Part shown: in pieces, positions 1 through 64,000 of the stretch
Position numbering within the stretch: the stretch's first letter is position 1
Layout of the letters: each line of letters opens with the position of its first letter
Assembly: GCA_015232455.1 (NCBI GenBank)
Contig: JADFZQ010000005.1
Coordinates: 62,001 to 126,000 of the forward strand
Reading direction: 5' to 3'
DNA length: 64,000 bases
Source: Desulfamplus sp.
Lineage (GTDB): Bacteria; Desulfobacterota; Desulfobacteria; Desulfobacterales; Desulfobacteraceae
Notes under the pieces: generated by a model
Databases searched by the model: none
What the model was told of the DNA's origin: nothing
The model's input: the letters and a program-made list of their open reading frames with translations, nothing else
Program-made: the position numbers and the translations under genes

Positions 1-386
1 TCACCTATAAAGCTTAAGTGTTAATAATAAATTATTAATTATTATGAAAATTTATAAGCAAAAAACAGACCATATATAAATAGAGAATAGATAAAAAGTC
101 TAACATCTTGTTTATACTATATTTATTTAAAAAATAGAAACCATAAGTTCAGTAAAAGCAACGATATTGAAATAAGAATATAATATTTAGGTAAATATAG
201 GTAGGTAAGTTTTTAAGAAAGGATTATCAAAAAATTTGGTAAATAGGAATTTTTTGCTGGGTTGCTATGTTTTTAAACCTGATAAAACGAACAGAGTATG
301 AAATTTATAATTTTATTATTAACAATTGCATTCTGAACTGTTGCAACTTTATTTATTTTTTAGAAAAATATAATCAGTAAGAGTTA
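1..386. other. AT-rich intergenic stretch, no gene seen
   Basis: I see no convincing coding frame, RNA gene or clear terminator here. The stretch is very AT-rich with short A and T runs. It lies downstream of the minus-strand flagellar pair, so it probably holds the end of that transcript and the start of whatever lies beyond the window edge. Confidence 0.4.
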
Positions 387-680
387 TCAAATAGAAAAAG
401 AATTCATAAATTTTTCGGCTATCTTTTCAGGTTCAATCAAGTATGTTCCTCGTGCTATGGACTCTTTGAGAGAGTTTATTTTATCTGCTCTGCCCTCCTG
501 AGTAGTATCCATAGCAGCAGAAATTTTCTGAAGTTGTAAAGTAGTGTCAGAAAAAGTTACACTATCGCTTTTCCCACTTTTTATAGCACTTTCAACTGGA
601 ATAAATTTTGACGATTTACTTGTTTCAGACTGTGAATATGCCTTTTGAACAAATACAGTGTTTGGATTTTGAATTCTCAT
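387..680 (-). CDS. flgM: Negative regulator of flagellin synthesis FlgM (anti-sigma-28)
   Basis: FlgM holds the flagellar sigma factor FliA (sigma-28) inactive until the hook-basal body is complete and FlgM is exported. The 97-residue length fits the family. The N-terminal half is Ser/Lys-rich and probably disordered. The C-terminal half carries the family signature (EGRADKINSLKES, then an IEPEKIAEKFMNS tail), the sigma-binding helices. The ATG is preceded by AGAGGTG at good spacing. It follows the DVU0524-like gene by 15 nt on the same strand, so the two are likely co-transcribed. Identification rests on the conserved C-terminal pattern and the flagellar neighbour. Confidence 0.88.
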   Translation of the reverse strand: MRIQNPNTVFVQKAYSQSETSKSSKFIPVESAIKSGKSDSVTFSDTTLQLQKISAAMDTTQEGRADKINSLKESIARGTYLIEPEKIAEKFMNSFSI

Positions 681-695
681 ATCTTCACCTCTTGT

Positions 696-1121
696 TTAAA
701 TCTCTATTGTTTCGCCCGCGGCTTCTCTTGCTAATTGTTTCATTCTTTTTAATACAAAGTTAGAATCTTCTACAGAAAGCGTCTGGGTACTTTTTTGGTT
801 ATTTTCATCAATTGAACTAAAGCTAAATTTTTCCCCTTTTCTTTTAGTAAAATCAATTTTACCACCCATCTCTTTTTCAAGTTTCCCAGTTATCTCTTTT
901 TCCATAGTTTCCTGTGGACCAACCGTTGTAATTTTATCTACAATACCAGCGGCAACTTTATCTATAATTGCAGCTCTTTTACCTTCTGCAGAGATTTTGA
1001 CCTTATCAGCAGATGAAGTATCATTTCCAGCCTGCTGATTTCTGGCTATAGCACGTCCTTGGCTTAATTGTTTACTGTAAACCTTAAGAACATTCTGTAT
1101 TTGATATGATGGAATCTGCAT
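696..1121 (-). CDS. DVU0524-like FlgM-associated protein
   Basis: This small, charged, cytoplasmic-looking protein of about 141 residues resembles the DVU0524 family found next to flgM in sulfate-reducing Desulfobacterota. The family's role is not established; the pairing suggests flagellar gene control or FlgM handling. I chose the ATG at 1121 (protein begins MQIPSYQIQNVLKVY) because AAAGGAG lies just upstream; the frame stays open a further 11 codons without a better site. There is no signal peptide or membrane segment. The C-terminal half is helical and charged. Family recognition is from the N-terminal pattern plus context. Confidence 0.7.
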   Translation of the reverse strand: MQIPSYQIQNVLKVYSKQLSQGRAIARNQQAGNDTSSADKVKISAEGKRAAIIDKVAAGIVDKITTVGPQETMEKEITGKLEKEMGGKIDFTKRKGEKFSFSSIDENNQKSTQTLSVEDSNFVLKRMKQLAREAAGETIEI

Positions 1122-1183
1122 GGTCTGTTTCTCCTTTATCCACCAGATCGGCATATAAGAGTTAAAACTAAAGTTTTTTTCAT

Positions 1184-2476
1184 TTAATCATCAAAATTTC
1201 CGTTCACACCTTTGTCGTTCTGAATTAATGCCCCTCTTCTTATAATCTTCTCTTTTGTCCAATCTTCAGCCTTTTCAATGCGTGTAGATTTTGGACCAGG
1301 ATCAGGGTTTCCACACTTTATAATATCCTCAATTGCAATTGGTGCTGTATCTTGTGCATTGAAAATATTTACAAGCATGTTAAAAACAAACTCTTCAACA
1401 CCTTTTGCCATACGCTCTCTTATAGCTTTAGGCTGTGAAAGAAAAATGTTCTCAAATGGAAGGTTTAGCTTCTTATAATCCCCACCTTTAAGTTTCTGTT
1501 TTTCAGCAAAAGAGAGCATCTTTTTCCAAGTTTGTTCATTTACTCCTTTATCTGAATTCTTGATAAAATCTCCATTTATATCAAGAATTGCATTGCCAAA
1601 GTCATTAACCTCCACACCCCATGAGATCATCTGAAGTGCAGTTGCTACATTTGCCTTTGTTGTTCTTGTTGTTTGGGCAATCTCTAACAATTTTGCAGAG
1701 CTATTACCAGATGTTCCGTGTTGGGCACCAGATACACTATATTTTTCCAATTTTTTATGTATCTGGCAAGTAAGCTCTACATTTATACCAGTTCCGCTCT
1801 CTTCAATACCATGAGTTGTGCCATTATTAAGGGCAATCCAATTTGGAAAAATATTGTGAGCATTTAATCCTTGAATCAAAAAAAGAGCTTCTTCTGCTGT
1901 TGAAAGTCCACATTTACCTTTAATTTCACCCACTTCTGTCTCAAGACCTGCCCAATCTGGCACAAATGGTATTAACTCTAAATTTGCAAGAAGATTTTGA
2001 GCATCAGTCAGATGTGAAGCATCAATGGCAATTGATGTGATACCAGCGTCAAAAAGAGAAGGGATTTCAATTTTTGCTTGTTCTATATCTTCAATATTCT
2101 TGATACCAAAATGATCGGCATGAATCGCAACTGGAATTGTAATATTGAGTTCATTGCAAAGAGCATCAACATGTCTTGCTATATTCCAAAGATTTACGGG
2201 ACAATACGCAGACGTTCCACCTTCTGAACGGGCAATTTCGATAATAATTGCGGCATTTGCACGCTGTGCAGCCATCAAAGTGCCTTGAATAACAAAATGG
2301 TTTCTGGCATTTGCAGCAATTGTCATTGCTTTATTTTTTTTTATCATTGCTCGGTCGATATATTTCCCACTAACAATTAGTGCGTGGGAATTTGGAAAAA
2401 GTCTCTTGATATTGTCAGGTCTGCCTACTTTAAGAGCTTCATGGAAATCTTTTTTCGAGATCAAACTTTGTGTCAT
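1184..2476 (-). CDS. Class II fructose-bisphosphate aldolase family protein
   Basis: Probable zinc-dependent aldolase that cleaves or forms ketose bisphosphates in glycolysis/gluconeogenesis. The 430 residues carry the class II pattern: HADH (residues 119-122) for metal and catalytic Asp, a SIAIDASHL strand, ETEVGEIKG (179-186) for the metal-binding Glu region, NNGTTHG with His222, and SGAQHGTSG with His253. At 430 residues it is longer than E. coli FbaA (about 359), and HADHFG replaces the usual HLDHG, so it belongs to a divergent subgroup. The substrate could be another ketose bisphosphate. It has its own strand-consistent position before the flagellar pair, 62 nt away. Confidence 0.75.
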   Translation of the reverse strand: MTQSLISKKDFHEALKVGRPDNIKRLFPNSHALIVSGKYIDRAMIKKNKAMTIAANARNHFVIQGTLMAAQRANAAIIIEIARSEGGTSAYCPVNLWNIARHVDALCNELNITIPVAIHADHFGIKNIEDIEQAKIEIPSLFDAGITSIAIDASHLTDAQNLLANLELIPFVPDWAGLETEVGEIKGKCGLSTAEEALFLIQGLNAHNIFPNWIALNNGTTHGIEESGTGINVELTCQIHKKLEKYSVSGAQHGTSGNSSAKLLEIAQTTRTTKANVATALQMISWGVEVNDFGNAILDINGDFIKNSDKGVNEQTWKKMLSFAEKQKLKGGDYKKLNLPFENIFLSQPKAIRERMAKGVEEFVFNMLVNIFNAQDTAPIAIEDIIKCGNPDPGPKSTRIEKAEDWTKEKIIRRGALIQNDKGVNGNFDD

Positions 2477-2823
2477 AACCCTCCTTAAATTATTTTTTCT
2501 GTAGTAACTTTATGAGAGGTGATTCGCGTTACAATAGTCATAAATACAGATAGTGATTTTTATTAGTGTCATCAATTAATTTTTGCCATTTTTACATGGA
2601 ACTATAAAAAAATTCAAGTAAACTTAAGTAGGATATAAGGAATTAGAAAATATAATAAGAAACAATTTTGTAAATGAATTGTCCTTCATAATTGATGTTT
2701 TTTTTTATTAACAACTATAGTATAGTCAATATAGTTTTATACTAAATTAATGTTGATATTAATTATCTGATTTTATTTTATAAAAATACTATTAATTAAG
2801 ATTTATAAAATAACTTTCTCTGC
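2477..2823. other. Intergenic region between divergent aldolase and TetR genes
   Basis: This AT-rich spacer separates two divergent genes. Apart from the TetR promoter/operator at its right end, I see only A/T runs and no small ORF with a ribosome-binding site. It must also contain the aldolase promoter, which I could not place with confidence. Confidence 0.4.
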
Positions 2824-2851
2824 TTGACACATTAAAAAAGAATTTGATAAT
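2824..2851 (+). promoter_or_regulatory. Predicted sigma-70 promoter of the TetR gene
   Basis: A perfect -35 hexamer TTGACA at 2824-2829 is followed after 16 nt by GATAAT at 2846-2851. The TTG start of the TetR gene lies about 45 nt downstream. The palindromic operator at 2854-2869 begins 2 nt after the -10 box, so it would overlap the transcription start. Confidence 0.65.
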
Positions 2852-2853
2852 GT

Positions 2854-2869
2854 ATGAATTATAATTCAT
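2854..2869. promoter_or_regulatory. Palindromic operator, probable TetR autoregulation site
   Basis: A perfect 16-bp palindrome, ATGAATTATAATTCAT, sits at the expected transcription start of the TetR gene. The half-sites TGAAT-N4-ATTCA recur at 3658-3671, before the oxidoreductase gene. They resemble the TGAAT/ATTCA core of the Bacillus FadR box. Binding is inferred. Confidence 0.6.
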
Positions 2870-2896
2870 TAATCAATAGATTAAGGTGATGGTTAA

Positions 2897-3574
2897 TTGC
2901 AAAAAGAGAAGACAGACAAATATTATGCCATTTTAGAGAGTGCGGGTTCTATTTTTGCGAGATTCGGCTTTTATAAATCTACTATTTCGCAGATTGCTAC
3001 AGAGGCTGGCGTAGCTGATGGGACAATATATCTCTATTTTAAAAATAAAGATGATATTCTTTATCAATTTCTACAATTTAAAACTACCACTTTTTTTGAA
3101 AAGATGCGACAGTCAATAGATAGAGCTGAAACTGCTGAATCAAAATTAAGAAGCTTGATAAAATGTCATCTGCAAGAGTTTCAAAATGATATTAATATGG
3201 CTATTATTTTTCAATCTGAAGTTAGATATAGAAGAGATATAGCCCTCCATGTTAAAGATGTCTCTAAAATGTATTTAGAATTTTTGTCTGAAATAATCGA
3301 ACAGGGGCAGATGGAAGGAGCTTTGCGTCAGGACCTTTTTGTCGGTTTGGTTAAAAGATTTATTTTAGGTGCGGTTGAAGGTGTTATAAATACATGGGTT
3401 GCTGCTGATGGCAAATACGATCTTGTTTCTATGGCAGACCCGTTAGTTGAACTTTATCTTAACGGTATTCAAAACACTATCAATGGGAACAAAAATAATA
3501 TGAAAATAGGCTATATTGCTAAAGATAATATTGAAATAACAACAGAAATGGACTTGATAAATGGCAATATATAG
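2897..3574 (+). CDS. TetR/AcrR-family regulator, probably of fatty-acid or acyl-CoA metabolism
   Basis: One-domain repressor of 225 residues. An N-terminal TetR helix-turn-helix lies at about residues 8-57, with the pattern GFYKSTISQIATEAGVADG then IYLYFKNKDDIL, followed by a helical ligand-binding domain. It starts at TTG with AAGGTGAT six bases upstream. It lies immediately before the membrane FeS oxidoreductase and etfBA genes, and matching palindromes lie in both promoters. I infer that it controls electron transfer for acyl-CoA oxidation in response to an acyl-CoA or fatty acid, as YsiA/FadR of Bacillus does. The exact ligand is unknown. Confidence 0.82.
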   Translation: MQKEKTDKYYAILESAGSIFARFGFYKSTISQIATEAGVADGTIYLYFKNKDDILYQFLQFKTTTFFEKMRQSIDRAETAESKLRSLIKCHLQEFQNDINMAIIFQSEVRYRRDIALHVKDVSKMYLEFLSEIIEQGQMEGALRQDLFVGLVKRFILGAVEGVINTWVAADGKYDLVSMADPLVELYLNGIQNTINGNKNNMKIGYIAKDNIEITTEMDLINGNI

Positions 3575-3657
3575 AATGAATGCCATTTATAAGGTTAATC
3601 ATCTTTTTTCTTGACCTTTAAGATATTGTCAATTAAAGCCTTGAACCTGTGAATCCT

Positions 3658-3671
3658 TGAATAAGAATTCA
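3658..3671. promoter_or_regulatory. Second TGAAT-N4-ATTCA operator-like site
   Basis: TGAATAAGAATTCA has the same half-sites and 4-nt spacer as the palindrome before the TetR gene. It lies about 90 nt before the membrane FeS oxidoreductase start and overlaps a weak promoter-like TTGAAC (3641-3646) / TAAGAAT pair. The match suggests that the TetR protein represses the etf-linked oxidoreductase. Confidence 0.5.
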
Positions 3672-3758
3672 GTGTAAGAAATAATTTTTATTAATAATCA
3701 GCGTTTTTTATTGTTTAATTTAACTGTTTAACCAAAATTAATTTTATGGAGTAAGATC

Positions 3759-5828
3759 ATGACCCCATTGATTGGACCAGCAAATTTTATGTTTTTCGGT
3801 TTTTTCCCCGCTGCTATTCTATCAGTTGTGATACCTGTGGTAGGGGTAGCACTTTTCACCTATATCATGGCAAGACGCATTGCCCCTTTAGTGCGATCTG
3901 CTCCTGATAACCGTTTTGACAATATCCCAGAACGCATCAAAAACTTGGTTATAATTTGGCTTGCCCAATGGCGTCAGCCAAGATACATGGTCGCTGGTGT
4001 GTTACATATTGTCATTTTTGCAGGATTTTTAATACTCTCCATCCGTTCAACATCTCTTGTTATTATTGGTATATCTCACGATTTTGTTCTTCCCGGTTTT
4101 GATGGAATAATTGGCGGTATTTACAATTTTTTTAAAGATTATGCTGCAACTGCTGTTCTTATAGCATGTATTATTGCAGCTTTTAGAAGAGGCATTGTAA
4201 AACCCGCAAGATATGCTGTTCCAGCAAAGTATGGTAAAGATCACACTGCTGAAGCTGTATTTGTTCTTGGTGTTATTTCAACTCTTATGATTTCAGAGAG
4301 TCTCTTTGAGGCAACAGAGCTTGCGGCTGAAATGAAACACACAGGACACGCAGAATTTATAGCACCACTTTCTCTTGTTTGGATATTTAGAGGCATGGTC
4401 TCTGAATTTTCTCACAGCACATTACAGGCTCTTCATATTGTAATGTATTATATCCATGACCTTACATTTTTCTTTTTTCTCTGCTTTCTTCCAATGGGTA
4501 AACATTTTCATGTTATTACTTCTATTTTTAATGTCTTTTTCATGCGGGTCAAAAAAGGAAATATCAAGCCTGTTCGTTATGGCGTTAGTGCTGAAGAGCT
4601 TGATAACCTTGAATCTCTTGGCGTTAAAAAACTTGAAGATTTTACATGGAAGCATATCCTTGATTTTTACTCATGTGCAGATTGTGGAAGATGCTCTGAT
4701 CAATGTCCTGCAAATGCAGTTGGAAGACCATTATCTCCTCGGTTTATAACAATCAAAGCAAGGGACCTTATATTTAGAAACTATCCTCTTAAATCAGATG
4801 TGATCTATAAAAGCAAAATGCTTGTTGAAGATATCTATACAGAAGATGAAATCTGGTCATGCACAACCTGCGGAGCTTGCGAGCAAGAGTGTCCGCTTGG
4901 TATTGAGTATATTGACAAAATGGTAGATTTAAGAAGAGGTATGGTTGATGAGGGAATGGTTCCGCAAACTCTTCAAAAACCTCTTAAAGCTCTTGAAAAA
5001 CGTGGTAATCCTTATGGAATTATGGAGAAAAAACGTTCAGATTGGTGCACAGACAAAGCATTTGCTCAAGAGTGCAAGGTTAAAATTTTGGAAAATGGTG
5101 AAACCGCCGATACTCTATTCTTTGTTGACAGCATCACATCATTTGACGATAACATTAAAACTATCGCACGTAACACAGCAAAGATTCTAACCCGTGCTGG
5201 TGTTGATTTTGGTATTCTTGGCAAGGCTGAAAAAGATAGTGGTAATGAAGTTGTCCGTTTTGGTGAAGAGATGCTTTTCCAAAATCTCAAATCCCACAAC
5301 ACAGAAGTGATTCTTGAATCTGGAGTTAAACAGATTGTAACTGCTGACCCTCACGCATTCAATGCTTTAAAGAATGACTACACAGGACTCCCACCAGTTA
5401 AACATGTAAGTCAGATTATTACAGAAAAAATTAAAGCTGGTGCTTTGACCTTAAAAGAGGCTCAAGAGCCAAAAGAGGTCTATGTTTACCATGATCCTTG
5501 CTATCTTGGACGCCATAACGGAATTTACGAAGACCCAAGAGAAGCACTTGACGCAATTAGAAATTTGAATCGTGTTGAGCTTGAAAAAAGCAGAGATCGC
5601 TCGTTCTGCTGTGGTGGTGGTGGACTTATGCTCTTCTATGAACCAGAAGAAGAGACAAGAATGGGTGTTCTTAGAGTAAAAATGGCAGCAGAAGCTGGAG
5701 CAACTGTTATTGTTACAGCTTGTCCGTTCTGCCTTGTAAATATTCAAGATGCTATCAAGGTTGCTGGAAAAGAGGGCGAGATGAGAGCTATGGATTTCAC
5801 AGAGCTTATAGCCCAGCATTTAAGTTAA
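3759..5828 (+). CDS. Membrane FeS oxidoreductase, EtfAB:quinone oxidoreductase type
   Basis: A 689-residue membrane protein probably passing electrons from reduced EtfAB to menaquinone. The first about 270 residues hold several hydrophobic segments resembling the nitrate-reductase gamma-type cytochrome b region. Two 4Fe-4S motifs follow (CADCGRCSDQCP and CTTCGACEQECP, about residues 305-375). The C-terminal part has CCG-type cysteine-rich signatures seen in heterodisulfide reductase HdrD (DPCYLGRHNG, FCCGGGG, CPFCLVN). This architecture matches the EMO group of syntrophs and sulfate reducers. The ATG is preceded by GGAG. It stands 142 nt before etfB and behind a TetR operator-like site. Function is by family; the electron acceptor is inferred. 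Confidence 0.85.
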   Translation: MTPLIGPANFMFFGFFPAAILSVVIPVVGVALFTYIMARRIAPLVRSAPDNRFDNIPERIKNLVIIWLAQWRQPRYMVAGVLHIVIFAGFLILSIRSTSLVIIGISHDFVLPGFDGIIGGIYNFFKDYAATAVLIACIIAAFRRGIVKPARYAVPAKYGKDHTAEAVFVLGVISTLMISESLFEATELAAEMKHTGHAEFIAPLSLVWIFRGMVSEFSHSTLQALHIVMYYIHDLTFFFFLCFLPMGKHFHVITSIFNVFFMRVKKGNIKPVRYGVSAEELDNLESLGVKKLEDFTWKHILDFYSCADCGRCSDQCPANAVGRPLSPRFITIKARDLIFRNYPLKSDVIYKSKMLVEDIYTEDEIWSCTTCGACEQECPLGIEYIDKMVDLRRGMVDEGMVPQTLQKPLKALEKRGNPYGIMEKKRSDWCTDKAFAQECKVKILENGETADTLFFVDSITSFDDNIKTIARNTAKILTRAGVDFGILGKAEKDSGNEVVRFGEEMLFQNLKSHNTEVILESGVKQIVTADPHAFNALKNDYTGLPPVKHVSQIITEKIKAGALTLKEAQEPKEVYVYHDPCYLGRHNGIYEDPREALDAIRNLNRVELEKSRDRSFCCGGGGLMLFYEPEEETRMGVLRVKMAAEAGATVIVTACPFCLVNIQDAIKVAGKEGEMRAMDFTELIAQHLS

Positions 5829-5872
5829 ATTGCTAAAACTACCATGCACCATGCTTAAACCCGAAATAAACT

Positions 5873-5900
5873 GTAGAGACTCACTGTCGTGCGTCTCTAC
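5873..5900. repeat. GTAGAGAC palindromic repeat, copy 1
   Basis: Inverted repeat with 12-nt arms (5873-5884 and 5889-5900) and loop TGTC; the arms differ at one base. The same GTAGAGACGCAC arms occur at 23650-23677 and, degenerate, at 17077-17100. It lies in the spacer between the oxidoreductase gene and etfB. Confidence 0.7.
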
Positions 5901-5970
5901 TTCAAAATTAATTATAATTTTTGTTTTTGTGTATATTGATTCAAACATTTAACTTTATCTGGAGGTAACA

Positions 5971-6759
5971 ATGGAGATTTTGGTATGCGTCAAGCGTGTT
6001 CCTGATACTGCTGAAAATGAATTTCAGTTAAACAGTGCGGGTAATGACCTTGATCGTGATGATCTTGTCTATTCTGTAAATGAGTGGGATAACTACGCCG
6101 TTGAAGAGGCAATTCAGATTGTTGACAGAGTTGGCGGGAATGTTACTGTGGTAACTGTTGGCGACAGCGAATCTGAAGAGGTTTTAAGACGCGAAATGGC
6201 AATGGGTGCAAATACTGGCGTTCTTCTCTCTGATGATGCTTTTGAAAATTCTGATGGTAAAGGTGTTGCCACAATTTTAGCTGGAGAGATTAAAAAAGGT
6301 AAATATGATCTGATTCTTACTGGTGCCCAAGCTGATGCTGCTGCTGGTCAGGTTGGCGGTATGCTTGCTGCAATGCTTGATCTTCCCTATGCTTCACTTG
6401 TTAATAAAATTGAAATTGACGGAAGCAAACTTAAGATAGGCAGAGAGATTGAGGGTGGAAACCAAGAGATGAATGAGATTGAACTTCCATGTGTTCTCTC
6501 AATTCAAACAGGTATTAATGAGCCACGTTATGTTGGTATCCGCGGTATTAGAAAAGTTGCTCAAGTTGAAATTCCTGTAAAAGATGCTGCTGCACTTGGT
6601 GTTGATCCAGCCTCTGTAGGTGAAGCTGGATCAAAGGTAAAAAGAGTTGATTACTTTGTGCCTGTTCTTGGAGACGGTGCAGAGATGCTTGAAGGCTCAA
6701 CAGATGAGATCATTGCACAGCTCATTGAAAGAATCAAAAGCAAAGGAGGACTTGCATAA
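5971..6759 (+). CDS. etfB: Electron transfer flavoprotein subunit beta
   Basis: Beta subunit of the cytoplasmic EtfAB heterodimer that takes electrons from acyl-CoA dehydrogenases. The 262 residues match the family length. It opens with the typical ILVCVKRVPDT and carries the beta signature region near residues 120-200 (GAQADAAAGQVGGMLA, then EIEGGNQE and LPCVLSIQTG). GGAGG precedes the ATG. The stop codon overlaps the etfA start (TAATG), so translation is coupled. Together with the upstream membrane FeS oxidoreductase it forms an electron bridge to the quinone pool. Confidence 0.95.
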   Translation: MEILVCVKRVPDTAENEFQLNSAGNDLDRDDLVYSVNEWDNYAVEEAIQIVDRVGGNVTVVTVGDSESEEVLRREMAMGANTGVLLSDDAFENSDGKGVATILAGEIKKGKYDLILTGAQADAAAGQVGGMLAAMLDLPYASLVNKIEIDGSKLKIGREIEGGNQEMNEIELPCVLSIQTGINEPRYVGIRGIRKVAQVEIPVKDAAALGVDPASVGEAGSKVKRVDYFVPVLGDGAEMLEGSTDEIIAQLIERIKSKGGLA

Positions 6760-7721
6760 TGACACAGATATATGTTTATGTTACGCATAAGGGTGGAGTT
6801 GCTGATGATATTGCATCAGAGTATATTGGAGCTGCAAAAAAGATTGATGCAGGTGCAGCCTTAACCGCCGTTGTTACAGGTTCTGGTGCTGACCTTGATA
6901 ATGTTGCCCAATCTCTTACATCAAAGTATGCAGAGGTAATTAAAATAAGCGATCCAGCTCTTGCCTATCCAAATGCTGAAGTTATTCGCAAAGCTCTTTG
7001 CAATGTGCTTGATAAATCTGCAATAGTTCTTGCTCCACATGACACCCTGGGCATGGATTTATGCCCAGGTCTTTCAATTAAAATGGATTCAACCTTTGCT
7101 GCTGATGCTGTTGATTTTGAAGGTGTTGATGGTGGAAAACTTAAACTTGTCCGCCAAGAGCTTGGCGGAGCTGTAAGCACCCATGTAACATGCGATATTT
7201 CAAATGGTGCTGTTATCACAATCCGTCCAGGTGCCTTTGCTCCAGTTGATGCATCTGCTAGCGGAAAAGTAACTGACAAGCCTGCTGGTGATCTTTCAGC
7301 AAAAAGAAAATTCCTTGAAGTTGTTCAAGCTGAAGTTGGTGATGTTGATATTACAAAATCTGATGTTCTTGTATCTATTGGTCGTGGTATTCAGGAGCAG
7401 GAAAATATTGCTATTGCTGAAGAGCTTGCTGAGGCTATGGGTGCTGTTGTATCTTGTTCAAGACCAATTGTTGATGCAAAATGGCTTGAAAAAGGTCGTC
7501 AGGTTGGAACATCAGGCAAAACTGTTAAACCAAAAGTCTATATGGCTATGGGTATCAGCGGCTCATTCCAGCACATGGGCGGTGTGAAAGGCAATCCTTA
7601 TATTGTTGCTGTAAACAAAAATCCAAAAGCTCCGATCTTTCAAGTTGCAGATGTTGGTATTGTTGCTGATATTTTAGAGTTCATGCCAGCTCTTACAGAG
7701 GCAATTAATGAGATGAAATAA
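6759..7721 (+). CDS. etfA: Electron transfer flavoprotein subunit alpha
   Basis: Alpha subunit of EtfAB. The C-terminal FAD-binding domain is clear: VSIGRGIQ, then SRPIVDAKWLEKGRQVG, KPKVYMAMGISGSFQHMGG and a final AVNKNPKAPIFQVADVGIVAD stretch (given here in pieces). The 320-residue length is normal. It overlaps the etfB stop by one base and has AAAGGAGG inside the end of etfB as ribosome-binding site. A hairpin and a palindromic repeat lie downstream, ahead of the convergent PilZ gene. Confidence 0.95.
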   Translation: MTQIYVYVTHKGGVADDIASEYIGAAKKIDAGAALTAVVTGSGADLDNVAQSLTSKYAEVIKISDPALAYPNAEVIRKALCNVLDKSAIVLAPHDTLGMDLCPGLSIKMDSTFAADAVDFEGVDGGKLKLVRQELGGAVSTHVTCDISNGAVITIRPGAFAPVDASASGKVTDKPAGDLSAKRKFLEVVQAEVGDVDITKSDVLVSIGRGIQEQENIAIAEELAEAMGAVVSCSRPIVDAKWLEKGRQVGTSGKTVKPKVYMAMGISGSFQHMGGVKGNPYIVAVNKNPKAPIFQVADVGIVADILEFMPALTEAINEMK

Positions 7722-7722
7722 T

Positions 7723-7754
7723 TTTTTATCAAAAATTTAAACTTTTGATAAAAA
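7723..7754 (+). terminator. AT-rich hairpin after etfA, possible terminator
   Basis: Twelve-base arms TTTTTATCAAAA (7723-7734) and TTTTGATAAAAA (7743-7754) enclose an 8-nt loop, directly after the etfA stop. No clear U-tract follows, so termination here is uncertain. Confidence 0.35.
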
Positions 7755-7777
7755 GATAAAAATAGCGTTTAAAAAAT

Positions 7778-7814
7778 AAAGGTTTGACAACTTTTAAAGA
7801 GTTGTCAAACCTTT
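7778..7814. repeat. TTTGACAACTTTT palindromic repeat, copy 1
   Basis: A perfect inverted repeat with 15-bp arms (7778-7792, 7800-7814) and a 7-nt spacer. It lies between convergent etfA and the PilZ gene, where it could act as a bidirectional terminator. Related copies are at 13226, 23687 (half), 35282, 57221 and 62196. Confidence 0.8.
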
Positions 7815-7902
7815 AAAATGGCTATAGAAATAAGATCCATATATCATAAATACCCCAACCCAATCATAGTTCATAAGTTCCATCACACCCCCGATATCAA
7901 TG

Positions 7903-8655
7903 TTAATCAATCCTGCTTAAACGCCTTAATTCATCTAATTGTGCCATGTGGATAAATTTATTTAATTGCCCTTCTTTATCTGGTGTTAACCCTATAAATT
8001 TAGCTCCTATAAAAATATGATTTTCTGACTGATTTTGATTCAATCTGGCAACTTCAATTTTTAAAGGAATAGTGGCAAAAGGCTGTTTAGAGTTTGGAGT
8101 CATTAACAACATACCTACCACAGCTTGACTGTGGCGTTTTAATGTTGAAAGTGGATTAATGGTTTTATTGAGCTTAACAGGAACAACTATACCGAGTCCG
8201 CTTATTGAAATGTCTCTTATAAAGAAGTCTTTTGTTGAGTAATAACTATTATTATTAAATATTAACTTTGCTTTGACTGTAAAATCTTTACTCATTGGCA
8301 TTCTGTACGCCGAACGAATATTAGTTTCCAATAAGGGAGGAGTATATTCAACTGTTATAGCAGCAACCCTGCTATTATCAAATAAACAGTAGTCTTTGTG
8401 AAATATTAAAGGTCTGCATTTTATGCCAAATCTTTTTTTATCAAAATCAACTCTTAGCAGGGTTGTTAGGTGCATCTCTTCAAAAGAGGTGGAAGGTGTT
8501 ATACGGTGGGTAGGTTGAGCCACAATTATGCTTTTTTTTTTATGATCAGCATCATAAATAATTGAAGAGGATGCAAATGGGTTCAAGGAGTTAAGATTAA
8601 ATACAATCTCAACTCCTGTCGATGGTGCAAATATCTCTTCTATAGTGTGGCTCAT
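7903..8655 (-). CDS. PilZ-domain protein, probable c-di-GMP receptor
   Basis: A 250-residue cytoplasmic protein with a C-terminal PilZ domain. The c-di-GMP binding motif is visible as RSAYR (Arg114 and Arg118) followed by DISISGLG (Asp148, Ser150, Gly153). The N-terminal half (about 1-105) is a YcgR-like or unknown beta-rich region. It lies 26 nt after the HU gene on the same strand, and cheX/cheY are transcribed away on the other side of HU. I infer a role in motility or surface behaviour controlled by c-di-GMP; the partner is unknown. Confidence 0.75.
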   Translation of the reverse strand: MSHTIEEIFAPSTGVEIVFNLNSLNPFASSSIIYDADHKKKSIIVAQPTHRITPSTSFEEMHLTTLLRVDFDKKRFGIKCRPLIFHKDYCLFDNSRVAAITVEYTPPLLETNIRSAYRMPMSKDFTVKAKLIFNNNSYYSTKDFFIRDISISGLGIVVPVKLNKTINPLSTLKRHSQAVVGMLLMTPNSKQPFATIPLKIEVARLNQNQSENHIFIGAKFIGLTPDKEGQLNKFIHMAQLDELRRLSRID

Positions 8656-8681
8656 ATTAATAGTGAGAGTTAATTACAAAT

Positions 8682-8981
8682 TTACTTTATAGCATCTTTC
8701 AAGGCTTTACCGGGTATAAATTTGGGGACATTTCTTGCTGGAATATCAATCTCTTTTCCTGTTTGCGGATTTCTACCCTTTCTTGCTTTTCTCTCAGAAG
8801 TTTTAAAAGTTCCAAAACCTACAAGGGTAACAGTCTTATTTTCTACAAGTGCTTCAGAAATTGAAGAAAAGATACACTCAACAGCAGCTTGAGCATCTTT
8901 TTTATTTTTGGTGTTTAATACTTCAGCAACCTTGCTTATTAAATCTCCCTTATTAATTCCTTTAATGTTCTCTTTTTCCAT
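8682..8981 (-). CDS. hup: HU family DNA-binding protein
   Basis: A 99-residue nucleoid protein. The HU/IHF signature is complete: SKVAEVLNTKNKKDAQAA helices, VTLVGFGTFKTSERKARKGRNP with the RNP arm, and IDIPARNVPKFIPGKALK. HU binds DNA as a dimer through the beta-arm. The ATG is preceded by AAGGAG. A good promoter lies at 9053-9081. The PilZ gene follows 26 nt downstream and is probably read through. Confidence 0.95.
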   Translation of the reverse strand: MEKENIKGINKGDLISKVAEVLNTKNKKDAQAAVECIFSSISEALVENKTVTLVGFGTFKTSERKARKGRNPQTGKEIDIPARNVPKFIPGKALKDAIK

Positions 8982-9052
8982 TCCTAACTCCTTTTGTTTT
9001 TATTGGTTATTTTTTTAATACATTATCGCTCCGTCCTTATCTCGTGCGGGTT

Positions 9053-9081
9053 AAGTTACGTGTTTGATGCCTGAGTGTCAA
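9053..9081 (-). promoter_or_regulatory. Predicted sigma-70 promoter of the HU gene
   Basis: On the minus strand TTGACA (9076-9081) is followed after 17 nt by TAACTT (9053-9058), about 75 nt before the HU start codon. Confidence 0.6.
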
Positions 9082-9162
9082 GTATTTATTAGGATTTTTT
9101 ATTACAGCATATCCTATACCTACTTTGCATATTTTCTAAACTTAAACAATATAATGGCATTT

Positions 9163-9198
9163 ATATAAGAGCCTGAATATTTAAAAAGGCTCTTATAT
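9163..9198. other. Hairpin between divergent hup and cheX promoters
   Basis: Perfect 12-bp arms ATATAAGAGCCT (9163-9174) and AGGCTCTTATAT (9187-9198) enclose a 12-nt loop. It lies in the 355-nt spacer between divergent genes, upstream of the cheX promoter, so it cannot simply terminate either gene. Nothing else gene-like is visible in that spacer. It may be a regulator site or part of a small transcript. Confidence 0.4.
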
Positions 9199-9202
9199 TA
9201 TC

Positions 9203-9230
9203 TTTGATTTATATATAAAATTAGTATAAT
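9203..9230 (+). promoter_or_regulatory. Possible promoter of cheX-cheY
   Basis: TTTGAT (9203-9208) and a perfect TATAAT (9225-9230) are separated by 16 nt. The cheX start is about 100 nt downstream, leaving a leader with a small hairpin (9246-9263). Confidence 0.45.
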
Positions 9231-9336
9231 ATTGATAGCTGATATAACTTTGGACACAAAGTTGTAAGACTTCTTCTTTTTAGAATAATATTGAGGAACA
9301 ACCTTACCTCATTTTCAAAGGAGCAACTTTTTTATT

Positions 9337-9828
9337 ATGAATATAAGCATAAAACGCCTTATGGATATTGTCTCTTCAAGAACAATAAATTTTTTAGCAG
9401 ATGAGATGAGTATTCATGTTGATCGGCAAGATATAAAACCTATATCAAACAACCGTCTTGAGCTTAACTATATTACATCTGTAATAACAGTTGGTTCTAC
9501 ACCCCATATTTTTATAATCTTTAGCTATGAAAAAGAGCTTATGGATAAAATTTTTGAGGTATATACAAAAGAGCTGGATATAGAAGTTGAAGAGAGGGCT
9601 GAATATATTGAAGAGACCGCTGGTGATTTGGTAAACATAATTGTTGGTAACTCAACGGCAGAATTTGGTAACGGTGTTGCAATCTCATTATCACCGCCTA
9701 TTGTAATATCAAGTGCTGAAAGCATTGCAAAAAGCCGTGCTGTTAAATTTTTTGTCAATGATCTAATTACCTCTTATGGAAATCTTCGTATATTCTGTGT
9801 TGGTCCAAATGAGCTGTTTGAAATATAA
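9337..9828 (+). CDS. cheX: CheX-like chemotaxis phosphatase
   Basis: CheX removes phosphate from phospho-CheY. The 163-residue single-domain protein shows the CheC/CheX core helix EETAGDLVNIIVGN (residues 92-105) followed by a glycine-rich loop and a second beta sheet (ISLSPPIVISS). In characterised CheX the active helix carries E-x-x-N; here the equivalent appears to be Asp97-x-x-Asn100, a conservative change. It lies directly before a CheY-like gene, its expected substrate, and the pair is probably co-transcribed. AAAGGAG lies 13 nt upstream of the ATG. Confidence 0.8.
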   Translation: MNISIKRLMDIVSSRTINFLADEMSIHVDRQDIKPISNNRLELNYITSVITVGSTPHIFIIFSYEKELMDKIFEVYTKELDIEVEERAEYIEETAGDLVNIIVGNSTAEFGNGVAISLSPPIVISSAESIAKSRAVKFFVNDLITSYGNLRIFCVGPNELFEI

Positions 9829-9878
9829 TTATTATAATACAATTTAATATAAAAGTAGAAAAAAATGATGAGGTAGAG

Positions 9879-10271
9879 ATGCAAGATCAGAAACCAACAT
9901 CTTTAAATTTCATGGTTGTGGATGATTCTGGTATCACCACGAGAAAGATGGCTAAAGTACTTGAAGAGCTTGGACACAATGTGGTTGGAGTGGCAAGAAC
10001 AGGAAAAGAGGCTATTGAGAGATATGTAGAAGTAAATCCTGATATGGTAACTATGGATATAACAATGCCCGATATGAATGGAATTGAAGCTACAAGGCAT
10101 ATTTGCAGGGAGTATAAAGATGCTATGATTATAATGGTTACCTCACACGGTCAAGAACAGATGGTTATTGATGCTATAAAAGCTGGTGCTTTAGGTTATG
10201 TAATCAAACCATTTAAACCAGAAACCCTTAAAGCTTCTATTGATCGTATTCTTGATAAATTTTGGAATTAG
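9879..10271 (+). CDS. CheY-like single-domain response regulator
   Basis: A 130-residue receiver domain without output domain. The phosphorylation site is complete: acidic pair Asp15-Asp16, phospho-acceptor Asp60 in VTMDITMPDMNG, Thr88 in MVTSH and Lys110 in YVIKPFKP. It should be phosphorylated by a CheA-type kinase outside the window and dephosphorylated by the CheX next door. GAGGTAGAG precedes the ATG. The context suggests control of the flagellar motor, but a stand-alone regulator of another pathway is possible. Confidence 0.88.
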   Translation: MQDQKPTSLNFMVVDDSGITTRKMAKVLEELGHNVVGVARTGKEAIERYVEVNPDMVTMDITMPDMNGIEATRHICREYKDAMIIMVTSHGQEQMVIDAIKAGALGYVIKPFKPETLKASIDRILDKFWN

Positions 10272-10284
10272 AAAAAGCAAATTA

Positions 10285-10327
10285 AGCCTGATTACACAGA
10301 TAATAAAATTGCTAATGTAATCAGGCT
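10285..10327. terminator. Bidirectional rho-independent terminator
   Basis: Twelve-base arms AGCCTGATTACA (10285-10296) and TGTAATCAGGCT (10316-10327) are followed by AATTTTT on the plus strand. The hairpin lies between the end of the cheY-like gene and the end of the convergent methyltransferase gene, so it can serve both. Confidence 0.75.
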
Positions 10328-10332
10328 AATTT

Positions 10333-11610
10333 TTAATACATCTCATATTTAACAAGAACCCCATCTAATCCACCTGCTTTTAAAGGCTTTCTCCATGATG
10401 CTTTAAGCCCCATATATTTTGTGTATTCAGGCTCTCCAAAATAGATAAAAGCCTTTGAACCTTTACATCTCTGTTTAAGAAAATCGCCTAACTGCTTATG
10501 AAATATCTTTAAATCCTGATCTTTTCCAATTCGTATCCCATAAGGTGGATTTGCAACAATAACGCTATTCTCTATTGATGGAATATCTTGAAAATCCATA
10601 AGTTTTACAGAGACATTATTGCCAAAATGAAGTCCCATTAAATTTGTTTTAGCAGCATCTACAGACTCTTTTGAGATGTCGCTGCCAGAAATCAGATGCA
10701 GATTCTGCTGTAACTGCACTTGTTGTGATGAATTTTCTTCTTCAGAATCAGCTCCAAAAACTGTTCTTGGTGTAGCAAGCGGAGTGATAGCTGCATCACA
10801 CTCTTTTTTCACAAGTTCCCAAAGTTCAGGGTTATAGTCAGGCAGCATCTGAAATCCAAATTTTTCCCTAAATATTCCAGCAGGGATATTGCAATGGTGC
10901 ATTAAAGCCTCACAAAGCAATGTGCCTGAACCGCACATTGGATCGTAAATAGGAACAGAGCCGTCCCACTCAGAAAATCTAATAATTGCAGCAGCCACAG
11001 TCTCTTGCATAGGTGCTGATATTGATTTTTCCCTATAGCCGCGTTTGTGTAAAGCTCCTCCAGAAGCATCAATGCTTATATCTGCTATATTGTTCCTGAT
11101 GTGAAGATTTATTATTATGTCTGGGTTTATAGTATCAACATTTGGGCGTTTTCCTGTCCTATCCCTAAAATAATCGGCAATAGCATCTTTTAGACGTAAA
11201 GCTGCAAATTGGGAGTGGTCAATGGTGCTGTCTGACACATTATGAACAATGGAGAAAGTTGTTTTTTTAGATATAAGAAGCTCCCATTTGATCTTTTTCC
11301 CATTTTTATAAAGAGTGTCGCTATCAGGGCAGGAAAAGGTGTCAATTGGGGCAAGTACTCTTGATATTAGTCTTGACATGTAGTTAATTTTATAGAAAAC
11401 CGATTTGTCTGCACTAAAGTATATTCCCGTATATGTTGGCTCAATATCTTTTGCACCAAGAGTTTGAAGCTCTTTAACACATTCATCACTTAAATTTTCT
11501 GCAATCTGGGCAAAATACTTAGAATCTTGCTGATATTTAAAACCAGACGCATATCTTTGATGTTCGCCCGCTCTTTTACGTATCACCTGTTTATTGTTTC
11601 TTTCTGGCAT
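10333..11610 (-). CDS. THUMP-domain RNA methyltransferase (RlmL/YpsC family)
   Basis: Probable 23S rRNA guanine-N2 methyltransferase of 425 residues. A THUMP/ferredoxin-like RNA-binding region occupies about residues 25-170. The Rossmann methyltransferase domain follows, with PMCGSGTL (motif I, SAM binding) and the catalytic ANPPYGIRIG motif near residue 355. E. coli RlmL is larger because it is fused to RlmK; this is the short form found in Bacillus YpsC. It lies 20 nt after the Kdo transferase on the same strand. The target base is inferred by family. Confidence 0.82.
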   Translation of the reverse strand: MPERNNKQVIRKRAGEHQRYASGFKYQQDSKYFAQIAENLSDECVKELQTLGAKDIEPTYTGIYFSADKSVFYKINYMSRLISRVLAPIDTFSCPDSDTLYKNGKKIKWELLISKKTTFSIVHNVSDSTIDHSQFAALRLKDAIADYFRDRTGKRPNVDTINPDIIINLHIRNNIADISIDASGGALHKRGYREKSISAPMQETVAAAIIRFSEWDGSVPIYDPMCGSGTLLCEALMHHCNIPAGIFREKFGFQMLPDYNPELWELVKKECDAAITPLATPRTVFGADSEEENSSQQVQLQQNLHLISGSDISKESVDAAKTNLMGLHFGNNVSVKLMDFQDIPSIENSVIVANPPYGIRIGKDQDLKIFHKQLGDFLKQRCKGSKAFIYFGEPEYTKYMGLKASWRKPLKAGGLDGVLVKYEMY

Positions 11611-11630
11611 ATTTTTCTCTATCCATAATG

Positions 11631-13112
11631 TTATATATAATGTTTTATAGTATTACAAACAATTGAAGTGCCACCTTGTTTTTTTTGAATATATTCAAGG
11701 CTTTTTTCAATAATATCGCGTTTATTAGGAGGGTTTCTAAGAGAGTTAAGAATAAAATTTATAACTTCATCTCTGCTCTTTGCTCTTTTAACTATATTAT
11801 CACCAAATATGTTATCGTTACTAAATATCTCTTCTCCAACCCATGCAAAATCATCGGTAAATGGACCTGTTACTGTGGGAACTCCTGCAATTAGAGGCTC
11901 AATAAAGTTGTGTCCTCCAAGTGGCTTTAAACTTCCACCAACAAACGCAACAGTTGAAGTTGAAATTGAATAGGCATCTTTCAACTCTCCAAATATATCC
12001 CATAAAATGACAGTACCTAAAGATAATGATTCTATTCCGTTTATAAGTCCTTTTTTCAACTCTGATCTAAGAATCCATTTATGTTTTTTCTCTGTAACTA
12101 CCTTTTTCCAAAAATCAATGCGATGTTGATGACGTGGGAATAGGCATATAAACTGTTTCGGAAATTGTTTAATAAGTTCATCAATAATTATAATTACATC
12201 CTCTTCCTCTTCTTTGCGAACAGATGCGAGTATTGAAATGGGTATATTTGCTGCCAAGCATCCTATATTTAGGGTTGAGTATATGTTTAAGGGCGAATTT
12301 GTATTGAAAATTGAATTTATATTTGATTTTTCAGGACATTTACAAAGTGTGTCAAATTTCATATTTTGCATTACATCAATATGTGATGTTGGAAAAATAT
12401 CTCTAAACCTTTGTGCATCTTTATCGCTGATTGCAAGAATGGTGTCGGGCTGCAATTTATCCCATAACCATCTTGTTAGCATGTAGTTTCTATGGCTTTT
12501 TTTTGATAATCTGCCATTTACTACAGCAACCTTAACGCCATATTTTTTCGCAGCAAACAAAAGAGATGGCCAAAGTTCTGTTTCAATAAGGACAATAATA
12601 GAAGGCTTAACTTTGCATATAAAGCGTTCCATTAAGTCAGGTATATCAAATGGAAACCATGTTATGTTAATAAAATCTTTCTGTTTTGATAACAAAGTTT
12701 CACTATGCATCTTAACCCGCGATAAAATGGATATTCCTTGTGCAGTAGTTGATGTAAGTAAAATCTTTGGCGGCTGGTTATTAGCATATCTCTTGTTAGA
12801 GCAGAGATTGTTTTTCTCAGAACATCTATTGTTTTGGTTGGAATCTCTATTTTTTATGGTAGGCTCTTTTATTATAATTTCGCTATGAAGTTTTTTAACA
12901 AGCTCAACAGCAAGATTAGACTCACCTGCAGATGCACCATGTATCCATATACCAGCTTTTTTAAGGTGATCTGATGATGTCCGCTCTTTTAAACCTTCAT
13001 TCAATCTTACGTTTCTCTTAAGTATCGGAAGTGCTAACCACCAGAGAAAACGGTAAAGATTCAAAAATAAAAATATTATTGTGCTATTTTTCATATTAAA
13101 GTATGGTCTCAC
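11631..13112 (-). CDS. waaA: 3-deoxy-D-manno-octulosonic acid (Kdo) transferase, paralog 1
   Basis: Transfers Kdo from CMP-Kdo to lipid IVA at the inner membrane. An N-terminal membrane anchor (about 11-32) precedes WIHGASAGES with the catalytic Glu64, then IVLIETELWPSLL, AVVNGRLSKKS, and the C-terminal nucleotide-binding part GGSLKPLGGHNFIEPL. The opening codon is GTG; an ATG six codons in (13094) is an equal candidate, since neither has a good ribosome-binding site. At 493 residues it is longer than E. coli WaaA (425); the excess includes an Asn/Lys/Arg-rich insertion at about residues 82-114. msbA is divergent. A second Kdo transferase lies at 38519. Confidence 0.85.
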   Translation of the reverse strand: MRPYFNMKNSTIIFLFLNLYRFLWWLALPILKRNVRLNEGLKERTSSDHLKKAGIWIHGASAGESNLAVELVKKLHSEIIIKEPTIKNRDSNQNNRCSEKNNLCSNKRYANNQPPKILLTSTTAQGISILSRVKMHSETLLSKQKDFINITWFPFDIPDLMERFICKVKPSIIVLIETELWPSLLFAAKKYGVKVAVVNGRLSKKSHRNYMLTRWLWDKLQPDTILAISDKDAQRFRDIFPTSHIDVMQNMKFDTLCKCPEKSNINSIFNTNSPLNIYSTLNIGCLAANIPISILASVRKEEEEDVIIIIDELIKQFPKQFICLFPRHQHRIDFWKKVVTEKKHKWILRSELKKGLINGIESLSLGTVILWDIFGELKDAYSISTSTVAFVGGSLKPLGGHNFIEPLIAGVPTVTGPFTDDFAWVGEEIFSNDNIFGDNIVKRAKSRDEVINFILNSLRNPPNKRDIIEKSLEYIQKKQGGTSIVCNTIKHYI

Positions 13113-13225
13113 ATTTTTTGAATATTGACAATACTTATAGCAAGAGCAAGATATACCATCAATATTATAAAATTAAATATTATTTCTATTTCAAATTCAA
13201 TTTTATCATTATGAGAGCTCATTTT

Positions 13226-13260
13226 TAGATTTGACAACTTTTCAAAAGTTGTCAAATCTA
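13226..13260. repeat. TTTGACAACTTTT palindromic repeat, copy 2
   Basis: Perfect palindrome with 17-bp arms TAGATTTGACAACTTTT and its complement around a single central base. It lies between divergent waaA and msbA, so it is not a terminator for either. Confidence 0.85.
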
Positions 13261-13296
13261 CATTTAAAGACAATTTCTAAAAATTTAAGATGAAAA

Positions 13297-15084
13297 ATGA
13301 AAAAGAATTTTCTAAAATATTTAGATGATAAAAACAGAGAACGTTATAAATCTTTGTTTCACGTTATATGGCAACACTGGGAAAAACTCTTTTTTGCAAT
13401 GATTTGCATGGTTGTTGTGGCAGCCTCAACTGCTGCATCAGCATATCTTGTAAAACCAATGCTTGACGATATTTTTGTTAATAAAGATAGCAATGGACTT
13501 CTTTTTATCCCAGTTGCAGCAATTACAGTTTTTCTACTAAAAGGAGTTGCAACTTACGGACAAAACTACTTGATGAGTTATGTTGGGGAACAGGTTATAA
13601 AGTCATTTAGAAATAGACTTTATGAAAATATTATTGACCTTCCACTTGCCTTTTTTAATCAAGAAAAGACAGGAACTTTGATGTCAAGAATTACCAATGA
13701 CGTAAATATTGTGAAGGGAATGGTATCAAGTGCGGTTACAAGTTTGTTGCGTGATTTTTTTACTGTAATTGGTTTGATATGCGTTATTTTCTATATGGAT
13801 TGGAAACTTGCAGTATGGGCATTTTTGGTTCTTCCAGCAGCGTTCTATCCAATTGTAGCTTTTGGCAGAAGGGTTCGTCGTTTTAGCACAGGGTGTCAGG
13901 AGGCAATGGCTGAAATAAATGTCTTTTTGCATGAGACATTCTCAGGCATCAAAGTTGTTAAGATATTTACAATGGAGTCTTATGAAAAAGAGAGATTTAA
14001 AGAAAAAACAGATGCTCTTTTTAGGCTTGAGATGAAATCAGTTGTTGCAAAATCTCTCTCTTCGCCAATCATGGAGTTTTTAGGAGGAGTTGGTATTGCA
14101 TTTATAATCTGGTTTGGAGGTTCAAGGGTTATTAGCGGAATTTCAACTACTGGCACTTTTTTTTCGTTTCTAACAGCAGTAATGATGCTTTATGATCCTG
14201 TAAAAAAACTTACAAATCTTAATAATACAGTCCAAGAAGGGCTTGCTGCAATTACAAGGATTTATGATGTTATAGAGCAGAAACCTGAAACTGAGAGAGT
14301 TGAAACTCAGTTCTCTATTGATCAAAACCAAATGGAAATCACATTTGACAAGGTGTTTTTTAAATATAAAAATGAGAACGATGATAATAATGACAATGAT
14401 AAAGATAACTTATGGGCATTAAGTGATATTAATCTCAGTGTAAAAACAGGTGAAGTAGTTGCACTCGTAGGCATGAGCGGGGGTGGTAAAACTTCGCTTG
14501 TGAACCTTATTCCAAAGTTTTATGATGTTACAGAAGGTAAAATTACAATTGGAGGAGAGGATATTAGGGATATTCCCCTTTCTTCACTTAGAAGTAGAAT
14601 CTCTATTGTAACCCAAGAGCCAATTCTGTTTAATGAAAGTGTTCGAGATAATATCCGTTACGGGCGACTTGCTGCCTCTGATCATGAGATAGAAGATGCG
14701 GCAAGAGCTGCTTATGCCCACGATTTTATAACAGGATTTCCAAAAGGATATGACACTATAATAGGAGAGCTTGGCAGCCGCCTTTCTGGTGGAGAAAAGC
14801 AGAGAATCTGTATTGCAAGAGCTTTGATAAAAGATGCACCGATTCTGATCCTTGATGAAGCAACTTCAGCTCTTGATGTTGAAGCTGAAAAGATTGTCCA
14901 AAAAGCTCTTGCAAATCTGATGAAAGGTAGAACAACTTTTGTAATAGCTCATAGATTATCTACAATTGCCCATGCCAACAAAATTATCCTCATTAATAAA
15001 GGCAAAATAGTTGAGTCAGGCACTCATGCAGAGCTTATGGCAATGGGTGGAGAGTATTTTAAAATGCAAGTTATGAATAAATAA
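13297..15084 (+). CDS. msbA: Lipid A export ABC transporter MsbA
   Basis: Homodimeric exporter that flips lipid A-core across the inner membrane. The 595 residues hold an N-terminal six-helix transmembrane domain (about 1-320) and a C-terminal ATPase. The ATPase shows Walker A GMSGGGKTS, Q-loop VTQEPILFNESV, signature RLSGGEKQRICIARAL, Walker B ILILDEATSALD and the His switch IAHRLST. A short Asn/Asp-rich insertion (NENDDNNDNDKDN) lies just before the ATPase core. It is divergent from a Kdo transferase gene, supporting a lipid A role over a generic multidrug exporter. Confidence 0.9.
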   Translation: MKKNFLKYLDDKNRERYKSLFHVIWQHWEKLFFAMICMVVVAASTAASAYLVKPMLDDIFVNKDSNGLLFIPVAAITVFLLKGVATYGQNYLMSYVGEQVIKSFRNRLYENIIDLPLAFFNQEKTGTLMSRITNDVNIVKGMVSSAVTSLLRDFFTVIGLICVIFYMDWKLAVWAFLVLPAAFYPIVAFGRRVRRFSTGCQEAMAEINVFLHETFSGIKVVKIFTMESYEKERFKEKTDALFRLEMKSVVAKSLSSPIMEFLGGVGIAFIIWFGGSRVISGISTTGTFFSFLTAVMMLYDPVKKLTNLNNTVQEGLAAITRIYDVIEQKPETERVETQFSIDQNQMEITFDKVFFKYKNENDDNNDNDKDNLWALSDINLSVKTGEVVALVGMSGGGKTSLVNLIPKFYDVTEGKITIGGEDIRDIPLSSLRSRISIVTQEPILFNESVRDNIRYGRLAASDHEIEDAARAAYAHDFITGFPKGYDTIIGELGSRLSGGEKQRICIARALIKDAPILILDEATSALDVEAEKIVQKALANLMKGRTTFVIAHRLSTIAHANKIILINKGKIVESGTHAELMAMGGEYFKMQVMNK

Positions 15085-15103
15085 ACCGCACAGATAATTG
15101 ACC

Positions 15104-15162
15104 TCCTGCAAAACCCATTTTTTATCCAGCAAAATCAAGGGTCCAATTCAATTCTTGCAGGA
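15104..15162. repeat. Weak inverted repeat after msbA
   Basis: TCCTGCAA (15104-15111) and TTGCAGGA (15155-15162) are exact complements separated by 43 nt in the spacer between msbA and the Trm112-like gene. It could be a relic of a small element; no second copy was seen in the window. Confidence 0.3.
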
Positions 15163-15219
15163 ACTCTAATTAAGCAATAATAGGTAAAAAGAACAGATAA
15201 ATAAATATGGAGACTAATC

Positions 15220-15399
15220 ATGGCAATTTCCCAGCAACTTCTTGATATTTTAGTATGTCCAAAATGCAAAGGGGATATATTTTTAACTGAAAAAAAAGAT
15301 GGACTTGTATGTAAATCTTGCTCTCTTATATATGAAATACGGGACGATATTCCAATTATGTTGATTGAAGAGGCAAAACCCTTAGAGAAAGATAAATAG
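15220..15399 (+). CDS. Trm112-like zinc-ribbon protein (YcaR/UPF0434 family)
   Basis: A 59-residue protein. Four cysteines in two CPKC-like pairs (Cys13, Cys16, Cys31, Cys34) form the zinc ribbon, and the closing IRDDIPIML pattern is typical of Trm112-like proteins. Eukaryotic Trm112 activates methyltransferases; the bacterial partners are less clear. GGAG lies 8 nt before the ATG. In many Gram-negative genomes this family lies beside lpxK/kdsB or msbA, as here after msbA. It leads a plus-strand run to DUF4416 (12 nt), YicC, RemA and gmk. Confidence 0.88.
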   Translation: MAISQQLLDILVCPKCKGDIFLTEKKDGLVCKSCSLIYEIRDDIPIMLIEEAKPLEKDK

Positions 15400-15411
15400 G
15401 GCTGTAAAAAA

Positions 15412-15990
15412 ATGAGTATTCCAAAAGAGCCTGATAAGGCAAAATTAGTTATAAGTATTTTTATGAACAACAAGAATATTTTTGAGTCTGTCCTTTCTGA
15501 ACTTGAAAGGCTGTTTGGTGAAACTGACATGATAAGTGATTGGTTTAATTTTGATTTTACCGATTATTACTATGGAGAAATGGGTTCTCCACTGTTTCGC
15601 AAAGTTGCGGTATTTAAAGAGCTTATTCACCAGATTGACTTGGCAGAAATCAAGGAAAAGACAAATATTTTAGAAAAAAGATGGGCAATAAATGAAGAAA
15701 CAGGCATCAAAAGAGCATTAAATATTGACCCGGGTTATCTACTTCTTTCAAGGTTTATCCTTGCAACTGGTAAAGATTATTCCCACAGAATATATATTGG
15801 CAGAGGTATTTACGCTGATCTAACCCTGATTTATAAAAAAGGTGGCTTTAAATCTCTTGAGTGGACATATCCTGATTATGCGTCAAAAGAGATATGCAGT
15901 TTTCTTGAACAGGTTAGGGCAAAATATTCCAATGAGTTAAAACAATCAAGGCAACCCCAAATCATTAACGATAACAATGATGAATCATAA
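15412..15990 (+). CDS. DUF4416 family protein
   Basis: A 192-residue cytoplasmic protein of unknown function, typical of Desulfobacterota and related anaerobes. The family pattern is visible: an N-terminal AKLVISIF strand, SDWFNFDFTDYYYGEMG, NIDPGYLLLSRFILATGKDY, HRIYIGRGIYADLTLIYKKG and a WTYPDYAS end. No signal peptide or membrane segment is present. It lies 12 nt after the Trm112-like gene and 52 nt before yicC, so it is likely in the same transcript as RNA- and nucleotide-related genes. Confidence 0.85.
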   Translation: MSIPKEPDKAKLVISIFMNNKNIFESVLSELERLFGETDMISDWFNFDFTDYYYGEMGSPLFRKVAVFKELIHQIDLAEIKEKTNILEKRWAINEETGIKRALNIDPGYLLLSRFILATGKDYSHRIYIGRGIYADLTLIYKKGGFKSLEWTYPDYASKEICSFLEQVRAKYSNELKQSRQPQIINDNNDES

Positions 15991-16042
15991 ATCATAACCC
16001 AAATTATAAAGGTAACACTTAAATAATAAAGAGATAATCTAA

Positions 16043-17029
16043 ATGATAAAAAGCATGACAGCATATTCAGAGGCTTCACATAATGAAAATTCTATCCAAT
16101 GCAATGTAGAGATACGCTCATACAACAGCAAGAATTTAGATATTTCCCTCTATCTGCCAAGAGCATTTAGTAGATATGAAGATGGAATTAAGAAACTTAT
16201 AGCTCAAAAACTTTCTCGCGGTAGAATTGAAATCCGTGTTGTAATTGAAGATCAATCTGACGAAGCTGTTCAATTTGAAGTTGATATTAAAAGAGTGAGA
16301 GCATACTATAAAGCTTTGATGCAGCTTAGAGAGCAAATAAAATCAGATTGCTCATGTTTATCTGATATTTCCATTGAGTCAGGTTCAATATTTGAACCAA
16401 CTATCACTATTGATAATATACTTGATGGAAAGGAGATGATTAAATCGGCTGAGAAAAGCCAAGATAACGATATTATGATTTGGGAAACAATATCAAAAAG
16501 TGTAGATAGTGCATTAAATAACCTTGAGTCTATGCGTAAAAGTGAAGGAGAGAACCTCTCTAAAGACCTATTAGATCGACTAAATTATATTGAAACTGGT
16601 TTGTTAAAAATTGAAGAAGAAGCAGCATTAATGCCAGCAATCTATAGAGATCGGCTAATTGATAGAATTACATCTTTGATAGGAACAAGCAAAGATAGAG
16701 TAAATACAGATAGTTTTAATGATAAAACAATAGAGAGTATAGAACACCTTGTCGATCCCGTAAGGCTTGCTCAAGAAGTAGCTATTTTAGCAGATAAAAG
16801 CGATATTTCAGAGGAGATTGTGAGGGCAAGAAGCCACATAAGCCTATTTCGTGATATTATAAAGTCAGATGAAGCGGGTGGAAGGAAACTCAATTTTCTA
16901 ATTCAGGAGTTTAATAGAGAGTTTAATACAATGGGTTCAAAATCAGGAAAAGCTGAACTTTCACACATAGTTGTAGATTTGAAATCTGAACTTGAAAAGA
17001 TAAGAGAACAGATTCAAAATATTGAATAG
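16043..17029 (+). CDS. yicC: YicC family endoribonuclease
   Basis: YicC-type proteins (YicC_N plus DUF1732) are RNases acting on small RNAs in E. coli. The 328 residues begin with the hallmark MIKSMTAYSEA and NVEIRSYNSKNLDI, continue through LSRGRIEIRVVIE, and end with the DUF1732 segment DEAGGRKLNFLIQEFNREFNTMGSK. A longer middle loop (about 110-160) is Ser/Asp-rich. The gene order yicC-remA-gmk is common across Gram-positives and Desulfobacterota. A degenerate palindromic repeat follows in the spacer before remA. Confidence 0.92.
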   Translation: MIKSMTAYSEASHNENSIQCNVEIRSYNSKNLDISLYLPRAFSRYEDGIKKLIAQKLSRGRIEIRVVIEDQSDEAVQFEVDIKRVRAYYKALMQLREQIKSDCSCLSDISIESGSIFEPTITIDNILDGKEMIKSAEKSQDNDIMIWETISKSVDSALNNLESMRKSEGENLSKDLLDRLNYIETGLLKIEEEAALMPAIYRDRLIDRITSLIGTSKDRVNTDSFNDKTIESIEHLVDPVRLAQEVAILADKSDISEEIVRARSHISLFRDIIKSDEAGGRKLNFLIQEFNREFNTMGSKSGKAELSHIVVDLKSELEKIREQIQNIE

Positions 17030-17076
17030 TTTAATTTCTACTCTAAGCTGGCAAGAATTGAAATTTTTATATTTAA

Positions 17077-17100
17077 GTAGGACACCGCGTGTGTCTCTAC
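17077..17100. repeat. GTAGAGAC palindromic repeat, degenerate copy 3
   Basis: GTAGGACACCGC followed by GTGTGTCTCTAC. The right arm matches the family except for one base and the left arm lacks two bases. It lies in the 143-nt spacer between yicC and remA. Confidence 0.5.
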
Positions 17101-17172
17101 AGTTTTTATTGATAGCTTCTTGATTTAACAGAAGTTTATTAATCTAAAAATTAATTTTGAGGTTTAAAGAAT

Positions 17173-17496
17173 ATGAGTTTTGGAAAACAGGTTAAAGCAC
17201 TTATGGAGCAAGAACTGCTCAATATTGGATTTGGGAATACCGTGGTCGCAGATAAAGTTGTAACCATATTAACACCAAATACATCTCCAATGAAACGTCT
17301 AAAAGATGAGGCAAAAGAGGATAAACGTCTAATTGACGCAACACATGGAAGAAAAACACGTTCAATCATTGTTACAGATAGCAATCATGTAATTCTTTCA
17401 GCTATCCAAGCTGAAACAATTTCTCAAAGATTCACTTCACTTAAGAAAGGCGAAAATTTGAAAGACGATCCTATTAAAGATGAGCAAATTAAATGA
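17173..17496 (+). CDS. remA: RemA/DUF370 family regulatory protein
   Basis: RemA-type proteins are small DNA-binding regulators; Bacillus RemA activates biofilm matrix genes and forms ring-like oligomers. The signature is [43 protein letters not shown] and [15 protein letters not shown] (shown in pieces). At 107 residues it has a short extra charged C-terminus. It lies between yicC and gmk, the standard location. The target genes in this organism are not visible from the sequence. Confidence 0.85.
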
Positions 17497-17602
17497 AATG
17501 ACTCACCTAAATAATAAAAGATGAGCTAATTAAGCAAGTAATGAATCACAACCACCGAATACCTAAATAATAAAATAAGTAGTAACTTGAGGATAATAGC
17601 TG

Positions 17603-18226
17603 ATGGAGCAAAACAATATAAAGATAAACAAAGAAGGAGAAAAAAGAGAAGAGGATAAAAAAAGAGGCAAAATTTTTGTTGTCTCTGCCCCATCTGGTGC
17701 GGGTAAAACAACCCTTTGTGCTAAAATATTGGCTAAATTTCCTAATCTTGCATATTCTGTCTCTCACACTACTCGGAAACCAAGAGCAAACGAAATAGAT
17801 GGAGTTGACTATTTTTTTATAACAGTTGATGAGTTTAAAAAGCGGGTAGAGGAAAATCTCTGGGCTGAATGGGCAACTGTGCATGATAATTTTTATGGAA
17901 CATCGTTAAAGTTTATAGAAGATAATGTAGCAAAAGGAAATAATCTTCTATTAGATATTGATGTTCAAGGGGCAAAGCAGTTCAAACGCTCATTTCCAGA
18001 AGCAGTTACCATCTTTATTATGCCGCCATCAATTGATGTTCTTAAAGAGAGGCTTATAAAAAGAGGTACTGACTCTGATGATGTAATAATAAAACGCCTC
18101 GCAAATGCTGAAAGTGAGATGGCACAGAGTTCATTTTATGAGCATATTATTGTAAATGATCAACTTAATTTTTCTGAAAAGGAGATGGCAGATATTATTT
18201 CAAATGCCATATCTAAATTGACATGA
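17603..18226 (+). CDS. gmk: Guanylate kinase
   Basis: Phosphorylates GMP to GDP with ATP. P-loop SAPSGAGKTTL, the GMP-binding SVSHTTRKPR and DGVDYFF, YGTS and LDIDVQGAKQ are all present in the 207 residues. A Lys/Glu-rich N-terminal extension of about 23 residues precedes the core; GAGGAT upstream of the first ATG supports that start. The stop overlaps the next gene's ATG by four bases (ATGA), so the permease is translationally coupled. Confidence 0.95.
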   Translation: MEQNNIKINKEGEKREEDKKRGKIFVVSAPSGAGKTTLCAKILAKFPNLAYSVSHTTRKPRANEIDGVDYFFITVDEFKKRVEENLWAEWATVHDNFYGTSLKFIEDNVAKGNNLLLDIDVQGAKQFKRSFPEAVTIFIMPPSIDVLKERLIKRGTDSDDVIIKRLANAESEMAQSSFYEHIIVNDQLNFSEKEMADIISNAISKLT

Positions 18227-19467
18227 TACCTGATGACAAAAAAAATCTAATTTCAATAATATCCCGTATTTTGGTTTGGTTTAGTCTATTTTCAATTTTA
18301 TATGTTTTACGATCATTTTTTCTGCTTATTTTCTTAACCTTTGTTTTTGCCTATATTCAAGTTAGTATTGTCAGCTATGTTCAAAAATGGAGGTGGATGG
18401 GTAACAGAAAATTAAGGGTTGTTGTAACTGGAGTTGCTCTACTCTGTTTTTTCATATCTGTAATGTTATTTTTAATTCCAAGTGTAAAAAGCCAGACTGA
18501 AGTTTTTATAAGCCAGTTTGGCACTTACATAAACCGTGTGGATCAAGAGATCATAAAATTAAGTAATCAATATCCGTTTATAAATAGGATGATAGTCCAG
18601 TTAGAACTTATTGCTGATAATAATACTCTTCCTCCTACAAACAATATTTCTGATTCCAAAGCAAAAGCACTTAAAAGCACACCGCAAGCCATACCTAAAG
18701 ATCGTAAACTTGAAATAGTAAAAGAGCCACCATTAAATACAGTTACAAATTCCCAAACTGAAAAACCCAAGTCATCACCTGTAGTAACGCTTTTCCAAAA
18801 GGTCATTGGTATTGATAACGAAACAACAGGAATCACAAGTCTTAATCAGATACTTGAAAATTTCCGCAGCATAAGCGGTAAGATTGCTTCTGTTGGTTCT
18901 GCTTTTCTTCTGTCCCTACTTTTCTCATTCTTGATTGTTTTTGACCTACCAAATCTCACAAAACTTGTTAAAGAACTTGAGAATACAAAACTTAATTTTT
19001 TCTACACAGAGGTGGCAGATAACATCAAAAATTTTGGACAAGTTCTTGGTAAGGCTTTAGAGGCTCAGCTCTCAATTGCCATTGCGAACAGTATATTAAC
19101 TGCCCTTGGACTCTATATTCTTGGAATTGGCAAATACATTGCGTTTTTGTCAGTAATTGTTTTCTTTTGCAGCTTTATTCCAGTTGTTGGTGTTTTTATA
19201 AGCTCTGTGCCAATATGTCTTATAGCATTGCAGGCATCGGGACTTAACGCTATGATTGTTGCTATCCTTCTTATTGTTTTGATTCATCTGGTTGAAGGAT
19301 ACATACTTAATCCAAGAATTTATGGTTCATATATGAGAATAAATCCTGTTCTTGTGTTGATTATTCTCACCATTGGAGGAAAATTGTTTCATATCTGGGG
19401 TCTTGTTCTTGGAGTTCCTGTCTGCACCTATATTTTTGCCCATGCAATAAAAAGAAATAGTGATTAA
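18223..19467 (+). CDS. AI-2E family transporter (PerM/YdiK-like permease)
   Basis: A 414-residue inner-membrane protein with seven or eight hydrophobic segments: three near the N-terminus (about 10-35, 65-85), then a polar periplasmic region (about 95-215) rich in Lys, Pro and Thr that is longer than usual, and four at the C-terminus. The C-terminal family motif is visible (FCSFIPVVGVFISSVP, HLVEGYILNPRIYG, INPVLVLIILTIGG). Substrates of the family vary; some export AI-2 or act in Na+/H+ exchange. Nothing here fixes the substrate. Confidence 0.82.
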   Translation: MIPDDKKNLISIISRILVWFSLFSILYVLRSFFLLIFLTFVFAYIQVSIVSYVQKWRWMGNRKLRVVVTGVALLCFFISVMLFLIPSVKSQTEVFISQFGTYINRVDQEIIKLSNQYPFINRMIVQLELIADNNTLPPTNNISDSKAKALKSTPQAIPKDRKLEIVKEPPLNTVTNSQTEKPKSSPVVTLFQKVIGIDNETTGITSLNQILENFRSISGKIASVGSAFLLSLLFSFLIVFDLPNLTKLVKELENTKLNFFYTEVADNIKNFGQVLGKALEAQLSIAIANSILTALGLYILGIGKYIAFLSVIVFFCSFIPVVGVFISSVPICLIALQASGLNAMIVAILLIVLIHLVEGYILNPRIYGSYMRINPVLVLIILTIGGKLFHIWGLVLGVPVCTYIFAHAIKRNSD

Positions 19468-19497
19468 AAATAGCCAACTGTTAAGGATAAATTTAAA

Positions 19498-20334
19498 ATG
19501 ACGTGCGAAACTGAAATACTATGCGGTATCCACTCTGTTCTTGAAGCACTTAAAGCAAAAAGGCGGACATTTTTTAAAATATACATATCAAAAGCTCGCA
19601 ACCTTGCAAGGCTTAATGAAATTCTTGAACTTGCCAAAATCGAACTTACTCAGATTGATTTTATATCTGATAGCGAGCTTGATAGTATAAGCAATAGAGT
19701 AAAACATCAGGGCATTGTGGCAAAGGTATCTCCGCTGCCTGTCAAAAAAGCAGAAGTTGAGATGAAAAACCTTGAGTCTGATAGATTGAATAAAGAACAT
19801 GATATAATTATTAACAAAAAATCTAATGAAGTTAATAGAACTCAACCTGATACAGAAAAAAAAGAGAGCAAAAAAAAATTTATTGTGATTTTAGAAAGCA
19901 TTGAAGATACGCACAATCTTGGAGCAATAATCAGAACCGCAATATGTGCTGGTGTTGATCATATTATTATACCAAAAGATAGAGCTGTTCAACCTTCACC
20001 TGCGGTTTCAAGAATATCTGCTGGAGCTATGGAACATGCTGATATTTGGATAGCAACCAACATAGCGTCTTGTCTTAAAATTTTGAAAAAACAGGGCTTT
20101 TGGGTTGCGGGTTTAGATGCAGATGGAGAAACCCCCCTTTTTAGATCAGACCTTGCAGATAATATCGCACTTGTGATTGGTGGAGAACATCAAGGAATAC
20201 GCCCTCTTGTTAAAAAAGAGTGTGATTTTTTGTTATCGCTGCCACTTGCAAAAAAAAGTATTACATCTTTAAACGCATCAGTTGCTTGCGGAATTGCCAT
20301 CTATGAGGTGGTAAGGCAGAGGGGATTTGCCTAA
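19498..20334 (+). CDS. rlmB: 23S rRNA (guanosine-2'-O-)-methyltransferase RlmB
   Basis: SpoU-class (SPOUT knot) methyltransferase of 278 residues. The N-terminal substrate-binding domain opens with LCGIHSVLEALKA. The catalytic domain has ILESIEDTHNLGAIIRTA (motif 1), LVIGGEHQGIRPLV (motif 2) and LPLAKKSITSLNASVACGIA (motif 3, shown here as one 20-residue piece). A Lys/Asn/Glu-rich linker at about residues 95-128 (KSNEVNRTQPD region) is longer than in E. coli. The last 57 bases overlap the 3' end of the convergent aminopeptidase gene. Confidence 0.92.
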   Translation: MTCETEILCGIHSVLEALKAKRRTFFKIYISKARNLARLNEILELAKIELTQIDFISDSELDSISNRVKHQGIVAKVSPLPVKKAEVEMKNLESDRLNKEHDIIINKKSNEVNRTQPDTEKKESKKKFIVILESIEDTHNLGAIIRTAICAGVDHIIIPKDRAVQPSPAVSRISAGAMEHADIWIATNIASCLKILKKQGFWVAGLDADGETPLFRSDLADNIALVIGGEHQGIRPLVKKECDFLLSLPLAKKSITSLNASVACGIAIYEVVRQRGFA

Positions 20335-21792
20335 TAACCTTGCACCTGTCTCTGTTATTAAATAATCTTCTTCATTCCTGATTCCACCAAATTTACGATA
20401 TTGCTCAAGAGCTTTATAGTTGATGAAGTGCAAAAATTTATTTTCTGCCCGCCATTTATCAATCAAGGCTGGTATAAAATAGATTCCGGGTTCTACTGTA
20501 AGCACAAATCCTGCTTTCAAAGGTTTTGCAAGGCGAAGAGATTTAAGCCCAAACTGTTCACTTTTAGGTTCTCCATCATATCCAACATAAACTTCGCCTA
20601 AATCTTCCATATCATGGGCATCAAGCCCCATCATGTGCCCTGTTCCGCATGGAAAAAATAGAGCATGGGCACCTAATGCAACTGCATCATCAACATTACC
20701 TTTCATAAGACCAACATCTTTAAGACCGTTTACTATGGTTTTACATGCTTTAAAATGAACATCTTTAAATGGAATTTTTGGGGCAAGTGCTAAAACCGCT
20801 TTTTTATGAGCATCAAGGGTTATTTGGTAAATCTCTTTTTGGATTGTTGTAAGTTTGCCATCAACAGGAAAGGTGGTTGATAGGTCAGAAGCATAGTGCA
20901 TACTGCTTTCAACTCCAGCATCAAGAAGAAAAAGATCGCCTTTTTTGATAACATTTCCATAAAAGTGGTTGTGTAAAGTTTCTCCTCGTGTAGTTGCAAT
21001 TGGAGTAAATGCCATTGATACAGAAGGGTTAGATAAAACATCACTATTAAGTGAAGCACCAGCATCAAGCATCTTCTTATAAATTGCTGAAACAACTTGT
21101 TGTTCCGTCATTCCATGTTTTGCAACTCTCATAGCTTCAATGTGCATCTTGGCACTTATGTTGACAGCCTCTTCAATATGGGCAATCTCTTCATCAGTTT
21201 TTATCTCTCTTTGAGCAACTACAGCCTTTATAAGTTCAATTGACGGCTGGAGTTTAATTGATGATGATAGAGCCTTTTCAGATAGTAGCTTTTGAGATGG
21301 CAAAATTTCAAGGTCAGAACTAATATCACCAATTCGTGTAATATCAACAATTCTGAACCACTTTAGCAACTTAAATACCGTCTCTTTGCGATATGGTGGG
21401 AGAAAATGAATTTTCCTTTTATATGAACAAGCTCTTTGAAAAAAAGATTCAAACTTTTTAATACCACCTGTTCTGCTGATACCAACTCTCTCGCCAAGCT
21501 CTTTTATGGTTGGTTGAGGACCTGTCCAGATAAGCTCATCTATTCCAGCATCATTTCCAAAAAGATAATCTATACCTTCATCAATATCTATAACCCCTAT
21601 AAGTTTAGGCAAATTATGTCCAAAGAAATAGAGAAAAGAGCTATCTTGGCGAAATGGGTAACTGTTATCTGTAAAGTTTATGGGGCTTTCATCATGTCCG
21701 ATAAACAGGGCAATACCAGAATAACCAATACTTGAGCTAAGTTGTTGTTTTAAACGATTACGTCTTTGTATATAAATTTCAGATTTGAACAT
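20278..21792 (-). CDS. pepP: Xaa-Pro aminopeptidase (aminopeptidase P family, M24)
   Basis: A metallopeptidase removing N-terminal residues next to proline. The N-terminal creatinase-like domain occupies about residues 1-180. The pita-bread M24 domain supplies metal ligands: LLDAGVESSMHYASDLSTTF (two Asp), GTGHMMGLDAHD (His), TVEPGIYF (Glu) and IRNEEDYLIT (Glu). The length of 504 residues is slightly above E. coli PepP (441). AAGGAG precedes the ATG. The C-terminal end overlaps rlmB by 57 bp tail-to-tail, which is unusual but both reading frames look genuine. Confidence 0.9.
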   Translation of the reverse strand: MFKSEIYIQRRNRLKQQLSSSIGYSGIALFIGHDESPINFTDNSYPFRQDSSFLYFFGHNLPKLIGVIDIDEGIDYLFGNDAGIDELIWTGPQPTIKELGERVGISRTGGIKKFESFFQRACSYKRKIHFLPPYRKETVFKLLKWFRIVDITRIGDISSDLEILPSQKLLSEKALSSSIKLQPSIELIKAVVAQREIKTDEEIAHIEEAVNISAKMHIEAMRVAKHGMTEQQVVSAIYKKMLDAGASLNSDVLSNPSVSMAFTPIATTRGETLHNHFYGNVIKKGDLFLLDAGVESSMHYASDLSTTFPVDGKLTTIQKEIYQITLDAHKKAVLALAPKIPFKDVHFKACKTIVNGLKDVGLMKGNVDDAVALGAHALFFPCGTGHMMGLDAHDMEDLGEVYVGYDGEPKSEQFGLKSLRLAKPLKAGFVLTVEPGIYFIPALIDKWRAENKFLHFINYKALEQYRKFGGIRNEEDYLITETGARLLGKSPLPYHLIDGNSASN

Positions 21793-21961
21793 GATAATAT
21801 CTCCTTAAGTGGTATTCGTTCATTGACAGAGGCGATTTAATTTTATATTGCATATTCCTAAACTGTTGGGCTTTTTTTAAGCCTAAACACTTTAGTTTTA
21901 ACTTTTCTTTTTCTTAAGATTTTCTTTTAATTCCAAAAAACATTTAAAACAAGGAGACATT

Positions 21962-23599
21962 ATGATGAAGTGGAGAAATTTCATTAAAACATCAAGTATC
22001 ACACCATTAAGTATCACGGTCATATTGACCATTTTGACTGCATCTTTGCTTATTTTCAACACAGCAGTTCAGGCTAAAACGTTTGTCTATTGCTCAGAAG
22101 GAAGTCCAGAAGGTTTTACGCCTGCTCTTTACACTGCTGGAACAACTTTTGACGCATCTTCAGTTCAAGTTTTTGATAGACTTACAGGTTTTGAACGTGG
22201 AACTACTAAGATTGTTCCGGGTCTTGCTGAATCTTGGGAAGTATCACCTGATGGAACAGTTTACACCTTTCATTTAAGAAAAAATGTAGATTTTCATACA
22301 ACAACTTTTTTCACCCCAACCCGTAAATTCAATGCTGATGACGTTATCTTCTCTTTTGATCGTCAAAGAGACCCAAAACACCCATATAATAAAATTTCAG
22401 GTGGAAACTATGAATATTTCGTAAGTATGGGTATGGTAGAACTCATTAAATCTATTGAAAAAAAGGATGACTACACTGTTGTGTTCAACCTTACAAAACC
22501 AGAAGCTCCTTTTCTTGCAAACCTTGCTATGGACTTTGCATCAATTCACTCTGCTGAATATGCAGACAAGATGTTAAAAGCTAAAACTCCTGATGAGTTT
22601 GACCAAAAACCAGTTGGAACTGGTCCATTTGTATTTGTATCTTACCAAAAAGATTCAACAATTCGCTATCAGGCAAATGAAACATATTGGGCTGGGCGTG
22701 CAAAAATCGACAAACTTGTATTTACAATCACTCCAGATGCCTCTGTTCGTTATGCAAAACTAAAAGCTGGCGAGTGTCATCTTATCCCTTATCCAAATCC
22801 AGCAGATTTAGAGCAGATGAAAAAAGATAAAAATATCAACCTTATGCAAAAAGAGGGGTTAAATGTTGGATATTTAGCATTTAACGTAAAGGTTAAAGAG
22901 TTTCAAGATGCAAAGGTTCGTCAAGCTCTTAACATGGCGATAAATAAACAGGCAATTATTGAGGCAGTTTTTCAAGGTGCTGGAAAGGTTGCTAAAAATC
23001 CAATTCCACCAACAATATGGTCATACAATGATGCTGTAAAAGATTATGAATACAATGTAGAAGCGGCTAAAAAACTTCTTGCAGAAGCTGGATTTGCAAA
23101 TGGTTTTGAAACAGACCTTTGGGCAATGCCTGTACAACGCCCATATAACCCAAATGCAAGAAGAATGGCTGAGATGATTCAAGAAGATTGGTCAAAAGTT
23201 GGCGTAAAGGCAAAAATTGTCTCTTACGAGTGGGGTGAATACCTCAAACGCTCAATGGCAGGAGAACACAAAAGCCTTCTTCTTGGCTGGACAGGTGATA
23301 ATGGGGACCCTGATAATTTCCTCTCAGTTCTTCTTGGCTGTGATGCAGTTGGAAGCTCTAACCGTGCACAGTGGTGCTATAAACCTTTTGACGATCTTAT
23401 CAAAAAAGCTAAAATGACTGCTGACCCTGCTGAAAGAACCAAACTTTATGAAGAGGCACAGATTGTTTTTAAAGAGCAAGCTCCTTGGGTTACTATTGCC
23501 CATTCAGTTGTGTTTGAGCCTATGAGCACAAAAGTTGTTGATTATAAGATTGACCCATTTGGAAAACATATTTTCTACGGTGTTGATCTAAAGGAATAA
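21962..23599 (+). CDS. dppA: Dipeptide/oligopeptide ABC transporter substrate-binding protein
   Basis: Periplasmic solute-binding protein of family SBP_bac_5. A signal peptide spans about residues 1-38 (positive start, hydrophobic core, VQA-K cleavage). The mature protein shows YCSEGSPEGF, VFDRLTGFERG, LAESWEVSPDGTVYTFHLRKN and KPEAPFLANLAM, typical of DppA/OppA. The 545-residue length is normal. Peptide is the likely ligand. AAGGAG precedes the ATG codons. dppB follows after 134 nt that hold two palindromic repeats, but no dppC, dppD or dppF is present. Confidence 0.88.
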   Translation: MMKWRNFIKTSSITPLSITVILTILTASLLIFNTAVQAKTFVYCSEGSPEGFTPALYTAGTTFDASSVQVFDRLTGFERGTTKIVPGLAESWEVSPDGTVYTFHLRKNVDFHTTTFFTPTRKFNADDVIFSFDRQRDPKHPYNKISGGNYEYFVSMGMVELIKSIEKKDDYTVVFNLTKPEAPFLANLAMDFASIHSAEYADKMLKAKTPDEFDQKPVGTGPFVFVSYQKDSTIRYQANETYWAGRAKIDKLVFTITPDASVRYAKLKAGECHLIPYPNPADLEQMKKDKNINLMQKEGLNVGYLAFNVKVKEFQDAKVRQALNMAINKQAIIEAVFQGAGKVAKNPIPPTIWSYNDAVKDYEYNVEAAKKLLAEAGFANGFETDLWAMPVQRPYNPNARRMAEMIQEDWSKVGVKAKIVSYEWGEYLKRSMAGEHKSLLLGWTGDNGDPDNFLSVLLGCDAVGSSNRAQWCYKPFDDLIKKAKMTADPAERTKLYEEAQIVFKEQAPWVTIAHSVVFEPMSTKVVDYKIDPFGKHIFYGVDLKE

Positions 23600-23649
23600 A
23601 ATTCTGTAAGAAATGGTAATAAAATAACACCATAAATTTATCCAAATTG

Positions 23650-23677
23650 GTAGAGACGCACGGGACTGCGTCTCTAC
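23650..23677. repeat. GTAGAGAC palindromic repeat, copy 2
   Basis: Perfect 11-bp arms GTAGAGACGCA (23650-23660) and TGCGTCTCTAC (23667-23677) around a 6-nt loop. It lies in the dppA-dppB spacer, immediately beside a half copy of the other repeat family. Confidence 0.8.
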
Positions 23678-23686
23678 TATCTTTTA

Positions 23687-23702
23687 AAAAGTTGTCAAAT
23701 CT
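23687..23702. repeat. Half copy of the TTTGACAACTTTT repeat
   Basis: AAAAGTTGTCAAATCT matches the right arm of the palindrome family exactly; the left arm is missing. It stands 9 nt after the GTAGAGAC palindrome, so the two elements meet in the dppA-dppB spacer. Confidence 0.6.
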
Positions 23703-23733
23703 CGTATCAAATTCTGAATAAAAAAGAGGCTTT

Positions 23734-24744
23734 ATGATTCAATTTCTTGCAAAACGATTTATGCAAATTTTTCCGGCGTTTATTGGGATAACCCTCCTTA
23801 CCTTTTCTCTTGTTCACTTAATACCCGGTGATCCTGTAGAGCTTTTAGCTGGCGAACGTGGAATTGACCCTAAACGACACGCTGAAATGAAAATTTCATT
23901 AGGTTTAGATAAGCCTTTGCCAATTCAGTATCTCCAATATATCGCCAATGTCTTTAAAGGCGACCTTGGCAAATCTTTTGTTACCAAGAAGCCTGTATTA
24001 AAAGAGTTTATGACTCTTTTTCCAGCAACTTTAGAATTATCTTTATGTGCCATGATATTTGCTGTTATGTTTGGTCTGCCTGCTGGGGTGATTGCTGGAG
24101 TTAAACGCGGCACTGTCTTTGACCACTCAGTTATGGCGATTTCTCTTACTGGTTACTCAATGCCGATATTTTGGTGGGGACTTCTTTTAATCCTTTTTTT
24201 CTCTGTTAATCTTGGTTGGACACCTGTTTCTGGTCGCCTATCTCCACTTTTTTGGATAGATGCTGATACAGGTTTTATGCTAATTGACTCTTTAAGGTCT
24301 GATGAAGCAGGTGCATTCAAATCAGCTTTAAGCCATCTTATTCTGCCTTCAATTGTTCTTGGAACTATTCCGCTTGCTGTAATTGCAAGAATGACGCGAT
24401 CTTCAATGCTTGAGGTTTTAAAAGAAGATTATGTTAGAACTGCAAAAGCTAAAGGTCTTTCACCAGCAAGAGTTATAATGGTTCATGCTTTAAGAAATGC
24501 CTTGATTCCTGTTATAACTGTAATTGGGCTTCAGATTGGTGTGCTTTTAGCTGGTGCTATTTTAACAGAGACTATATTTGCGTGGCCAGGTGTTGGTAAG
24601 TGGATTGTGGAATCAATTAATCGCCGTGATTATCCAGTGGTGCAAGGTGGAATTTTAATTATCTCCTCTCTTATAATTTTTGTAAATCTTCTTGTTGATA
24701 TTCTTTACGGAATTATCAATCCCCGTATTCGTCATACTGGGTAA
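23734..24744 (+). CDS. dppB: Dipeptide ABC transporter permease DppB
   Basis: Inner-membrane permease of 336 residues. It opens with the conserved FLAKRFMQIFPAFIGITLLT helix and has six hydrophobic segments. The EAA loop contacting the ATPase is visible as YVRTAKAKGLSPARVIMVHA, followed by RNALIPVITVIGLQ and the closing GIINPRIRH. It should pair with DppC and DppD/F, but the next gene is a convergent glycosyltransferase 14 nt away. The transporter must recruit these parts from elsewhere, or the operon is broken here. Confidence 0.9.
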   Translation: MIQFLAKRFMQIFPAFIGITLLTFSLVHLIPGDPVELLAGERGIDPKRHAEMKISLGLDKPLPIQYLQYIANVFKGDLGKSFVTKKPVLKEFMTLFPATLELSLCAMIFAVMFGLPAGVIAGVKRGTVFDHSVMAISLTGYSMPIFWWGLLLILFFSVNLGWTPVSGRLSPLFWIDADTGFMLIDSLRSDEAGAFKSALSHLILPSIVLGTIPLAVIARMTRSSMLEVLKEDYVRTAKAKGLSPARVIMVHALRNALIPVITVIGLQIGVLLAGAILTETIFAWPGVGKWIVESINRRDYPVVQGGILIISSLIIFVNLLVDILYGIINPRIRHTG

Positions 24745-24758
24745 GAGACACACAAGAC

Positions 24759-25532
24759 CTACTTTTTTCTTAAATCAATACCAAAAATTGGATAGAGGTA
24801 TTTTCGTCTCAAAACTCTTGCATACCATTCAGCTTTATTGAAAATACCTCCTTTTCTCTCGCCAATCTCAATAGCAGAAGCAAAAACGCCTGTGTGAGTA
24901 CCTTGGGATACAACAGTCGGCTCAAGCCATAGAATTAAAATTCCAATATCATTACATATCTTATCAATTAACCCATCTGAAGGTAGGGCAAAACCATATT
25001 TATCTATCCACTTAACCATCTTTTGAGCAGCACTTTTTGTAATAAAATATGAATCAGAGCAGCGGATTAACTCAGCAGGATATAACTTTTTACATCTGTC
25101 CATTTTTGTCCATGGAACATGCATTGCACCAGCATCACCCAAACTTATCAAAGCATCTTTATATCCGTTTAGCAACTCTCTGTTGAACTCTTCTAATGCA
25201 CTTTTAACCACCTGTTTAAAATTTAACAGATCAATAACAACATCATCTTCAAATATAAAAGCACCCTCTTGGCTATCTATTGCTATCTTCTCCCAAGTCG
25301 AGATATGCTTTAATGCACAGGATATAGCAGAATCTTTCATATTGCCATTATATGAATATCTCTTCAAAATTTCTTCTCTATCAGCATTTATATCATATAC
25401 GTCATAATCTAACACCCATTGAAATGAGAGACCCAACTCACCAAACTGCTTAACTATATTCTTTTCTCTATCTTCATAGCCTTTTTTTACATGCAATACA
25501 TAGTTTGGGTAGTTCAAATCTTTAACTTCCAT
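24759..25532 (-). CDS. Glycosyltransferase family 25 (LPS biosynthesis)
   Basis: Probable LPS sugar transferase of about 257 residues (LpsA/Lob-type GT25). The N-terminus NYPNYVLHVKKGYEDREKNI and the core ISCALKHISTWEKIA, FIFEDDVVI (acidic motif) and SDSYFITKSAAQKM fit the family. I chose the ATG at 25532 because GGTGAGG stands 4 nt upstream; the frame is open a further seven codons. It overlaps the end of the O-antigen ligase gene by 11 nt, so the two are co-translated. The sugar and acceptor cannot be told. Confidence 0.78.
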   Translation of the reverse strand: MEVKDLNYPNYVLHVKKGYEDREKNIVKQFGELGLSFQWVLDYDVYDINADREEILKRYSYNGNMKDSAISCALKHISTWEKIAIDSQEGAFIFEDDVVIDLLNFKQVVKSALEEFNRELLNGYKDALISLGDAGAMHVPWTKMDRCKKLYPAELIRCSDSYFITKSAAQKMVKWIDKYGFALPSDGLIDKICNDIGILILWLEPTVVSQGTHTGVFASAIEIGERKGGIFNKAEWYARVLRRKYLYPIFGIDLRKK

Positions 25533-26748
25533 AAACCTCACCGTCAATGGCAAGAAGGACTCCGCACCAGATCATAATAAATCGTCCCTCAGTAAATGTA
25601 GAAAAATGTGTGGAGAATAGGCTTGTAGCACACCATGCTGTTAAAACTCCAATAGCCAAAATACGAGTAGGCTCTTTAGAACCTTTTTGTAAAAAAAATG
25701 CCGCAATAAAGGCAAAAAAGATCAGCAATCCTATAAACCCATGCTCTACAGCTATTCTTAAATATTGATTATGAGGATCAGTAGAAGGCTCTCCTTCCAA
25801 ACCATTTTTCCCTTCAATCTGCTTTTGATAGGCATTTTGAAAAGCCCCTGTGCCATAACCCAAGAGCGGATATTCAAGATTTTGAAGAAGATCAATTGTC
25901 TGTTTCCACATCACCATACGAATTCCCATAGATGTAATATAAGGAGAATTTTCATAAGTTTTGATCTCATCTATTCCCATTTGGATTCTATTTTTAGCAA
26001 CTGGCGATAGTATAAATATACCAGCAAGTGCCAATGTCGTAATACAGATAATCACATAACGCCACTTATTGACGATATTAAATAATATAAAAAGAGTGAT
26101 TAATATATATAATGCTGCGTAACCGCTTCTTCCAGGAGTTATATAAACTACATTGTAAAACAAAATTGCTGTAGATAATTTTAACAAAATAGAGGAGAGC
26201 CTGCTTAAATTTGAATATTTAGGATAACGGAGCATAACAAGGCAGATATAAATAGATACAGAAAAGAGCATACCTTGAGTTGCATGGTTATGCAGAACAA
26301 TTCCAGCGTCATACTTGTAAATATTAAACGCAAAAATACTACTTAAAAAAGATAGTAAAGAAGCAAATATTATAAAACAGAGAAAAGAGAAGATAAAACG
26401 TTTTTTCCAGATAGAGTCATCATAAACACTTATAGCAATAGGGATAAGAAGTAATTTTCTCCAGCTTCCCCAAATGCTTATACTTTGAGACATATCAGCA
26501 ATGGTGTAAAAAAGTCCTATGGTTATAACTCCATAAAGTAACAGCGACATAATTACTAAAGGTTGCTTTATTTGAGATATAATTCTACTTCGTAACTGAG
26601 GGCTAATCAATGCAGAGAAAAATATCAAAACCTCAATAATCTCAGCAGGGGCTGTAAAAAAAGAGATTAAGATAATCTCAAGAATAATAAGAACTCTTAC
26701 AAATGTTAGGGAATCTAACTTAAAAAGTCTGTTTATAATATTTTGCAT
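25522..26748 (-). CDS. O-antigen ligase family protein (WaaL-like)
   Basis: An integral membrane protein of 408 residues with about ten hydrophobic segments and one large periplasmic loop near residues 270-350. The family motif is visible: LLGYGTGAFQNAY and DPHNQYLRIAVEHGFIGLL. Such proteins join polysaccharide to lipid A-core on the periplasmic face, but the family also includes polymerases and other glycan ligases, so the role is inferred from its place among LPS core genes. It lies 5 nt after the GT9 gene and overlaps the GT25 gene. Confidence 0.78.
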   Translation of the reverse strand: MQNIINRLFKLDSLTFVRVLIILEIILISFFTAPAEIIEVLIFFSALISPQLRSRIISQIKQPLVIMSLLLYGVITIGLFYTIADMSQSISIWGSWRKLLLIPIAISVYDDSIWKKRFIFSFLCFIIFASLLSFLSSIFAFNIYKYDAGIVLHNHATQGMLFSVSIYICLVMLRYPKYSNLSRLSSILLKLSTAILFYNVVYITPGRSGYAALYILITLFILFNIVNKWRYVIICITTLALAGIFILSPVAKNRIQMGIDEIKTYENSPYITSMGIRMVMWKQTIDLLQNLEYPLLGYGTGAFQNAYQKQIEGKNGLEGEPSTDPHNQYLRIAVEHGFIGLLIFFAFIAAFFLQKGSKEPTRILAIGVLTAWCATSLFSTHFSTFTEGRFIMIWCGVLLAIDGEVYGS

Positions 26749-26753
26749 ATTGT

Positions 26754-27884
26754 TTATCTTTTACCTAAAATTGCCTCAAGAACATCTTGAACAGTTAGAT
26801 CATTCATGCAGCTCCAATGGCTGCACGGCTTTTGAGCATAACATGGAGAGCAATTAAGGGGTTTCTGGATAATTGTATGAATGGATATTTTTTCTGATTC
26901 TTGGTTTAGATTAGACTTCCCCATCAAGAGTTCCTTAGATATTTCAGCTTTTATACTAAGTTTCTCTTTTTTTATAGAATCATAAGGTCCAGTTCTTACT
27001 GGGTTTGCAGGTCCAAAAATGGCAAACACAGGCACGTTTAATGCTGCTGCAACGTGCATAGGACCCGTGTCATTTGTAATAAAATATTTAGCTTTACCAA
27101 TTACAGGAATCAAATCCTTTAAGCTTGTCTTTCCAGCAATAGATATAGCTTTACCATTTGAATATTTTACAACCTCATTTGCTATTGAAATATCTTGTGG
27201 AGAAGAGCCGCTAATTACAACAGAAGGAAGAGGCAACATAGATGCAAGCTCTCCAAACCTTGATGCGTGCCACTGATTTGCTCGTTTTCCAGCAGATGGA
27301 GAGATAATCACATATTCTGATGGAATCTCTTGCATAATTTTTGGCTTTTCGTCAAATGGGGCAAATGGGTAAGCTACAGCGTCTATTGGGCAGCCAAGGG
27401 CTTCGGCAAATTTTAAATAGCGGTCAATGGCGTGGATAGTCATATCTCCTTCTATTTTATGGGAATAAAAAAAGGGGCTGCCTTCATCTGACTCTCTAAA
27501 TCCAAGTTTAACCTTTGCTCCTGACGCAAACGCTATAAGTCCACTTCTGAGTATTCCAGATAGATCAACAGCTATATCATATTTCTCGCTTCTTAAACCT
27601 TTTGTAAGTGTAGCAATCTCTTTAAACGTATTTTTAAGATAATTTAGCCTTTTCCACTTATCTTTTTTGATTACCCAAAGTTTGTTAATCATAGAGTGTT
27701 CTTCAAGAAACTTATGAAGTCCATCAGCTACAACCCAATCAATTTGAGCATCTGGATATCCTCTTTTAAGTGCATTTAGAAATGGAAGGGTATGGACAAT
27801 ATCGCCAAATGCACTTGGTTTAATAATCAATATCTTATTTATTGAATTTGTTTTTATGAAATTCTTATTTATAGAGCTTAACAA
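26754..27884 (-). CDS. Glycosyltransferase family 9, heptosyltransferase-like (WaaC type)
   Basis: Probable ADP-heptose:LPS heptosyltransferase of 376 residues. The start KILIIKPSAFGDIVHTLPFL and WVVADGLHKFLEEH, the central DVAVDLSGILRSGL-like stretch, ISPSAGKRANQWHASRFGEL and FITNDTGPMHVAAALNVP are GT9 hallmarks and resemble WaaC. A Ser/Asn-rich stretch lies at about 310-335. CSPCYAQKPCSHWSCM near the C-terminus is Cys-rich as in several GT9 proteins. It lies 45 nt after the Rpn gene and probably acts on inner core LPS. Confidence 0.82.
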   Translation of the reverse strand: MLSSINKNFIKTNSINKILIIKPSAFGDIVHTLPFLNALKRGYPDAQIDWVVADGLHKFLEEHSMINKLWVIKKDKWKRLNYLKNTFKEIATLTKGLRSEKYDIAVDLSGILRSGLIAFASGAKVKLGFRESDEGSPFFYSHKIEGDMTIHAIDRYLKFAEALGCPIDAVAYPFAPFDEKPKIMQEIPSEYVIISPSAGKRANQWHASRFGELASMLPLPSVVISGSSPQDISIANEVVKYSNGKAISIAGKTSLKDLIPVIGKAKYFITNDTGPMHVAAALNVPVFAIFGPANPVRTGPYDSIKKEKLSIKAEISKELLMGKSNLNQESEKISIHTIIQKPLNCSPCYAQKPCSHWSCMNDLTVQDVLEAILGKR

Positions 27885-27929
27885 AAATTGTATCCTTATT
27901 TTTTTATAGTAACTTCTTAGCTCTGAGGC

Positions 27930-29174
27930 TCAAGCTATCTCCTGAACTTTTGTTAAATCAATGTTTAACATTTTTGCAATCTCACCATTTGAATATCCTG
28001 CTTTTTTAAGAGAGCTAATCGCCGTTCTTTGAATTTCTTTGCTACTTTGTAAAACCTCTTCTTTGGCTTTACGTTCTTCTTCACTTTTTCTTAAAGCCTC
28101 TTCTTTAGCTTTTCGTTCTTCCTCTTTGGATTTACGCTCTTCTTCACTTTTTCTTAAAGCCTCTTCTTTAGCTTTACGCTCTTGTTCACTTATTCTTAAA
28201 GCCTCTTCTTTGGCTTTACGCTCTTGTTCGCTTATTCTTAAAGCCTCTTCTTTGGCTTTACGCTCTTGTTCACTTACTCTTAAAGCCTTTTCTTTAGACT
28301 TTCTCTCTTTTTCTTTAGCTTTTCGCTCCTTCTCAAGCTCAAGCAAAGCCGTGGTATATTGCTGTCTCAGCCTCTCTTTTCGGGCTTCTTCGCCTCTTTG
28401 AACTCTTAAAAATTCTTCGTGGAGGCGATACTGTTCTCTTAGTCTGTCATCTTTTGTAAAAGTTTGCAGCATGTTAAATACCTCCTCTATTCCTTTGTTT
28501 TGATTAAAAACAGGGGCAAGCGGTTTGGAATTATCCTGAATAGTTCCTAAAAAATAACTCCAAAGTTCAAGCTCTTTGTTAAAAGAGATTATACTCTCAG
28601 TTTCTTCAGTAGTTTTGTTGCGTTTGGCTTTCTCAAAACATTTGAGGAACTTGTTTAACTCAACATAGTAAAGATTCCAATGATTTATTAGCGGCTGATG
28701 TGTTCTAATATTAAGCATTCTATAGTGGTTAAACCAGAACTCCTCTTCATCTTTTTCTTCAAAAATTGAGTCAACTAAAAGATGGATGCCGTAACAGGCT
28801 CTGAGTTCATCATAATTATGTTCACTGCTCTTTTTCAACTGATCACGATACATTCCAGCAAGATAATATTTGGAGCGTTCTTTATAATCAGACGTTCTTA
28901 CAACCTGCACCTCCAAATCTATCCATTCCTGAGTATCAGTATCTTTTGCCCTTACATCAAGTATGCCCTGTTTTTCATTTGTAAACGGCTCATTGGCATC
29001 ATAAGGGTTTAGAATCTCAACCTCTGAAAATGTGGGTTTGATATTTTCAGCACAATCACACTCATCAACATCATAAGAGACAACAGCGTTTAGAAAACAG
29101 ATTAACGGATAGGTCTGTTCCTGCCTTCCAAATACCCATTTAAACACAACATCATTGTATAATTTGATTTCCAT
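27930..29174 (-). CDS. Rpn-family PD-(D/E)XK nuclease / transposase-like protein with coiled-coil repeats
   Basis: A 414-residue protein of the Rpn (YhgA-like, PDDEXK_2) family. The N-terminus LYNDVVFKWVFG and GILDVRA with Asp73, then WIDLEVQVV with Glu88-x-Gln90, give the nuclease core; RSKYYLAGMYRDQL follows. Rpn proteins promote recA-independent recombination and some act in phage defence. Residues about 281-377 are a charged coiled coil built from repeats of SEQERKAKEEALRI (42-bp units in DNA). The tail AISSLKKAGYSNGEIAKMLN looks like a small helix-turn-helix. It follows the cyclase-NACHT gene by 25 nt. Confidence 0.82.
   Translation of the reverse strand: MEIKLYNDVVFKWVFGRQEQTYPLICFLNAVVSYDVDECDCAENIKPTFSEVEILNPYDANEPFTNEKQGILDVRAKDTDTQEWIDLEVQVVRTSDYKERSKYYLAGMYRDQLKKSSEHNYDELRACYGIHLLVDSIFEEKDEEEFWFNHYRMLNIRTHQPLINHWNLYYVELNKFLKCFEKAKRNKTTEETESIISFNKELELWSYFLGTIQDNSKPLAPVFNQNKGIEEVFNMLQTFTKDDRLREQYRLHEEFLRVQRGEEARKERLRQQYTTALLELEKERKAKEKERKSKEKALRVSEQERKAKEEALRISEQERKAKEEALRISEQERKAKEEALRKSEEERKSKEEERKAKEEALRKSEEERKAKEEVLQSSKEIQRTAISSLKKAGYSNGEIAKMLNIDLTKVQEIA
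28044..28328. repeat. 42-bp tandem repeat inside the Rpn-family gene
   Basis: Three near-identical 42-bp units lie at 28159-28200, 28201-28242 and 28243-28284, flanked by degenerate units on both sides. Each codes for 14 residues (SEQERKAKEEALRI type), keeping frame and coiled-coil phase. Differences between units are single bases, pointing to recent expansion. Confidence 0.85.
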
Positions 29175-29199
29175 ATATTCTTAATATTTTATCCTGTTA

Positions 29200-31872
29200 T
29201 CAATTAACCTTTGAAACTGCTTGTTTCTCGCCAGCCTTTTCCGCTTCTCCTAAATCCGCAAAATATTCCAGTAAAAACCTGTGGATAAAAATATAGCCTC
29301 CGCCAACTCTTTGTAAAAAAATCAGTTTGCAAGCGTGGTCAAGAAAAGGGGCATAATTTAATGGAGCATCGTTTTTGAGATAAAGGAAAAGTCTGATGAG
29401 ATAATGTATTAAAACATTGAATACTCCAAACTGAAATATCCCAACTAGAGCGAATATGAAAGAAAAGGAGAAAAAAGAAAATTTTAAGAGAGAATAAAAA
29501 AAGATAAAAGGTAACGCACAAGCAATCCAAATAATTGTTCCCATTATTAAAGAGTTTTTAACTGCAAGCTTTGTTCCTTCATTCACAGTAGTCTTGCTGC
29601 TTGAAGGGATTCCTTTTGTGTTAAAGGTAACAAGAAATAGAATCATTAAACAATAGAATAGATAACAAGCAAAAATATAAGGTTCTCCGTATAGCATTTT
29701 TAATGGAATCACATAGGATAAAAAAAGGAAAAGATAAAGCAATACAAGAGATATTCTTTGTTTCATAGCTAATTGAGCTAATTGAAAAAAATAGAAAAAG
29801 GGGGAAAAAGAAATTTTTTCAAAAGCATATTTATTTTCAGACTTCTCAAGTAACCCTATTGAACCCAATAGCGAAGCCAAGAGAATTACTATTATAAAGC
29901 CCATAAAGCCCATTATTGTGTCTATTGCACCTGTTGAGAATCCTTCTCCTACACCTCTAAATATTCCAAAAAACAGATTAACAGGATTAATTATCTCATG
30001 AAATTTAGTATCTCCTACCATTACAGTCATATTCAATGTAAAAAAAAGAATAAATAAACCAAACAAAAACACCGTAAATAAGCTAAATGTAAACGCACAA
30101 CTCCACTTATAGCCTTTGGTGTCTATCCAGTTAAAATCTATATCTTCCATTAAAAAATTACTTTTAGAAAATTGTTTCATCTTCCCCGCAAGCCATGAAA
30201 GATAGTGGATTGTCTTCTCTTTTGGATAAACAGCCTCTTTACCGCCTTTACGCCTGAACATACGCTCTACGTAATGATTAAATAACTCTTTGCGGGTTTC
30301 CTCAACGCTTTTTCTATTGTCTTTGCTGATTGGTTCATTTGCAGAATCTGAAGTGTTTCCATCATAAGAAAGAGCCATAATGTTGAGCATCAGCGGCGAT
30401 GCTGCAAGCTCTTTCAAATTCTGATCTTTCTCAAGTATTGCCTTTAATTGGACTGATGAATCAACTTTATTGAGGTATTCATCTACATCATTGCTGCCAA
30501 GTGGTTTAATGAAAACAGCACCGTTCAGTTTCAGACGTTCGGATATTTCGCTGTATTCCTTGACCCGGCTGGTTACCACAACTCCTCTGACTCCGGAATC
30601 ACAAATAAAGATGTTAATGGCTTTAAGACAGGATTCCCTGTGCTCTTTTTTCACCTCATCAAAACCGTCAAGCAGCGGCAGAATACGGTTATCTTCTATC
30701 CACTTTCTTTCATTGGTCAATCGCTTTGGTATCTGGTATTTAGACCTCAGTTCATCAGTCAGATAATCTTGCAAAGATTTATATTTACGCTCGTCCCAGC
30801 CTGACAGGTTAAAAAGCACTGGAATTGGATATAGTGAATCAATTTTTGCCCGATTGATAAGCTCGTTTGTCAATTCAAGAAGAGTGATGGTTTTGCCGCT
30901 GCCCGGCTCCCCAGTAATAAGAAGATAGCCGTTAAACTCATCAAAAACATCAAGAATAATTTTCCCTTCAATAACTGCTTCCCTGTTTTTTACAGGAACT
31001 TCTAAAACATTCTCCCAAGGATGTTCAACAGCATCTGGTCTGTATTCCCTGCCAAGTTCTATCCTGATGTTGTTATAGAGAGATTTCTCCAAAACCCCTT
31101 CAACCCAGAAAGTTTTGACCTTATCAAGCAGAATTAAGAGATTATTTCTATCTTCTGTTAAAGGTTCGGAGATAACCATATTGCTTGAAGATTTTGACCA
31201 AGATGGTTTTGATTTCGGAGCTGATGGAGCTTTGGGAGTTGTTATTGCTTTTTCATACGCCTCAAAAATGGAAACAGGCTCAGATATTCCCTTGACTTCA
31301 AATTCTCCGTGACTTGCAAAAGCATATTTTTCATCTTTTATCCACCCTGCTGCATTTTCATAAACTGATGATGAAAGATAGATATGACCGCCGTCTGCAA
31401 GAGATTCAATACGGGCAGCCCGATTGACATGCCGTCCAAAGACATCAAGAGATGTGTTGTTTTCAACTGAAACCTGACCCATGTGCAGCCCGATACGGAC
31501 AATGATTGGCTCTTCACACAATCCGCTGCTATTGTAGTCATAGAGCTTTTTTTGTATCTCCAAAGCACGCTCAACAGCAACTGAAGGCTCTGAAAAAACC
31601 GCCATGATTGAGTCGCCGATATTTTTGATGTAGATGCCTCTATTATCTCTCTCAATTATTTCAAGAAGCATCTGATTGTGCAGGCGTCTCATCTCGTTGG
31701 TGAAAGTTTCGCCTCTTCTTTCTGCTATTTCAGTTGAGCCTTTAAGGTCTGTAAACATTATTACAAGAACCGCTGTATCCTGTCTTGACCTGAAATCATT
31801 AACTTTTTTAAGCTCTTCTGGACCAAGCTCTTTATTAATCTTAATATTTATCTCATCAGAAGTTATAGCCAT
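29200..31872 (-). CDS. Class III nucleotide cyclase-NACHT-membrane fusion protein
   Basis: A fusion of 890 residues (counting below includes one upstream TTG codon). Residues 35-175 are a class III cyclase with both metal Asp (FTDLKGST, Asp43; NIGDS, Asp88), Lys84 and Asp144 in the purine-specifying positions, and Asn151/Arg155 for catalysis, so it appears active and adenylate-type. Residues 310-450 are a NACHT NTPase: GEPGSGKT (322-329), ILPLLDGFDEV (398-408), VVTSR. About eight hydrophobic segments span 590-835, and the tail has the GGGYIFIHRFLLEYFA pattern of membrane NACHT proteins. It lies 11 nt after waaF and before the Rpn nuclease gene. I chose ATG at 31872 with AAGGA upstream. Role unknown; signalling or phage defence is inferred. 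Confidence 0.82.
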   Translation of the reverse strand: MAITSDEINIKINKELGPEELKKVNDFRSRQDTAVLVIMFTDLKGSTEIAERRGETFTNEMRRLHNQMLLEIIERDNRGIYIKNIGDSIMAVFSEPSVAVERALEIQKKLYDYNSSGLCEEPIIVRIGLHMGQVSVENNTSLDVFGRHVNRAARIESLADGGHIYLSSSVYENAAGWIKDEKYAFASHGEFEVKGISEPVSIFEAYEKAITTPKAPSAPKSKPSWSKSSSNMVISEPLTEDRNNLLILLDKVKTFWVEGVLEKSLYNNIRIELGREYRPDAVEHPWENVLEVPVKNREAVIEGKIILDVFDEFNGYLLITGEPGSGKTITLLELTNELINRAKIDSLYPIPVLFNLSGWDERKYKSLQDYLTDELRSKYQIPKRLTNERKWIEDNRILPLLDGFDEVKKEHRESCLKAINIFICDSGVRGVVVTSRVKEYSEISERLKLNGAVFIKPLGSNDVDEYLNKVDSSVQLKAILEKDQNLKELAASPLMLNIMALSYDGNTSDSANEPISKDNRKSVEETRKELFNHYVERMFRRKGGKEAVYPKEKTIHYLSWLAGKMKQFSKSNFLMEDIDFNWIDTKGYKWSCAFTFSLFTVFLFGLFILFFTLNMTVMVGDTKFHEIINPVNLFFGIFRGVGEGFSTGAIDTIMGFMGFIIVILLASLLGSIGLLEKSENKYAFEKISFSPFFYFFQLAQLAMKQRISLVLLYLFLFLSYVIPLKMLYGEPYIFACYLFYCLMILFLVTFNTKGIPSSSKTTVNEGTKLAVKNSLIMGTIIWIACALPFIFFYSLLKFSFFSFSFIFALVGIFQFGVFNVLIHYLIRLFLYLKNDAPLNYAPFLDHACKLIFLQRVGGGYIFIHRFLLEYFADLGEAEKAGEKQAVSKVN

Positions 31873-31883
31873 CAATATAATCC

Positions 31884-33074
31884 TTATATTTTTAGTGATG
31901 CCTGTAAGACTTTTTTCATAACTATATCTACAGTGATTTTATTCATACAAACATGGTGGTCTATATCGCCTTTATCTTTAGGACAATGAACTTTAAGGCA
32001 TGGGCTGCATGGAACAGGAACACGTATCATAACGCTGTTTGGGCTTGATGGGGCTGTGGCAATATGGTCTGTTGAGCCAATAATGGCGATCTGCTTTGTT
32101 CCAAGTGCTGCTGCTGCGTGCATGAGTCCAGAATCGTTGGTTATAAATAGATCACATTTTTCTATAAGAGCAAATGCCTGCCTAAGAGTTGTCTTACCTG
32201 CAAGATTTACGCATATCGGTGTTGCTTGATTAATTAGCTCATTATCTGATTGATTATTAACTATTTGATTACTTGATTGTGGGTTAATTGATTGCCTGTT
32301 TGCTTGATTAATTGTTTGAGCGTTTGATTGAGATACAATTTTATTAATCGTATCCCCAAGCTCTTTGTCTGCTTGACCACCAAATATCAATATTTTTGTA
32401 TTAAATTTCTCTGACAACCTTTTGGCAAGTTCAGCATATCTTTCAGGAAACCATCTTTTTGCTGTTCCACCTGTAGCTCCTGGATTGATGCCTATTACAG
32501 GCTTTTTTGGACTATCTATTCCATAACTTGCAAGAGTTTTGAGAGCTTCGGTTCGCTCAACATCAGATATAAACAGGTCAAGTTTTCTGCCATCGTCAAT
32601 AAAATGCCTGAGATTCCCACAAAACTTATGATTAGAACCTTTTAATATACCTCTATAATAATCAATCAAATGACCCTTTTTAAGCCTTTTATCCATTTTA
32701 ATTGATGGGTTTAAAAGTAATCCTCTGCCGTCAGTGTTGTATCCAATACGCACAGGGATTCCAGCTAAAAATGTAATTAAGCCAGCTTCAAAAGCGTTCT
32801 GCATAAGTATTGCAACGTCAAATGAGTGTTTGCGGATATCTTTTACAAGTCTTAATGTTCCCAAGCCTTTATTATGCCGTGTCTCATTTTCATAAACCAT
32901 TATCTCATCAATATATGGATTGTTGCTAAAAACAGGGATCACCCAAGGTTTGGCAAGAAGAGTAATATGTGCATTAGGGTAACTTTTTCTGATAGCTCTT
33001 ATAACAGGGGTTGTCATTATGGCATCACCAACCCAGTTTGCAGCTCTGATTAAAATTTTAGTTTTTTTGCTCAT
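31884..33074 (-). CDS. waaF: ADP-heptose:LPS heptosyltransferase II (WaaF-like)
   Basis: GT9 enzyme of 396 residues adding heptose to the LPS inner core. WaaF hallmarks: ILIRAANWVGDAIMTTPVIR, LPNSFEAG-like MQNAFEAGLITFLAGIP, INPGATGGTAKRWFPERYAE and FITNDSGLMHAAAALGTKQI. A Gln/Asn/Ser-rich insertion of about 40 residues near 250-290 (encoded near 32220-32345) splits the C-terminal domain between ILIFGG and VNLAGKTTL; E. coli WaaF has 348 residues, so the insertion explains the excess. It lies 6 nt after the acyltransferase gene. Confidence 0.88.
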   Translation of the reverse strand: MSKKTKILIRAANWVGDAIMTTPVIRAIRKSYPNAHITLLAKPWVIPVFSNNPYIDEIMVYENETRHNKGLGTLRLVKDIRKHSFDVAILMQNAFEAGLITFLAGIPVRIGYNTDGRGLLLNPSIKMDKRLKKGHLIDYYRGILKGSNHKFCGNLRHFIDDGRKLDLFISDVERTEALKTLASYGIDSPKKPVIGINPGATGGTAKRWFPERYAELAKRLSEKFNTKILIFGGQADKELGDTINKIVSQSNAQTINQANRQSINPQSSNQIVNNQSDNELINQATPICVNLAGKTTLRQAFALIEKCDLFITNDSGLMHAAAALGTKQIAIIGSTDHIATAPSSPNSVMIRVPVPCSPCLKVHCPKDKGDIDHHVCMNKITVDIVMKKVLQASLKI

Positions 33075-33080
33075 TCTATT

Positions 33081-34004
33081 TTATTGTTTTTTAGGTAAAA
33101 GAGAATAGTTTTTAAATTTCCACCTGTTATGAATCCAAAACCACTGATCAGGATAACGCCTGACAATAGATTCGATTGCAGATGTGTAATTTTGGGTGTT
33201 TATTTCAATATCCTTTATTTTATCACCTGTATAGACCGTTGGAATTTCAGGCTCAAAATACATCACATGGTTAAATCCTTCACGAATAATATAAGCAGGC
33301 ACTACAGCAGTTTTAGTTCTTAACACTAATGACGCAACACCACTTGTTGTGCATGTAGCTCTTCCAAAAAAATCAACAAAAACACCTTGATACCACCAAG
33401 GATCAACACTTTGATCCATAAGAGTTCCAACAAGCTCGCCAGCTAAAAGATGCTCTTCAATCTTCTTAGTTGCTCCTTTTAGAGGGATCATGCAAGTTCC
33501 ATATTTTTCCCTCATTTCACGTATGAATCTATCCAAAGGCGTAAAATCAAGTTTTCTGTATATAGCAGATGATTTATACCCAGTAAGTGCAATAGAAGCT
33601 ACAAGAAGTTCCCAATTACCTATATGACAGAGTATAATCAAAACACCCTTTCCCTTTTTGTATGCCTGCTTTAAGTTTTCAAATCCTCTGAGTTTAAAAT
33701 ATTTAGGAAGTTCTTCTCTTTTAAGTCTATATGCCCACCCAATTTCAAATAGCATTCCAGCAATATTTTTAAATATCTTTTTTGCAAGAATCTGCTCTTG
33801 ATGTTCTGTCAGTTTAACCAAGTTGTTTGATTTTCTCCCTAAAGAGAGACAGATACTTTCAAGAGTAAGGTCTCTATGCCGTTTATCAATTTTGAACCAT
33901 ATAAGCCCTAAAAAATCCCCAAAAACTTTACCTATATGTTTTGGAATAAGCCCTATTAGATTCATAATAACAGTTAAAATATGGTAGATAATTTCATTTT
34001 TCAT
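33081..34004 (-). CDS. Lysophospholipid acyltransferase, LpxL/HtrB family
   Basis: Probable late acyltransferase adding a secondary acyl chain to Kdo2-lipid A. The 307 residues have an N-terminal hydrophobic segment (about 7-30) and the HX4E catalytic motif ILCHIGNWELL, then IYRKLDFTPLDRFI, GTLMDQSVDPWWYQGVFVDFFG and a closing HNRWKF. The order waaF-lpxL on one strand with core glycosyltransferases supports lipid A modification. Which position it acylates cannot be read from the sequence. Confidence 0.85.
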   Translation of the reverse strand: MKNEIIYHILTVIMNLIGLIPKHIGKVFGDFLGLIWFKIDKRHRDLTLESICLSLGRKSNNLVKLTEHQEQILAKKIFKNIAGMLFEIGWAYRLKREELPKYFKLRGFENLKQAYKKGKGVLIILCHIGNWELLVASIALTGYKSSAIYRKLDFTPLDRFIREMREKYGTCMIPLKGATKKIEEHLLAGELVGTLMDQSVDPWWYQGVFVDFFGRATCTTSGVASLVLRTKTAVVPAYIIREGFNHVMYFEPEIPTVYTGDKIKDIEINTQNYTSAIESIVRRYPDQWFWIHNRWKFKNYSLLPKKQ

Positions 34005-34083
34005 TGTTTAACCTTATATTTTTATTATAAACCTTTATTATTTCATAATATACTATTATATTCTACTTTATACATCTTACTAC

Positions 34084-35250
34084 TTAGCTTAAAAATGGCG
34101 ACAACAAAGCTTTACCAAACGCTTCCCGAGAACATAACTTGCTATATCTAATTGCTGATTCTTCAAACTGATTTTTATCTGATTTTGATAATAGCGATGC
34201 CTTGCTCATGCTATTTTTTAAATCTTGAACATCTCCAGATTTAAAGAGTATTCCAAGACTATGTTCATTTACTCTTTTTCCAACAAGACCTTCATTAGAT
34301 GCAATAACCATTCTTCCTGCTGCTGCTGCAATAGATAAGACACCGCTTGAACCAAAATGTTTAATATATGGCAATAAAACAGCATCAGATGCAGAAAAGC
34401 ACATTTTCTCTTCATCACTTGAAATATATCGGTTTACCAGCTTTGCATTACCACGTTTTTGCAATTCTTTAAGTCCGTCTAAAATCTCACGGTTTTTACC
34501 AACTTCGCCAGCACACAATAAAAAACATTTTGATTCAAAAGGAGCTTGAAGCATAGCACGAATAACAAGATGAAGCCCTTTTCTCTTATCTCCAATACCA
34601 TAGTTTAAAAAGACGAATCTCTCCGTAGATATTCCAAGTTTTGATTTTGCCTCTTCTGACGAATGAGTAAATTCACCGCTCCACGGATCAGGTAGAAAGT
34701 AGATACGGCTCTTATATCTATTATATTTTCCAATAAAATCTTTAATCATATATTCATCTAATAGATAGACGTTTTTAAACCATTTATTGTCAAATAGAGT
34801 CTTAAATCCAATAGATTTAATAATATTTCCGGGTGGGAAAAATTGATTTTCTAAAAAGCGTGGGCGAAAATAGAACCCGTTAATCTTTCCTTGTAATATT
34901 TTTGGAGGATAGATTCCAACTGCCGCAAATCTCATGCAGTTTGAGGCAATCTCATCTAAATTGATCATAATCTCATCAGCACCGCTTTCAATAAAACATT
35001 GGGCAAGTGATCTAATTTTACTACCATCTTTCCAAATGCCAGACTCATCAAAAACAGAGATAATAGAAACACTATCTATAAGATCAAATAGTTGAGAGTA
35101 AATTATCTCTTTACTCTCTTTACACAAATCTACAGCCCATGTAACTCTAAAACCAGCACTTAAAAAATCTTCAGTCATATAACGAAGCCAGCTAAGGTGG
35201 TGTCCTCGTATTCTTGGATCAAAGATTAAAACATGTGAGTAAGTTGTCAT
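34084..35250 (-). CDS. Glycosyltransferase family 4 (group 1)
   Basis: A 388-residue GT-B glycosyltransferase. The N-terminal domain starts HVLIFDPRIRGHHLSWLRYM. The C-terminal nucleotide-sugar domain has FVFLNYGIGDKRKGLHLVI, a KMCFSASDAVLLPYIKHFGSSGVL-type motif (E-x7-E region, shown in parts) and AAAAGRMVIASNEGLVGK. It belongs to the LPS cluster by position; sugar and acceptor are unknown. An 80-nt AT-rich gap separates it from the acyltransferase and a palindromic repeat lies just upstream of its start. Confidence 0.75.
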   Translation of the reverse strand: MTTYSHVLIFDPRIRGHHLSWLRYMTEDFLSAGFRVTWAVDLCKESKEIIYSQLFDLIDSVSIISVFDESGIWKDGSKIRSLAQCFIESGADEIMINLDEIASNCMRFAAVGIYPPKILQGKINGFYFRPRFLENQFFPPGNIIKSIGFKTLFDNKWFKNVYLLDEYMIKDFIGKYNRYKSRIYFLPDPWSGEFTHSSEEAKSKLGISTERFVFLNYGIGDKRKGLHLVIRAMLQAPFESKCFLLCAGEVGKNREILDGLKELQKRGNAKLVNRYISSDEEKMCFSASDAVLLPYIKHFGSSGVLSIAAAAGRMVIASNEGLVGKRVNEHSLGILFKSGDVQDLKNSMSKASLLSKSDKNQFEESAIRYSKLCSREAFGKALLSPFLS

Positions 35251-35281
35251 ATAAAAATTATTAATTTTGAATTATCTACAT

Positions 35282-35314
35282 AGATTTGACAACTTTGCAA
35301 AAGTGGTCAAATCT
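35282..35314. repeat. TTTGACAACTTTT palindromic repeat, copy 3
   Basis: Arms AGATTTGACAACTTT (35282-35296) and AAAGTGGTCAAATCT (35300-35314), one mismatch, 3-nt centre. It lies between the GT2 gene end and the GT4 gene start, both on the minus strand. Confidence 0.75.
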
Positions 35315-35349
35315 CTCAACTTTATACCATTTAATCGACTTAGATAGCT

Positions 35350-36138
35350 CTATTTTTTGTTAATCAAAAGCATAAGTTTTACATATTTATAATAAGTTAC
35401 TTCGGCACTTGAGATAGCAAGCATAAAACCCTCTTTTCCATCTAAAAAACCAGCTCGTAAAATGTAAGTGTAGAAAAAACTCCACAAACCATGTAACACC
35501 GCGTCAGTTATTGAGGCTTTTTTGCCTCTTTGATGTAGCATCTTGGAGCTTGCAGATGAATAGGCATTAACCTTTTCTAAAACCTTATCTAAATCTTTGA
35601 ATGAGTTGTGTATAAGAGGGTGCGTCAATCTGCCAATTGACTCATCATCTTGAACAATCAGACTTTCATGCACAAGATCATCGCTAAACCTTGCATATCC
35701 ACGCTTAAATAGTCTTGTAACATAATCTGGATACCAACCACTATGCTTCATAAAACGCCCACAGTAGTTTGAACTTCTTGGAATCTTATATGCTAATTGA
35801 TTAGAAATTGATTGCTCGTTGCCTATTTTTTGATTATCTGCTTTTCTGATTACCTTTTCAATCTCTTGTTTTAGCTCCACTGATACTAATTCGTCAGCAT
35901 CAATTGATAACACCCAATCACCTGTCGCCATATCAACAGCACGATTTTTCTGAATTCCAAATCCTTGCCAATCCGTTATAAACACTTTATCTGTGTATTG
36001 CTTTGAAATCTCTACAGTGTTATCTGAACTTCCTGAATCAAGAACTATAATCTCATCAGCCCATTTTATAGAGTCAAGGCATTTACCTATATTTTCTGAC
36101 TCATTCTTGGCAATAACCGTTACTGATAATGTTGTCAT
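35350..36138 (-). CDS. Glycosyltransferase family 2 (WaaE/KdtX-like)
   Basis: A 262-residue GT-A glycosyltransferase. LSVTVIAKNESENIGKCLDS, WADEIIVLDSGSSDNTVEI and VLSIDADELVSVEL (DXD-like) form the nucleotide-sugar site. The pattern RGYARFSDDLVHESL matches the WaaE/KdtX group that adds a beta-glucose or similar sugar to the LPS inner core. A short Gln/Asn/Ser insertion (NQKIGNEQSISNQ) follows the catalytic core. It lies 24 nt after the toxin gene on the same strand. Confidence 0.82.
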   Translation of the reverse strand: MTTLSVTVIAKNESENIGKCLDSIKWADEIIVLDSGSSDNTVEISKQYTDKVFITDWQGFGIQKNRAVDMATGDWVLSIDADELVSVELKQEIEKVIRKADNQKIGNEQSISNQLAYKIPRSSNYCGRFMKHSGWYPDYVTRLFKRGYARFSDDLVHESLIVQDDESIGRLTHPLIHNSFKDLDKVLEKVNAYSSASSKMLHQRGKKASITDAVLHGLWSFFYTYILRAGFLDGKEGFMLAISSAEVTYYKYVKLMLLINKK

Positions 36139-36162
36139 AATGAAGTTACTTATATTTTAACT

Positions 36163-36426
36163 TTATCCAAAAAATTTTTCATAATCATCGTGGCTTCCGA
36201 TCCATAGCCATGTAACAGTGTCGTTTGCAAGAATTCCCAATGCTCTAAAGTTTCGAGTAATTCTTACTGACCATATATTTTCTGATGAATTTATACATTT
36301 AAACTGTAATGAAGGGTGAAATGGATCATTAAACCAGAGGCTATATTTTTTTCTCGCCTTTATTTTAATTTTTTGATCTAATTTTAAATAGGCATTCCAA
36401 AAAGATGGAAGTGTTTTGGAATTCAT
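36163..36426 (-). CDS. RelE/HigB-like toxin of a type II toxin-antitoxin pair
   Basis: An 87-residue protein of the RelE/ParE superfamily. The alternating pattern KARKKYSLWFNDPFHPSLQFKC-type N-half (given loosely), WSVRITRNFRALGI and WLWIGSHDDYEKFF at the C-terminus fits HigB/RelE-like mRNA interferases; the SHDDYEKF end is common in these. The ATG overlaps the upstream antitoxin stop by four bases. It is embedded in the LPS operon between GT2 and lpxK. Toxicity is inferred by family only. Confidence 0.75.
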   Translation of the reverse strand: MNSKTLPSFWNAYLKLDQKIKIKARKKYSLWFNDPFHPSLQFKCINSSENIWSVRITRNFRALGILANDTVTWLWIGSHDDYEKFFG

Positions 36427-36653
36427 AATTGACTTATATCCATAGGCGTTGCTTTGCCTTCAGCAATCTCTTTTTTTGCCTGCTGTGCAAAAGCAACAAG
36501 CCTATTTTGAGTTCTTGAAAATGATTGACTCCATTTTAACTCATCTTGGATTTCTTGTATATATTTCCTCATGTGTTCCAAAACACGCTCTTGTATCTGT
36601 TCTGGAAGAGTCTCAAATAACTTTATCATAGTGTGAGTATTCGCAGATTCCAT
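36423..36653 (-). CDS. Antitoxin partner of the RelE/HigB-like toxin
   Basis: A 76-residue helical protein with no recognisable HTH; an LPEQIQERVLEHMRKYIQEIQDELKW region (given loosely) forms an amphipathic helix, as in small antitoxins that wrap the toxin. Antitoxin-first order and the ATGA overlap with the toxin are typical. GGGGT lies just before the ATG. It follows lpxK by 10 nt, so the pair may depend on the LPS operon promoter. Confidence 0.7.
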   Translation of the reverse strand: MESANTHTMIKLFETLPEQIQERVLEHMRKYIQEIQDELKWSQSFSRTQNRLVAFAQQAKKEIAEGKATPMDISQL

Positions 36654-36663
36654 ATTACTACCC

Positions 36664-37893
36664 CTATTTTACAGATAAGTTTTTATAGATAACATTTTGA
36701 AATTCATCTTTTTTGTTTAGAAAATCAATCTCTATGCCAATTACAGCAAAGTCCATTGACCAGATATATTGTTTATCCATAACCAACCTTGCGTAATCTT
36801 TTTCTGTTGTTATTAACAAATCAGCACCGCATTCTTTAAATGTGTCAAGAATTGTTAAAATTTCCCCGCTCTTATACATGTGATGATCATTAAATTCAAG
36901 ATGTGCCTTGACTGAGACACCTAAATTCTCAACGGTTTTTCTGAAAGATTGGTTATCAGCAATGCCTGAAAATAAACACCCTTTTCTATTTTTTAAGTCA
37001 TTAAGAGTATATTGTTTAAAAATATTACTGTTATAATCTAAAGAAGTCTGATTGTTCGGTAAAAAAGTGTGTAAGAAAGGCCTATGTTTTGTGATAAAAA
37101 ATGTTTTCATTTTGCCTTTATGACTAACAATTCTTTCCACATAACTTTTATCAAAACTCTTTAAATTATCATCAGGATACCTTGTGAAAACTATTATATC
37201 TGCCCGATCAATTGCTCTTTTAGCTGGCTCTCTTAATCTTCCAGCAGGCAGAAGATAACCATTGCCAAAAGGACGGCTGTAATCCATAAGAACTATATTA
37301 AGGTCTCTTTTAAGCTGAATATGCTGAAACCCATCATCAAGAATTATCACATCAATTTTTTGAGCGGTAATGTTACTAAGAGCCATGATTGCAGCTTTAA
37401 ACCGATCTTTTCCAACAACAACAGGAAAAGAGAGCCTTGATGCCATCATAAAAGGCTCGTCTCCAACAACTTCAGGAGTTTCAAATAGAGTATTGCCATC
37501 ACCCACAATCACATTACAAGAAACATCAGAAATAGATGCTCTTGAATTATTTATAAAGATTCTCATTTTAGAGCTATCTGAACTATCTGTTCTTAGTCTC
37601 TTTTTACTTAAAGAGCCTCCATATCCACGGCTTATAACAACGGGGTTAAATCCTAAGGATTTGACCATTTCTGCTATATAAATTGCCATTGGAGTTTTAC
37701 CGCTGCCACCAGCTACAACATTTCCTATTGAAATTACAAAACAGGGAACTTTTCTGCTTTTAAGTATCTGTTTTTCATAGAGCCAAATGCGTAAAGAGAC
37801 AACTGCTCCATAAATTGTTGACAAAACAAACAAAAGCACTCTAAAAACATTAAAGGGAAATGGCTGTTTAACACTAAAATCTTCACCAGACAT
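36664..37893 (-). CDS. lpxK: Tetraacyldisaccharide 4'-kinase LpxK
   Basis: Phosphorylates the 4' position of the lipid A disaccharide at the inner membrane. With the ATG at 37893 (protein MSGEDFSVKQ) the P-loop AGGSGKTP falls near residue 61-68, as in E. coli LpxK (residue 56 on), and there is an N-terminal membrane helix (about 18-35). The frame extends 25 codons further upstream, but into the divergent neighbour's start. SRGYGG, VGDEPFMMASR, VIILDDGFQH and LLPAGRLREP are conserved. An Arg/Ser/Asp-rich insertion follows SRGYGG. The length of about 409 exceeds E. coli (328). Confidence 0.9.
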   Translation of the reverse strand: MSGEDFSVKQPFPFNVFRVLLFVLSTIYGAVVSLRIWLYEKQILKSRKVPCFVISIGNVVAGGSGKTPMAIYIAEMVKSLGFNPVVISRGYGGSLSKKRLRTDSSDSSKMRIFINNSRASISDVSCNVIVGDGNTLFETPEVVGDEPFMMASRLSFPVVVGKDRFKAAIMALSNITAQKIDVIILDDGFQHIQLKRDLNIVLMDYSRPFGNGYLLPAGRLREPAKRAIDRADIIVFTRYPDDNLKSFDKSYVERIVSHKGKMKTFFITKHRPFLHTFLPNNQTSLDYNSNIFKQYTLNDLKNRKGCLFSGIADNQSFRKTVENLGVSVKAHLEFNDHHMYKSGEILTILDTFKECGADLLITTEKDYARLVMDKQYIWSMDFAVIGIEIDFLNKKDEFQNVIYKNLSVK

Positions 37894-37933
37894 TTTTATT
37901 AATTTTTTTCCTATATCGGAGTAGATTTTTATT

Positions 37934-38470
37934 ATGTTACTAATTCGTAATACATTAAACTGGAGCATCAGAGTTATCCTTGCAGTTATATTGTTATGTG
38001 GGATATTACCATATATGCCAAAGAGTTACGAAGATAATGATAAGCCCGATAAAAATTTTCCTATTCTAATTGTCAACAGTGAAAATACGCCTGAGATTTT
38101 AAAATTTGAGGATTGGGTAAAAGCATCTCCAAAGCCCGTTTTTTGGAAAGTATCTGGAGATGGCAAGGCTTTGATGGGAAGTATGGCTTTTGCCTATAGT
38201 GTTGCCCTATCACCCTCTAAGAAGAGTGAGTTGCCATCTGAGAATAGAGCTGACAATGTTGTTATAACACTTAAACGAGACGATCCAGATCATATTGTTT
38301 CGGCAACTTATCACGTCAGCAACAACAATTTTTCTCCGATTAGATATCATTCAATTGATCCAGGCATTGCTTTTGTGTTTATTTTGTGGCTTTTTGCATG
38401 GGGAATTTCAGTGTTAATAAGGCGGGTAGCTTTTGCTATTATCAATCGTTTTACAAAGGTTAGTGATTAA
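37934..38470 (+). CDS. Uncharacterised membrane protein with periplasmic domain
   Basis: I do not recognise this 178-residue protein. It has a hydrophobic segment at about 10-30 and another at about 143-165, with a polar region between (about 35-140) that is probably periplasmic. The C-terminus is short and basic (RRVAFAIINRFTKVSD). GGAG lies about 11 nt before the ATG. It is the only plus-strand gene between two minus-strand LPS genes, divergent from lpxK (40 nt) and convergent with the second Kdo transferase (48 nt). A role in envelope assembly is a guess from position. Confidence 0.65.
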   Translation: MLLIRNTLNWSIRVILAVILLCGILPYMPKSYEDNDKPDKNFPILIVNSENTPEILKFEDWVKASPKPVFWKVSGDGKALMGSMAFAYSVALSPSKKSELPSENRADNVVITLKRDDPDHIVSATYHVSNNNFSPIRYHSIDPGIAFVFILWLFAWGISVLIRRVAFAIINRFTKVSD

Positions 38471-38518
38471 AAACAAAAGCATAATAGTTCTATAACTTAA
38501 ATTGTCTGGAGGTAAAAA

Positions 38519-40015
38519 TTATAAATCCTTAATAATCGACAATACTCTATCAACTGCACCTCTTCCATCCATAACAAGATTATAAGCACTTCGCCCTACC
38601 CTACTTGCCAACTCTTTATCGTTTAAAAGCATGAAGATAATCTGAACAAGCTCGTTTTTATCTTTAACTCTAAAAGCTGCATCTTTTGAAAGCATAGTTT
38701 CTGTTATCTCCTTAAAATCATCAGTATATGGACCAAAAATAACGGGTTTTGAAAAAATAGCAGGCTCTAATGGATTATGGCCTCCAAATGGGACAAGAGA
38801 ACCACCAACAAAAGCAATATCACAGATTGAGTAAAGAGCTGAAAGAGTGCCCATTTTGTCAATAATTATAATGTCTATTTCGATATTGCTTTTATTTTTA
38901 ATGCTGATTTCAGATAAAAACATGCTTTCAAAACCTTTTGTCTTAAGCATTTTCTTAATATCTGCTGCTCTTTTGGGGTCTCTTGGGGCAATAATAAGTT
39001 TAATATCACTATAATTATCACAACTACAATCACTACAACTATTGATGCTTGAATTTTGTTTTAGCTTAATGTTTTTCTTTAATTCCCAAAAAACAGATAC
39101 AAGAGCTTCCTCTTCTCCCTCGTGAGTGCTTCCAGCAACGATATATCTTGGAGTATGATTATTAAGCTCTTGCGTGTAATTATTAAGCTCTTGAATATGA
39201 TTATTAAGTTGATGATAATCTTTAAATTTATCCAAATCAGGAATATCTGTTTTTGGGATCGGCTGATCAAATTTTATATTGCCTGCTAAAATGACTTTTT
39301 CTTCTGGCACTCCTATTTGCAAGAATCTTTTTTTGTCAATCTCTGTTTGAACCATAATCTTTTCAAATAGAGAAAAGATTGAAGAAAATAGACCTATTTT
39401 TTTCAAAGCCATATAGCCATTAAATGAAGATTGAGAAAGCCTTGCATTTACAAGAAAAACAGGAATTTTTTTATCGTTCATATACCACAAAAACTCAGGC
39501 CACAAATCGCTCTCAACAATAATAACAAGATCAGGAGAGATTCTTGCACAGATACTTTTTACAGAAAAATAAAAATCAAATGGGAAATACCCCACTTGAA
39601 CCGACATCGCATGAGAGTTTGACTGATTATTTTTTTCAAGTTGAGGTAAAAAAAGCTGATGTGCAATATCAAAACCTGTTTTTGTGGAAGCTGTTATAAT
39701 TAATTCGTAATCTGAGTTGCTCAGATATTTCTCTTTGATAGCATTAACAAGAGGAAGAGCAGATTTTACTTCACCTACAGAAAGAGCGTGTAACCAAATA
39801 CGTTTTTTATGAGGATTTAATTCAGGATATGATCTTGAATTAGGATATAGTTGCGAATTTGATTTAGAGCTTTTTTTTGAAATAAGATGAGTCCAACCCA
39901 GCCGCTCAAGCATATTTGCTCTACGTTTAGATGAAAAAAGATAAATAAATGGGAGAAAAGGTAGTAGTAGGAAAAAAAAAATAATTGTTATGCTGTTGTA
40001 TAAAATTCGTTTCAT
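38519..40015 (-). CDS. waaA: 3-deoxy-D-manno-octulosonic acid (Kdo) transferase, paralog 2
   Basis: Second Kdo transferase, 498 residues. An N-terminal anchor (about 8-28) is followed by WLHALSVGEVKSALPLV with catalytic Glu82, then IVESDLWPEFLW, LVNARLSQSSFNGY, and the C-terminal GGSLVPFGGHNPLEPA. This copy keeps the SVGE signature of classical WaaA and sits between lpxK and lptG, so it is probably the main enzyme. It contains Asn-rich insertions, including three 21-bp tandem repeats (39154-39216) coding for LNN(H/Y)(I/T)QE. lptG lies 16 nt upstream. Confidence 0.9.
   Translation of the reverse strand: MKRILYNSITIIFFFLLLPFLPFIYLFSSKRRANMLERLGWTHLISKKSSKSNSQLYPNSRSYPELNPHKKRIWLHALSVGEVKSALPLVNAIKEKYLSNSDYELIITASTKTGFDIAHQLFLPQLEKNNQSNSHAMSVQVGYFPFDFYFSVKSICARISPDLVIIVESDLWPEFLWYMNDKKIPVFLVNARLSQSSFNGYMALKKIGLFSSIFSLFEKIMVQTEIDKKRFLQIGVPEEKVILAGNIKFDQPIPKTDIPDLDKFKDYHQLNNHIQELNNYTQELNNHTPRYIVAGSTHEGEEEALVSVFWELKKNIKLKQNSSINSCSDCSCDNYSDIKLIIAPRDPKRAADIKKMLKTKGFESMFLSEISIKNKSNIEIDIIIIDKMGTLSALYSICDIAFVGGSLVPFGGHNPLEPAIFSKPVIFGPYTDDFKEITETMLSKDAAFRVKDKNELVQIIFMLLNDKELASRVGRSAYNLVMDGRGAVDRVLSIIKDL
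39154..39216. repeat. 21-bp tandem repeat inside the second Kdo transferase gene
   Basis: Three 21-bp units (39154-39174, 39175-39195, 39196-39216) sharing ATTATTAAGCTCTTG, the third diverged. They code in frame for LNNHIQE-LNNYTQE-LNNHTPR in a surface loop of the enzyme. Confidence 0.8.
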
Positions 40016-40031
40016 AATATTTTAAGAACAA

Positions 40032-41189
40032 TCATTCGGTATTCAGAAGATAAATAACTGCTAAACACAAAAATAAAAAATTTGTAGCCCACGCACTAAC
40101 AAAAGGCGGTAGCACCCTTGCATAACCAAGAGAAGTTGAAAAACCATACACAATCCAATAGAAAAAAGATGCTCCAATACCAATTGCAATGCCAAAAGCA
40201 AGATTTTCTTTCACAAAGCGTCTCATCCCTGCTGCGGATCCAATAATTGACATTATAACGCAGATAAAAGGAAAAGCTGTTTTCCCAAATAGATCAACTT
40301 TATATGTGGCAGCATCGTAGCCTTCGCTCTCAACCTTACTAATATGTGCGGCTAATTCCCTAAAATCCATCTCATCTGATTTTTTTACAATAGCCTTTAA
40401 ATCATCAGGCTTTAATTCAAGATCAAGCTCTTTTTGCTCATACTCTTTTATTACAAAATCATTAACTTTTCTGTCAAAAGTTTGTTCAAGCACCCCTGTA
40501 AGTATCCACATTCCATTTTTTAATTTTATTCTCTCTTTCAACTCTTCAACACTATAACTATAAGAAAGTTTTAAACTCTTTAACACTTCAATATCTTGCT
40601 CAAACTTACCACTTTGAGCATCAACTCTTTTGGAAATTTTAAAGTTACTATCAAAAAAAGTTATTGTGATTCCTGATATTGTTTTATCTCTTGGGTTAAA
40701 ATATTTAAAGTGAGAGATGCTCATATCTCCTTTTATCCAAATATTTTCTCGAACAGCATAGAGGTTTCTATTTTTTTTAATAACAGAGTATTTTATGTAG
40801 TTTGCTTTTGACATAGTGATTGGCACTAAAGTTTCACCAAGAAAGAACATAAGTAGTGCAAGGCAGATACCTGTGCAAATAGCAGGCATAACTATATATG
40901 AGGTAGTTATACCACTTGATTTTATTGCAAGTAGCTCATTACTCCTGTTCATAATCCCAAAGACAGTTACAACAGCCAAAACAACTCCAGCAGGTGTAAG
41001 CTGAACAAACATAAATGGAGTCTTAAGAAGCACATACCCTAAACCACTGACAAGAGATATTCCTGATTTGAGAAATTTATCTATGTTGGTCAGATAATCA
41101 ACAGAGATAAATATTGCCATAACAATAGTTTGGATAATTAGAAAAAATCTCGCAAATTCTTTAACCCAGTATTGAATAAGAATTGGCAT
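40032..41189 (-). CDS. lptG: LPS export permease LptG
   Basis: One of the two transmembrane subunits of the LptB2FG complex that extracts LPS from the inner membrane. The 385 residues show three N-terminal and three C-terminal hydrophobic segments around a periplasmic jellyroll (about 135-300). The YjgP/YjgQ pattern is visible: an N-terminal ARFFLIIQTIVMAIFISVD helix, GVVLAVVTVFGIMNRSNELLAIKSSG and a C-terminal AFGIAIGIGASFFYWIVYGF. It is 6 nt after lptF, as usual. LptA, LptB and LptC are not in the window. Confidence 0.88.
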   Translation of the reverse strand: MPILIQYWVKEFARFFLIIQTIVMAIFISVDYLTNIDKFLKSGISLVSGLGYVLLKTPFMFVQLTPAGVVLAVVTVFGIMNRSNELLAIKSSGITTSYIVMPAICTGICLALLMFFLGETLVPITMSKANYIKYSVIKKNRNLYAVRENIWIKGDMSISHFKYFNPRDKTISGITITFFDSNFKISKRVDAQSGKFEQDIEVLKSLKLSYSYSVEELKERIKLKNGMWILTGVLEQTFDRKVNDFVIKEYEQKELDLELKPDDLKAIVKKSDEMDFRELAAHISKVESEGYDAATYKVDLFGKTAFPFICVIMSIIGSAAGMRRFVKENLAFGIAIGIGASFFYWIVYGFSTSLGYARVLPPFVSAWATNFLFLCLAVIYLLNTE

Positions 41190-41195
41190 AATATT

Positions 41196-42473
41196 TTAGC
41201 TGCGTTTGAACCTAAATCGACTGTTTAGTAAAAAGAGAGGTTTCTCATAAGAAACTCTTGAAAACATATAGATTGAAGCAGCACTAACTATTAAATTAGG
41301 CAGCCACATTCCAATAGCTGGTGGATAATAACCGCTCTCTCCAGCAGACCATGCAGCAGCAAGAAGAAGATAATAGAAGAGAAAAAAACTTAACGCCAAT
41401 CCAAAACCTGATGAACGTCTTGAAGAAGAGGAGCGAACTCCAATAGGGATAGAGAGCAAGCCAAGTGCAAGACAGGCAAAAGGTATAGCAAACTTCTCAT
41501 GCAGCTCCATACGGGCAGATTGAAGCTCTTTTAGGGTTGTGCTGTTATCTGATTTTACTATTTTACTGCTCTTTAATTGTTCTTTGGAACTTCTAATGAA
41601 ACTTATAAGCTCATCAAGAGACATCTCATCAAAATCTTTAATTTGCTGCTTAGAGCTTTTGTTGTTTGATGGAGCGTCAAAATTTATATCATAAGTGTCA
41701 AAACTCACTGCATTAACAGATCGTCCTGTCATATCAACCTGATTGATGCTGCCTTTAGATAGGCGAAGTGTATATCTATATTCTGACGATGCTGATGCTC
41801 TCTCTGTCAATTTTGTTGTCTCTTCACTATTTGATATTTTTATCTCTCCATTATTTGATAGCTTTGGCTCTACTTGATATGAGGTGAGAAGACCTCTTGA
41901 TGCAACTGTAATATTGATAATATCAGGATTCCTGCTGTCTTCTATAAAAATATCTTTAAGTTCAGATGTTTTTATATCAATTGAGGTAACATAAATCATA
42001 ACATTATCAATTATATTGTTAAATTGACGCTCTTTTAATGTGAAATTAAAAGTTGTTTTAGCAAGCTCTATCCCTTTTGCTGCAAATGAGAATCTACCCC
42101 AAGGAACACCATAAATTGTAATCCAAAGAGATAAAATAGTTCCAATAATAGATAAAGTTAAAACAGGAGGAATAAGCCGAGATATGTTAATACCACTTCC
42201 TTTTAGTGCGATGATCTCATTATCGTTTGACATTCGCATCATAGTTAAAAGCACAGAGATCATAACAGACATTGGTATGGTAAATTCCATAAAACGGGGA
42301 AGGGTATAAACGATTAGCATGAAGATAGATAATATTCCTGCATTGTAATTGACAACCATATTGGTGATTTCAGGAATCTTTGTCATAAGAAACATAAATG
42401 TTAAAACTATAATAGATAGAGTGAAAGGTGAAAGCAACTCCTTAAAAATATATCTACTTAATATGGAAGGCAT
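41196..42473 (-). CDS. lptF: LPS export permease LptF
   Basis: Partner of LptG. The 425-residue protein opens with LSRYIFKELLSPFTLSIIVL and has the MSVMISVLLTMMRMSNDNEI and ALKGSGINISRLIPP motifs plus three C-terminal membrane helices with KFAIPFACLALGLLSIPIG. The periplasmic domain is enlarged by Ser/Thr/Asn-rich stretches near 200-240 and 275-315. Its ATG shares one base with the stop of the upstream peptidase-like gene (TAATG), so the two are translationally coupled. Confidence 0.88.
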   Translation of the reverse strand: MPSILSRYIFKELLSPFTLSIIVLTFMFLMTKIPEITNMVVNYNAGILSIFMLIVYTLPRFMEFTIPMSVMISVLLTMMRMSNDNEIIALKGSGINISRLIPPVLTLSIIGTILSLWITIYGVPWGRFSFAAKGIELAKTTFNFTLKERQFNNIIDNVMIYVTSIDIKTSELKDIFIEDSRNPDIINITVASRGLLTSYQVEPKLSNNGEIKISNSEETTKLTERASASSEYRYTLRLSKGSINQVDMTGRSVNAVSFDTYDINFDAPSNNKSSKQQIKDFDEMSLDELISFIRSSKEQLKSSKIVKSDNSTTLKELQSARMELHEKFAIPFACLALGLLSIPIGVRSSSSRRSSGFGLALSFFLFYYLLLAAAWSAGESGYYPPAIGMWLPNLIVSAASIYMFSRVSYEKPLFLLNSRFRFKRS

Positions 42474-43654
42474 TATGCTTTTTCAGAGACCCTTCTTCTA
42501 TCTTCGCGGTATGCGGCAATTTTAGAAACATCAATGTTTCCAAGTGTAATTTGCAAGCTCTCTTTTCTTTTTCCAGCAAGTTTAAACCAATTTTCCAACT
42601 CTTTAGAAAGTATCTCTTCGCCGACCTGCTTTTTTCCGTTCTTACCAGCAATATTATTATCCATGTATCCAGAGTTTATAAATGTCCATACACCATTCTT
42701 TCTTGATATAACTCCTGTATGTCCACGGCTATGAGTAGAAAATGATAGTATCTGCCCCTCTTTTAACACATTCTCCATCTCGTTCATTGCCGATTGTGCT
42801 TGCGATATTGGAGTTCTAACATTTAAGATTGTTTTATTATAAACACTCTGCCCTGTTGCTTCTACAAGTCCTTCGCCTGTGAGATAGTGATTCTCAGAAA
42901 GCCCTTCGTCAATAGCTTTGTCTATAAGATGTCTTCCAAGACCATCTTTACCACTATACTTTACACCCATATTTTTAAGCCCATTCACCACAAGCTCGTA
43001 ACAGTCAATTTTACTATAATCTTTTCCCATAAACTCACGTACAGCTTCATTGAGTGCTGGTTTATTCTGTGATGGCTTATTTTGTAATAAAGATTTATAA
43101 GTTCTATTTTCAGGATTAGAATTTATGTTGTTTGAATTGATTGAATTTGACTTATAAAAGGCTGGCTCTGCTTTTTTATCAAAAAAATCAGAACCCCTAA
43201 TAATAGACTTTGTATCAAAGTCGTTATGAGTTGTTTTAGGCAATTTTTTGCTTACTCTGAGGTTCTTATTACCTTTTGTTAGACTACTTCCGCTATGCTC
43301 TTTTCCCCATACAATCTCAGAAGTCTCTTTATCTAAATAAATATCTGTTCCAGAAGGAATTTTTTTAAAATGTTTAGATGAATTCACATCATTTTCAAGC
43401 ATATCCCAGCACTTATTTTTATATTGTGGTGTTTTGTAAAGTAGTTCTGATACTGTAGGTATATCGCCTGAGATTTTTCCAATATGGACTTTATTAGGCT
43501 CAATATTTCTGCAGTGTTGGAGTGCAGAATTGATATTGTTATTTTCTGAATTTTTTTGAAGTATAGATTTAAAGTTTTTTTCTCCGTAATCTATTTTAGA
43601 TTCAAAGGATCGCGTTGTAGAATATTTTTTTTTATCAAATGGATCTATCAGCAT
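42473..43654 (-). CDS. Probable cysteine peptidase / amidase-like protein (NlpC/P60- or CHAP-like)
   Basis: A 393-residue protein without signal peptide that I cannot place in a named family. The C-terminal half has a papain-like order of residues: DCYELVVNGLKNMG (Cys218), RGHTGVISRKNG (His312) and WTFINSG (Asn327), as in NlpC/P60 or CHAP amidases. The N-terminal part (about 68-120) has a short conserved-looking VSELLYKTPQY...GTDIYLDKETSEIVWG block, and the linker is Asn/Ser-rich. I chose the ATG at 43654 because GGGAGG lies 6 nt upstream. It leads the lptFG run and is coupled to lptF. Confidence 0.6.
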   Translation of the reverse strand: MLIDPFDKKKYSTTRSFESKIDYGEKNFKSILQKNSENNNINSALQHCRNIEPNKVHIGKISGDIPTVSELLYKTPQYKNKCWDMLENDVNSSKHFKKIPSGTDIYLDKETSEIVWGKEHSGSSLTKGNKNLRVSKKLPKTTHNDFDTKSIIRGSDFFDKKAEPAFYKSNSINSNNINSNPENRTYKSLLQNKPSQNKPALNEAVREFMGKDYSKIDCYELVVNGLKNMGVKYSGKDGLGRHLIDKAIDEGLSENHYLTGEGLVEATGQSVYNKTILNVRTPISQAQSAMNEMENVLKEGQILSFSTHSRGHTGVISRKNGVWTFINSGYMDNNIAGKNGKKQVGEEILSKELENWFKLAGKRKESLQITLGNIDVSKIAAYREDRRRVSEKA

Positions 43655-43749
43655 AATTACCTCCCTTTTCACAGATATTGAGTCAGGAATATCAGCTATA
43701 TACGTTGAATCTCAATCTTAAAAAGTGAAGTAAGCAAAAAATATGCCTT

Positions 43750-44688
43750 TTATTTTGCTCCAGCAGCTTTTGCAAATCTTGTATCAACAAATTTTTCAAG
43801 ATCAATAAGAGTTGTCATAATTTTCATCTTATCCATCATGTATCTTTGAATTATGTCAAGGTCTTCAAGGACAGGAAAAAGCTCACTTGTAGTAATACGG
43901 TCGGGTGGGTATGTCAAAACTCGTTTAATAACTTCTACATTCTGAGATAAAAATTTTCCTCCAATTACAGCAGCAGGATCAGGCTGGGCATCAATAGCTT
44001 TACCAGACCTGACAAAGCTGTTAGTCAGCTCTTGAACAGCCTCAGGATACTTTGCAATAATTTCATCTCTCATTACAAAGACACAGCAAGGGTGTCCTGA
44101 CCACAAATCTTTGGAAAGATAAAATTCTTCTCCAAGACCAGAAGCAATAACTTGAGAGCCAATAGGTTCTGCTACAATAAACCCGCCTATTTCACCCTCT
44201 TCATCATATTGAAGTGCTTCTGGCATCTGAAAGGGGGCGACAACTTCAAGAGTTACATCAATATTTTTTTCAACAGCTCTTCCTGGTTTAAGACCTTTTT
44301 CTGAAAGGAGTCTGTGGAACAACATATTATGAATTGAGAGCTGATATGGAATAAGAACGGTTTTTCCTGCAAAATCTTCAATTTTTTCAATATTTGCACG
44401 TTTATTCTTTACAAGAATACTACCATTTCTGTGGGTAAGCAGAAGTAGTTTTATTCCAACTCCAGATTTGAATAGATCCATTGCAGTAGGGGCAAGTATA
44501 AAGGCACCGTCAAGAGATTTAAAGGTTAAAGCATCGGCAACTTCATTCCAGCCATTTTTCAGAACAGTCTGAAGAGTACAATGTTCAAATGTTTCAGCCC
44601 CTTTTTTAAGTTTTAAATCAGTAACACCTAAAATCAGATGATCGGTAATTGATAGGTGACCAATTTTTAGTGTTGGTTTTTCTGCCAT
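43750..44688 (-). CDS. NMT1/NitT-TauT-like substrate-binding protein without signal peptide
   Basis: A 312-residue periplasmic-binding-protein fold (NMT1/SsuA type). KIGHLSITDHLILGV, ALTFKSLDGAFILAPTAMDL, IEKIEDFAGKTVLIPYQ and GGFIVAEPIGSQVIASG are typical, with SGHPCCVFVMRDEIIAKYP. No signal peptide or lipobox is visible, and no permease or ATPase gene adjoins. It may work in the cytoplasm, or as a sensor-type binding protein, or have lost export. AAGGAG precedes the ATG. The ligand is unknown. Confidence 0.75.
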   Translation of the reverse strand: MAEKPTLKIGHLSITDHLILGVTDLKLKKGAETFEHCTLQTVLKNGWNEVADALTFKSLDGAFILAPTAMDLFKSGVGIKLLLLTHRNGSILVKNKRANIEKIEDFAGKTVLIPYQLSIHNMLFHRLLSEKGLKPGRAVEKNIDVTLEVVAPFQMPEALQYDEEGEIGGFIVAEPIGSQVIASGLGEEFYLSKDLWSGHPCCVFVMRDEIIAKYPEAVQELTNSFVRSGKAIDAQPDPAAVIGGKFLSQNVEVIKRVLTYPPDRITTSELFPVLEDLDIIQRYMMDKMKIMTTLIDLEKFVDTRFAKAAGAK

Positions 44689-44751
44689 TAAATTCTCCTT
44701 ATTTTATGCCTATATTTAATTTGCTAATGCCATACAGTTGTTTATAAAGCA

Positions 44752-45543
44752 TTATGCTGTATCATAGATATATTTTGCAAAGAGTAAATCTTCTTGTGTA
44801 GTGATCTTTATGTTTGTTTTTGCTCCTTGTGTCATAAAAACCCTTTTTCCCAATCTCTCAACTAATGAGGCATCATCAGTTGCAAAAAAATTTGCTAATA
44901 TTGCATCTTCATGTGCCTTAGTTATTAAATCAAGTTTAAACGCTTGAGGTGTCTGAACTTGATATAAATTTGTTCTATCCACAATTTTATCAACAAACCC
45001 ATTACTATCCATTAGTTTTAATGTATCAACAACAGAAACAACTGGTATGCAAGCACTATATTTTAAAGCACCTTCTATAGTTCTATTGATAATCTCACTA
45101 TCAACAAATGGACGTACACCATCATGTATAAGAACTATTTTACTATCTTTATTTATATCGTTTTTATCTTTGTTTATATAGTCTCTATCTTCTCTATTTA
45201 TGTTTATATCTATAAGCTGTGGATTATCATATTCATTTACCTTTTTCAATCCGTTCATAACAGATTGTTGCCGATCTGCTCCACCTGATACTAAACAGAC
45301 TTTTTTGCTTAAATCATAAGGCAAAATGATATTTTCAAGACAGTAGGCTGTATCCTCTTCGGGAATTACAACAAATATATTTTTGATTAAGTTGTGATTA
45401 CTGAACACAGCAATAGTTCGAGCAAGCAGAGGAATCCCATCTACCTTAATATATTGCTTACGGATTGTAGATTCCATTCTAAGCCCCTTACCGCCAGCAA
45501 CAATCAAAGCATATATTGTGTAATTTTCTATTGATTCGAGCAT
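44752..45543 (-). CDS. ispD: 2-C-methyl-D-erythritol 4-phosphate cytidylyltransferase
   Basis: Third step of the MEP isoprenoid pathway: CTP plus MEP to CDP-ME. The CTP-binding AGGKGLRMESTIRKQYI, VSGGADRQQSVMNGL, LIHDGVRPFV, PVVDTLK-like SVVDTLKLMD and RTNLYQVQTPQAF are present, then TDDASLVERLG. At 263 residues it exceeds E. coli IspD (236); the excess is an Asn/Asp/Lys-rich insertion (INREDRDYINKDKNDINKDSK region) just before the HDGVRP strand. ispF is not adjacent. Confidence 0.9.
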   Translation of the reverse strand: MLESIENYTIYALIVAGGKGLRMESTIRKQYIKVDGIPLLARTIAVFSNHNLIKNIFVVIPEEDTAYCLENIILPYDLSKKVCLVSGGADRQQSVMNGLKKVNEYDNPQLIDININREDRDYINKDKNDINKDSKIVLIHDGVRPFVDSEIINRTIEGALKYSACIPVVSVVDTLKLMDSNGFVDKIVDRTNLYQVQTPQAFKLDLITKAHEDAILANFFATDDASLVERLGKRVFMTQGAKTNIKITTQEDLLFAKYIYDTA

Positions 45544-45636
45544 TTTTTCAAGGATTTAAAAAAAGAATTTAGAAATTTTTAAACGCAACTTAAAAAGAAA
45601 AAGGGCAAACACAAAAGGTTTTACCCCTAATTTTCC

Positions 45637-46947
45637 TTATCTTAAATAGGATAACTGTTTTGGAAGAGGCACACCCTTACCCATTGAATCTTCGGCATAA
45701 TTTACACTTGCAAGAATTTTTAAATCTTCAAGCGCCCTTGTATCACCCTCAAACACTACCTGCTCAATCTCGTCTTTCTTTATTTTGCCACCAGCCCACT
45801 GCAGATCAAGCACACTTGAAGCGTCAAATCTATCATTGCCAAGAACCATCTCCACAACGCCTCCATAGTGCTGGACAATCTTAGCAACCAGAAGGCTTGG
45901 TCTTGTATGAAATCCTCTCTCTTTTGGAATTCCAACAGTTATTGAAGAACGTTCAATATTTTCATTTAATATCTCTAATGCAAGACGCTGACCAGATGAT
46001 AAAAATTGCCACGCATAAAATAGACAATAGTTTACACATCTATCAAGAAGAACGTCAGGATCAATCATCTCTGTAAGCTCTTCACTCACCTTTTTATAGA
46101 CATCTTTGTAGTCAACATCAAAAAGATGACGTTCATAAAAGTGAAGTAATCTTCCCATTACCTGTAAAATATGAAAAGCAACTGAAAAATGACTTCTCAG
46201 TTGCTTTAATTTTCTGTTTCCATGGAAAAAACCACCATGTATTACGTAAGAATCAAATGAAGATTGAAGATTGTGCAAAAGCATCTCAAAACGTCTGATT
46301 CCAACTTCATTAACCTTAGATGGGACAATTTGACGTATCTGTTCACTTGTATAACGTTCATAAAAAGATAATGGTTCAAATGCCTTAATCAGATCAAGAA
46401 ATTCAGTTGCAATAATGGTTAGATTTTTTCTCTGCTCTTTTCTGTTATCAAGATCGTCAATATTATGTTCAAGATGCTCTGATGTTGCAATATCTGGAAA
46501 AAAATCAGGAGAATATCCATTTATAGGAATCTCTATCCCAAGACGTTTTGCCTCATCAATTATAATTGGAGCTGCAAGTTCTAATGAGCCTTGAATCATC
46601 ATCAAAGTATCGCGTGATTCATCTGCAAAAACTTCATTTTTTCTCTCAAACTGATAAAGCTCAATCCGGTTAAAAATATGTTTTTGAGAGTATCCAGCTA
46701 AAGATAGATACCTTACAGCAGCACTCAATTCCCTATAGAAGATCCACGTCCTATTATTTTTTGCCCCGTGAAAATCAAGAAAATCCTCTAATAGATGAGA
46801 TGCACTGATTAATTTGGAATAGACCTTTTTATTTAAAAGATGATAAGGTTCATCTTTAACATCTAAAATATACAAAATACATTTTAGATATTCAAATGAG
46901 AAATGGTTAACTTTTTCCCTAAACGACATTTCAGATGAAATATTCAT
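45637..46947 (-). CDS. Protein with C-terminal HPr-like domain
   Basis: A 436-residue protein. The last about 90 residues (from 335) are an HPr phosphocarrier domain with GFHTRPSLLVAKIV (His347 at the HPr His15 position), but the Ser46 region is altered (DASSVLDLQWAGGK). The first about 330 residues are helical, charged, and unknown to me, with an NRTWIFYRELSAAVRYLSLA-like helix. No sugar PTS enzymes are nearby. A regulatory role of HPr-like phosphorylation is inferred. Neighbours are ispD (94 nt) and the SufB-like gene, with no strong operon signal. Confidence 0.7.
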   Translation of the reverse strand: MNISSEMSFREKVNHFSFEYLKCILYILDVKDEPYHLLNKKVYSKLISASHLLEDFLDFHGAKNNRTWIFYRELSAAVRYLSLAGYSQKHIFNRIELYQFERKNEVFADESRDTLMMIQGSLELAAPIIIDEAKRLGIEIPINGYSPDFFPDIATSEHLEHNIDDLDNRKEQRKNLTIIATEFLDLIKAFEPLSFYERYTSEQIRQIVPSKVNEVGIRRFEMLLHNLQSSFDSYVIHGGFFHGNRKLKQLRSHFSVAFHILQVMGRLLHFYERHLFDVDYKDVYKKVSEELTEMIDPDVLLDRCVNYCLFYAWQFLSSGQRLALEILNENIERSSITVGIPKERGFHTRPSLLVAKIVQHYGGVVEMVLGNDRFDASSVLDLQWAGGKIKKDEIEQVVFEGDTRALEDLKILASVNYAEDSMGKGVPLPKQLSYLR

Positions 46948-47098
46948 ATTTTACTGTTCATCATGTCTCTTGTTGTTATAAAAATTGTAGAATATTCCTG
47001 TAAGTTCAATACGTTAGTTTTCACTATATATAGTTCGCACGATTATAAATTGAGTTTTTATTCAATCTTTCAGGCGATGGTTAAAACTATCGGAAAGT

Positions 47099-48262
47099 TT
47101 ACATCATATCCTTTTCTGTCTCTTTAACTGCTTCGTCAATTCTCTCTGCAAGTTCTTTTGGGAGTCCGTCAATCTCAACATTCAAGAAGCCTCTTACAAT
47201 TGTAGAGACAGCCTCTTCTTCATTTAGACCTCTTGCCATGAGATACTCAATTTCTCGTTTATCAATTTTTCCAACAGCAGCTTCGTGGGACATCTCAACA
47301 CCTGAAGTATATCCAGATAGCTCTGGAATTGCATGAAGTAGCCCATCTTTTAAAATAAGCCCTTTACACTCAAGATGACCTTTTACTCCAGACTCCTTGC
47401 CAATAAGATGACCACGAGAAATAATAGTTCCACCAGCAACAATAGCTCTTGAAATTATCTCAGCCCTTGCACCAGAACCATTCAAATTAACTATAGAACC
47501 CATATCCATGTAAGTCCCTTTGCTTGCAACCATAATGCTGTTGATTCGAGCAGTTGCATTTTTCTCAAGGGTGATAACAGGATTTGAAACTATAGAGCCT
47601 ACTGGTTTAAGCGATATATAATTTGAGATAAATACTCCGCCCTCATCAATATGAACAGCAGTTTTGGGTCTTACATAGACATCTTCACCCCAATCGTGAA
47701 TCATGGTGTATTTAAGGGTTGCACCCTTTTTCACATAAAACTCAGAAACTCCTATATGCAAACCAGACTTTAGGTGATCAGATGTTGAACAACCCGCAAT
47801 TATGTGGATTTCTGAATCTTCTTCAGCAATAACTATATTATGGACCTTTTGAGAAAATTTCTCTTTTGCAATGTGGAGACATGTTTGAAGAGGTTTTAAT
47901 GCTTTAACCCCTTTTTTGATACCAATAAAGTATCCACCTTGATCTGGTTTAATGCTTAATGCTTTTGTTATCTCATCTTTTTCATGTGGAATAAGTTTCC
48001 AAAGATAATCGTTAAGCCACTCATACTGTTCAAGAGCTTGGGAAATACCTTTTATCTCAACCCCTTCAATGCTTTTGCTGCAATGGATAATAGAGCTGTC
48101 TTTCTGTATAAAAGTAGCAGCTCTTAATGAGTTGTCCGTATCAATTCCAACTCTAACAAACTCCTTTGCGTCATTTTGCTGGATAGCCTCAAGGCTTTCC
48201 ACATATCCATGATCTTCTGACAAATTAATATATTTTGAAAAATTCACATCATTTTTTGACAT
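47099..48262 (-). CDS. SufB/SufD-family Fe-S cluster assembly protein
   Basis: Scaffold subunit of 387 residues with a SufBD right-handed beta-helix core (about 120-350): SEIHIIAGCSTSDHLKSGLH, AVHIDEGGVFISNYISLKP and a C-terminal HEAAVGKIDKREIEYLMARGLNEEEA. This end is typical of the SufB/D fold (shown in part). It is shorter than E. coli SufB and stands with only one partner, the SufC-like ATPase, which matches the two-gene minimal SufCB (SMS) arrangement described in anaerobes and archaea. No SufA, SufS or SufE is present. Confidence 0.85.
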   Translation of the reverse strand: MSKNDVNFSKYINLSEDHGYVESLEAIQQNDAKEFVRVGIDTDNSLRAATFIQKDSSIIHCSKSIEGVEIKGISQALEQYEWLNDYLWKLIPHEKDEITKALSIKPDQGGYFIGIKKGVKALKPLQTCLHIAKEKFSQKVHNIVIAEEDSEIHIIAGCSTSDHLKSGLHIGVSEFYVKKGATLKYTMIHDWGEDVYVRPKTAVHIDEGGVFISNYISLKPVGSIVSNPVITLEKNATARINSIMVASKGTYMDMGSIVNLNGSGARAEIISRAIVAGGTIISRGHLIGKESGVKGHLECKGLILKDGLLHAIPELSGYTSGVEMSHEAAVGKIDKREIEYLMARGLNEEEAVSTIVRGFLNVEIDGLPKELAERIDEAVKETEKDMM

Positions 48263-48336
48263 GTTATTTAAATCTCCACTTTTATAACAACCTATTCTAC
48301 TCTAACTTGCAAACCTATTTATTATAAATCTACTCG

Positions 48337-49092
48337 TTATAATGCACACTCTACACAATCTTCATAACCATACTCTCTTATCCATTTTAATATTTCGCGT
48401 GCATTTTGAGAACAGCGTAATTGCCCTTTATAAAGTACCTGTCCTTTATCAGCAGTAATGTAATCCAAAATATGACCGGTATGAGTTATAACTAATGCGG
48501 ATTTTGGAGTTGATGATGTTATAGGGTTGTGGCATAGAGAAGGTCTTCTTAAACCTCTGTTTAGCAAAGTATTGATACTCTCTCCAAGAAGGGAGATCGA
48601 CTCAAGATCAACACCTGACTCTGGCTCATCTAAAAGAAGAAGGTCTGGTTGTTGAGCAGAAAGCTGTAGCAGTTCTGATCTCTTGATCTCTCCACCTGAT
48701 AGATTATGGTTGACATCTCTTTCAATAAAATCATCAAATCTAAGTTTTTTTGACAAAGCATCTACATCTATATTTTTCTTTCCTGCACATATTTCAACCA
48801 TTCTACGGGTTGAAAGTCCATTAATTGTTGGGGGACGCTGAAAAAGCACTCCGATTCCTAATTTTGCCCTCTCATGGATTGGCATATAGGTTACATCTTC
48901 TCCTTTAAATGTTATCTTGCCCCTTGTAACCTTATATCCTGAGAAGCCCATAATGGTCATCATAAGAGATGTCTTCCCTGAACCATTTGGTCCAAACAAA
49001 ATATGAGTCTCTCCAGAGGGAACATGGAGATTGACGTTTTTTAAAATCTCTTTATCTCCCACTTCAACTTTAAGTTCTTCTATTATAAGCAT
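48337..49092 (-). CDS. sufC: SufC-like Fe-S assembly ATPase
   Basis: ABC-type ATPase of 251 residues without membrane segments. Walker A GPNGSGKTS, a Q-loop FQRPPTINGLS, signature NLSGGEIKRSELLQL, Walker B LLLLDEPESGVDLES and the His in VITHTGHIL are complete. It resembles SufC in the ILKNVNLHVPSGETHILFGP beginning and in GYEDC-type C-terminus. A short extra loop (SLCHNPITSSTPKS) precedes the His motif. It lies 74 nt before the SufB-like gene on the same strand, as a two-gene Fe-S assembly unit. Confidence 0.85.
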   Translation of the reverse strand: MLIIEELKVEVGDKEILKNVNLHVPSGETHILFGPNGSGKTSLMMTIMGFSGYKVTRGKITFKGEDVTYMPIHERAKLGIGVLFQRPPTINGLSTRRMVEICAGKKNIDVDALSKKLRFDDFIERDVNHNLSGGEIKRSELLQLSAQQPDLLLLDEPESGVDLESISLLGESINTLLNRGLRRPSLCHNPITSSTPKSALVITHTGHILDYITADKGQVLYKGQLRCSQNAREILKWIREYGYEDCVECAL

Positions 49093-49148
49093 TTTATTTT
49101 AACTCCTTATTCTTAACTAAAGAATTACAGAAATAATATTTATTTTAG

Positions 49149-49602
<454 letters not shown>

Positions 49603-49652
49603 TGTAGTAATTAAAAAATCAACTAATTTGAGTTTCTATAAAATATAAAACT

Positions 49653-49877
49653 TTAATCAGTCTCAAAAATCGAACGAGACAATCCAGATTGTTTAATGAT
49701 TCCTGCTAATGTGCCAATTTTCAATTCATCATGATCTGGAATAGGAATAGTTATTGTAGTATCTAACTCCTTTTTCTGTAAAAATATGTGACTCCCTTTT
49801 TGTCTCACTTTTATAAATCCATATTGAAATAAAATTTTACAGACATCTTTTCCTGATAAAATTTTTAGTTTAGGCAT
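49653..49877 (-). CDS. hicA: HicA-like mRNA interferase toxin
   Basis: A 74-residue toxin of the HicA family (dsRBD-like fold). ILSGKDVCKILFQYGFIKVRQKGSHIFLQ has the catalytic His in GSHIF, then TITIPIPDHDELKIGTLAGIIKQSGLS. It should cleave mRNA when free of HicB. It overlaps the hicB end by 8 nt, with the antitoxin gene upstream. rnpB lies 50 nt downstream. Confidence 0.85.
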   Translation of the reverse strand: MPKLKILSGKDVCKILFQYGFIKVRQKGSHIFLQKKELDTTITIPIPDHDELKIGTLAGIIKQSGLSRSIFETD

Positions 49878-50145
49878 TCATAGACCTATTGGCTTGAAGT
49901 TGCGGCATCAAAGGCATAATAGGCATAACATAAATTTCTCTTTTTAGTCTCTGATTAATTTCAGAGATAGAAGCAACCTCAAAAAATCCTTCAACAGCCT
50001 CAACAAGATTTAATCTTGCTTCCTCTACAGTTTTACCTTGACTTACGATTCCTAATTCTTGGCATGTAGATATATACCAATCACTTTCTCGTTCAATAAC
50101 TGCTGTAAGCTGAATCATTTTATTAATTGAAATTTGTTTTTTCAT
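49870..50145 (-). CDS. hicB: HicB-like antitoxin
   Basis: A 91-residue antitoxin of the HicB/UPF0150 family: TAVIERESDWYISTCQELGIVSQG and TVEEARLNLVEAVEGFFEV. I chose the ATG at 50145 (protein MKKQISINK) because GGCAGGTT lies just upstream; the frame remains open back to 50241 but that part overlaps the zinc-ribbon gene and has no such site. The C-terminal about 20 residues replace the usual DNA-binding domain. The order is antitoxin first, then toxin. Confidence 0.85.
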   Translation of the reverse strand: MKKQISINKMIQLTAVIERESDWYISTCQELGIVSQGKTVEEARLNLVEAVEGFFEVASISEINQRLKREIYVMPIMPLMPQLQANRSMNA

Positions 50146-50161
50146 AACAACCTGCCTATCA

Positions 50162-50884
50162 TTAAGATAGAGATTCGATATGGTATAAAATCTTATTGCA
50201 ATGAGGACATTGAATAAGCGATGTGCATCTGCGTATCTCAATATAAAGCTGAGGTGGAATATTCATAAAGCAGCCTCTACACAATTCGTCTCTCACTTCA
50301 ACTACTGCAATGCCCCCGCTCATTTGGGAAATCTCGTTGAATCTATTTAAAAGATAAGGATTTAAGTTTTGTGCAATCTTTTCACGCTGCTCTTGATGCT
50401 CTTTAAGACGTTCACGGTCAGAAATAGTTTTACTGTCAATATCTTCCTGTTGAGAGCGTATCTTTTGAGTCAACTGCACAAATAACTGCTCCTGCTCTTT
50501 TAACTCTTTCTCTTTAGACTCTTTCTCTTCAAGGTTTTTAAGATAGATATTCTCAAGAGTCTCTCGCCGTTTTTTATTGTTATCAATTTCTCGAAGAAGT
50601 AAAGCATAATCTTTGCTATTTGCTTTTTTAAGGTTGGCACTACTCTTTTCAATACGGTCGTCATTTAGCTTAACTTCTAAATCAGCATCAGAACAAGTTT
50701 TGCTTATGATATCAAAATCATTTTGAAGTTTGTCGAGAGCTTTTTTGAAATCAGTCAATTGTGATTCTAATAGAGATTTTTTCTCCTCTACACCTTTAAG
50801 GTAGGATTCAATCTCTACTGTCTCTATTTCAGCCTTTTGCAGTTGCACCAAAATATTGACATCTGCCTTTGTTATATCAGCCAT
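50162..50884 (-). CDS. CT398-like coiled-coil protein with C4 zinc ribbon
   Basis: A 240-residue cytoplasmic protein. Residues about 10-170 form a long charged coiled coil. The C-terminal zinc ribbon has LCRGCFMNIPPQLYIEIRR and IQCPHCNKILY, four cysteines. This architecture is a family conserved beside nif3-like genes in many bacteria, as here (the Nif3-like gene ends 19 nt upstream). Role unknown; links to transcription or secretion factors are reported for CT398 in Chlamydia. Confidence 0.8.
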   Translation of the reverse strand: MADITKADVNILVQLQKAEIETVEIESYLKGVEEKKSLLESQLTDFKKALDKLQNDFDIISKTCSDADLEVKLNDDRIEKSSANLKKANSKDYALLLREIDNNKKRRETLENIYLKNLEEKESKEKELKEQEQLFVQLTQKIRSQQEDIDSKTISDRERLKEHQEQREKIAQNLNPYLLNRFNEISQMSGGIAVVEVRDELCRGCFMNIPPQLYIEIRRCTSLIQCPHCNKILYHIESLS

Positions 50885-50903
50885 TTAATTAAAATTTCCT
50901 CTA

Positions 50904-51797
50904 TCAAAATATATCCATTAGTGTTACAAACGGGTCTGAATCTAAGTAAAAACCTTCAACGTCTATATTCATACCTTTTTCATTAATTTTATTTTTCAAT
51001 TTGTTGCAAAGAATATCTACAGCAATCTGTTCAGATGCAAAATGTCCTATATCAATAAGCCCAAGCCCAGCCTCTTCAATCTCTCTTGCCTCATGGTATT
51101 TAATATCTCCTGTAACATAAACATCAGCACCAGATTTAAAAAAATCTTTAATAAGAGAGCCACCACTCCCACTACACAATGCAACACGCTTAACCAACAT
51201 ATCAGGATTACCAGTTATTCTTAGAGCTTTTATCTTCAATATTTTTTGAATATAAATTGCAAACTCTTTTAAAGAATAGTCTATTGAAAGCTCTCCTACA
51301 CGCCCAAGCCCATTGCAAGGTCTGTTGATTTGGGAACAATTTGCATCTCCAAACTTATTGTCATCTTCAGAAAACTCTTTTTCTTTAGCATAGCCATCAA
51401 ATTGTAGTTTTGGAGGCAATACAAGAACTTTTATATTTTTTAGACCGATCAAATTTGCTAAATGATCATTTAAGCCGCCTTTTACTTTATCCAAATTTGT
51501 ATGGGCAGAGATAATTGATATTTTATTTTGAGCAGCAATCGCAATTGCTGAACCCGGCATGGTTTCAAAATCAATATTTTTTGGGGAGCGGAGCATAAGA
51601 GGGTGGTGGCTAACAACAAGATCAGAATGCAAAAGACGTGCATGTTCCATAACTTTCATTGATATATCTAATGCAACAACAATTTTTTTAACTGACCAAG
51701 ATAGATTTCCAGCTTGGAGACCACAATTATCCCAATCTTCAGATAACGTAAATGGTGCTATCTCATTTATCATAGAAAGTATCTCTTTTACATTCAT
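50904..51797 (-). CDS. Nif3-like dinuclear metal centre protein
   Basis: A 297-residue protein of the NIF3/YbgI (GTP cyclohydrolase 1 type 2) family. Metal ligands are visible in VVSHHPLM, ISAHTNLDKVKGGLND and IDIGHFASEQ. It is shorter than the forms with a PII-like insert; residues about 115-160 (KEFSEDDNKFGDANCSQINR) are an Asp/Asn-rich loop. AAGGAGGGG precedes the ATG. It forms a pair with the zinc-ribbon gene. The biochemical role of the family is unsettled. Confidence 0.85.
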   Translation of the reverse strand: MNVKEILSMINEIAPFTLSEDWDNCGLQAGNLSWSVKKIVVALDISMKVMEHARLLHSDLVVSHHPLMLRSPKNIDFETMPGSAIAIAAQNKISIISAHTNLDKVKGGLNDHLANLIGLKNIKVLVLPPKLQFDGYAKEKEFSEDDNKFGDANCSQINRPCNGLGRVGELSIDYSLKEFAIYIQKILKIKALRITGNPDMLVKRVALCSGSGGSLIKDFFKSGADVYVTGDIKYHEAREIEEAGLGLIDIGHFASEQIAVDILCNKLKNKINEKGMNIDVEGFYLDSDPFVTLMDIF

Positions 51798-51837
51798 GCA
51801 AAATCCCCTCCTTCTAAATTTTGTTTATAGAAAATAA

Positions 51838-51868
51838 AAAAAGCGTGGTATTTATTACCACGCTTTTT
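51838..51868 (-). terminator. Rho-independent terminator downstream of the tRNA
   Basis: Perfect 13-bp arms AAAAAGCGTGGTA and complement around 5 nt; on the minus strand the hairpin ends in a T-rich run (TTTTTTTATTTT). It lies 180 nt after the tRNA and just before the Nif3-like gene. Confidence 0.8.
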
Positions 51869-52047
51869 ATTAGTTCACTATACAATTTTAATTTTATATT
51901 TTTCTATCCTACATTTGAAACGTTTCACTGATTCCTGACTTATCACTCATAATCTATTATAATCACATTATGATTACAAATTCATCACAATATTACAATT
52001 TCATATTCATTTGTTTTAAATAAACAGATAACATAGGGTATATGTGA

Positions 52048-52124
52048 TGGTGGGCCCACCTGGATTCGAACCAGGGACCGACCGGTTATGAGCCGGTGGC
52101 TCTACCAAACTGAGCTATAGGCCC
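52048..52124 (-). tRNA. tRNA with CAU anticodon, probably tRNA-Ile2
   Basis: On the minus strand a 77-nt cloverleaf including encoded CCA: acceptor GGGCCTA pairing with TGGGCCC, anticodon stem ACCGG/CCGGT with loop CTCATAA (anticodon CAU), and T arm CCTGGTTCGAATCCAGG. C4-G69 and C5-G68 pairs and C29-G41 fit the TilS identity elements of tRNA-Ile2 (lysidine) better than elongator Met, but Met cannot be excluded without a full alignment. Confidence 0.85.
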
Positions 52125-52323
52125 CACTTGTCACCCAACAAAAGAACGTGGCAAGTATATATTTTCTGATTACAATGTCAAGCTGAAAATTCTACCAACT
52201 CTTATTTTGACTTGCAAAGATAGTTTGGCAACTATTTTTTTACAAAATATCAAACTAAAACTAATAGAGCGTTCCCCGTAGCAAGCGGCGGAGCATGAAA
52301 CCCTATCTACGCAATAAAGAGAC

Positions 52324-54426
52324 CTAAAATTCAATAAAACTTTTGAGTTTTTTACTACGAGTCGGGTGTCTGAGCTTTCTTAATGCCTTTGCCTCGATTT
52401 GCCTTATTCTCTCACGAGTTACTGTAAAATCTTTTCCAACTTCCTCAAGAGTGTGGTCTGCCTTTTCTCCAATACCAAATCTCATTCTAAGAACTTTCTC
52501 CTCTCTTGGAGTTAAAGTTGCAAGAACCTTTCTTGTCTGTTCAGCGAGGTTTAAATTAATTGCCGCATCAGATGGCAATGAAAACTTCTTATCTTCAATA
52601 AAATCACCAAGATGGCTATCTTCCTCTTCACCAATTGGGGTTTCAAGAGAGATTGGTTCTCTTGCTATCTTTAATACTCTACGCACCTTATCAAGCGATA
52701 TTTCCATCTTTTCAGCAATCTCTTCTGGAGATGGCTCTTTTCCCATCTCTTGAACTAAATAGCGTGATGTTCTAATAAGTTTGTTAATTGTCTCAATCAT
52801 GTGGACTGGGATTCTTATAGTTCTTGCTTGATCCGCGATAGCTCTGGTTATTGCCTGTCTTATCCACCATGTAGCATAGGTACTAAATTTATAACCTCTT
52901 CTATATTCAAACTTATCAACAGCCTTCATTAAACCAATATTGCCCTCTTGAATTAGATCAAGGAATTGAAGCCCTCTGTTAGTATATTTTTTGGCAATAC
53001 TAACTACTAAACGTAAGTTTGCCCGAACAAGCTCGCTTTTGGCATCTTTTGCCTGCATTCTACCTTTATCAATACCTTTAACAATTTTTCTAAGGGAGGT
53101 TACATCTCCCTTTAACATACTTTTCTTTTTTTCAATTTGATCGTTAATAAATGTAAGATCAGAAAAGAGAAGACGTGCACGATCTTCGGTTATATCTGAA
53201 TGTTTTGTTGACCACTCTATAAATCTATTGGGATCGGATAGCTCAATAGACAAATCATCTCTTCTTGATTTAAAAGTTGCGGCACATCTTTTGAGTAGAT
53301 TATCCATGACATCAAACCATTTAATATTATTTCTTATCTCTTTTTCAATATCATCTATAATACTGTTCTCTATACGCCATACCTTAAGAAGCTCGTATAT
53401 CTCTTCGTTATTGCTTTTAATATCATTTTTAAGTTTTCGGATATAGGCAAGATCAAGATCAGGATTGCAAATTTTATCTCTCTTTTCCTGATTTTTTATA
53501 TGAACAGCACGAATATCTGAAAGAGTTTTTAACACTTTTTCACGTTTTTCTGACTCATCTGCAAGAATATCTCCCTCATCAACGTCTCGTAGAAACTGCT
53601 TTAGAGGCATTCGTTTTGACTCAATACGATCTCCGCGTAACAAAAGAGCATTGACAGCAAGTGGGCTTGCCAACATAGATTTAAGAATCTCATGCTCACC
53701 AACCTCAATTTTCTTGGCAATCTCTATTTCACCTTCCCGACTTAACAGTGTAACCATACCCATTTCTCGAAGATACATCTTAACGGGATCAGTTACGGTA
53801 CCAAACTCCATATCATCAGTAGATTTACCACTAAACTGACTACTTCTTTTAATTTTACGTATCTTCTCTTCTTTATCGCTCCATCTATCAATATCAGAGT
53901 CATCACTTGGCATAGATTCATCATCAGACATAATATGTTTTCTCATATCACTTCCATCTCTTTTATACTGCTCATTTAATGGTTTGTATGAATCTTTTAC
54001 ACTTTTATGTTGATCTTTTGATTTATTACGCTCGCTGCCAATTTTCATTTGTTGATTTGTCTGTTGAGTTGCAGATTTACAAGAGTCACGCATAACTTCT
54101 TTATCATTTATAGCTTTATCACTCTGTTCTCTCTCTTTTTGTGCTTGATTTTGTCTCTCTCCCTTAACAGTACGTTCTATAGACTTTTTATTCATATTTT
54201 TTGAATCATCTTTGTCTATATTGTCTATCTCGACAAGTTTAATACCAAGTTCACTAAAACTCATAAGTATATTATCGATCTGATCGGAAGATTTCACATT
54301 ATCAGGAATGATCTCATTAATTGAGGCATAAGAGAGAAATCCCTCTCTTTTTCCTTTTTCAATCAAATCCTCCATTTTTTTTCTTAAAGTCCAATTATCT
54401 TTAGATTCAACCGAGTTTATTGCCAT
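52324..54426 (-). CDS. rpoD: RNA polymerase primary sigma factor RpoD (sigma-70)
   Basis: Housekeeping sigma factor, 700 residues. Region 1.1 at the N-terminus, region 1.2 with [21 protein letters not shown], regions 2.1-2.4 with [36 protein letters not shown] and [20 protein letters not shown], region 3, and region 4.2 with [20 protein letters not shown] are all clear. A highly charged, Lys/Asn/Gln-rich insertion (about 72-205) lies between 1.1 and 1.2, longer than in E. coli. It follows dnaG by 26 nt. rpsU is not in the group. Confidence 0.95.
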
Positions 54427-54452
54427 AAAATGCCCCCCAAAGGCTTTAGCTA

Positions 54453-56468
54453 TTATTCATAACCATGTAATTGCCTGATCTCAATCTGTCGCTGCCTGAG
54501 AAGCTCCAAAGTAAGATCCATATCACTATTTTTTTCTTCATTTAACTTCTGTTGCGAGCTTAAATGAGTCCCCTCTTGTAGATCATACCCAAATTTTTTC
54601 TCTTGTGATCTATTTGATTGTGTTCCTCTATTTAGTAACTCAATTTTTCTTATTTCATGGATTAATTTGCTCTCGTCCCTTTTTCTAATATGAATTATCC
54701 TTTTAATTAAAAGGAGAGACTTTTCAATTATATTATTATTTAAATTTTCCATTTCCATCATTGCAAGAGAAGCTACAAGCTCTTTGTCAGCTTCATTCTT
54801 AGCAGAAGCCATAACATCACCCACAAGAGTTGATATATTATTGTAAGAGCCTGTTGAAATATCACATATTATCTTATCATCATAGGTTCCAGTTTTATTT
54901 ACATAAGATGATTTTTCATAAAGAGAATCTGCAACTGTTAATATAAGATTCCCAATCTCTTTTAATTTCGATGAATACAAAAATTTAAGCACATCAGATT
55001 TTTTAATCTGCTCAATTATATCAGGAAATTGGAGCATTATTGATATTAGCTGTTGCTCCCTTGGTATAAATTTCTCTACAGAAGGCGGAGGCAAAAGAGG
55101 TGTAGAATTACTATTAGCAAGAGGTGTTTTATATGATGATGATAAATTAGCTGAATTAACTAAATTTTTTTTAACTTTCTCAAATATCACCTCTTCATCA
55201 ACCCCAATACGGTATGCTACTTCTCTTACATACAAAGAGCGTAGTGTATTGTCTTGTATTGCTAAAAGATAATCTTTTATCTCCTCAAGAATTGCGACTT
55301 TACCTTCAATTGAAAGTCCATGTTTTTTTATAGACATTTCAGTTAAAAATTCAATTGCAGATATAGCTTTTGTTGCAAAATCTTCAAACGCTTTTGAACC
55401 ATATTTGGTTACAAACGAATCTGGATCATCTCCTGTTGGAAGAATAACTATACGCAATGCAATTCCCTCTTTAATAAATAGCTGCACTCCTCTTTTGGAT
55501 GCATTGACACCAGCATCATCAGAGTCAAAAACAAAAAAAATCTTTGATATATAAGGCTTGATAAGGCGAACATGATAAGGCGTTAATGCTGTTCCTAATG
55601 TCGCAACACAATTTTTTATACCGCTTTGATAAAGTGAAAGAAAATCGAAATATCCTTCAACAATATATACTTGTCCTGTCTGACGGCAATACCGCTTTGC
55701 AGCATGAAGACCATATAGAATTTTTCCTTTGCTGTAGAGAGGCGTTTCAGGAGAGTTGAGATACTTAGGCATAGAATCGTCCATGACGCGCCCCCCAAAC
55801 CCTGCTATCTGCATATTTACATCAAATATAGGAAATATAATCCTATTTCTGAAACGGTCATAATACCATTTACTATTATTTTCTTTACCACTCTCTTTTT
55901 TTTGTAAAACAAGACCTGAATTCTCTGCCATGCTTTTAGATAACTTCATTTTTCTGAGCAGAGATACAACACTATCCCATCTATTAGGTGCATAACCTAT
56001 GCCAAATTCATCTATTATCTCTTGCGTAATTAAACGTCTCTCAAGATAACCTCTTGCTAAAGCAGCAGATGGGCTTTTTTTTAGCTCTTCTGAATAATAC
56101 TCTTTGACTTTTGTATTTACTCTAAACAGAGCCTCTTTTAATTGAAGTTTCTGTCTATCCTCAATACTTAGCTCTTCTCTTTCAAAGGCAATTCCATACT
56201 TTGTTGCCAATATATTTGCAGCCTCTGGAAATGAAATACCTTGATGCTTCATCAAAAATGAGAAGACATTTCCACCAGCACTGCATCCAAAACAGTGAAA
56301 TATCTGCTTTTGAGGACTTACGGAAAAAGATGGAGTTTTTTCAGAGTGGAAAGGGCAGAGACCAACATAGTTGCTTCCTGCTTTTTTAAGGGATACAAAA
56401 TCAGAGATAACTTCAATTATATCTGAAACATTAAGTATCTCTGAAATTTTTTCTTCTGGAATAAACAT
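54453..56468 (-). CDS. dnaG: DNA primase DnaG
   Basis: Makes RNA primers at the fork. The N-terminal zinc-binding domain has Cys38, His41, Cys59 and Cys62 ([19 protein letters not shown], then CFGC). The TOPRIM core shows [11 protein letters not shown] and [13 protein letters not shown] (acidic triad area), and the helicase-binding C-terminus runs from about 470. The 671-residue length is above E. coli (581) through Ser/Asn-rich loops near 440-460 and 520-560. It lies directly upstream of rpoD on the same strand. Confidence 0.95.
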
Positions 56469-56556
56469 AAAATTTAAGCCAGCTCCTCAAAACAAAACAG
56501 AAAAATTTTTAAAATTTATAAATTAATTACTGTCAGATGCTTGTCAATGTTGAACT

Positions 56557-57144
56557 TTACAAGACTCCTTTGCTTGAGAGAACTCCTATAATTTGTGCAT
56601 CAATGGAACACGCAATTTTTAATGCCCTGCCAAGAGCTTTAAAAATTGACTCTAAAATATGATGTTCGTTCTCACCATATAAGGCATTGATATGTAAATT
56701 CATTCCAGATTGCACACTAAATGCCCTAAAAAACTCTTTTGCAAGATATGCGTCAAAAGCTCCTGAGGTTCTGATTGTTTGGGGTAGGTTGTATATAAGG
56801 AATGGTCTGTTTGAAAGATCAACATTTACCCTTGAAAAGGCTTCATCCATTGGAACAGCTCCTTCACCATAACGGCTTATTCCCTTTCTATCTCCAAGTG
56901 CAGTTGAAATCAACTGACCCAAAACAAGCCCAATATCTTCAACTGTATGGTGAAAATCTACATCAAGATCACCCTTTGCTGTAAGTTCCAAATCAAAGAA
57001 ACCATGAACAGTAAAAAGGTTTAGCATGTGATCAAAAAATGGAATACCTGTGGATATATTAGCTTTACCACTACCCTCAAGTGTAATTGTTGCCTCAATA
57101 TTTGTCTCTTTTGTTTGTCTTTTTATAACTGCTGTGCGAGCCAT
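56557..57144 (-). CDS. hisB: Imidazoleglycerol-phosphate dehydratase
   Basis: Histidine biosynthesis, single-function HisB of 195 residues (the E. coli enzyme is a bifunctional fusion). Manganese-binding motifs are in FFDHMLNLFTVHGFFDL and DFHHTVEDIGLVLGQ, plus MDEAFSRVNVDLSNRP and ENEHHILESIFKALGRALK. The ATG is 76 codons' distance from any neighbour; hisB stands alone on the minus strand after dnaG, and a palindromic repeat lies in the spacer upstream. Confidence 0.95.
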   Translation of the reverse strand: MARTAVIKRQTKETNIEATITLEGSGKANISTGIPFFDHMLNLFTVHGFFDLELTAKGDLDVDFHHTVEDIGLVLGQLISTALGDRKGISRYGEGAVPMDEAFSRVNVDLSNRPFLIYNLPQTIRTSGAFDAYLAKEFFRAFSVQSGMNLHINALYGENEHHILESIFKALGRALKIACSIDAQIIGVLSSKGVL

Positions 57145-57220
57145 GTAGAATACCCTTGCAAAATATAACTATAAATCATAACATAATTATTACTATTAAC
57201 TGACATCTTGATATTTTATA

Positions 57221-57252
57221 AGATTTGACAACAATTAAAAATTGTCAAACCT
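57221..57252. repeat. TTTGACAA palindromic repeat, copy 4
   Basis: Arms AGATTTGACAA (57221-57231) and TTGTCAAACCT (57242-57252), one mismatch, 10-nt centre. It lies between divergent hisB and the YcaO gene, in a 307-nt spacer where I see nothing else firm. Confidence 0.7.
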
Positions 57253-57451
57253 ATGCCAAAGTTCTTAAAGAGAATAATAACAGCAGCAATACATATTAAT
57301 AGATACCTAAAATAGGTAATTTTAGTGCTGTTTTTTTTATGCAAGCTGTCTTTAATACAGGCAACCAATTACTCTGTCAATTATTTTCTGCTATACAAAA
57401 ATGCTACTCTTAAGCATTAATTTTCTTATATTTAAAGAGGTTACAATAAAA

Positions 57452-59281
57452 ATGACACCATTACTTGTCGATGCTTTTAAACTTATAAATTCTGAACATG
57501 ATAAAATAGTATCCCCTGAGATGACCATAGAGCAGTTCAAAGAGAGAGCAAAAGCTGCTAAACTAAATATTTTAAAAGAGACGCGAAGAATAGATAATAA
57601 CAGGCTTGGTATTCCAGTCTATTATAGTGTCTGTGGGCATGATGCAAGTTGTTTAACTGGAACTAAAAAGCAGATGGGCAAAGGTGTAACTCCAGCACTT
57701 GCTGAAGCAAGTGCTGTCATGGAGCTTGCTGAAAGATTTAGCCTCTACAGCTTTATGGGCAACACTTCAAATTTTGTTACTTCAACTTATGATAAGATAA
57801 AAACATTATGTTCAGAAAAAGGGGGCGAACCAATCCCATTTTCACTTATCTTAAAGTCTGTCCATGATAATATAGAAAATAATATAGGCGGTGAAACCTA
57901 TAATGGTGCTGACAAAAAAGAGAAGATAGATAAAAATAACTTAAATAGAGATATTGAAATAAAAGAAAAAATTTTCTCAATGCTTAGGTTAAAGTGGACC
58001 AAAGCATATAACTATTCAAAAGATCAGGAGATGCTTATTCCGCTTGACTGGTTCTTTATGATAAATGAGTTTAATGGCTCATCTGCTGGCAACTGCAATG
58101 AAGAGGCAATTTGTCAGGGGGGCTGTGAAATTATTGAACGCCATGTCTCTGCATTGATTTGCAGGGATAAAATTCAAGTTCCCTATATTGATCCTGACTC
58201 TGTTACAAACCCTTCCACAGTTGAATTGATAAAGAAATTTAGAGATGCTGGAATCAAATTTTATATTCATGATTTTTCGTTAAATACAGGCATACCTACA
58301 GTTGGTGTGATTGCATGGGATCCATCAACATTTCCAAAATCAAGCGAAATTGTCTGGACAGCAGGCACAGCACCAAGCCCTGATAAAGCCTTAAGTCGTG
58401 CTTTAACAGAGGTAGCTCAACTTGCTGGAGATTTTAATAGTGGCTCTAACTATGTTGCAAGCGGTCTTCCAAAATTTACATCTCTTGAACAGGCATCATG
58501 GTTAATTGAGCCTATTGAAAATGGAATTTCTACAAAAGTAAAAATTACTGATCTACCTGATATTTCTAACCGTAATATTAAAGATGAGATTTCATCAATT
58601 ATAAAGGCAATGAGTAAACTTAATTTTGAGCTTATCGTTGTCAATACAACTGATCCACGACTTTTGATTCCAGCTTGTTATACAGTTGTTCCGGGGGCGT
58701 GTTTTAGAGAGAGAGCAGAAAATAGCAATATTGCCATGTTTGCAGCAAGACATCTTCATAATAATCTATCCTCTGAAAAAGCATTTGAACTTATTGGGAA
58801 GATTGCCAAGATGTTGCCAAATCGATATGAAATTGAATTCTATCTTGGACTCTGCCTTCTTGACATGGAAAACCCTGAACAGGCAATTTCCCATTTTCAA
58901 GCAGCTATGAATTTAAACCCAGCAGATCAAGATATTCCAAGTATCTGCTCTTATACTGGAGTCTGTTTTAAAGAGCTTGGAATTTATGATAAAGCAATTG
59001 AGGTTCTTGAAAAAGGTATTGCTGTAGATAGTGAGAGAGACGACATATATAACTTGATGGGTTTTTGCCACTTTATGCTTAAAAACCACAAAAAATCTAT
59101 TGTCTGTTTTGAAAACGTGATTAAACTTAACCCATCATCAGCAATAGATCACGCAAGTATAGGTTCAAATTACAGAGAACTTGGCGATATTGAAAAGGCA
59201 ATTGCATATTATGAACTTGCTCTTGCTCTTGATCCAACTCTTGATTTTGCACGTCAAAATATTGAAAAATTACAAAAATAA
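57452..59281 (+). CDS. YcaO-domain protein with C-terminal TPR repeats
   Basis: A protein of 609 residues from the ATG at 57452 (AGAGG upstream; the frame opens 17 codons earlier). Residues about 30-415 form a YcaO ATP-binding domain: VTPALAEASAVMELAERFS and EEAICQGGCEIIERHV carry the conserved Glu pairs, and an Asn/Lys-rich insertion lies near 150-185. Several TPR-like units follow, e.g. ALDPTLDFARQNIEKLQK at the end. YcaO enzymes activate amide backbones for cyclodehydration or thioamidation; E. coli YcaO links to RimO-dependent S12 methylthiolation. No TfuA or peptide partner is nearby. Confidence 0.85.
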   Translation: MTPLLVDAFKLINSEHDKIVSPEMTIEQFKERAKAAKLNILKETRRIDNNRLGIPVYYSVCGHDASCLTGTKKQMGKGVTPALAEASAVMELAERFSLYSFMGNTSNFVTSTYDKIKTLCSEKGGEPIPFSLILKSVHDNIENNIGGETYNGADKKEKIDKNNLNRDIEIKEKIFSMLRLKWTKAYNYSKDQEMLIPLDWFFMINEFNGSSAGNCNEEAICQGGCEIIERHVSALICRDKIQVPYIDPDSVTNPSTVELIKKFRDAGIKFYIHDFSLNTGIPTVGVIAWDPSTFPKSSEIVWTAGTAPSPDKALSRALTEVAQLAGDFNSGSNYVASGLPKFTSLEQASWLIEPIENGISTKVKITDLPDISNRNIKDEISSIIKAMSKLNFELIVVNTTDPRLLIPACYTVVPGACFRERAENSNIAMFAARHLHNNLSSEKAFELIGKIAKMLPNRYEIEFYLGLCLLDMENPEQAISHFQAAMNLNPADQDIPSICSYTGVCFKELGIYDKAIEVLEKGIAVDSERDDIYNLMGFCHFMLKNHKKSIVCFENVIKLNPSSAIDHASIGSNYRELGDIEKAIAYYELALALDPTLDFARQNIEKLQK

Positions 59282-59341
59282 ATCATAATGTCTCAGGCTC
59301 AGAAGTTCTAAGTAATGGGAATAGAGCAAAGGAGGTTATAG

Positions 59342-60049
59342 ATGGCTATTTCAATAAATCCATATCAAATTAGCGATTACTGGCGTATTAGAGATAACTC
59401 TGTAACTTCACCTCTACACAACAAAGCCTCAAAAACAGAAAGCGTTCAAGAATCTCAAATCTCTAAATCCCAATCTCCTAAAGAGTTACAAGAAGCCAAT
59501 CAAGGGTCTGAATCATCTCAATCAAAAGATAAAAATAAGAATCAATCTTCTAATCAATATAACGAAGCTGATTTTTCTGATTCAGAGTTAGCATTACTAA
59601 AAGAGCTAAAAAAATCTGATATAGAGGTCAGAACGCATGAGATGGCACATATTGCAGCAGGCGGTCAATACGTTACGTCAGGTGCAAGGTTAGAATACCA
59701 AAAAGGACCTGACGGTGTAAGTTACGCTGTTGCTGGAGAAGTTTCGATTGACACATCTCCAATTGCTGGAGACCCTCAAGCAACAGTTGAAAAAATGCGT
59801 CAAGTTCAAAGAGCGGCTTTAGCACCAGCCTCTCCTTCAAACCAAGATATAAAAGTTGCAGCAAATGCTGGTGCCCTTGCATCAAAAGCAATGTCAGAGA
59901 TGATACTTCTACAATCTAAAGAGCGTATTGAAGCAAATGAAAATAAGGCTTTTGGTTCATTATCTGCTCGTCAAGCTGCTGACAGCTACTCAAAGGTAAA
60001 CTCAATGCCAACTGAACCTCAGGCAAGTCAATTTAAGATTGCTGTTTAG
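59342..60049 (+). CDS. Putative metalloprotease CJM1_0395/SprA-related family
   Basis: A 235-residue protein with an HExxH zinc motif (HEMAHIAAGGQYV) and the family run SGARLEYQKGPDGVSYAVAGE, VSIDTSPIAGDP, VQRAALAPASPSNQD. The N-terminal about 90 residues are Ser/Gln/Asn-rich and probably disordered. The strict active site supports a zinc peptidase, but the substrate is unknown. AAAGGAGG precedes the ATG. It is tandem to the YcaO gene (60 nt apart) on the same strand. Confidence 0.75.
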   Translation: MAISINPYQISDYWRIRDNSVTSPLHNKASKTESVQESQISKSQSPKELQEANQGSESSQSKDKNKNQSSNQYNEADFSDSELALLKELKKSDIEVRTHEMAHIAAGGQYVTSGARLEYQKGPDGVSYAVAGEVSIDTSPIAGDPQATVEKMRQVQRAALAPASPSNQDIKVAANAGALASKAMSEMILLQSKERIEANENKAFGSLSARQAADSYSKVNSMPTEPQASQFKIAV

Positions 60050-60061
60050 ATAATTTTGATA

Positions 60062-60108
60062 TTGCCCTTAACCAGATCAAGAGTGGTAAGGGGCAAGGGG
60101 GCAACCCC
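60062..60108. other. G/C-rich hairpins between metalloprotease and hicB genes
   Basis: An imperfect 13-nt hairpin TTGCCCTTAACCA (60062-60074) with TGGTAAGGGGCAA (60084-60096), followed by GGGG-GCAA-CCCC (60097-60108). GC-rich against its AT-rich surroundings. It may terminate the metalloprotease transcript though no U-tract follows. Confidence 0.4.
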
Positions 60109-60146
60109 GCTGTTGCTGGAAAATTTGAAATACTTAGGAAAATTTT

Positions 60147-60350
60147 ATGAAATTGAAAGTTATAATTCATCCTGCAGAAGAAGGTGGATTTTGGGCAGAA
60201 GTGCCTGCAATTCAAGGTTGTGCAACTCAAGGCAACTCTATGGAAGAGCTTTTAACTAATTTATATGAAGCAGTGGAAGCCTGCCTTTCTGTAGATTTAG
60301 AAGTTTTTAATATTTCTGAGAATGACAAAGTATTGGAGCTTGCGGTTTGA
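60147..60350 (+). CDS. hicB: HicB-like antitoxin, second locus
   Basis: A 67-residue HicB/UPF0150-family protein: LKVIIHPAEEGGFWAEVPAIQGCATQG and EELLTNLYEAVEACLSV (shown in parts). It lacks a separate DNA-binding tail. The stop overlaps the toxin start by four bases (TTGA). Its ATG follows AGGAAAATTTT. Like the first locus, the antitoxin precedes the toxin. Confidence 0.85.
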   Translation: MKLKVIIHPAEEGGFWAEVPAIQGCATQGNSMEELLTNLYEAVEACLSVDLEVFNISENDKVLELAV

Positions 60351-60553
60351 AATCCATTTCAGGAAAAGGATTTGCAAAGATTCTGGAAAGCCGAGGCTGG
60401 AATTTAGTTAGAGTGAACGGCAGTCATCATGTTTATATGAAACAGGGTAATACAATAAGAATTTCATTACCAATTCATGGGAATGAAGACTTGAAAATCG
60501 GCTTACTCAGACATTTTATAAAAATCGCAGAGATTACAGAAAACGATCTTTAG
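60347..60553 (+). CDS. hicA: HicA-like mRNA interferase toxin, second locus
   Basis: A 68-residue HicA family protein with TTG start. SGKGFAKILESRGWNLVRVNGSHHVY holds the catalytic His of GSHH, and the end LKIGLLRHFIKIAEI is typical. The frame overlaps hicB by four bases, so it is translationally coupled. It is quite different in sequence from the HicA at 49653, so the two loci are probably not recent duplicates. Confidence 0.85.
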   Translation: MKSISGKGFAKILESRGWNLVRVNGSHHVYMKQGNTIRISLPIHGNEDLKIGLLRHFIKIAEITENDL

Positions 60554-60629
60554 CCTTCCATTTGGGTAGTGTTCTTGATGTGTTGCTATATCTTTTACAA
60601 CTCTTTAAAATCAATAAGGAAAATTTAAT

Positions 60630-62141
60630 ATGAAAAAATATGTAGGAGCAGTGGATCAAGGCACCACAAGCACAAGGTTTATAATCTTTAACCACGATGG
60701 AAACATTGTCGGAGTTGATCAAAAAGAGCATCGTCAGATATTTGAAAAGCCGGGTTGGGTGGAGCATGATCCAATGGAGGTTTGGGGCAACACAGCAGCA
60801 GTTATTCAAGGAGCTTTGGCAAAATCAGGAATTTCAGGAGATGAGCTTGCTGCAATTGGCGTTACAAACCAAAGAGAGACTGTTCTTGTTTGGGATAAAA
60901 ATACAGGCAGACCTTTTCACAATGCCGTTGTTTGGCAATGCACAAGAACTGACTCAATATGTCAGGAGCTTATAAAAGATGGTGGGCAAGATAGATTTAG
61001 GGCAAAGACTGGGCTTCCAGTAGCTACCTACTTTTCTGGTCCTAAGATAAAATGGATATTGGATAATGTGCCAGCAGCAAAAGAGGCTGTTTTGAAAGGA
61101 GATGCCATGTTTGGAACTATGGACACATGGATAATCTGGAATCTTACTGGCGGCGTGCATGGTGGTTCTCATGTTACTGACGTAACCAATGCAAGCCGAA
61201 CCATGCTCATGGATATTTCAACATTACAGTGGGATAGCGAAATTCTCAAAATACTTGATATTCCAGCCTCAGGGCTTCCTAAAATTACACCATCATCTGA
61301 CAGCAAAACATGGGGAAACTCTAAAACAGACGGTCCTGTTGGTGCAAGAGTTCCTGTATGCGGCAATTTAGGAGATCAACAAGCTGCTCTATTTGGTCAG
61401 ACATGTTTTAAGCAAGGAGAAGCAAAGAATACCTATGGAACAGGCTGCTTTATGTTGCTTAACACAGGCAACCGACCTGTTCAGTCAAAACATGGGCTTT
61501 TAACCACACTTGGATATCAGATTGGGGAACAAAAACCAGTTTATGCACTTGAAGGTTCGGTTGCTATGGCTGGGGCATTGGTGCAGTGGGTAAGAGATAA
61601 TCTTCAGATGATTCGTGAAGCATCTGAAATTGAAACCCTTGCATCAGCAGTAAAAGATAATGGTGATGTTTATTGCGTTCCAGCGTTTTCTGGGCTTTTT
61701 GCCCCTTATTGGCGGTCTGATGCAAGAGGAGTTATTGTCGGTTTAACCCGATATGCCAACAGATACCACATTGCAAGGGCAGTTCTTGAGGCAACTGCAT
61801 ATCAGACAAAAGATATTGTTGATGCTATGAATTTAGATTCTGGGGTTGAGCTTACAAGCCTAAAGGTAGATGGCGGCATGGTTGAAAACAAATTATTGAT
61901 GCAGTTTCAATCTGATATTTTGAATGTGCCTGTTATCCGTCCAAAAGTTGCTGAGACAACTGCACTGGGTGCAGCTTATGCTGCTGGACTTGCTGTTGGT
62001 TTTTGGGCAAGCTGTGATGATCTGAAAGCTAATTGGTCAATACACACAACATGGAAACCAGATATGAATGAAAAGAAGAGATCAAAAGGCTATGCTGGTT
62101 GGAAAAAAGCTGTTGAAAAGACCTTAAATTGGATAGAATAG
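60630..62141 (+). CDS. glpK: Glycerol kinase
   Basis: Phosphorylates glycerol to glycerol 3-phosphate. The FGGY-family pattern is complete over 503 residues: [29 protein letters not shown]-type [35 protein letters not shown] and [20 protein letters not shown] plus [22 protein letters not shown] precedes the ATG. The glpS/glpT-like ATPases follow on the same strand, making a glycerol uptake and use unit. Confidence 0.95.
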
Positions 62142-62195
62142 CCTTAGCAACAATTAATTCTTAAATCATAGATAAATAATTAGGTTATTTTTATT

Positions 62196-62232
62196 TGAGA
62201 TTTGACGATTTTTTAGAATTTGTCAAATCTCA
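62196..62232. repeat. TTTGAC palindromic repeat, copy 5
   Basis: Arms TGAGATTTGAC (62196-62206) and GTCAAATCTCA (62222-62232) with a 15-nt centre that is itself nearly AT-palindromic. It lies between glpK and the glpS-like gene. Confidence 0.65.
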
Positions 62233-62339
62233 TTTTCATTTTTTAAACCTTGACAATCTCTTAAAATGTGTATTAAGCAAAATCTCACATTAACAATCAG
62301 CTTAAGTAAACTTACGAATAATGTAAAGGGAGAGAATAC

Positions 62340-63413
62340 ATGGGATTATCCCTTAAAAACATGCAAAAAAAAGTGGACGGAGAAGATCATCTAATAGATA
62401 TAAACTTAGACTTTGAATCTGGTTCACGAAACGTCATCCTTGGCAGAACATTATCAGGCAAGACCTCTCTGCTTCGGCTCATGGCTGGTTTAGACAAACC
62501 AACAAAAGGGCAGCTAATGCTCGATGGAAAAGATATAACAGGCATGTCAGTTAGAAAACGAAGCGTTGCTATGGTCTACCAGCAATTTATTAACTACCCA
62601 TCTTTTACAGTTTATGACAATATCGCTTCTCCTCTGAAAGTGAGTAAAATGGATAAGAAAGAGATTGATCGCAGAGTTCAGGAGGCAGCACAAATGCTGC
62701 ACCTTGAGCCAATGTTAGATCGCCTCCCTTCCGAGCTTTCAGGTGGTCAGCAGCAGAGAACAGCAATAGCAAGGGCAATTGTAAGAGATGCAGACCTTCT
62801 TCTTCTTGACGAACCATTGGTAAATTTAGATTATAAATTGCGTGAAGAGCTTCAAATCGAGCTTCAAGAGATATTTAAGAAACGTAAATCAATTGTGGTA
62901 TATACAACAACTGAACCAGCAGAGGCTTTAATGCTTGGAGGTAATATTGTAGTTATGGACCAAGGAAGAGTGCTGCAAACTGGCTCAACACCTGAAGTCT
63001 ATCATCACCCTGCAACCACAAAAATTGCTGAAGTATTCAGCGATCCACCAATAAACTACATAAGCTGCCATGTAAAAAGCGAACAAGTATTACTTGGTGG
63101 CAATGTTGCTTTTCCCTTATCTTATCATCTTAAAAGTTTAACTGATGCTCACTATAAATTAGGTGTCCGCTCTAACCATTTTTATTTGAAGAAAAGGGGA
63201 GAAGATGACATAAAATTGAATGTCAAGGTTGAACTTGCTGAAATCAACGGGTCTGAAACATTTATTCATGCAGATTTTAGTGGAGAAAGAATAGTGATCC
63301 AAGAGGTTGGTATCTATTCTAAAAAAATCGGGTCTGAAATGGAGGTATATGTTAATCCGTCCCATTTTTTTGTATATTCTGATGCAGGTAAACTTGTAAT
63401 AGCCCCATCGTAA
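62340..63413 (+). CDS. glpS: GlpS-like ATP-binding subunit of a glycerol ABC transporter
   Basis: An ABC ATPase of 357 residues with a C-terminal regulatory beta domain (about 240 on). The unusual Walker A GRTLSGKTSLLRLMAGLDKP, Q-loop VYQQFINYPSFTVYDNIA, signature LSGGQQQRTAIARAIV and Walker B DLLLLDEPLVNLD match GlpS of the Rhizobium GlpSTPQV system. The overlap with glpK and the following GlpT-like ATPase support glycerol uptake. Permease and binding-protein genes would lie beyond the window. GGGAGAG precedes the ATG. Confidence 0.8.
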   Translation: MGLSLKNMQKKVDGEDHLIDINLDFESGSRNVILGRTLSGKTSLLRLMAGLDKPTKGQLMLDGKDITGMSVRKRSVAMVYQQFINYPSFTVYDNIASPLKVSKMDKKEIDRRVQEAAQMLHLEPMLDRLPSELSGGQQQRTAIARAIVRDADLLLLDEPLVNLDYKLREELQIELQEIFKKRKSIVVYTTTEPAEALMLGGNIVVMDQGRVLQTGSTPEVYHHPATTKIAEVFSDPPINYISCHVKSEQVLLGGNVAFPLSYHLKSLTDAHYKLGVRSNHFYLKKRGEDDIKLNVKVELAEINGSETFIHADFSGERIVIQEVGIYSKKIGSEMEVYVNPSHFFVYSDAGKLVIAPS

Positions 63414-63569
63414 TATCACAGACACCAATTTTCATTTATACCTAAACTTATACTTCAAACGGGAATAAATTTAACTCTTTATATATTACCCAACTTATGA
63501 CCGAAAGCAGTATAAGCTCTATAGATTGACCCTTTAGGCATATTTTCTATCATTAAAGTAAGGAACTTT

Positions 63570-64000
63570 ATGGCACAGATCAACTTAAATAAAATAGCAC
63601 ACAGTTATATAAAAAACCCCAAAAACGATTCAGATTATGCTCTCAAACTCATTGATAATATATGGGACGATGGCGGTGCTTATGCTCTTCTTGGACCTTC
63701 TGGGTGCGGAAAAACAACTCTTTTAAATATAATTTCAGGTCTTTTAGTTCCGAGTAAAGGCAGAATACTATTTGATGGTAAAGATGTTACAGACCTTCCA
63801 CCAGAAAAGCGAAATATTGCTCAAGTGTTTCAGTTTCCTGTTCTTTACGACACAATGAGCGTGTTTGATAATTTGGCATTTCCTTTGCGAAATCGTGGAT
63901 TTGATGAAGATTCGGTTAGAAAAAGGGTTCTTGAGATTGCAGAGGTTCTTGATTTGACCCCATTTTTAGAGAAAAAAGCAGCAGGTCTTGCAGCAGATGC
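63570..64000 (+). CDS. glpT: GlpT-like ATP-binding subunit of a glycerol ABC transporter, partial
   Basis: The frame begins at ATG 63570 with AAGGA upstream and runs off the window end. The 143 visible residues show Walker A LLGPSGCGKTTLLNIISGL and Q-loop VFQFPVLYDTMSVFDNLAFP, close to GlpT of the GlpSTPQV system and to sugar ABC ATPases. It pairs with the GlpS-like ATPase 156 nt upstream. Confidence 0.8.
   Translation, partial: MAQINLNKIAHSYIKNPKNDSDYALKLIDNIWDDGGAYALLGPSGCGKTTLLNIISGLLVPSKGRILFDGKDVTDLPPEKRNIAQVFQFPVLYDTMSVFDNLAFPLRNRGFDEDSVRKRVLEIAEVLDLTPFLEKKAAGLAAD

Follow-up and report, generated by a model that had tools for sequence, protein, structure and literature searches.

What does an 890-residue protein that joins a nucleotide cyclase to a NACHT NTPase and membrane helices do between two lipopolysaccharide (LPS) glycosyltransferase genes, and does it work with the nuclease-type gene beside it? 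The window, the whole stretch of DNA that was analysed, comprises 64,000 nt of Desulfamplus sp. (assembly GCA_015232455.1, contig JADFZQ010000005.1, positions 62,001-126,000 of the forward strand). The features concerned are as follows.

31884..33074, minus strand: GT9 (heptosyltransferase-type) gene, left flank of the insertion (Pfam and genome comparison)
29200..31872, minus strand: cyclase-NACHT-membrane fusion (P0001), 890 aa (ORF call, Pfam)
31285..31767, minus strand: class III nucleotide cyclase domain, residues 36-196, catalytic residues present (Pfam, alignments)
30463..30924, minus strand: NACHT NTPase domain, residues 317-470 (Pfam)
29383..30105, minus strand: membrane segment of about six helices, residues 590-830 (hydropathy, alignments)
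29248..29325, minus strand: conserved closing segment with 'GGGYIFIHRFLLEYFA', about residues 850-875, past the membrane helices (alignment)
27930..29174, minus strand: Rpn-type PD-(D/E)XK protein (PF12784; P0002), 414 aa, with C-terminal repeats (ORF call, Pfam)
27930..28472, minus strand: putative internally started small protein, RpnS-like, 180 aa (AGGAGG at 28481-28486, 8 nt before ATG)
26754..27884, minus strand: GT9 (heptosyltransferase-type) gene, right flank of the insertion (Pfam and genome comparison)

The first-pass annotation of this DNA had described an 890-residue protein with an intact class III cyclase and a NACHT domain, and both are confirmed by the residues present and by Pfam matches above the cut-offs (Guanylate_cyc, 2e-19, 70.3 bits against 21.9; NACHT, 5.4e-9, 36.5 bits against 26.7). 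The reading frame (31872-29200) is counted from an ATG; a TTG one codon upstream is a possible alternative start. The sequence and alignments place Asp42, Asp87, Lys83, Asp143, Asn150 and Arg154 at class III positions, of which we take Asp42/Asp87 to be the metal, Lys83/Asp143 the base-specifying (purine-type) and Asn150/Arg154 the catalytic pair, so that the residue set of a class III adenylyl cyclase is complete. The earlier prediction of a purine-type Lys/Asp pair is supported; the nearest solved relatives are Ma1120-type cyclases (2.9e-19), which score far above Pycsar-type entries (7r65, presumably the PycC structure, 2.6e-4; the 'uridylate cyclase' 8jsz, 0.0069). The product is probably cAMP, as judged from sequence. 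The same genome encodes seven further cyclases and eight cyclic-nucleotide-binding domains over the cut-off; ordinary cAMP signalling therefore exists in this organism, and the fusion could feed it for other reasons. Two candidates for a second cyclase-NACHT neighbourhood in this genome were set aside. The cyclase at C22:91622 is a response-regulator cyclase, near which lies a 1959-aa kinase-AAA_16-GAF-histidine kinase protein with a weak NACHT match below the cut-off, and a NACHT-pentapeptide protein on C11, about 4 kb from a PAS-cyclase, was taken as a chance proximity.

Two elements of an NLR-type (tripartite) protein are present in the fusion: a NACHT domain with Walker A (GEPGSGKT, 321-328) and Walker B (LLDGFDE, 400-406) motifs, and an N-terminal effector or signalling domain, here the cyclase. 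Hydropathy exceeds 1.6 in segments 590-621, 645-678, 705-729 and 729-752 and in a merged stretch at 769-830, which amounts to about six helices. The multi-helix membrane part noted earlier is thus real, but it is not a simple C-terminal end: the conserved closing segment ('RVGGGYIFIHRFLLEYFA', including FIHRFLLEYF at 862-871) comes after the helices, which for this reason look inserted within the helical/winged-helix part of the NACHT module. A search of the PDB with the NACHT-membrane part gave no good relative (best E 0.27).

The setting of the gene is that of an insertion. The flanking glycosyltransferase genes are directly adjacent in seven of the nine same-genus genomes with the locus, and the fusion and the Rpn-type gene are therefore cargo; this supports an accessory insertion and not ancestral LPS gene content. 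The first-pass annotation linked the position inside an LPS operon to phage receptors, an idea that gains no support here; the two GT9 genes on either side mark the insertion site. The gap between the upstream GT9 gene and the fusion is 11 nt (8 nt with the TTG start), and the six terminator-like sites between 26700 and 33100 all lie on the strand opposite to the fusion. Related genomes had been proposed as a check, widespread orthologues counting against a defence role; orthologues are rare, with the fusion present in two of the ten Desulfamplus genomes, of which several are incomplete, and Desulfamplus nS315bin44 the only relative carrying it among the genomes searched. Carriage by a phage or plasmid was rejected: phage searches gave no match to the fusion, among 500 matching plasmid records none covers 80% of the query, and a pattern-limited scan of viral contigs gave one NACHT at 23% identity. 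As a separate observation, PADLOC, applied to ten other ORFs of the window (which has 54 ORFs of at least 120 aa), gave partial mad and MzaA similarity.

The Rpn-type gene follows 25 nt downstream on the same strand, as the ORF coordinates confirm. Its product matches PDDEXK_2 (5.9e-33, 114.9 bits against a cut-off of 27.4), scores below the cut-off of the NCBIfam Rpn model TIGR01784 (45.4 against 52.1 bits) and matches no PADLOC family. Rpn is a multicopy gene, with close copies elsewhere in the same genomes, and all seven related Rpn genes compared, which are not independent of one another, keep an in-frame ATG with AGGAGG 8 nt upstream. Pfam finds no cyclic-nucleotide-binding domain in the Rpn protein. 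The fusion linker (residues 206-262) has no motif in common with Rpn (143 of 300 shuffles as good) or with the product of the upstream GT9 gene (150 of 300).

The copy in nS315bin44 dates the pair and also shows its decay. There, all that is left of the Rpn gene is a 46-nt tail, which means that the pair is older than the divergence of the two species; transposase material follows, and the pair has decayed in this one of them. The sister fusion stops at residue 772 within a repeated element, and the gene can thus be lost. Between the two copies, residues 1-580 are 92.9% identical (dS 0.237, dN 0.034), values that fit purifying selection. From about residue 585 onward the copies diverge with a sharp break, and residues 581-780 are 29.3% identical with a dS of 1.08, in a metagenome-assembled genome where the divergent part sits near a contig end. 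Three of four flanking genes have dS values of 0.19-0.26 between the species. Divergence is also uneven across the cluster, the fourth flanking gene being fast (dS 0.71). A near-identical switch with a very different membrane part suggests that the membrane sensor may be exchangeable. A more specific version, in which purifying selection kept the cyclase-NACHT half while the sensor was swapped as a cassette for a distant homologue at the break, with cAMP output retained, is tentative and, in our estimate, rather less likely than not.

Relatives align with the NACHT-membrane part from the pre-NACHT helix through the closing motif and retain the membrane part whatever their N-terminal part. By sequence, this platform belongs to an NLR-like family, and its relatives show the effector organisation of such proteins, a point in favour of the first-pass reading. 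A CHAT domain is fused at the N-terminus in two relatives (L058 and L094, over the cut-off), and a TIR_2 gene (114 bits) lies directly upstream of the receptor in L064. In 7 of 13 loci tested, the upstream gene and the receptor N-terminus have a short motif in common (0 of 500 shuffles as good); the same test gave 5 of 500 in L061, and the motif is absent in L058, L062 (two upstream frames), L096, L094 and L064. When receptors and upstream genes were crossed, matches stayed within two motif groups, and the motif of G646 paired with its own partner only. Outside the genus, the nearest homologue identified is G646, from the same order (41% over 24-401 of the query), and it is of the shared-motif kind; its upstream gene matches HetE-N (PF20701, 28.9 bits against a cut-off of 25). 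The N-terminal slot has no assigned part in L061-L063, L065, L066 and L099; a DNA-binding regulator in L066 was dropped, since no such Pfam match exists. The cyclase occupies the slot in which relatives hold CHAT, TIR or the shared motif, fused or as an upstream gene.

The explanation to which we give slightly better than even chances is that the fusion is a membrane-anchored NLR-like switch with a class III cyclase as output, most likely serving a response to stress or invaders (phage defence or cell arrest); phage defence itself is plausible. At rest, NACHT would be closed at the inner membrane, held by the helical domain that sits within its C-terminal helical/winged-helix part. If the membrane domain sensed a disturbance, NACHT would open and oligomerise. 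In class III cyclases two subunits together form the active site; on oligomerisation, cyclase domains would therefore meet, and cAMP synthesis would start. The signal would then reach the cell's own cyclic-nucleotide-binding proteins, for which the eight domains in the genome are possible receivers, or would be harmful itself in excess. The gene would have reached its site as cargo together with the Rpn gene. Because the searches returned only two fusion sequences, its purpose draws no support from repeated association.

An ordinary sensor of envelope stress or metabolism, in which the NACHT-membrane part senses the envelope and the cyclase tunes gene expression with no defence role, is unlikely but the most serious rival. 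It accords with the purine-type cyclase, with the other cyclases and binding domains of the genome, and with a gene probably read with the LPS genes, given the 11-nt gap and the lack of a same-strand terminator-like site in 26700-33100. It accords poorly with the patchy distribution, the CHAT, TIR and shared-motif parts of platform relatives and the unusual divergence of the membrane part. Roles could also be reversed, with the membrane part acting as the pore that kills and the cyclase binding nucleotides as a sensor or regulator; in favour are the large size of the membrane part and the pairing of shared-motif STAND relatives with small upstream genes of putative function. This is the least probable reading, for the cyclase retains its catalytic residues, aligned relatives keep the membrane part under any N-terminal part, and bNACHT/STAND proteins are described, in the available part of PMC12169576, with an N-terminal effector and a C-terminal sensor.

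The two remaining rivals concern the pair as a whole. That it is passing cargo, acquired once with Rpn and now decaying with little present function, is distinctly improbable: the restriction to two species and the remnants in one of them (Rpn tail, transposase material, fusion frame cut short) fit, but the window copy has a complete frame with all motifs, and the low dN relative to dS speaks against it. The unit proposed by the first-pass annotation, in which cAMP from the fusion activates the Rpn nuclease, is very doubtful. The close spacing on one strand at one site in two species is in its favour, as are reports of Rpn proteins as antiphage toxins (PMC10327210, in the part available); but the association reflects a single insertion event, a candidate antitoxin start lies within the Rpn gene itself, and a cyclic-nucleotide-binding domain and a linker motif were both sought in vain. 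With Rpn nearly gone in the second species and close copies elsewhere, the cyclase-NACHT-nuclease unit was dropped; support for a cAMP-Rpn link does not extend beyond adjacency, and Rpn is most likely a separate defence-type gene carried along with the fusion.

If the NLR-like switch is correct, a bacterial receptor of NLR type would signal through cAMP, which has long been known as a second messenger. The same NACHT-membrane platform would also be seen to accommodate a cyclase in a slot taken elsewhere by a protease-like domain, a TIR gene or a shared motif that may self-assemble. Cassette exchange would then be a modular change in what an immune receptor sees, its cAMP output being kept. With the membrane half alone diverging abruptly between two species, its proposed role as the sensor can be tested directly.

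A cyclase-NACHT-membrane protein is not named in the accessible parts of the literature searched, largely outside subscription journals, but each half of the locus has known counterparts. The P0002 gene resembles the RpnL/RpnS toxin-antitoxin genes in its PD-(D/E)XK N-terminal part, its repeat-bearing variable C-terminal part and its candidate internal start, an ATG with AGGAGG. It differs in family (PF12784, against PF04754 in E. coli according to the portion of PMC5350276 seen) and in its repeats, which have periods of 21 and 42 nt and not the four-residue units given in the available text of PMC10327210. The fusion shares a class III cyclase with Pycsar, and PADLOC sees in it generic cyclase similarity alone (PycC, 5e-10); it differs from Pycsar in its attached NACHT, in its far lower scores to Pycsar structures than to Ma1120 and probably in its purine-type Lys83/Asp143 (the PycC residues are given in PMC11224242). 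Pfam finds no Pyc effector with a cyclic-nucleotide-binding domain beside it, the neighbours being GT9, Rpn and GT9, and Pycsar membership was dropped on these residues and this missing effector. In the ternary and related conflict systems (Kaur 2020, 2021; PMC7159879, PMC8195603), cNMP cyclases likewise serve as signal modules beside NTPase switches; in the parts of these two papers available, they are fused to VMAP/vWA parts, effector-associated domains, bDLD3 or TRADD-N, and a cyclase-NACHT-membrane protein is not described.

The closest likenesses are to NLR-like receptors. The antiphage bNACHT proteins also have a central NACHT with an N-terminal catalytic domain, a PD-(D/E)XK DNase in bNACHT25 (PMC12169576, as far as available); the fusion instead has a cyclase, and membrane helices in place of the SNaCT or NCH1 C-terminal domains described there, and its antiphage role is putative. 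NLR-amyloid pairs of the Bell type, in the available part of PMC7889193, consist of an NLR with an N-terminal amyloid motif and a small effector gene. The Bell motif is described there at the C-terminus of the upstream protein, whereas the shared motif of the relatives lies near the N-terminus of that protein in three (L095, L097, L098) of the seven loci that have one; these motifs are amyloid-like by resemblance only, with no BASS family assigned. Such pairs are matched by the NACHT-membrane platform of G646 and of several loci on cyanobacterial plasmids and genomes, in which receptor and upstream gene share a motif; in place of that motif and a small upstream effector gene, the Desulfamplus protein carries a fused cyclase.

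The cyclase-NACHT-membrane fusion described by the first-pass annotation is real and of unusual architecture, a variant of a membrane NACHT/NLR-like family. It is followed by an Rpn-type gene:

31872-29200, minus strand: fusion frame, 890 residues
29174-27930, minus strand: Rpn-type frame, 414 residues, starting 25 nt after the fusion
28472-27930, minus strand: candidate RpnS-type internal antitoxin (PF12784 family), with AGGAGG 8 nt upstream of its in-frame ATG

Both the class III cyclase (2e-19) and NACHT (5.4e-9) domains of the fusion exceed the curated Pfam cut-offs, Asp42, Lys83, Asp87, Asp143, Asn150 and Arg154 are all in place in the cyclase by comparison with solved cyclases and relatives, and about six hydrophobic segments lie in residues 590-830. 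A complete-looking cyclase is found at one end of a NACHT switch, and the membrane part precedes the closing motif. The analysis did not establish the fusion as a Pycsar system. The solved structure nearest to the cyclase domain is Ma1120 (2.9e-19), as against 0.0069 for the structure entry named uridylate cyclase. PADLOC assigned neither the fusion nor the Rpn protein to a known system.

The two genes lie in an LPS-type cluster, with a GT9 glycosyltransferase gene on either side. In the genus search the first GT9 gene was matched in nine of ten genomes; among these nine, the insert lies between the GT9 genes in the window's genome, the two genes are adjacent in seven (G001, G002, G003, G004, G006, G007 and G009), and in the sister species G005 (Desulfamplus nS315bin44) the GT9 sides fall on separate contigs. 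Given the adjacency in 7/9 genomes, the fusion-Rpn pair is an insertion rather than part of the ancestral cluster. The same LPS cluster holds a small two-gene unit (36163-36653, minus strand) that looks like a toxin-antitoxin pair: the second protein is ParE-like (PF24732, 39.2 bits, cut-off 24.4), and the 76-aa gene ahead of it has no Pfam match. Elsewhere in the window are two genes partly similar to the mads_2 and mads_3 defence models (10333-15084) and a 700-aa protein whose C-terminal part resembles the MzaA model (52324-54426, minus strand; 241.6 bits).

With the whole fusion as query, 83 of 98 relatives gave matches; among the matches listed, only those of the window's genome and G005 reach beyond residue 240, the limit of cyclase plus linker. 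The NACHT-membrane part matched 7/395 phylum genomes and 18/389 order genomes, entering the membrane half in the window's genome, G005 and G646, the nearest relative outside the genus. Similarity in G139 covers the NACHT part (32%), and the remaining matches are shorter NACHT stretches (25-33%). A cyclase is absent from the N-terminal parts of G139, G304, G258 and G646, the four examined beyond the two carriers.

In G005, placed in the window's genus, the fusion (contig JADGBE010000062.1) occupies the same place as in the window's genome. The two proteins are 92.9% identical over residues 1-580 (dS 0.24, dN 0.034) and 29.3% identical over residues 581-780 (dS 1.08, dN 0.72; 174 aligned codons), with the break near residue 585; dS is 0.24, 0.19 and 0.26 in three flanking genes and 0.71 in a fourth, the acyltransferase. 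Since the VNEG/PNQG segment and other family marks are kept in both membrane halves, homologous replacement or very fast change is indicated. There is some chance of a false assembly join at the G005 membrane half, which lies within the last 700 nt of the MAG contig; the frame stops at residue 772, inside sequence with eight matches in the window's genome. On the other G005 contig, a DDE_3 transposase gene lies ahead of the second GT9 gene, and about 100 nt just before and into that gene match the window at 93%. This stretch includes 46 nt from the end of Rpn; the pair was therefore already there in the common ancestor and has since been broken in G005.

The Rpn protein carries PDDEXK_2 (Pfam, 5.9e-33), and its Rpn type rests on NCBIfam similarity of 45.4 bits, below the model cut-off of 52.1. 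At minimum thresholds of 55% identity and 295 query residues, a search of 56 genomes gave three copies in the window's genome (this one included) and as many in G005, with single copies in G001, G002 and G007. In all seven genes compared (three from the window's genome, three from G005, one from G007), AGGAGG stands 8 nt ahead of an in-frame ATG at codon 233-241; the repeat-bearing C-terminal parts are variable, and total length is 355-414 aa. These are not seven independent events, because the genes are related and GAG makes up 47% of their Glu codons. The candidate internal start and variable C-terminal part fit the genes-within-genes RpnL/RpnS plan reported in PMC10327210, which argues that an antitoxin encoded within the Rpn gene, and not the cyclase, may control the Rpn protein. 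The suggestion that fusion and nuclease form one unit is not upheld by the analysis.

In the working proposed here, the membrane part of the fusion would be the sensor, the NACHT part would oligomerise, and the cyclase domains would pair and make cAMP. The response would pass through cyclic-nucleotide-binding domains, eight of which exceed the cut-off in the window's genome, or would come by overload. A role in defence is plausible; in its favour are the patchiness of the insertion, the NLR-like nature of the platform, the presence of Rpn beside the fusion and the divergence of the membrane half.

The NACHT-membrane part can be aligned from the pre-NACHT helix to the closing 'VGGGYIF.HR' type motif with relatives from Rivularia, Crocosphaera, Phormidium, Oscillochloris, Sphaerospermopsis, Nostoc and Acaryochloris, and 29 plasmid records matching it are, by name, 23 cyanobacterial and 6 actinobacterial. 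A scan of 43 loci (L057-L099), using local profiles partly built from the same sequences, found a cyclase inside the NACHT frame at one, which is G005 itself (L057). CHAT is fused to the receptor, over cut-off, in L058 and L094, and L096 has a CHAT piece below cut-off; a Trypco2 gene precedes the L094 receptor and a TIR_2 gene that of L064, whose protein is identical to the product of the G139 locus. In three Pseudanabaena loci (L067, L082, L088; 3/43) a cyclase is encoded by a gene of its own, no more than a few kb from the NACHT gene. The window's genome encodes another NACHT protein, of NNH3-NACHT-pentapeptide layout (L156, contig C11, 3179-6010).

Receptor N-terminal parts were compared with upstream frames of at least 70 residues at 13 loci, using 500 shuffles. 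A shared motif was found at 0/500 shuffles in seven (L059, L060, L093, L095, L097, L098, L160) and at 5/500 in L061; none was found in L094, L064, L058, L062 or L096. Crossing the eight best pairs gave two groups, L059/L060/L093 and L095/L097/L098, with matches within groups and none between save one intermediate value (4/200); L059 and L060 are of one genus and not independent, and likewise L095 and L097. L160, the G646 locus, reached 0/200 solely with its own partner, and its upstream gene carries HetE-N over cut-off. The G646 receptor (L172, contig C69, 6563-10085), from the same bacterial order as the window, is a NACHT-membrane-Sel1/TPR protein; the motif in its N-terminal part is also present in the upstream HetE-N gene, which matches every other receptor tested more poorly. 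The fusion linker has no motif in common with either neighbour gene in the shuffle test. The shared-motif loci resemble the NLR pairs of bacteria, with their amyloid-type motifs, that are described in PMC7889193. In the window's fusion a cyclase occupies the N-terminal slot before NACHT.
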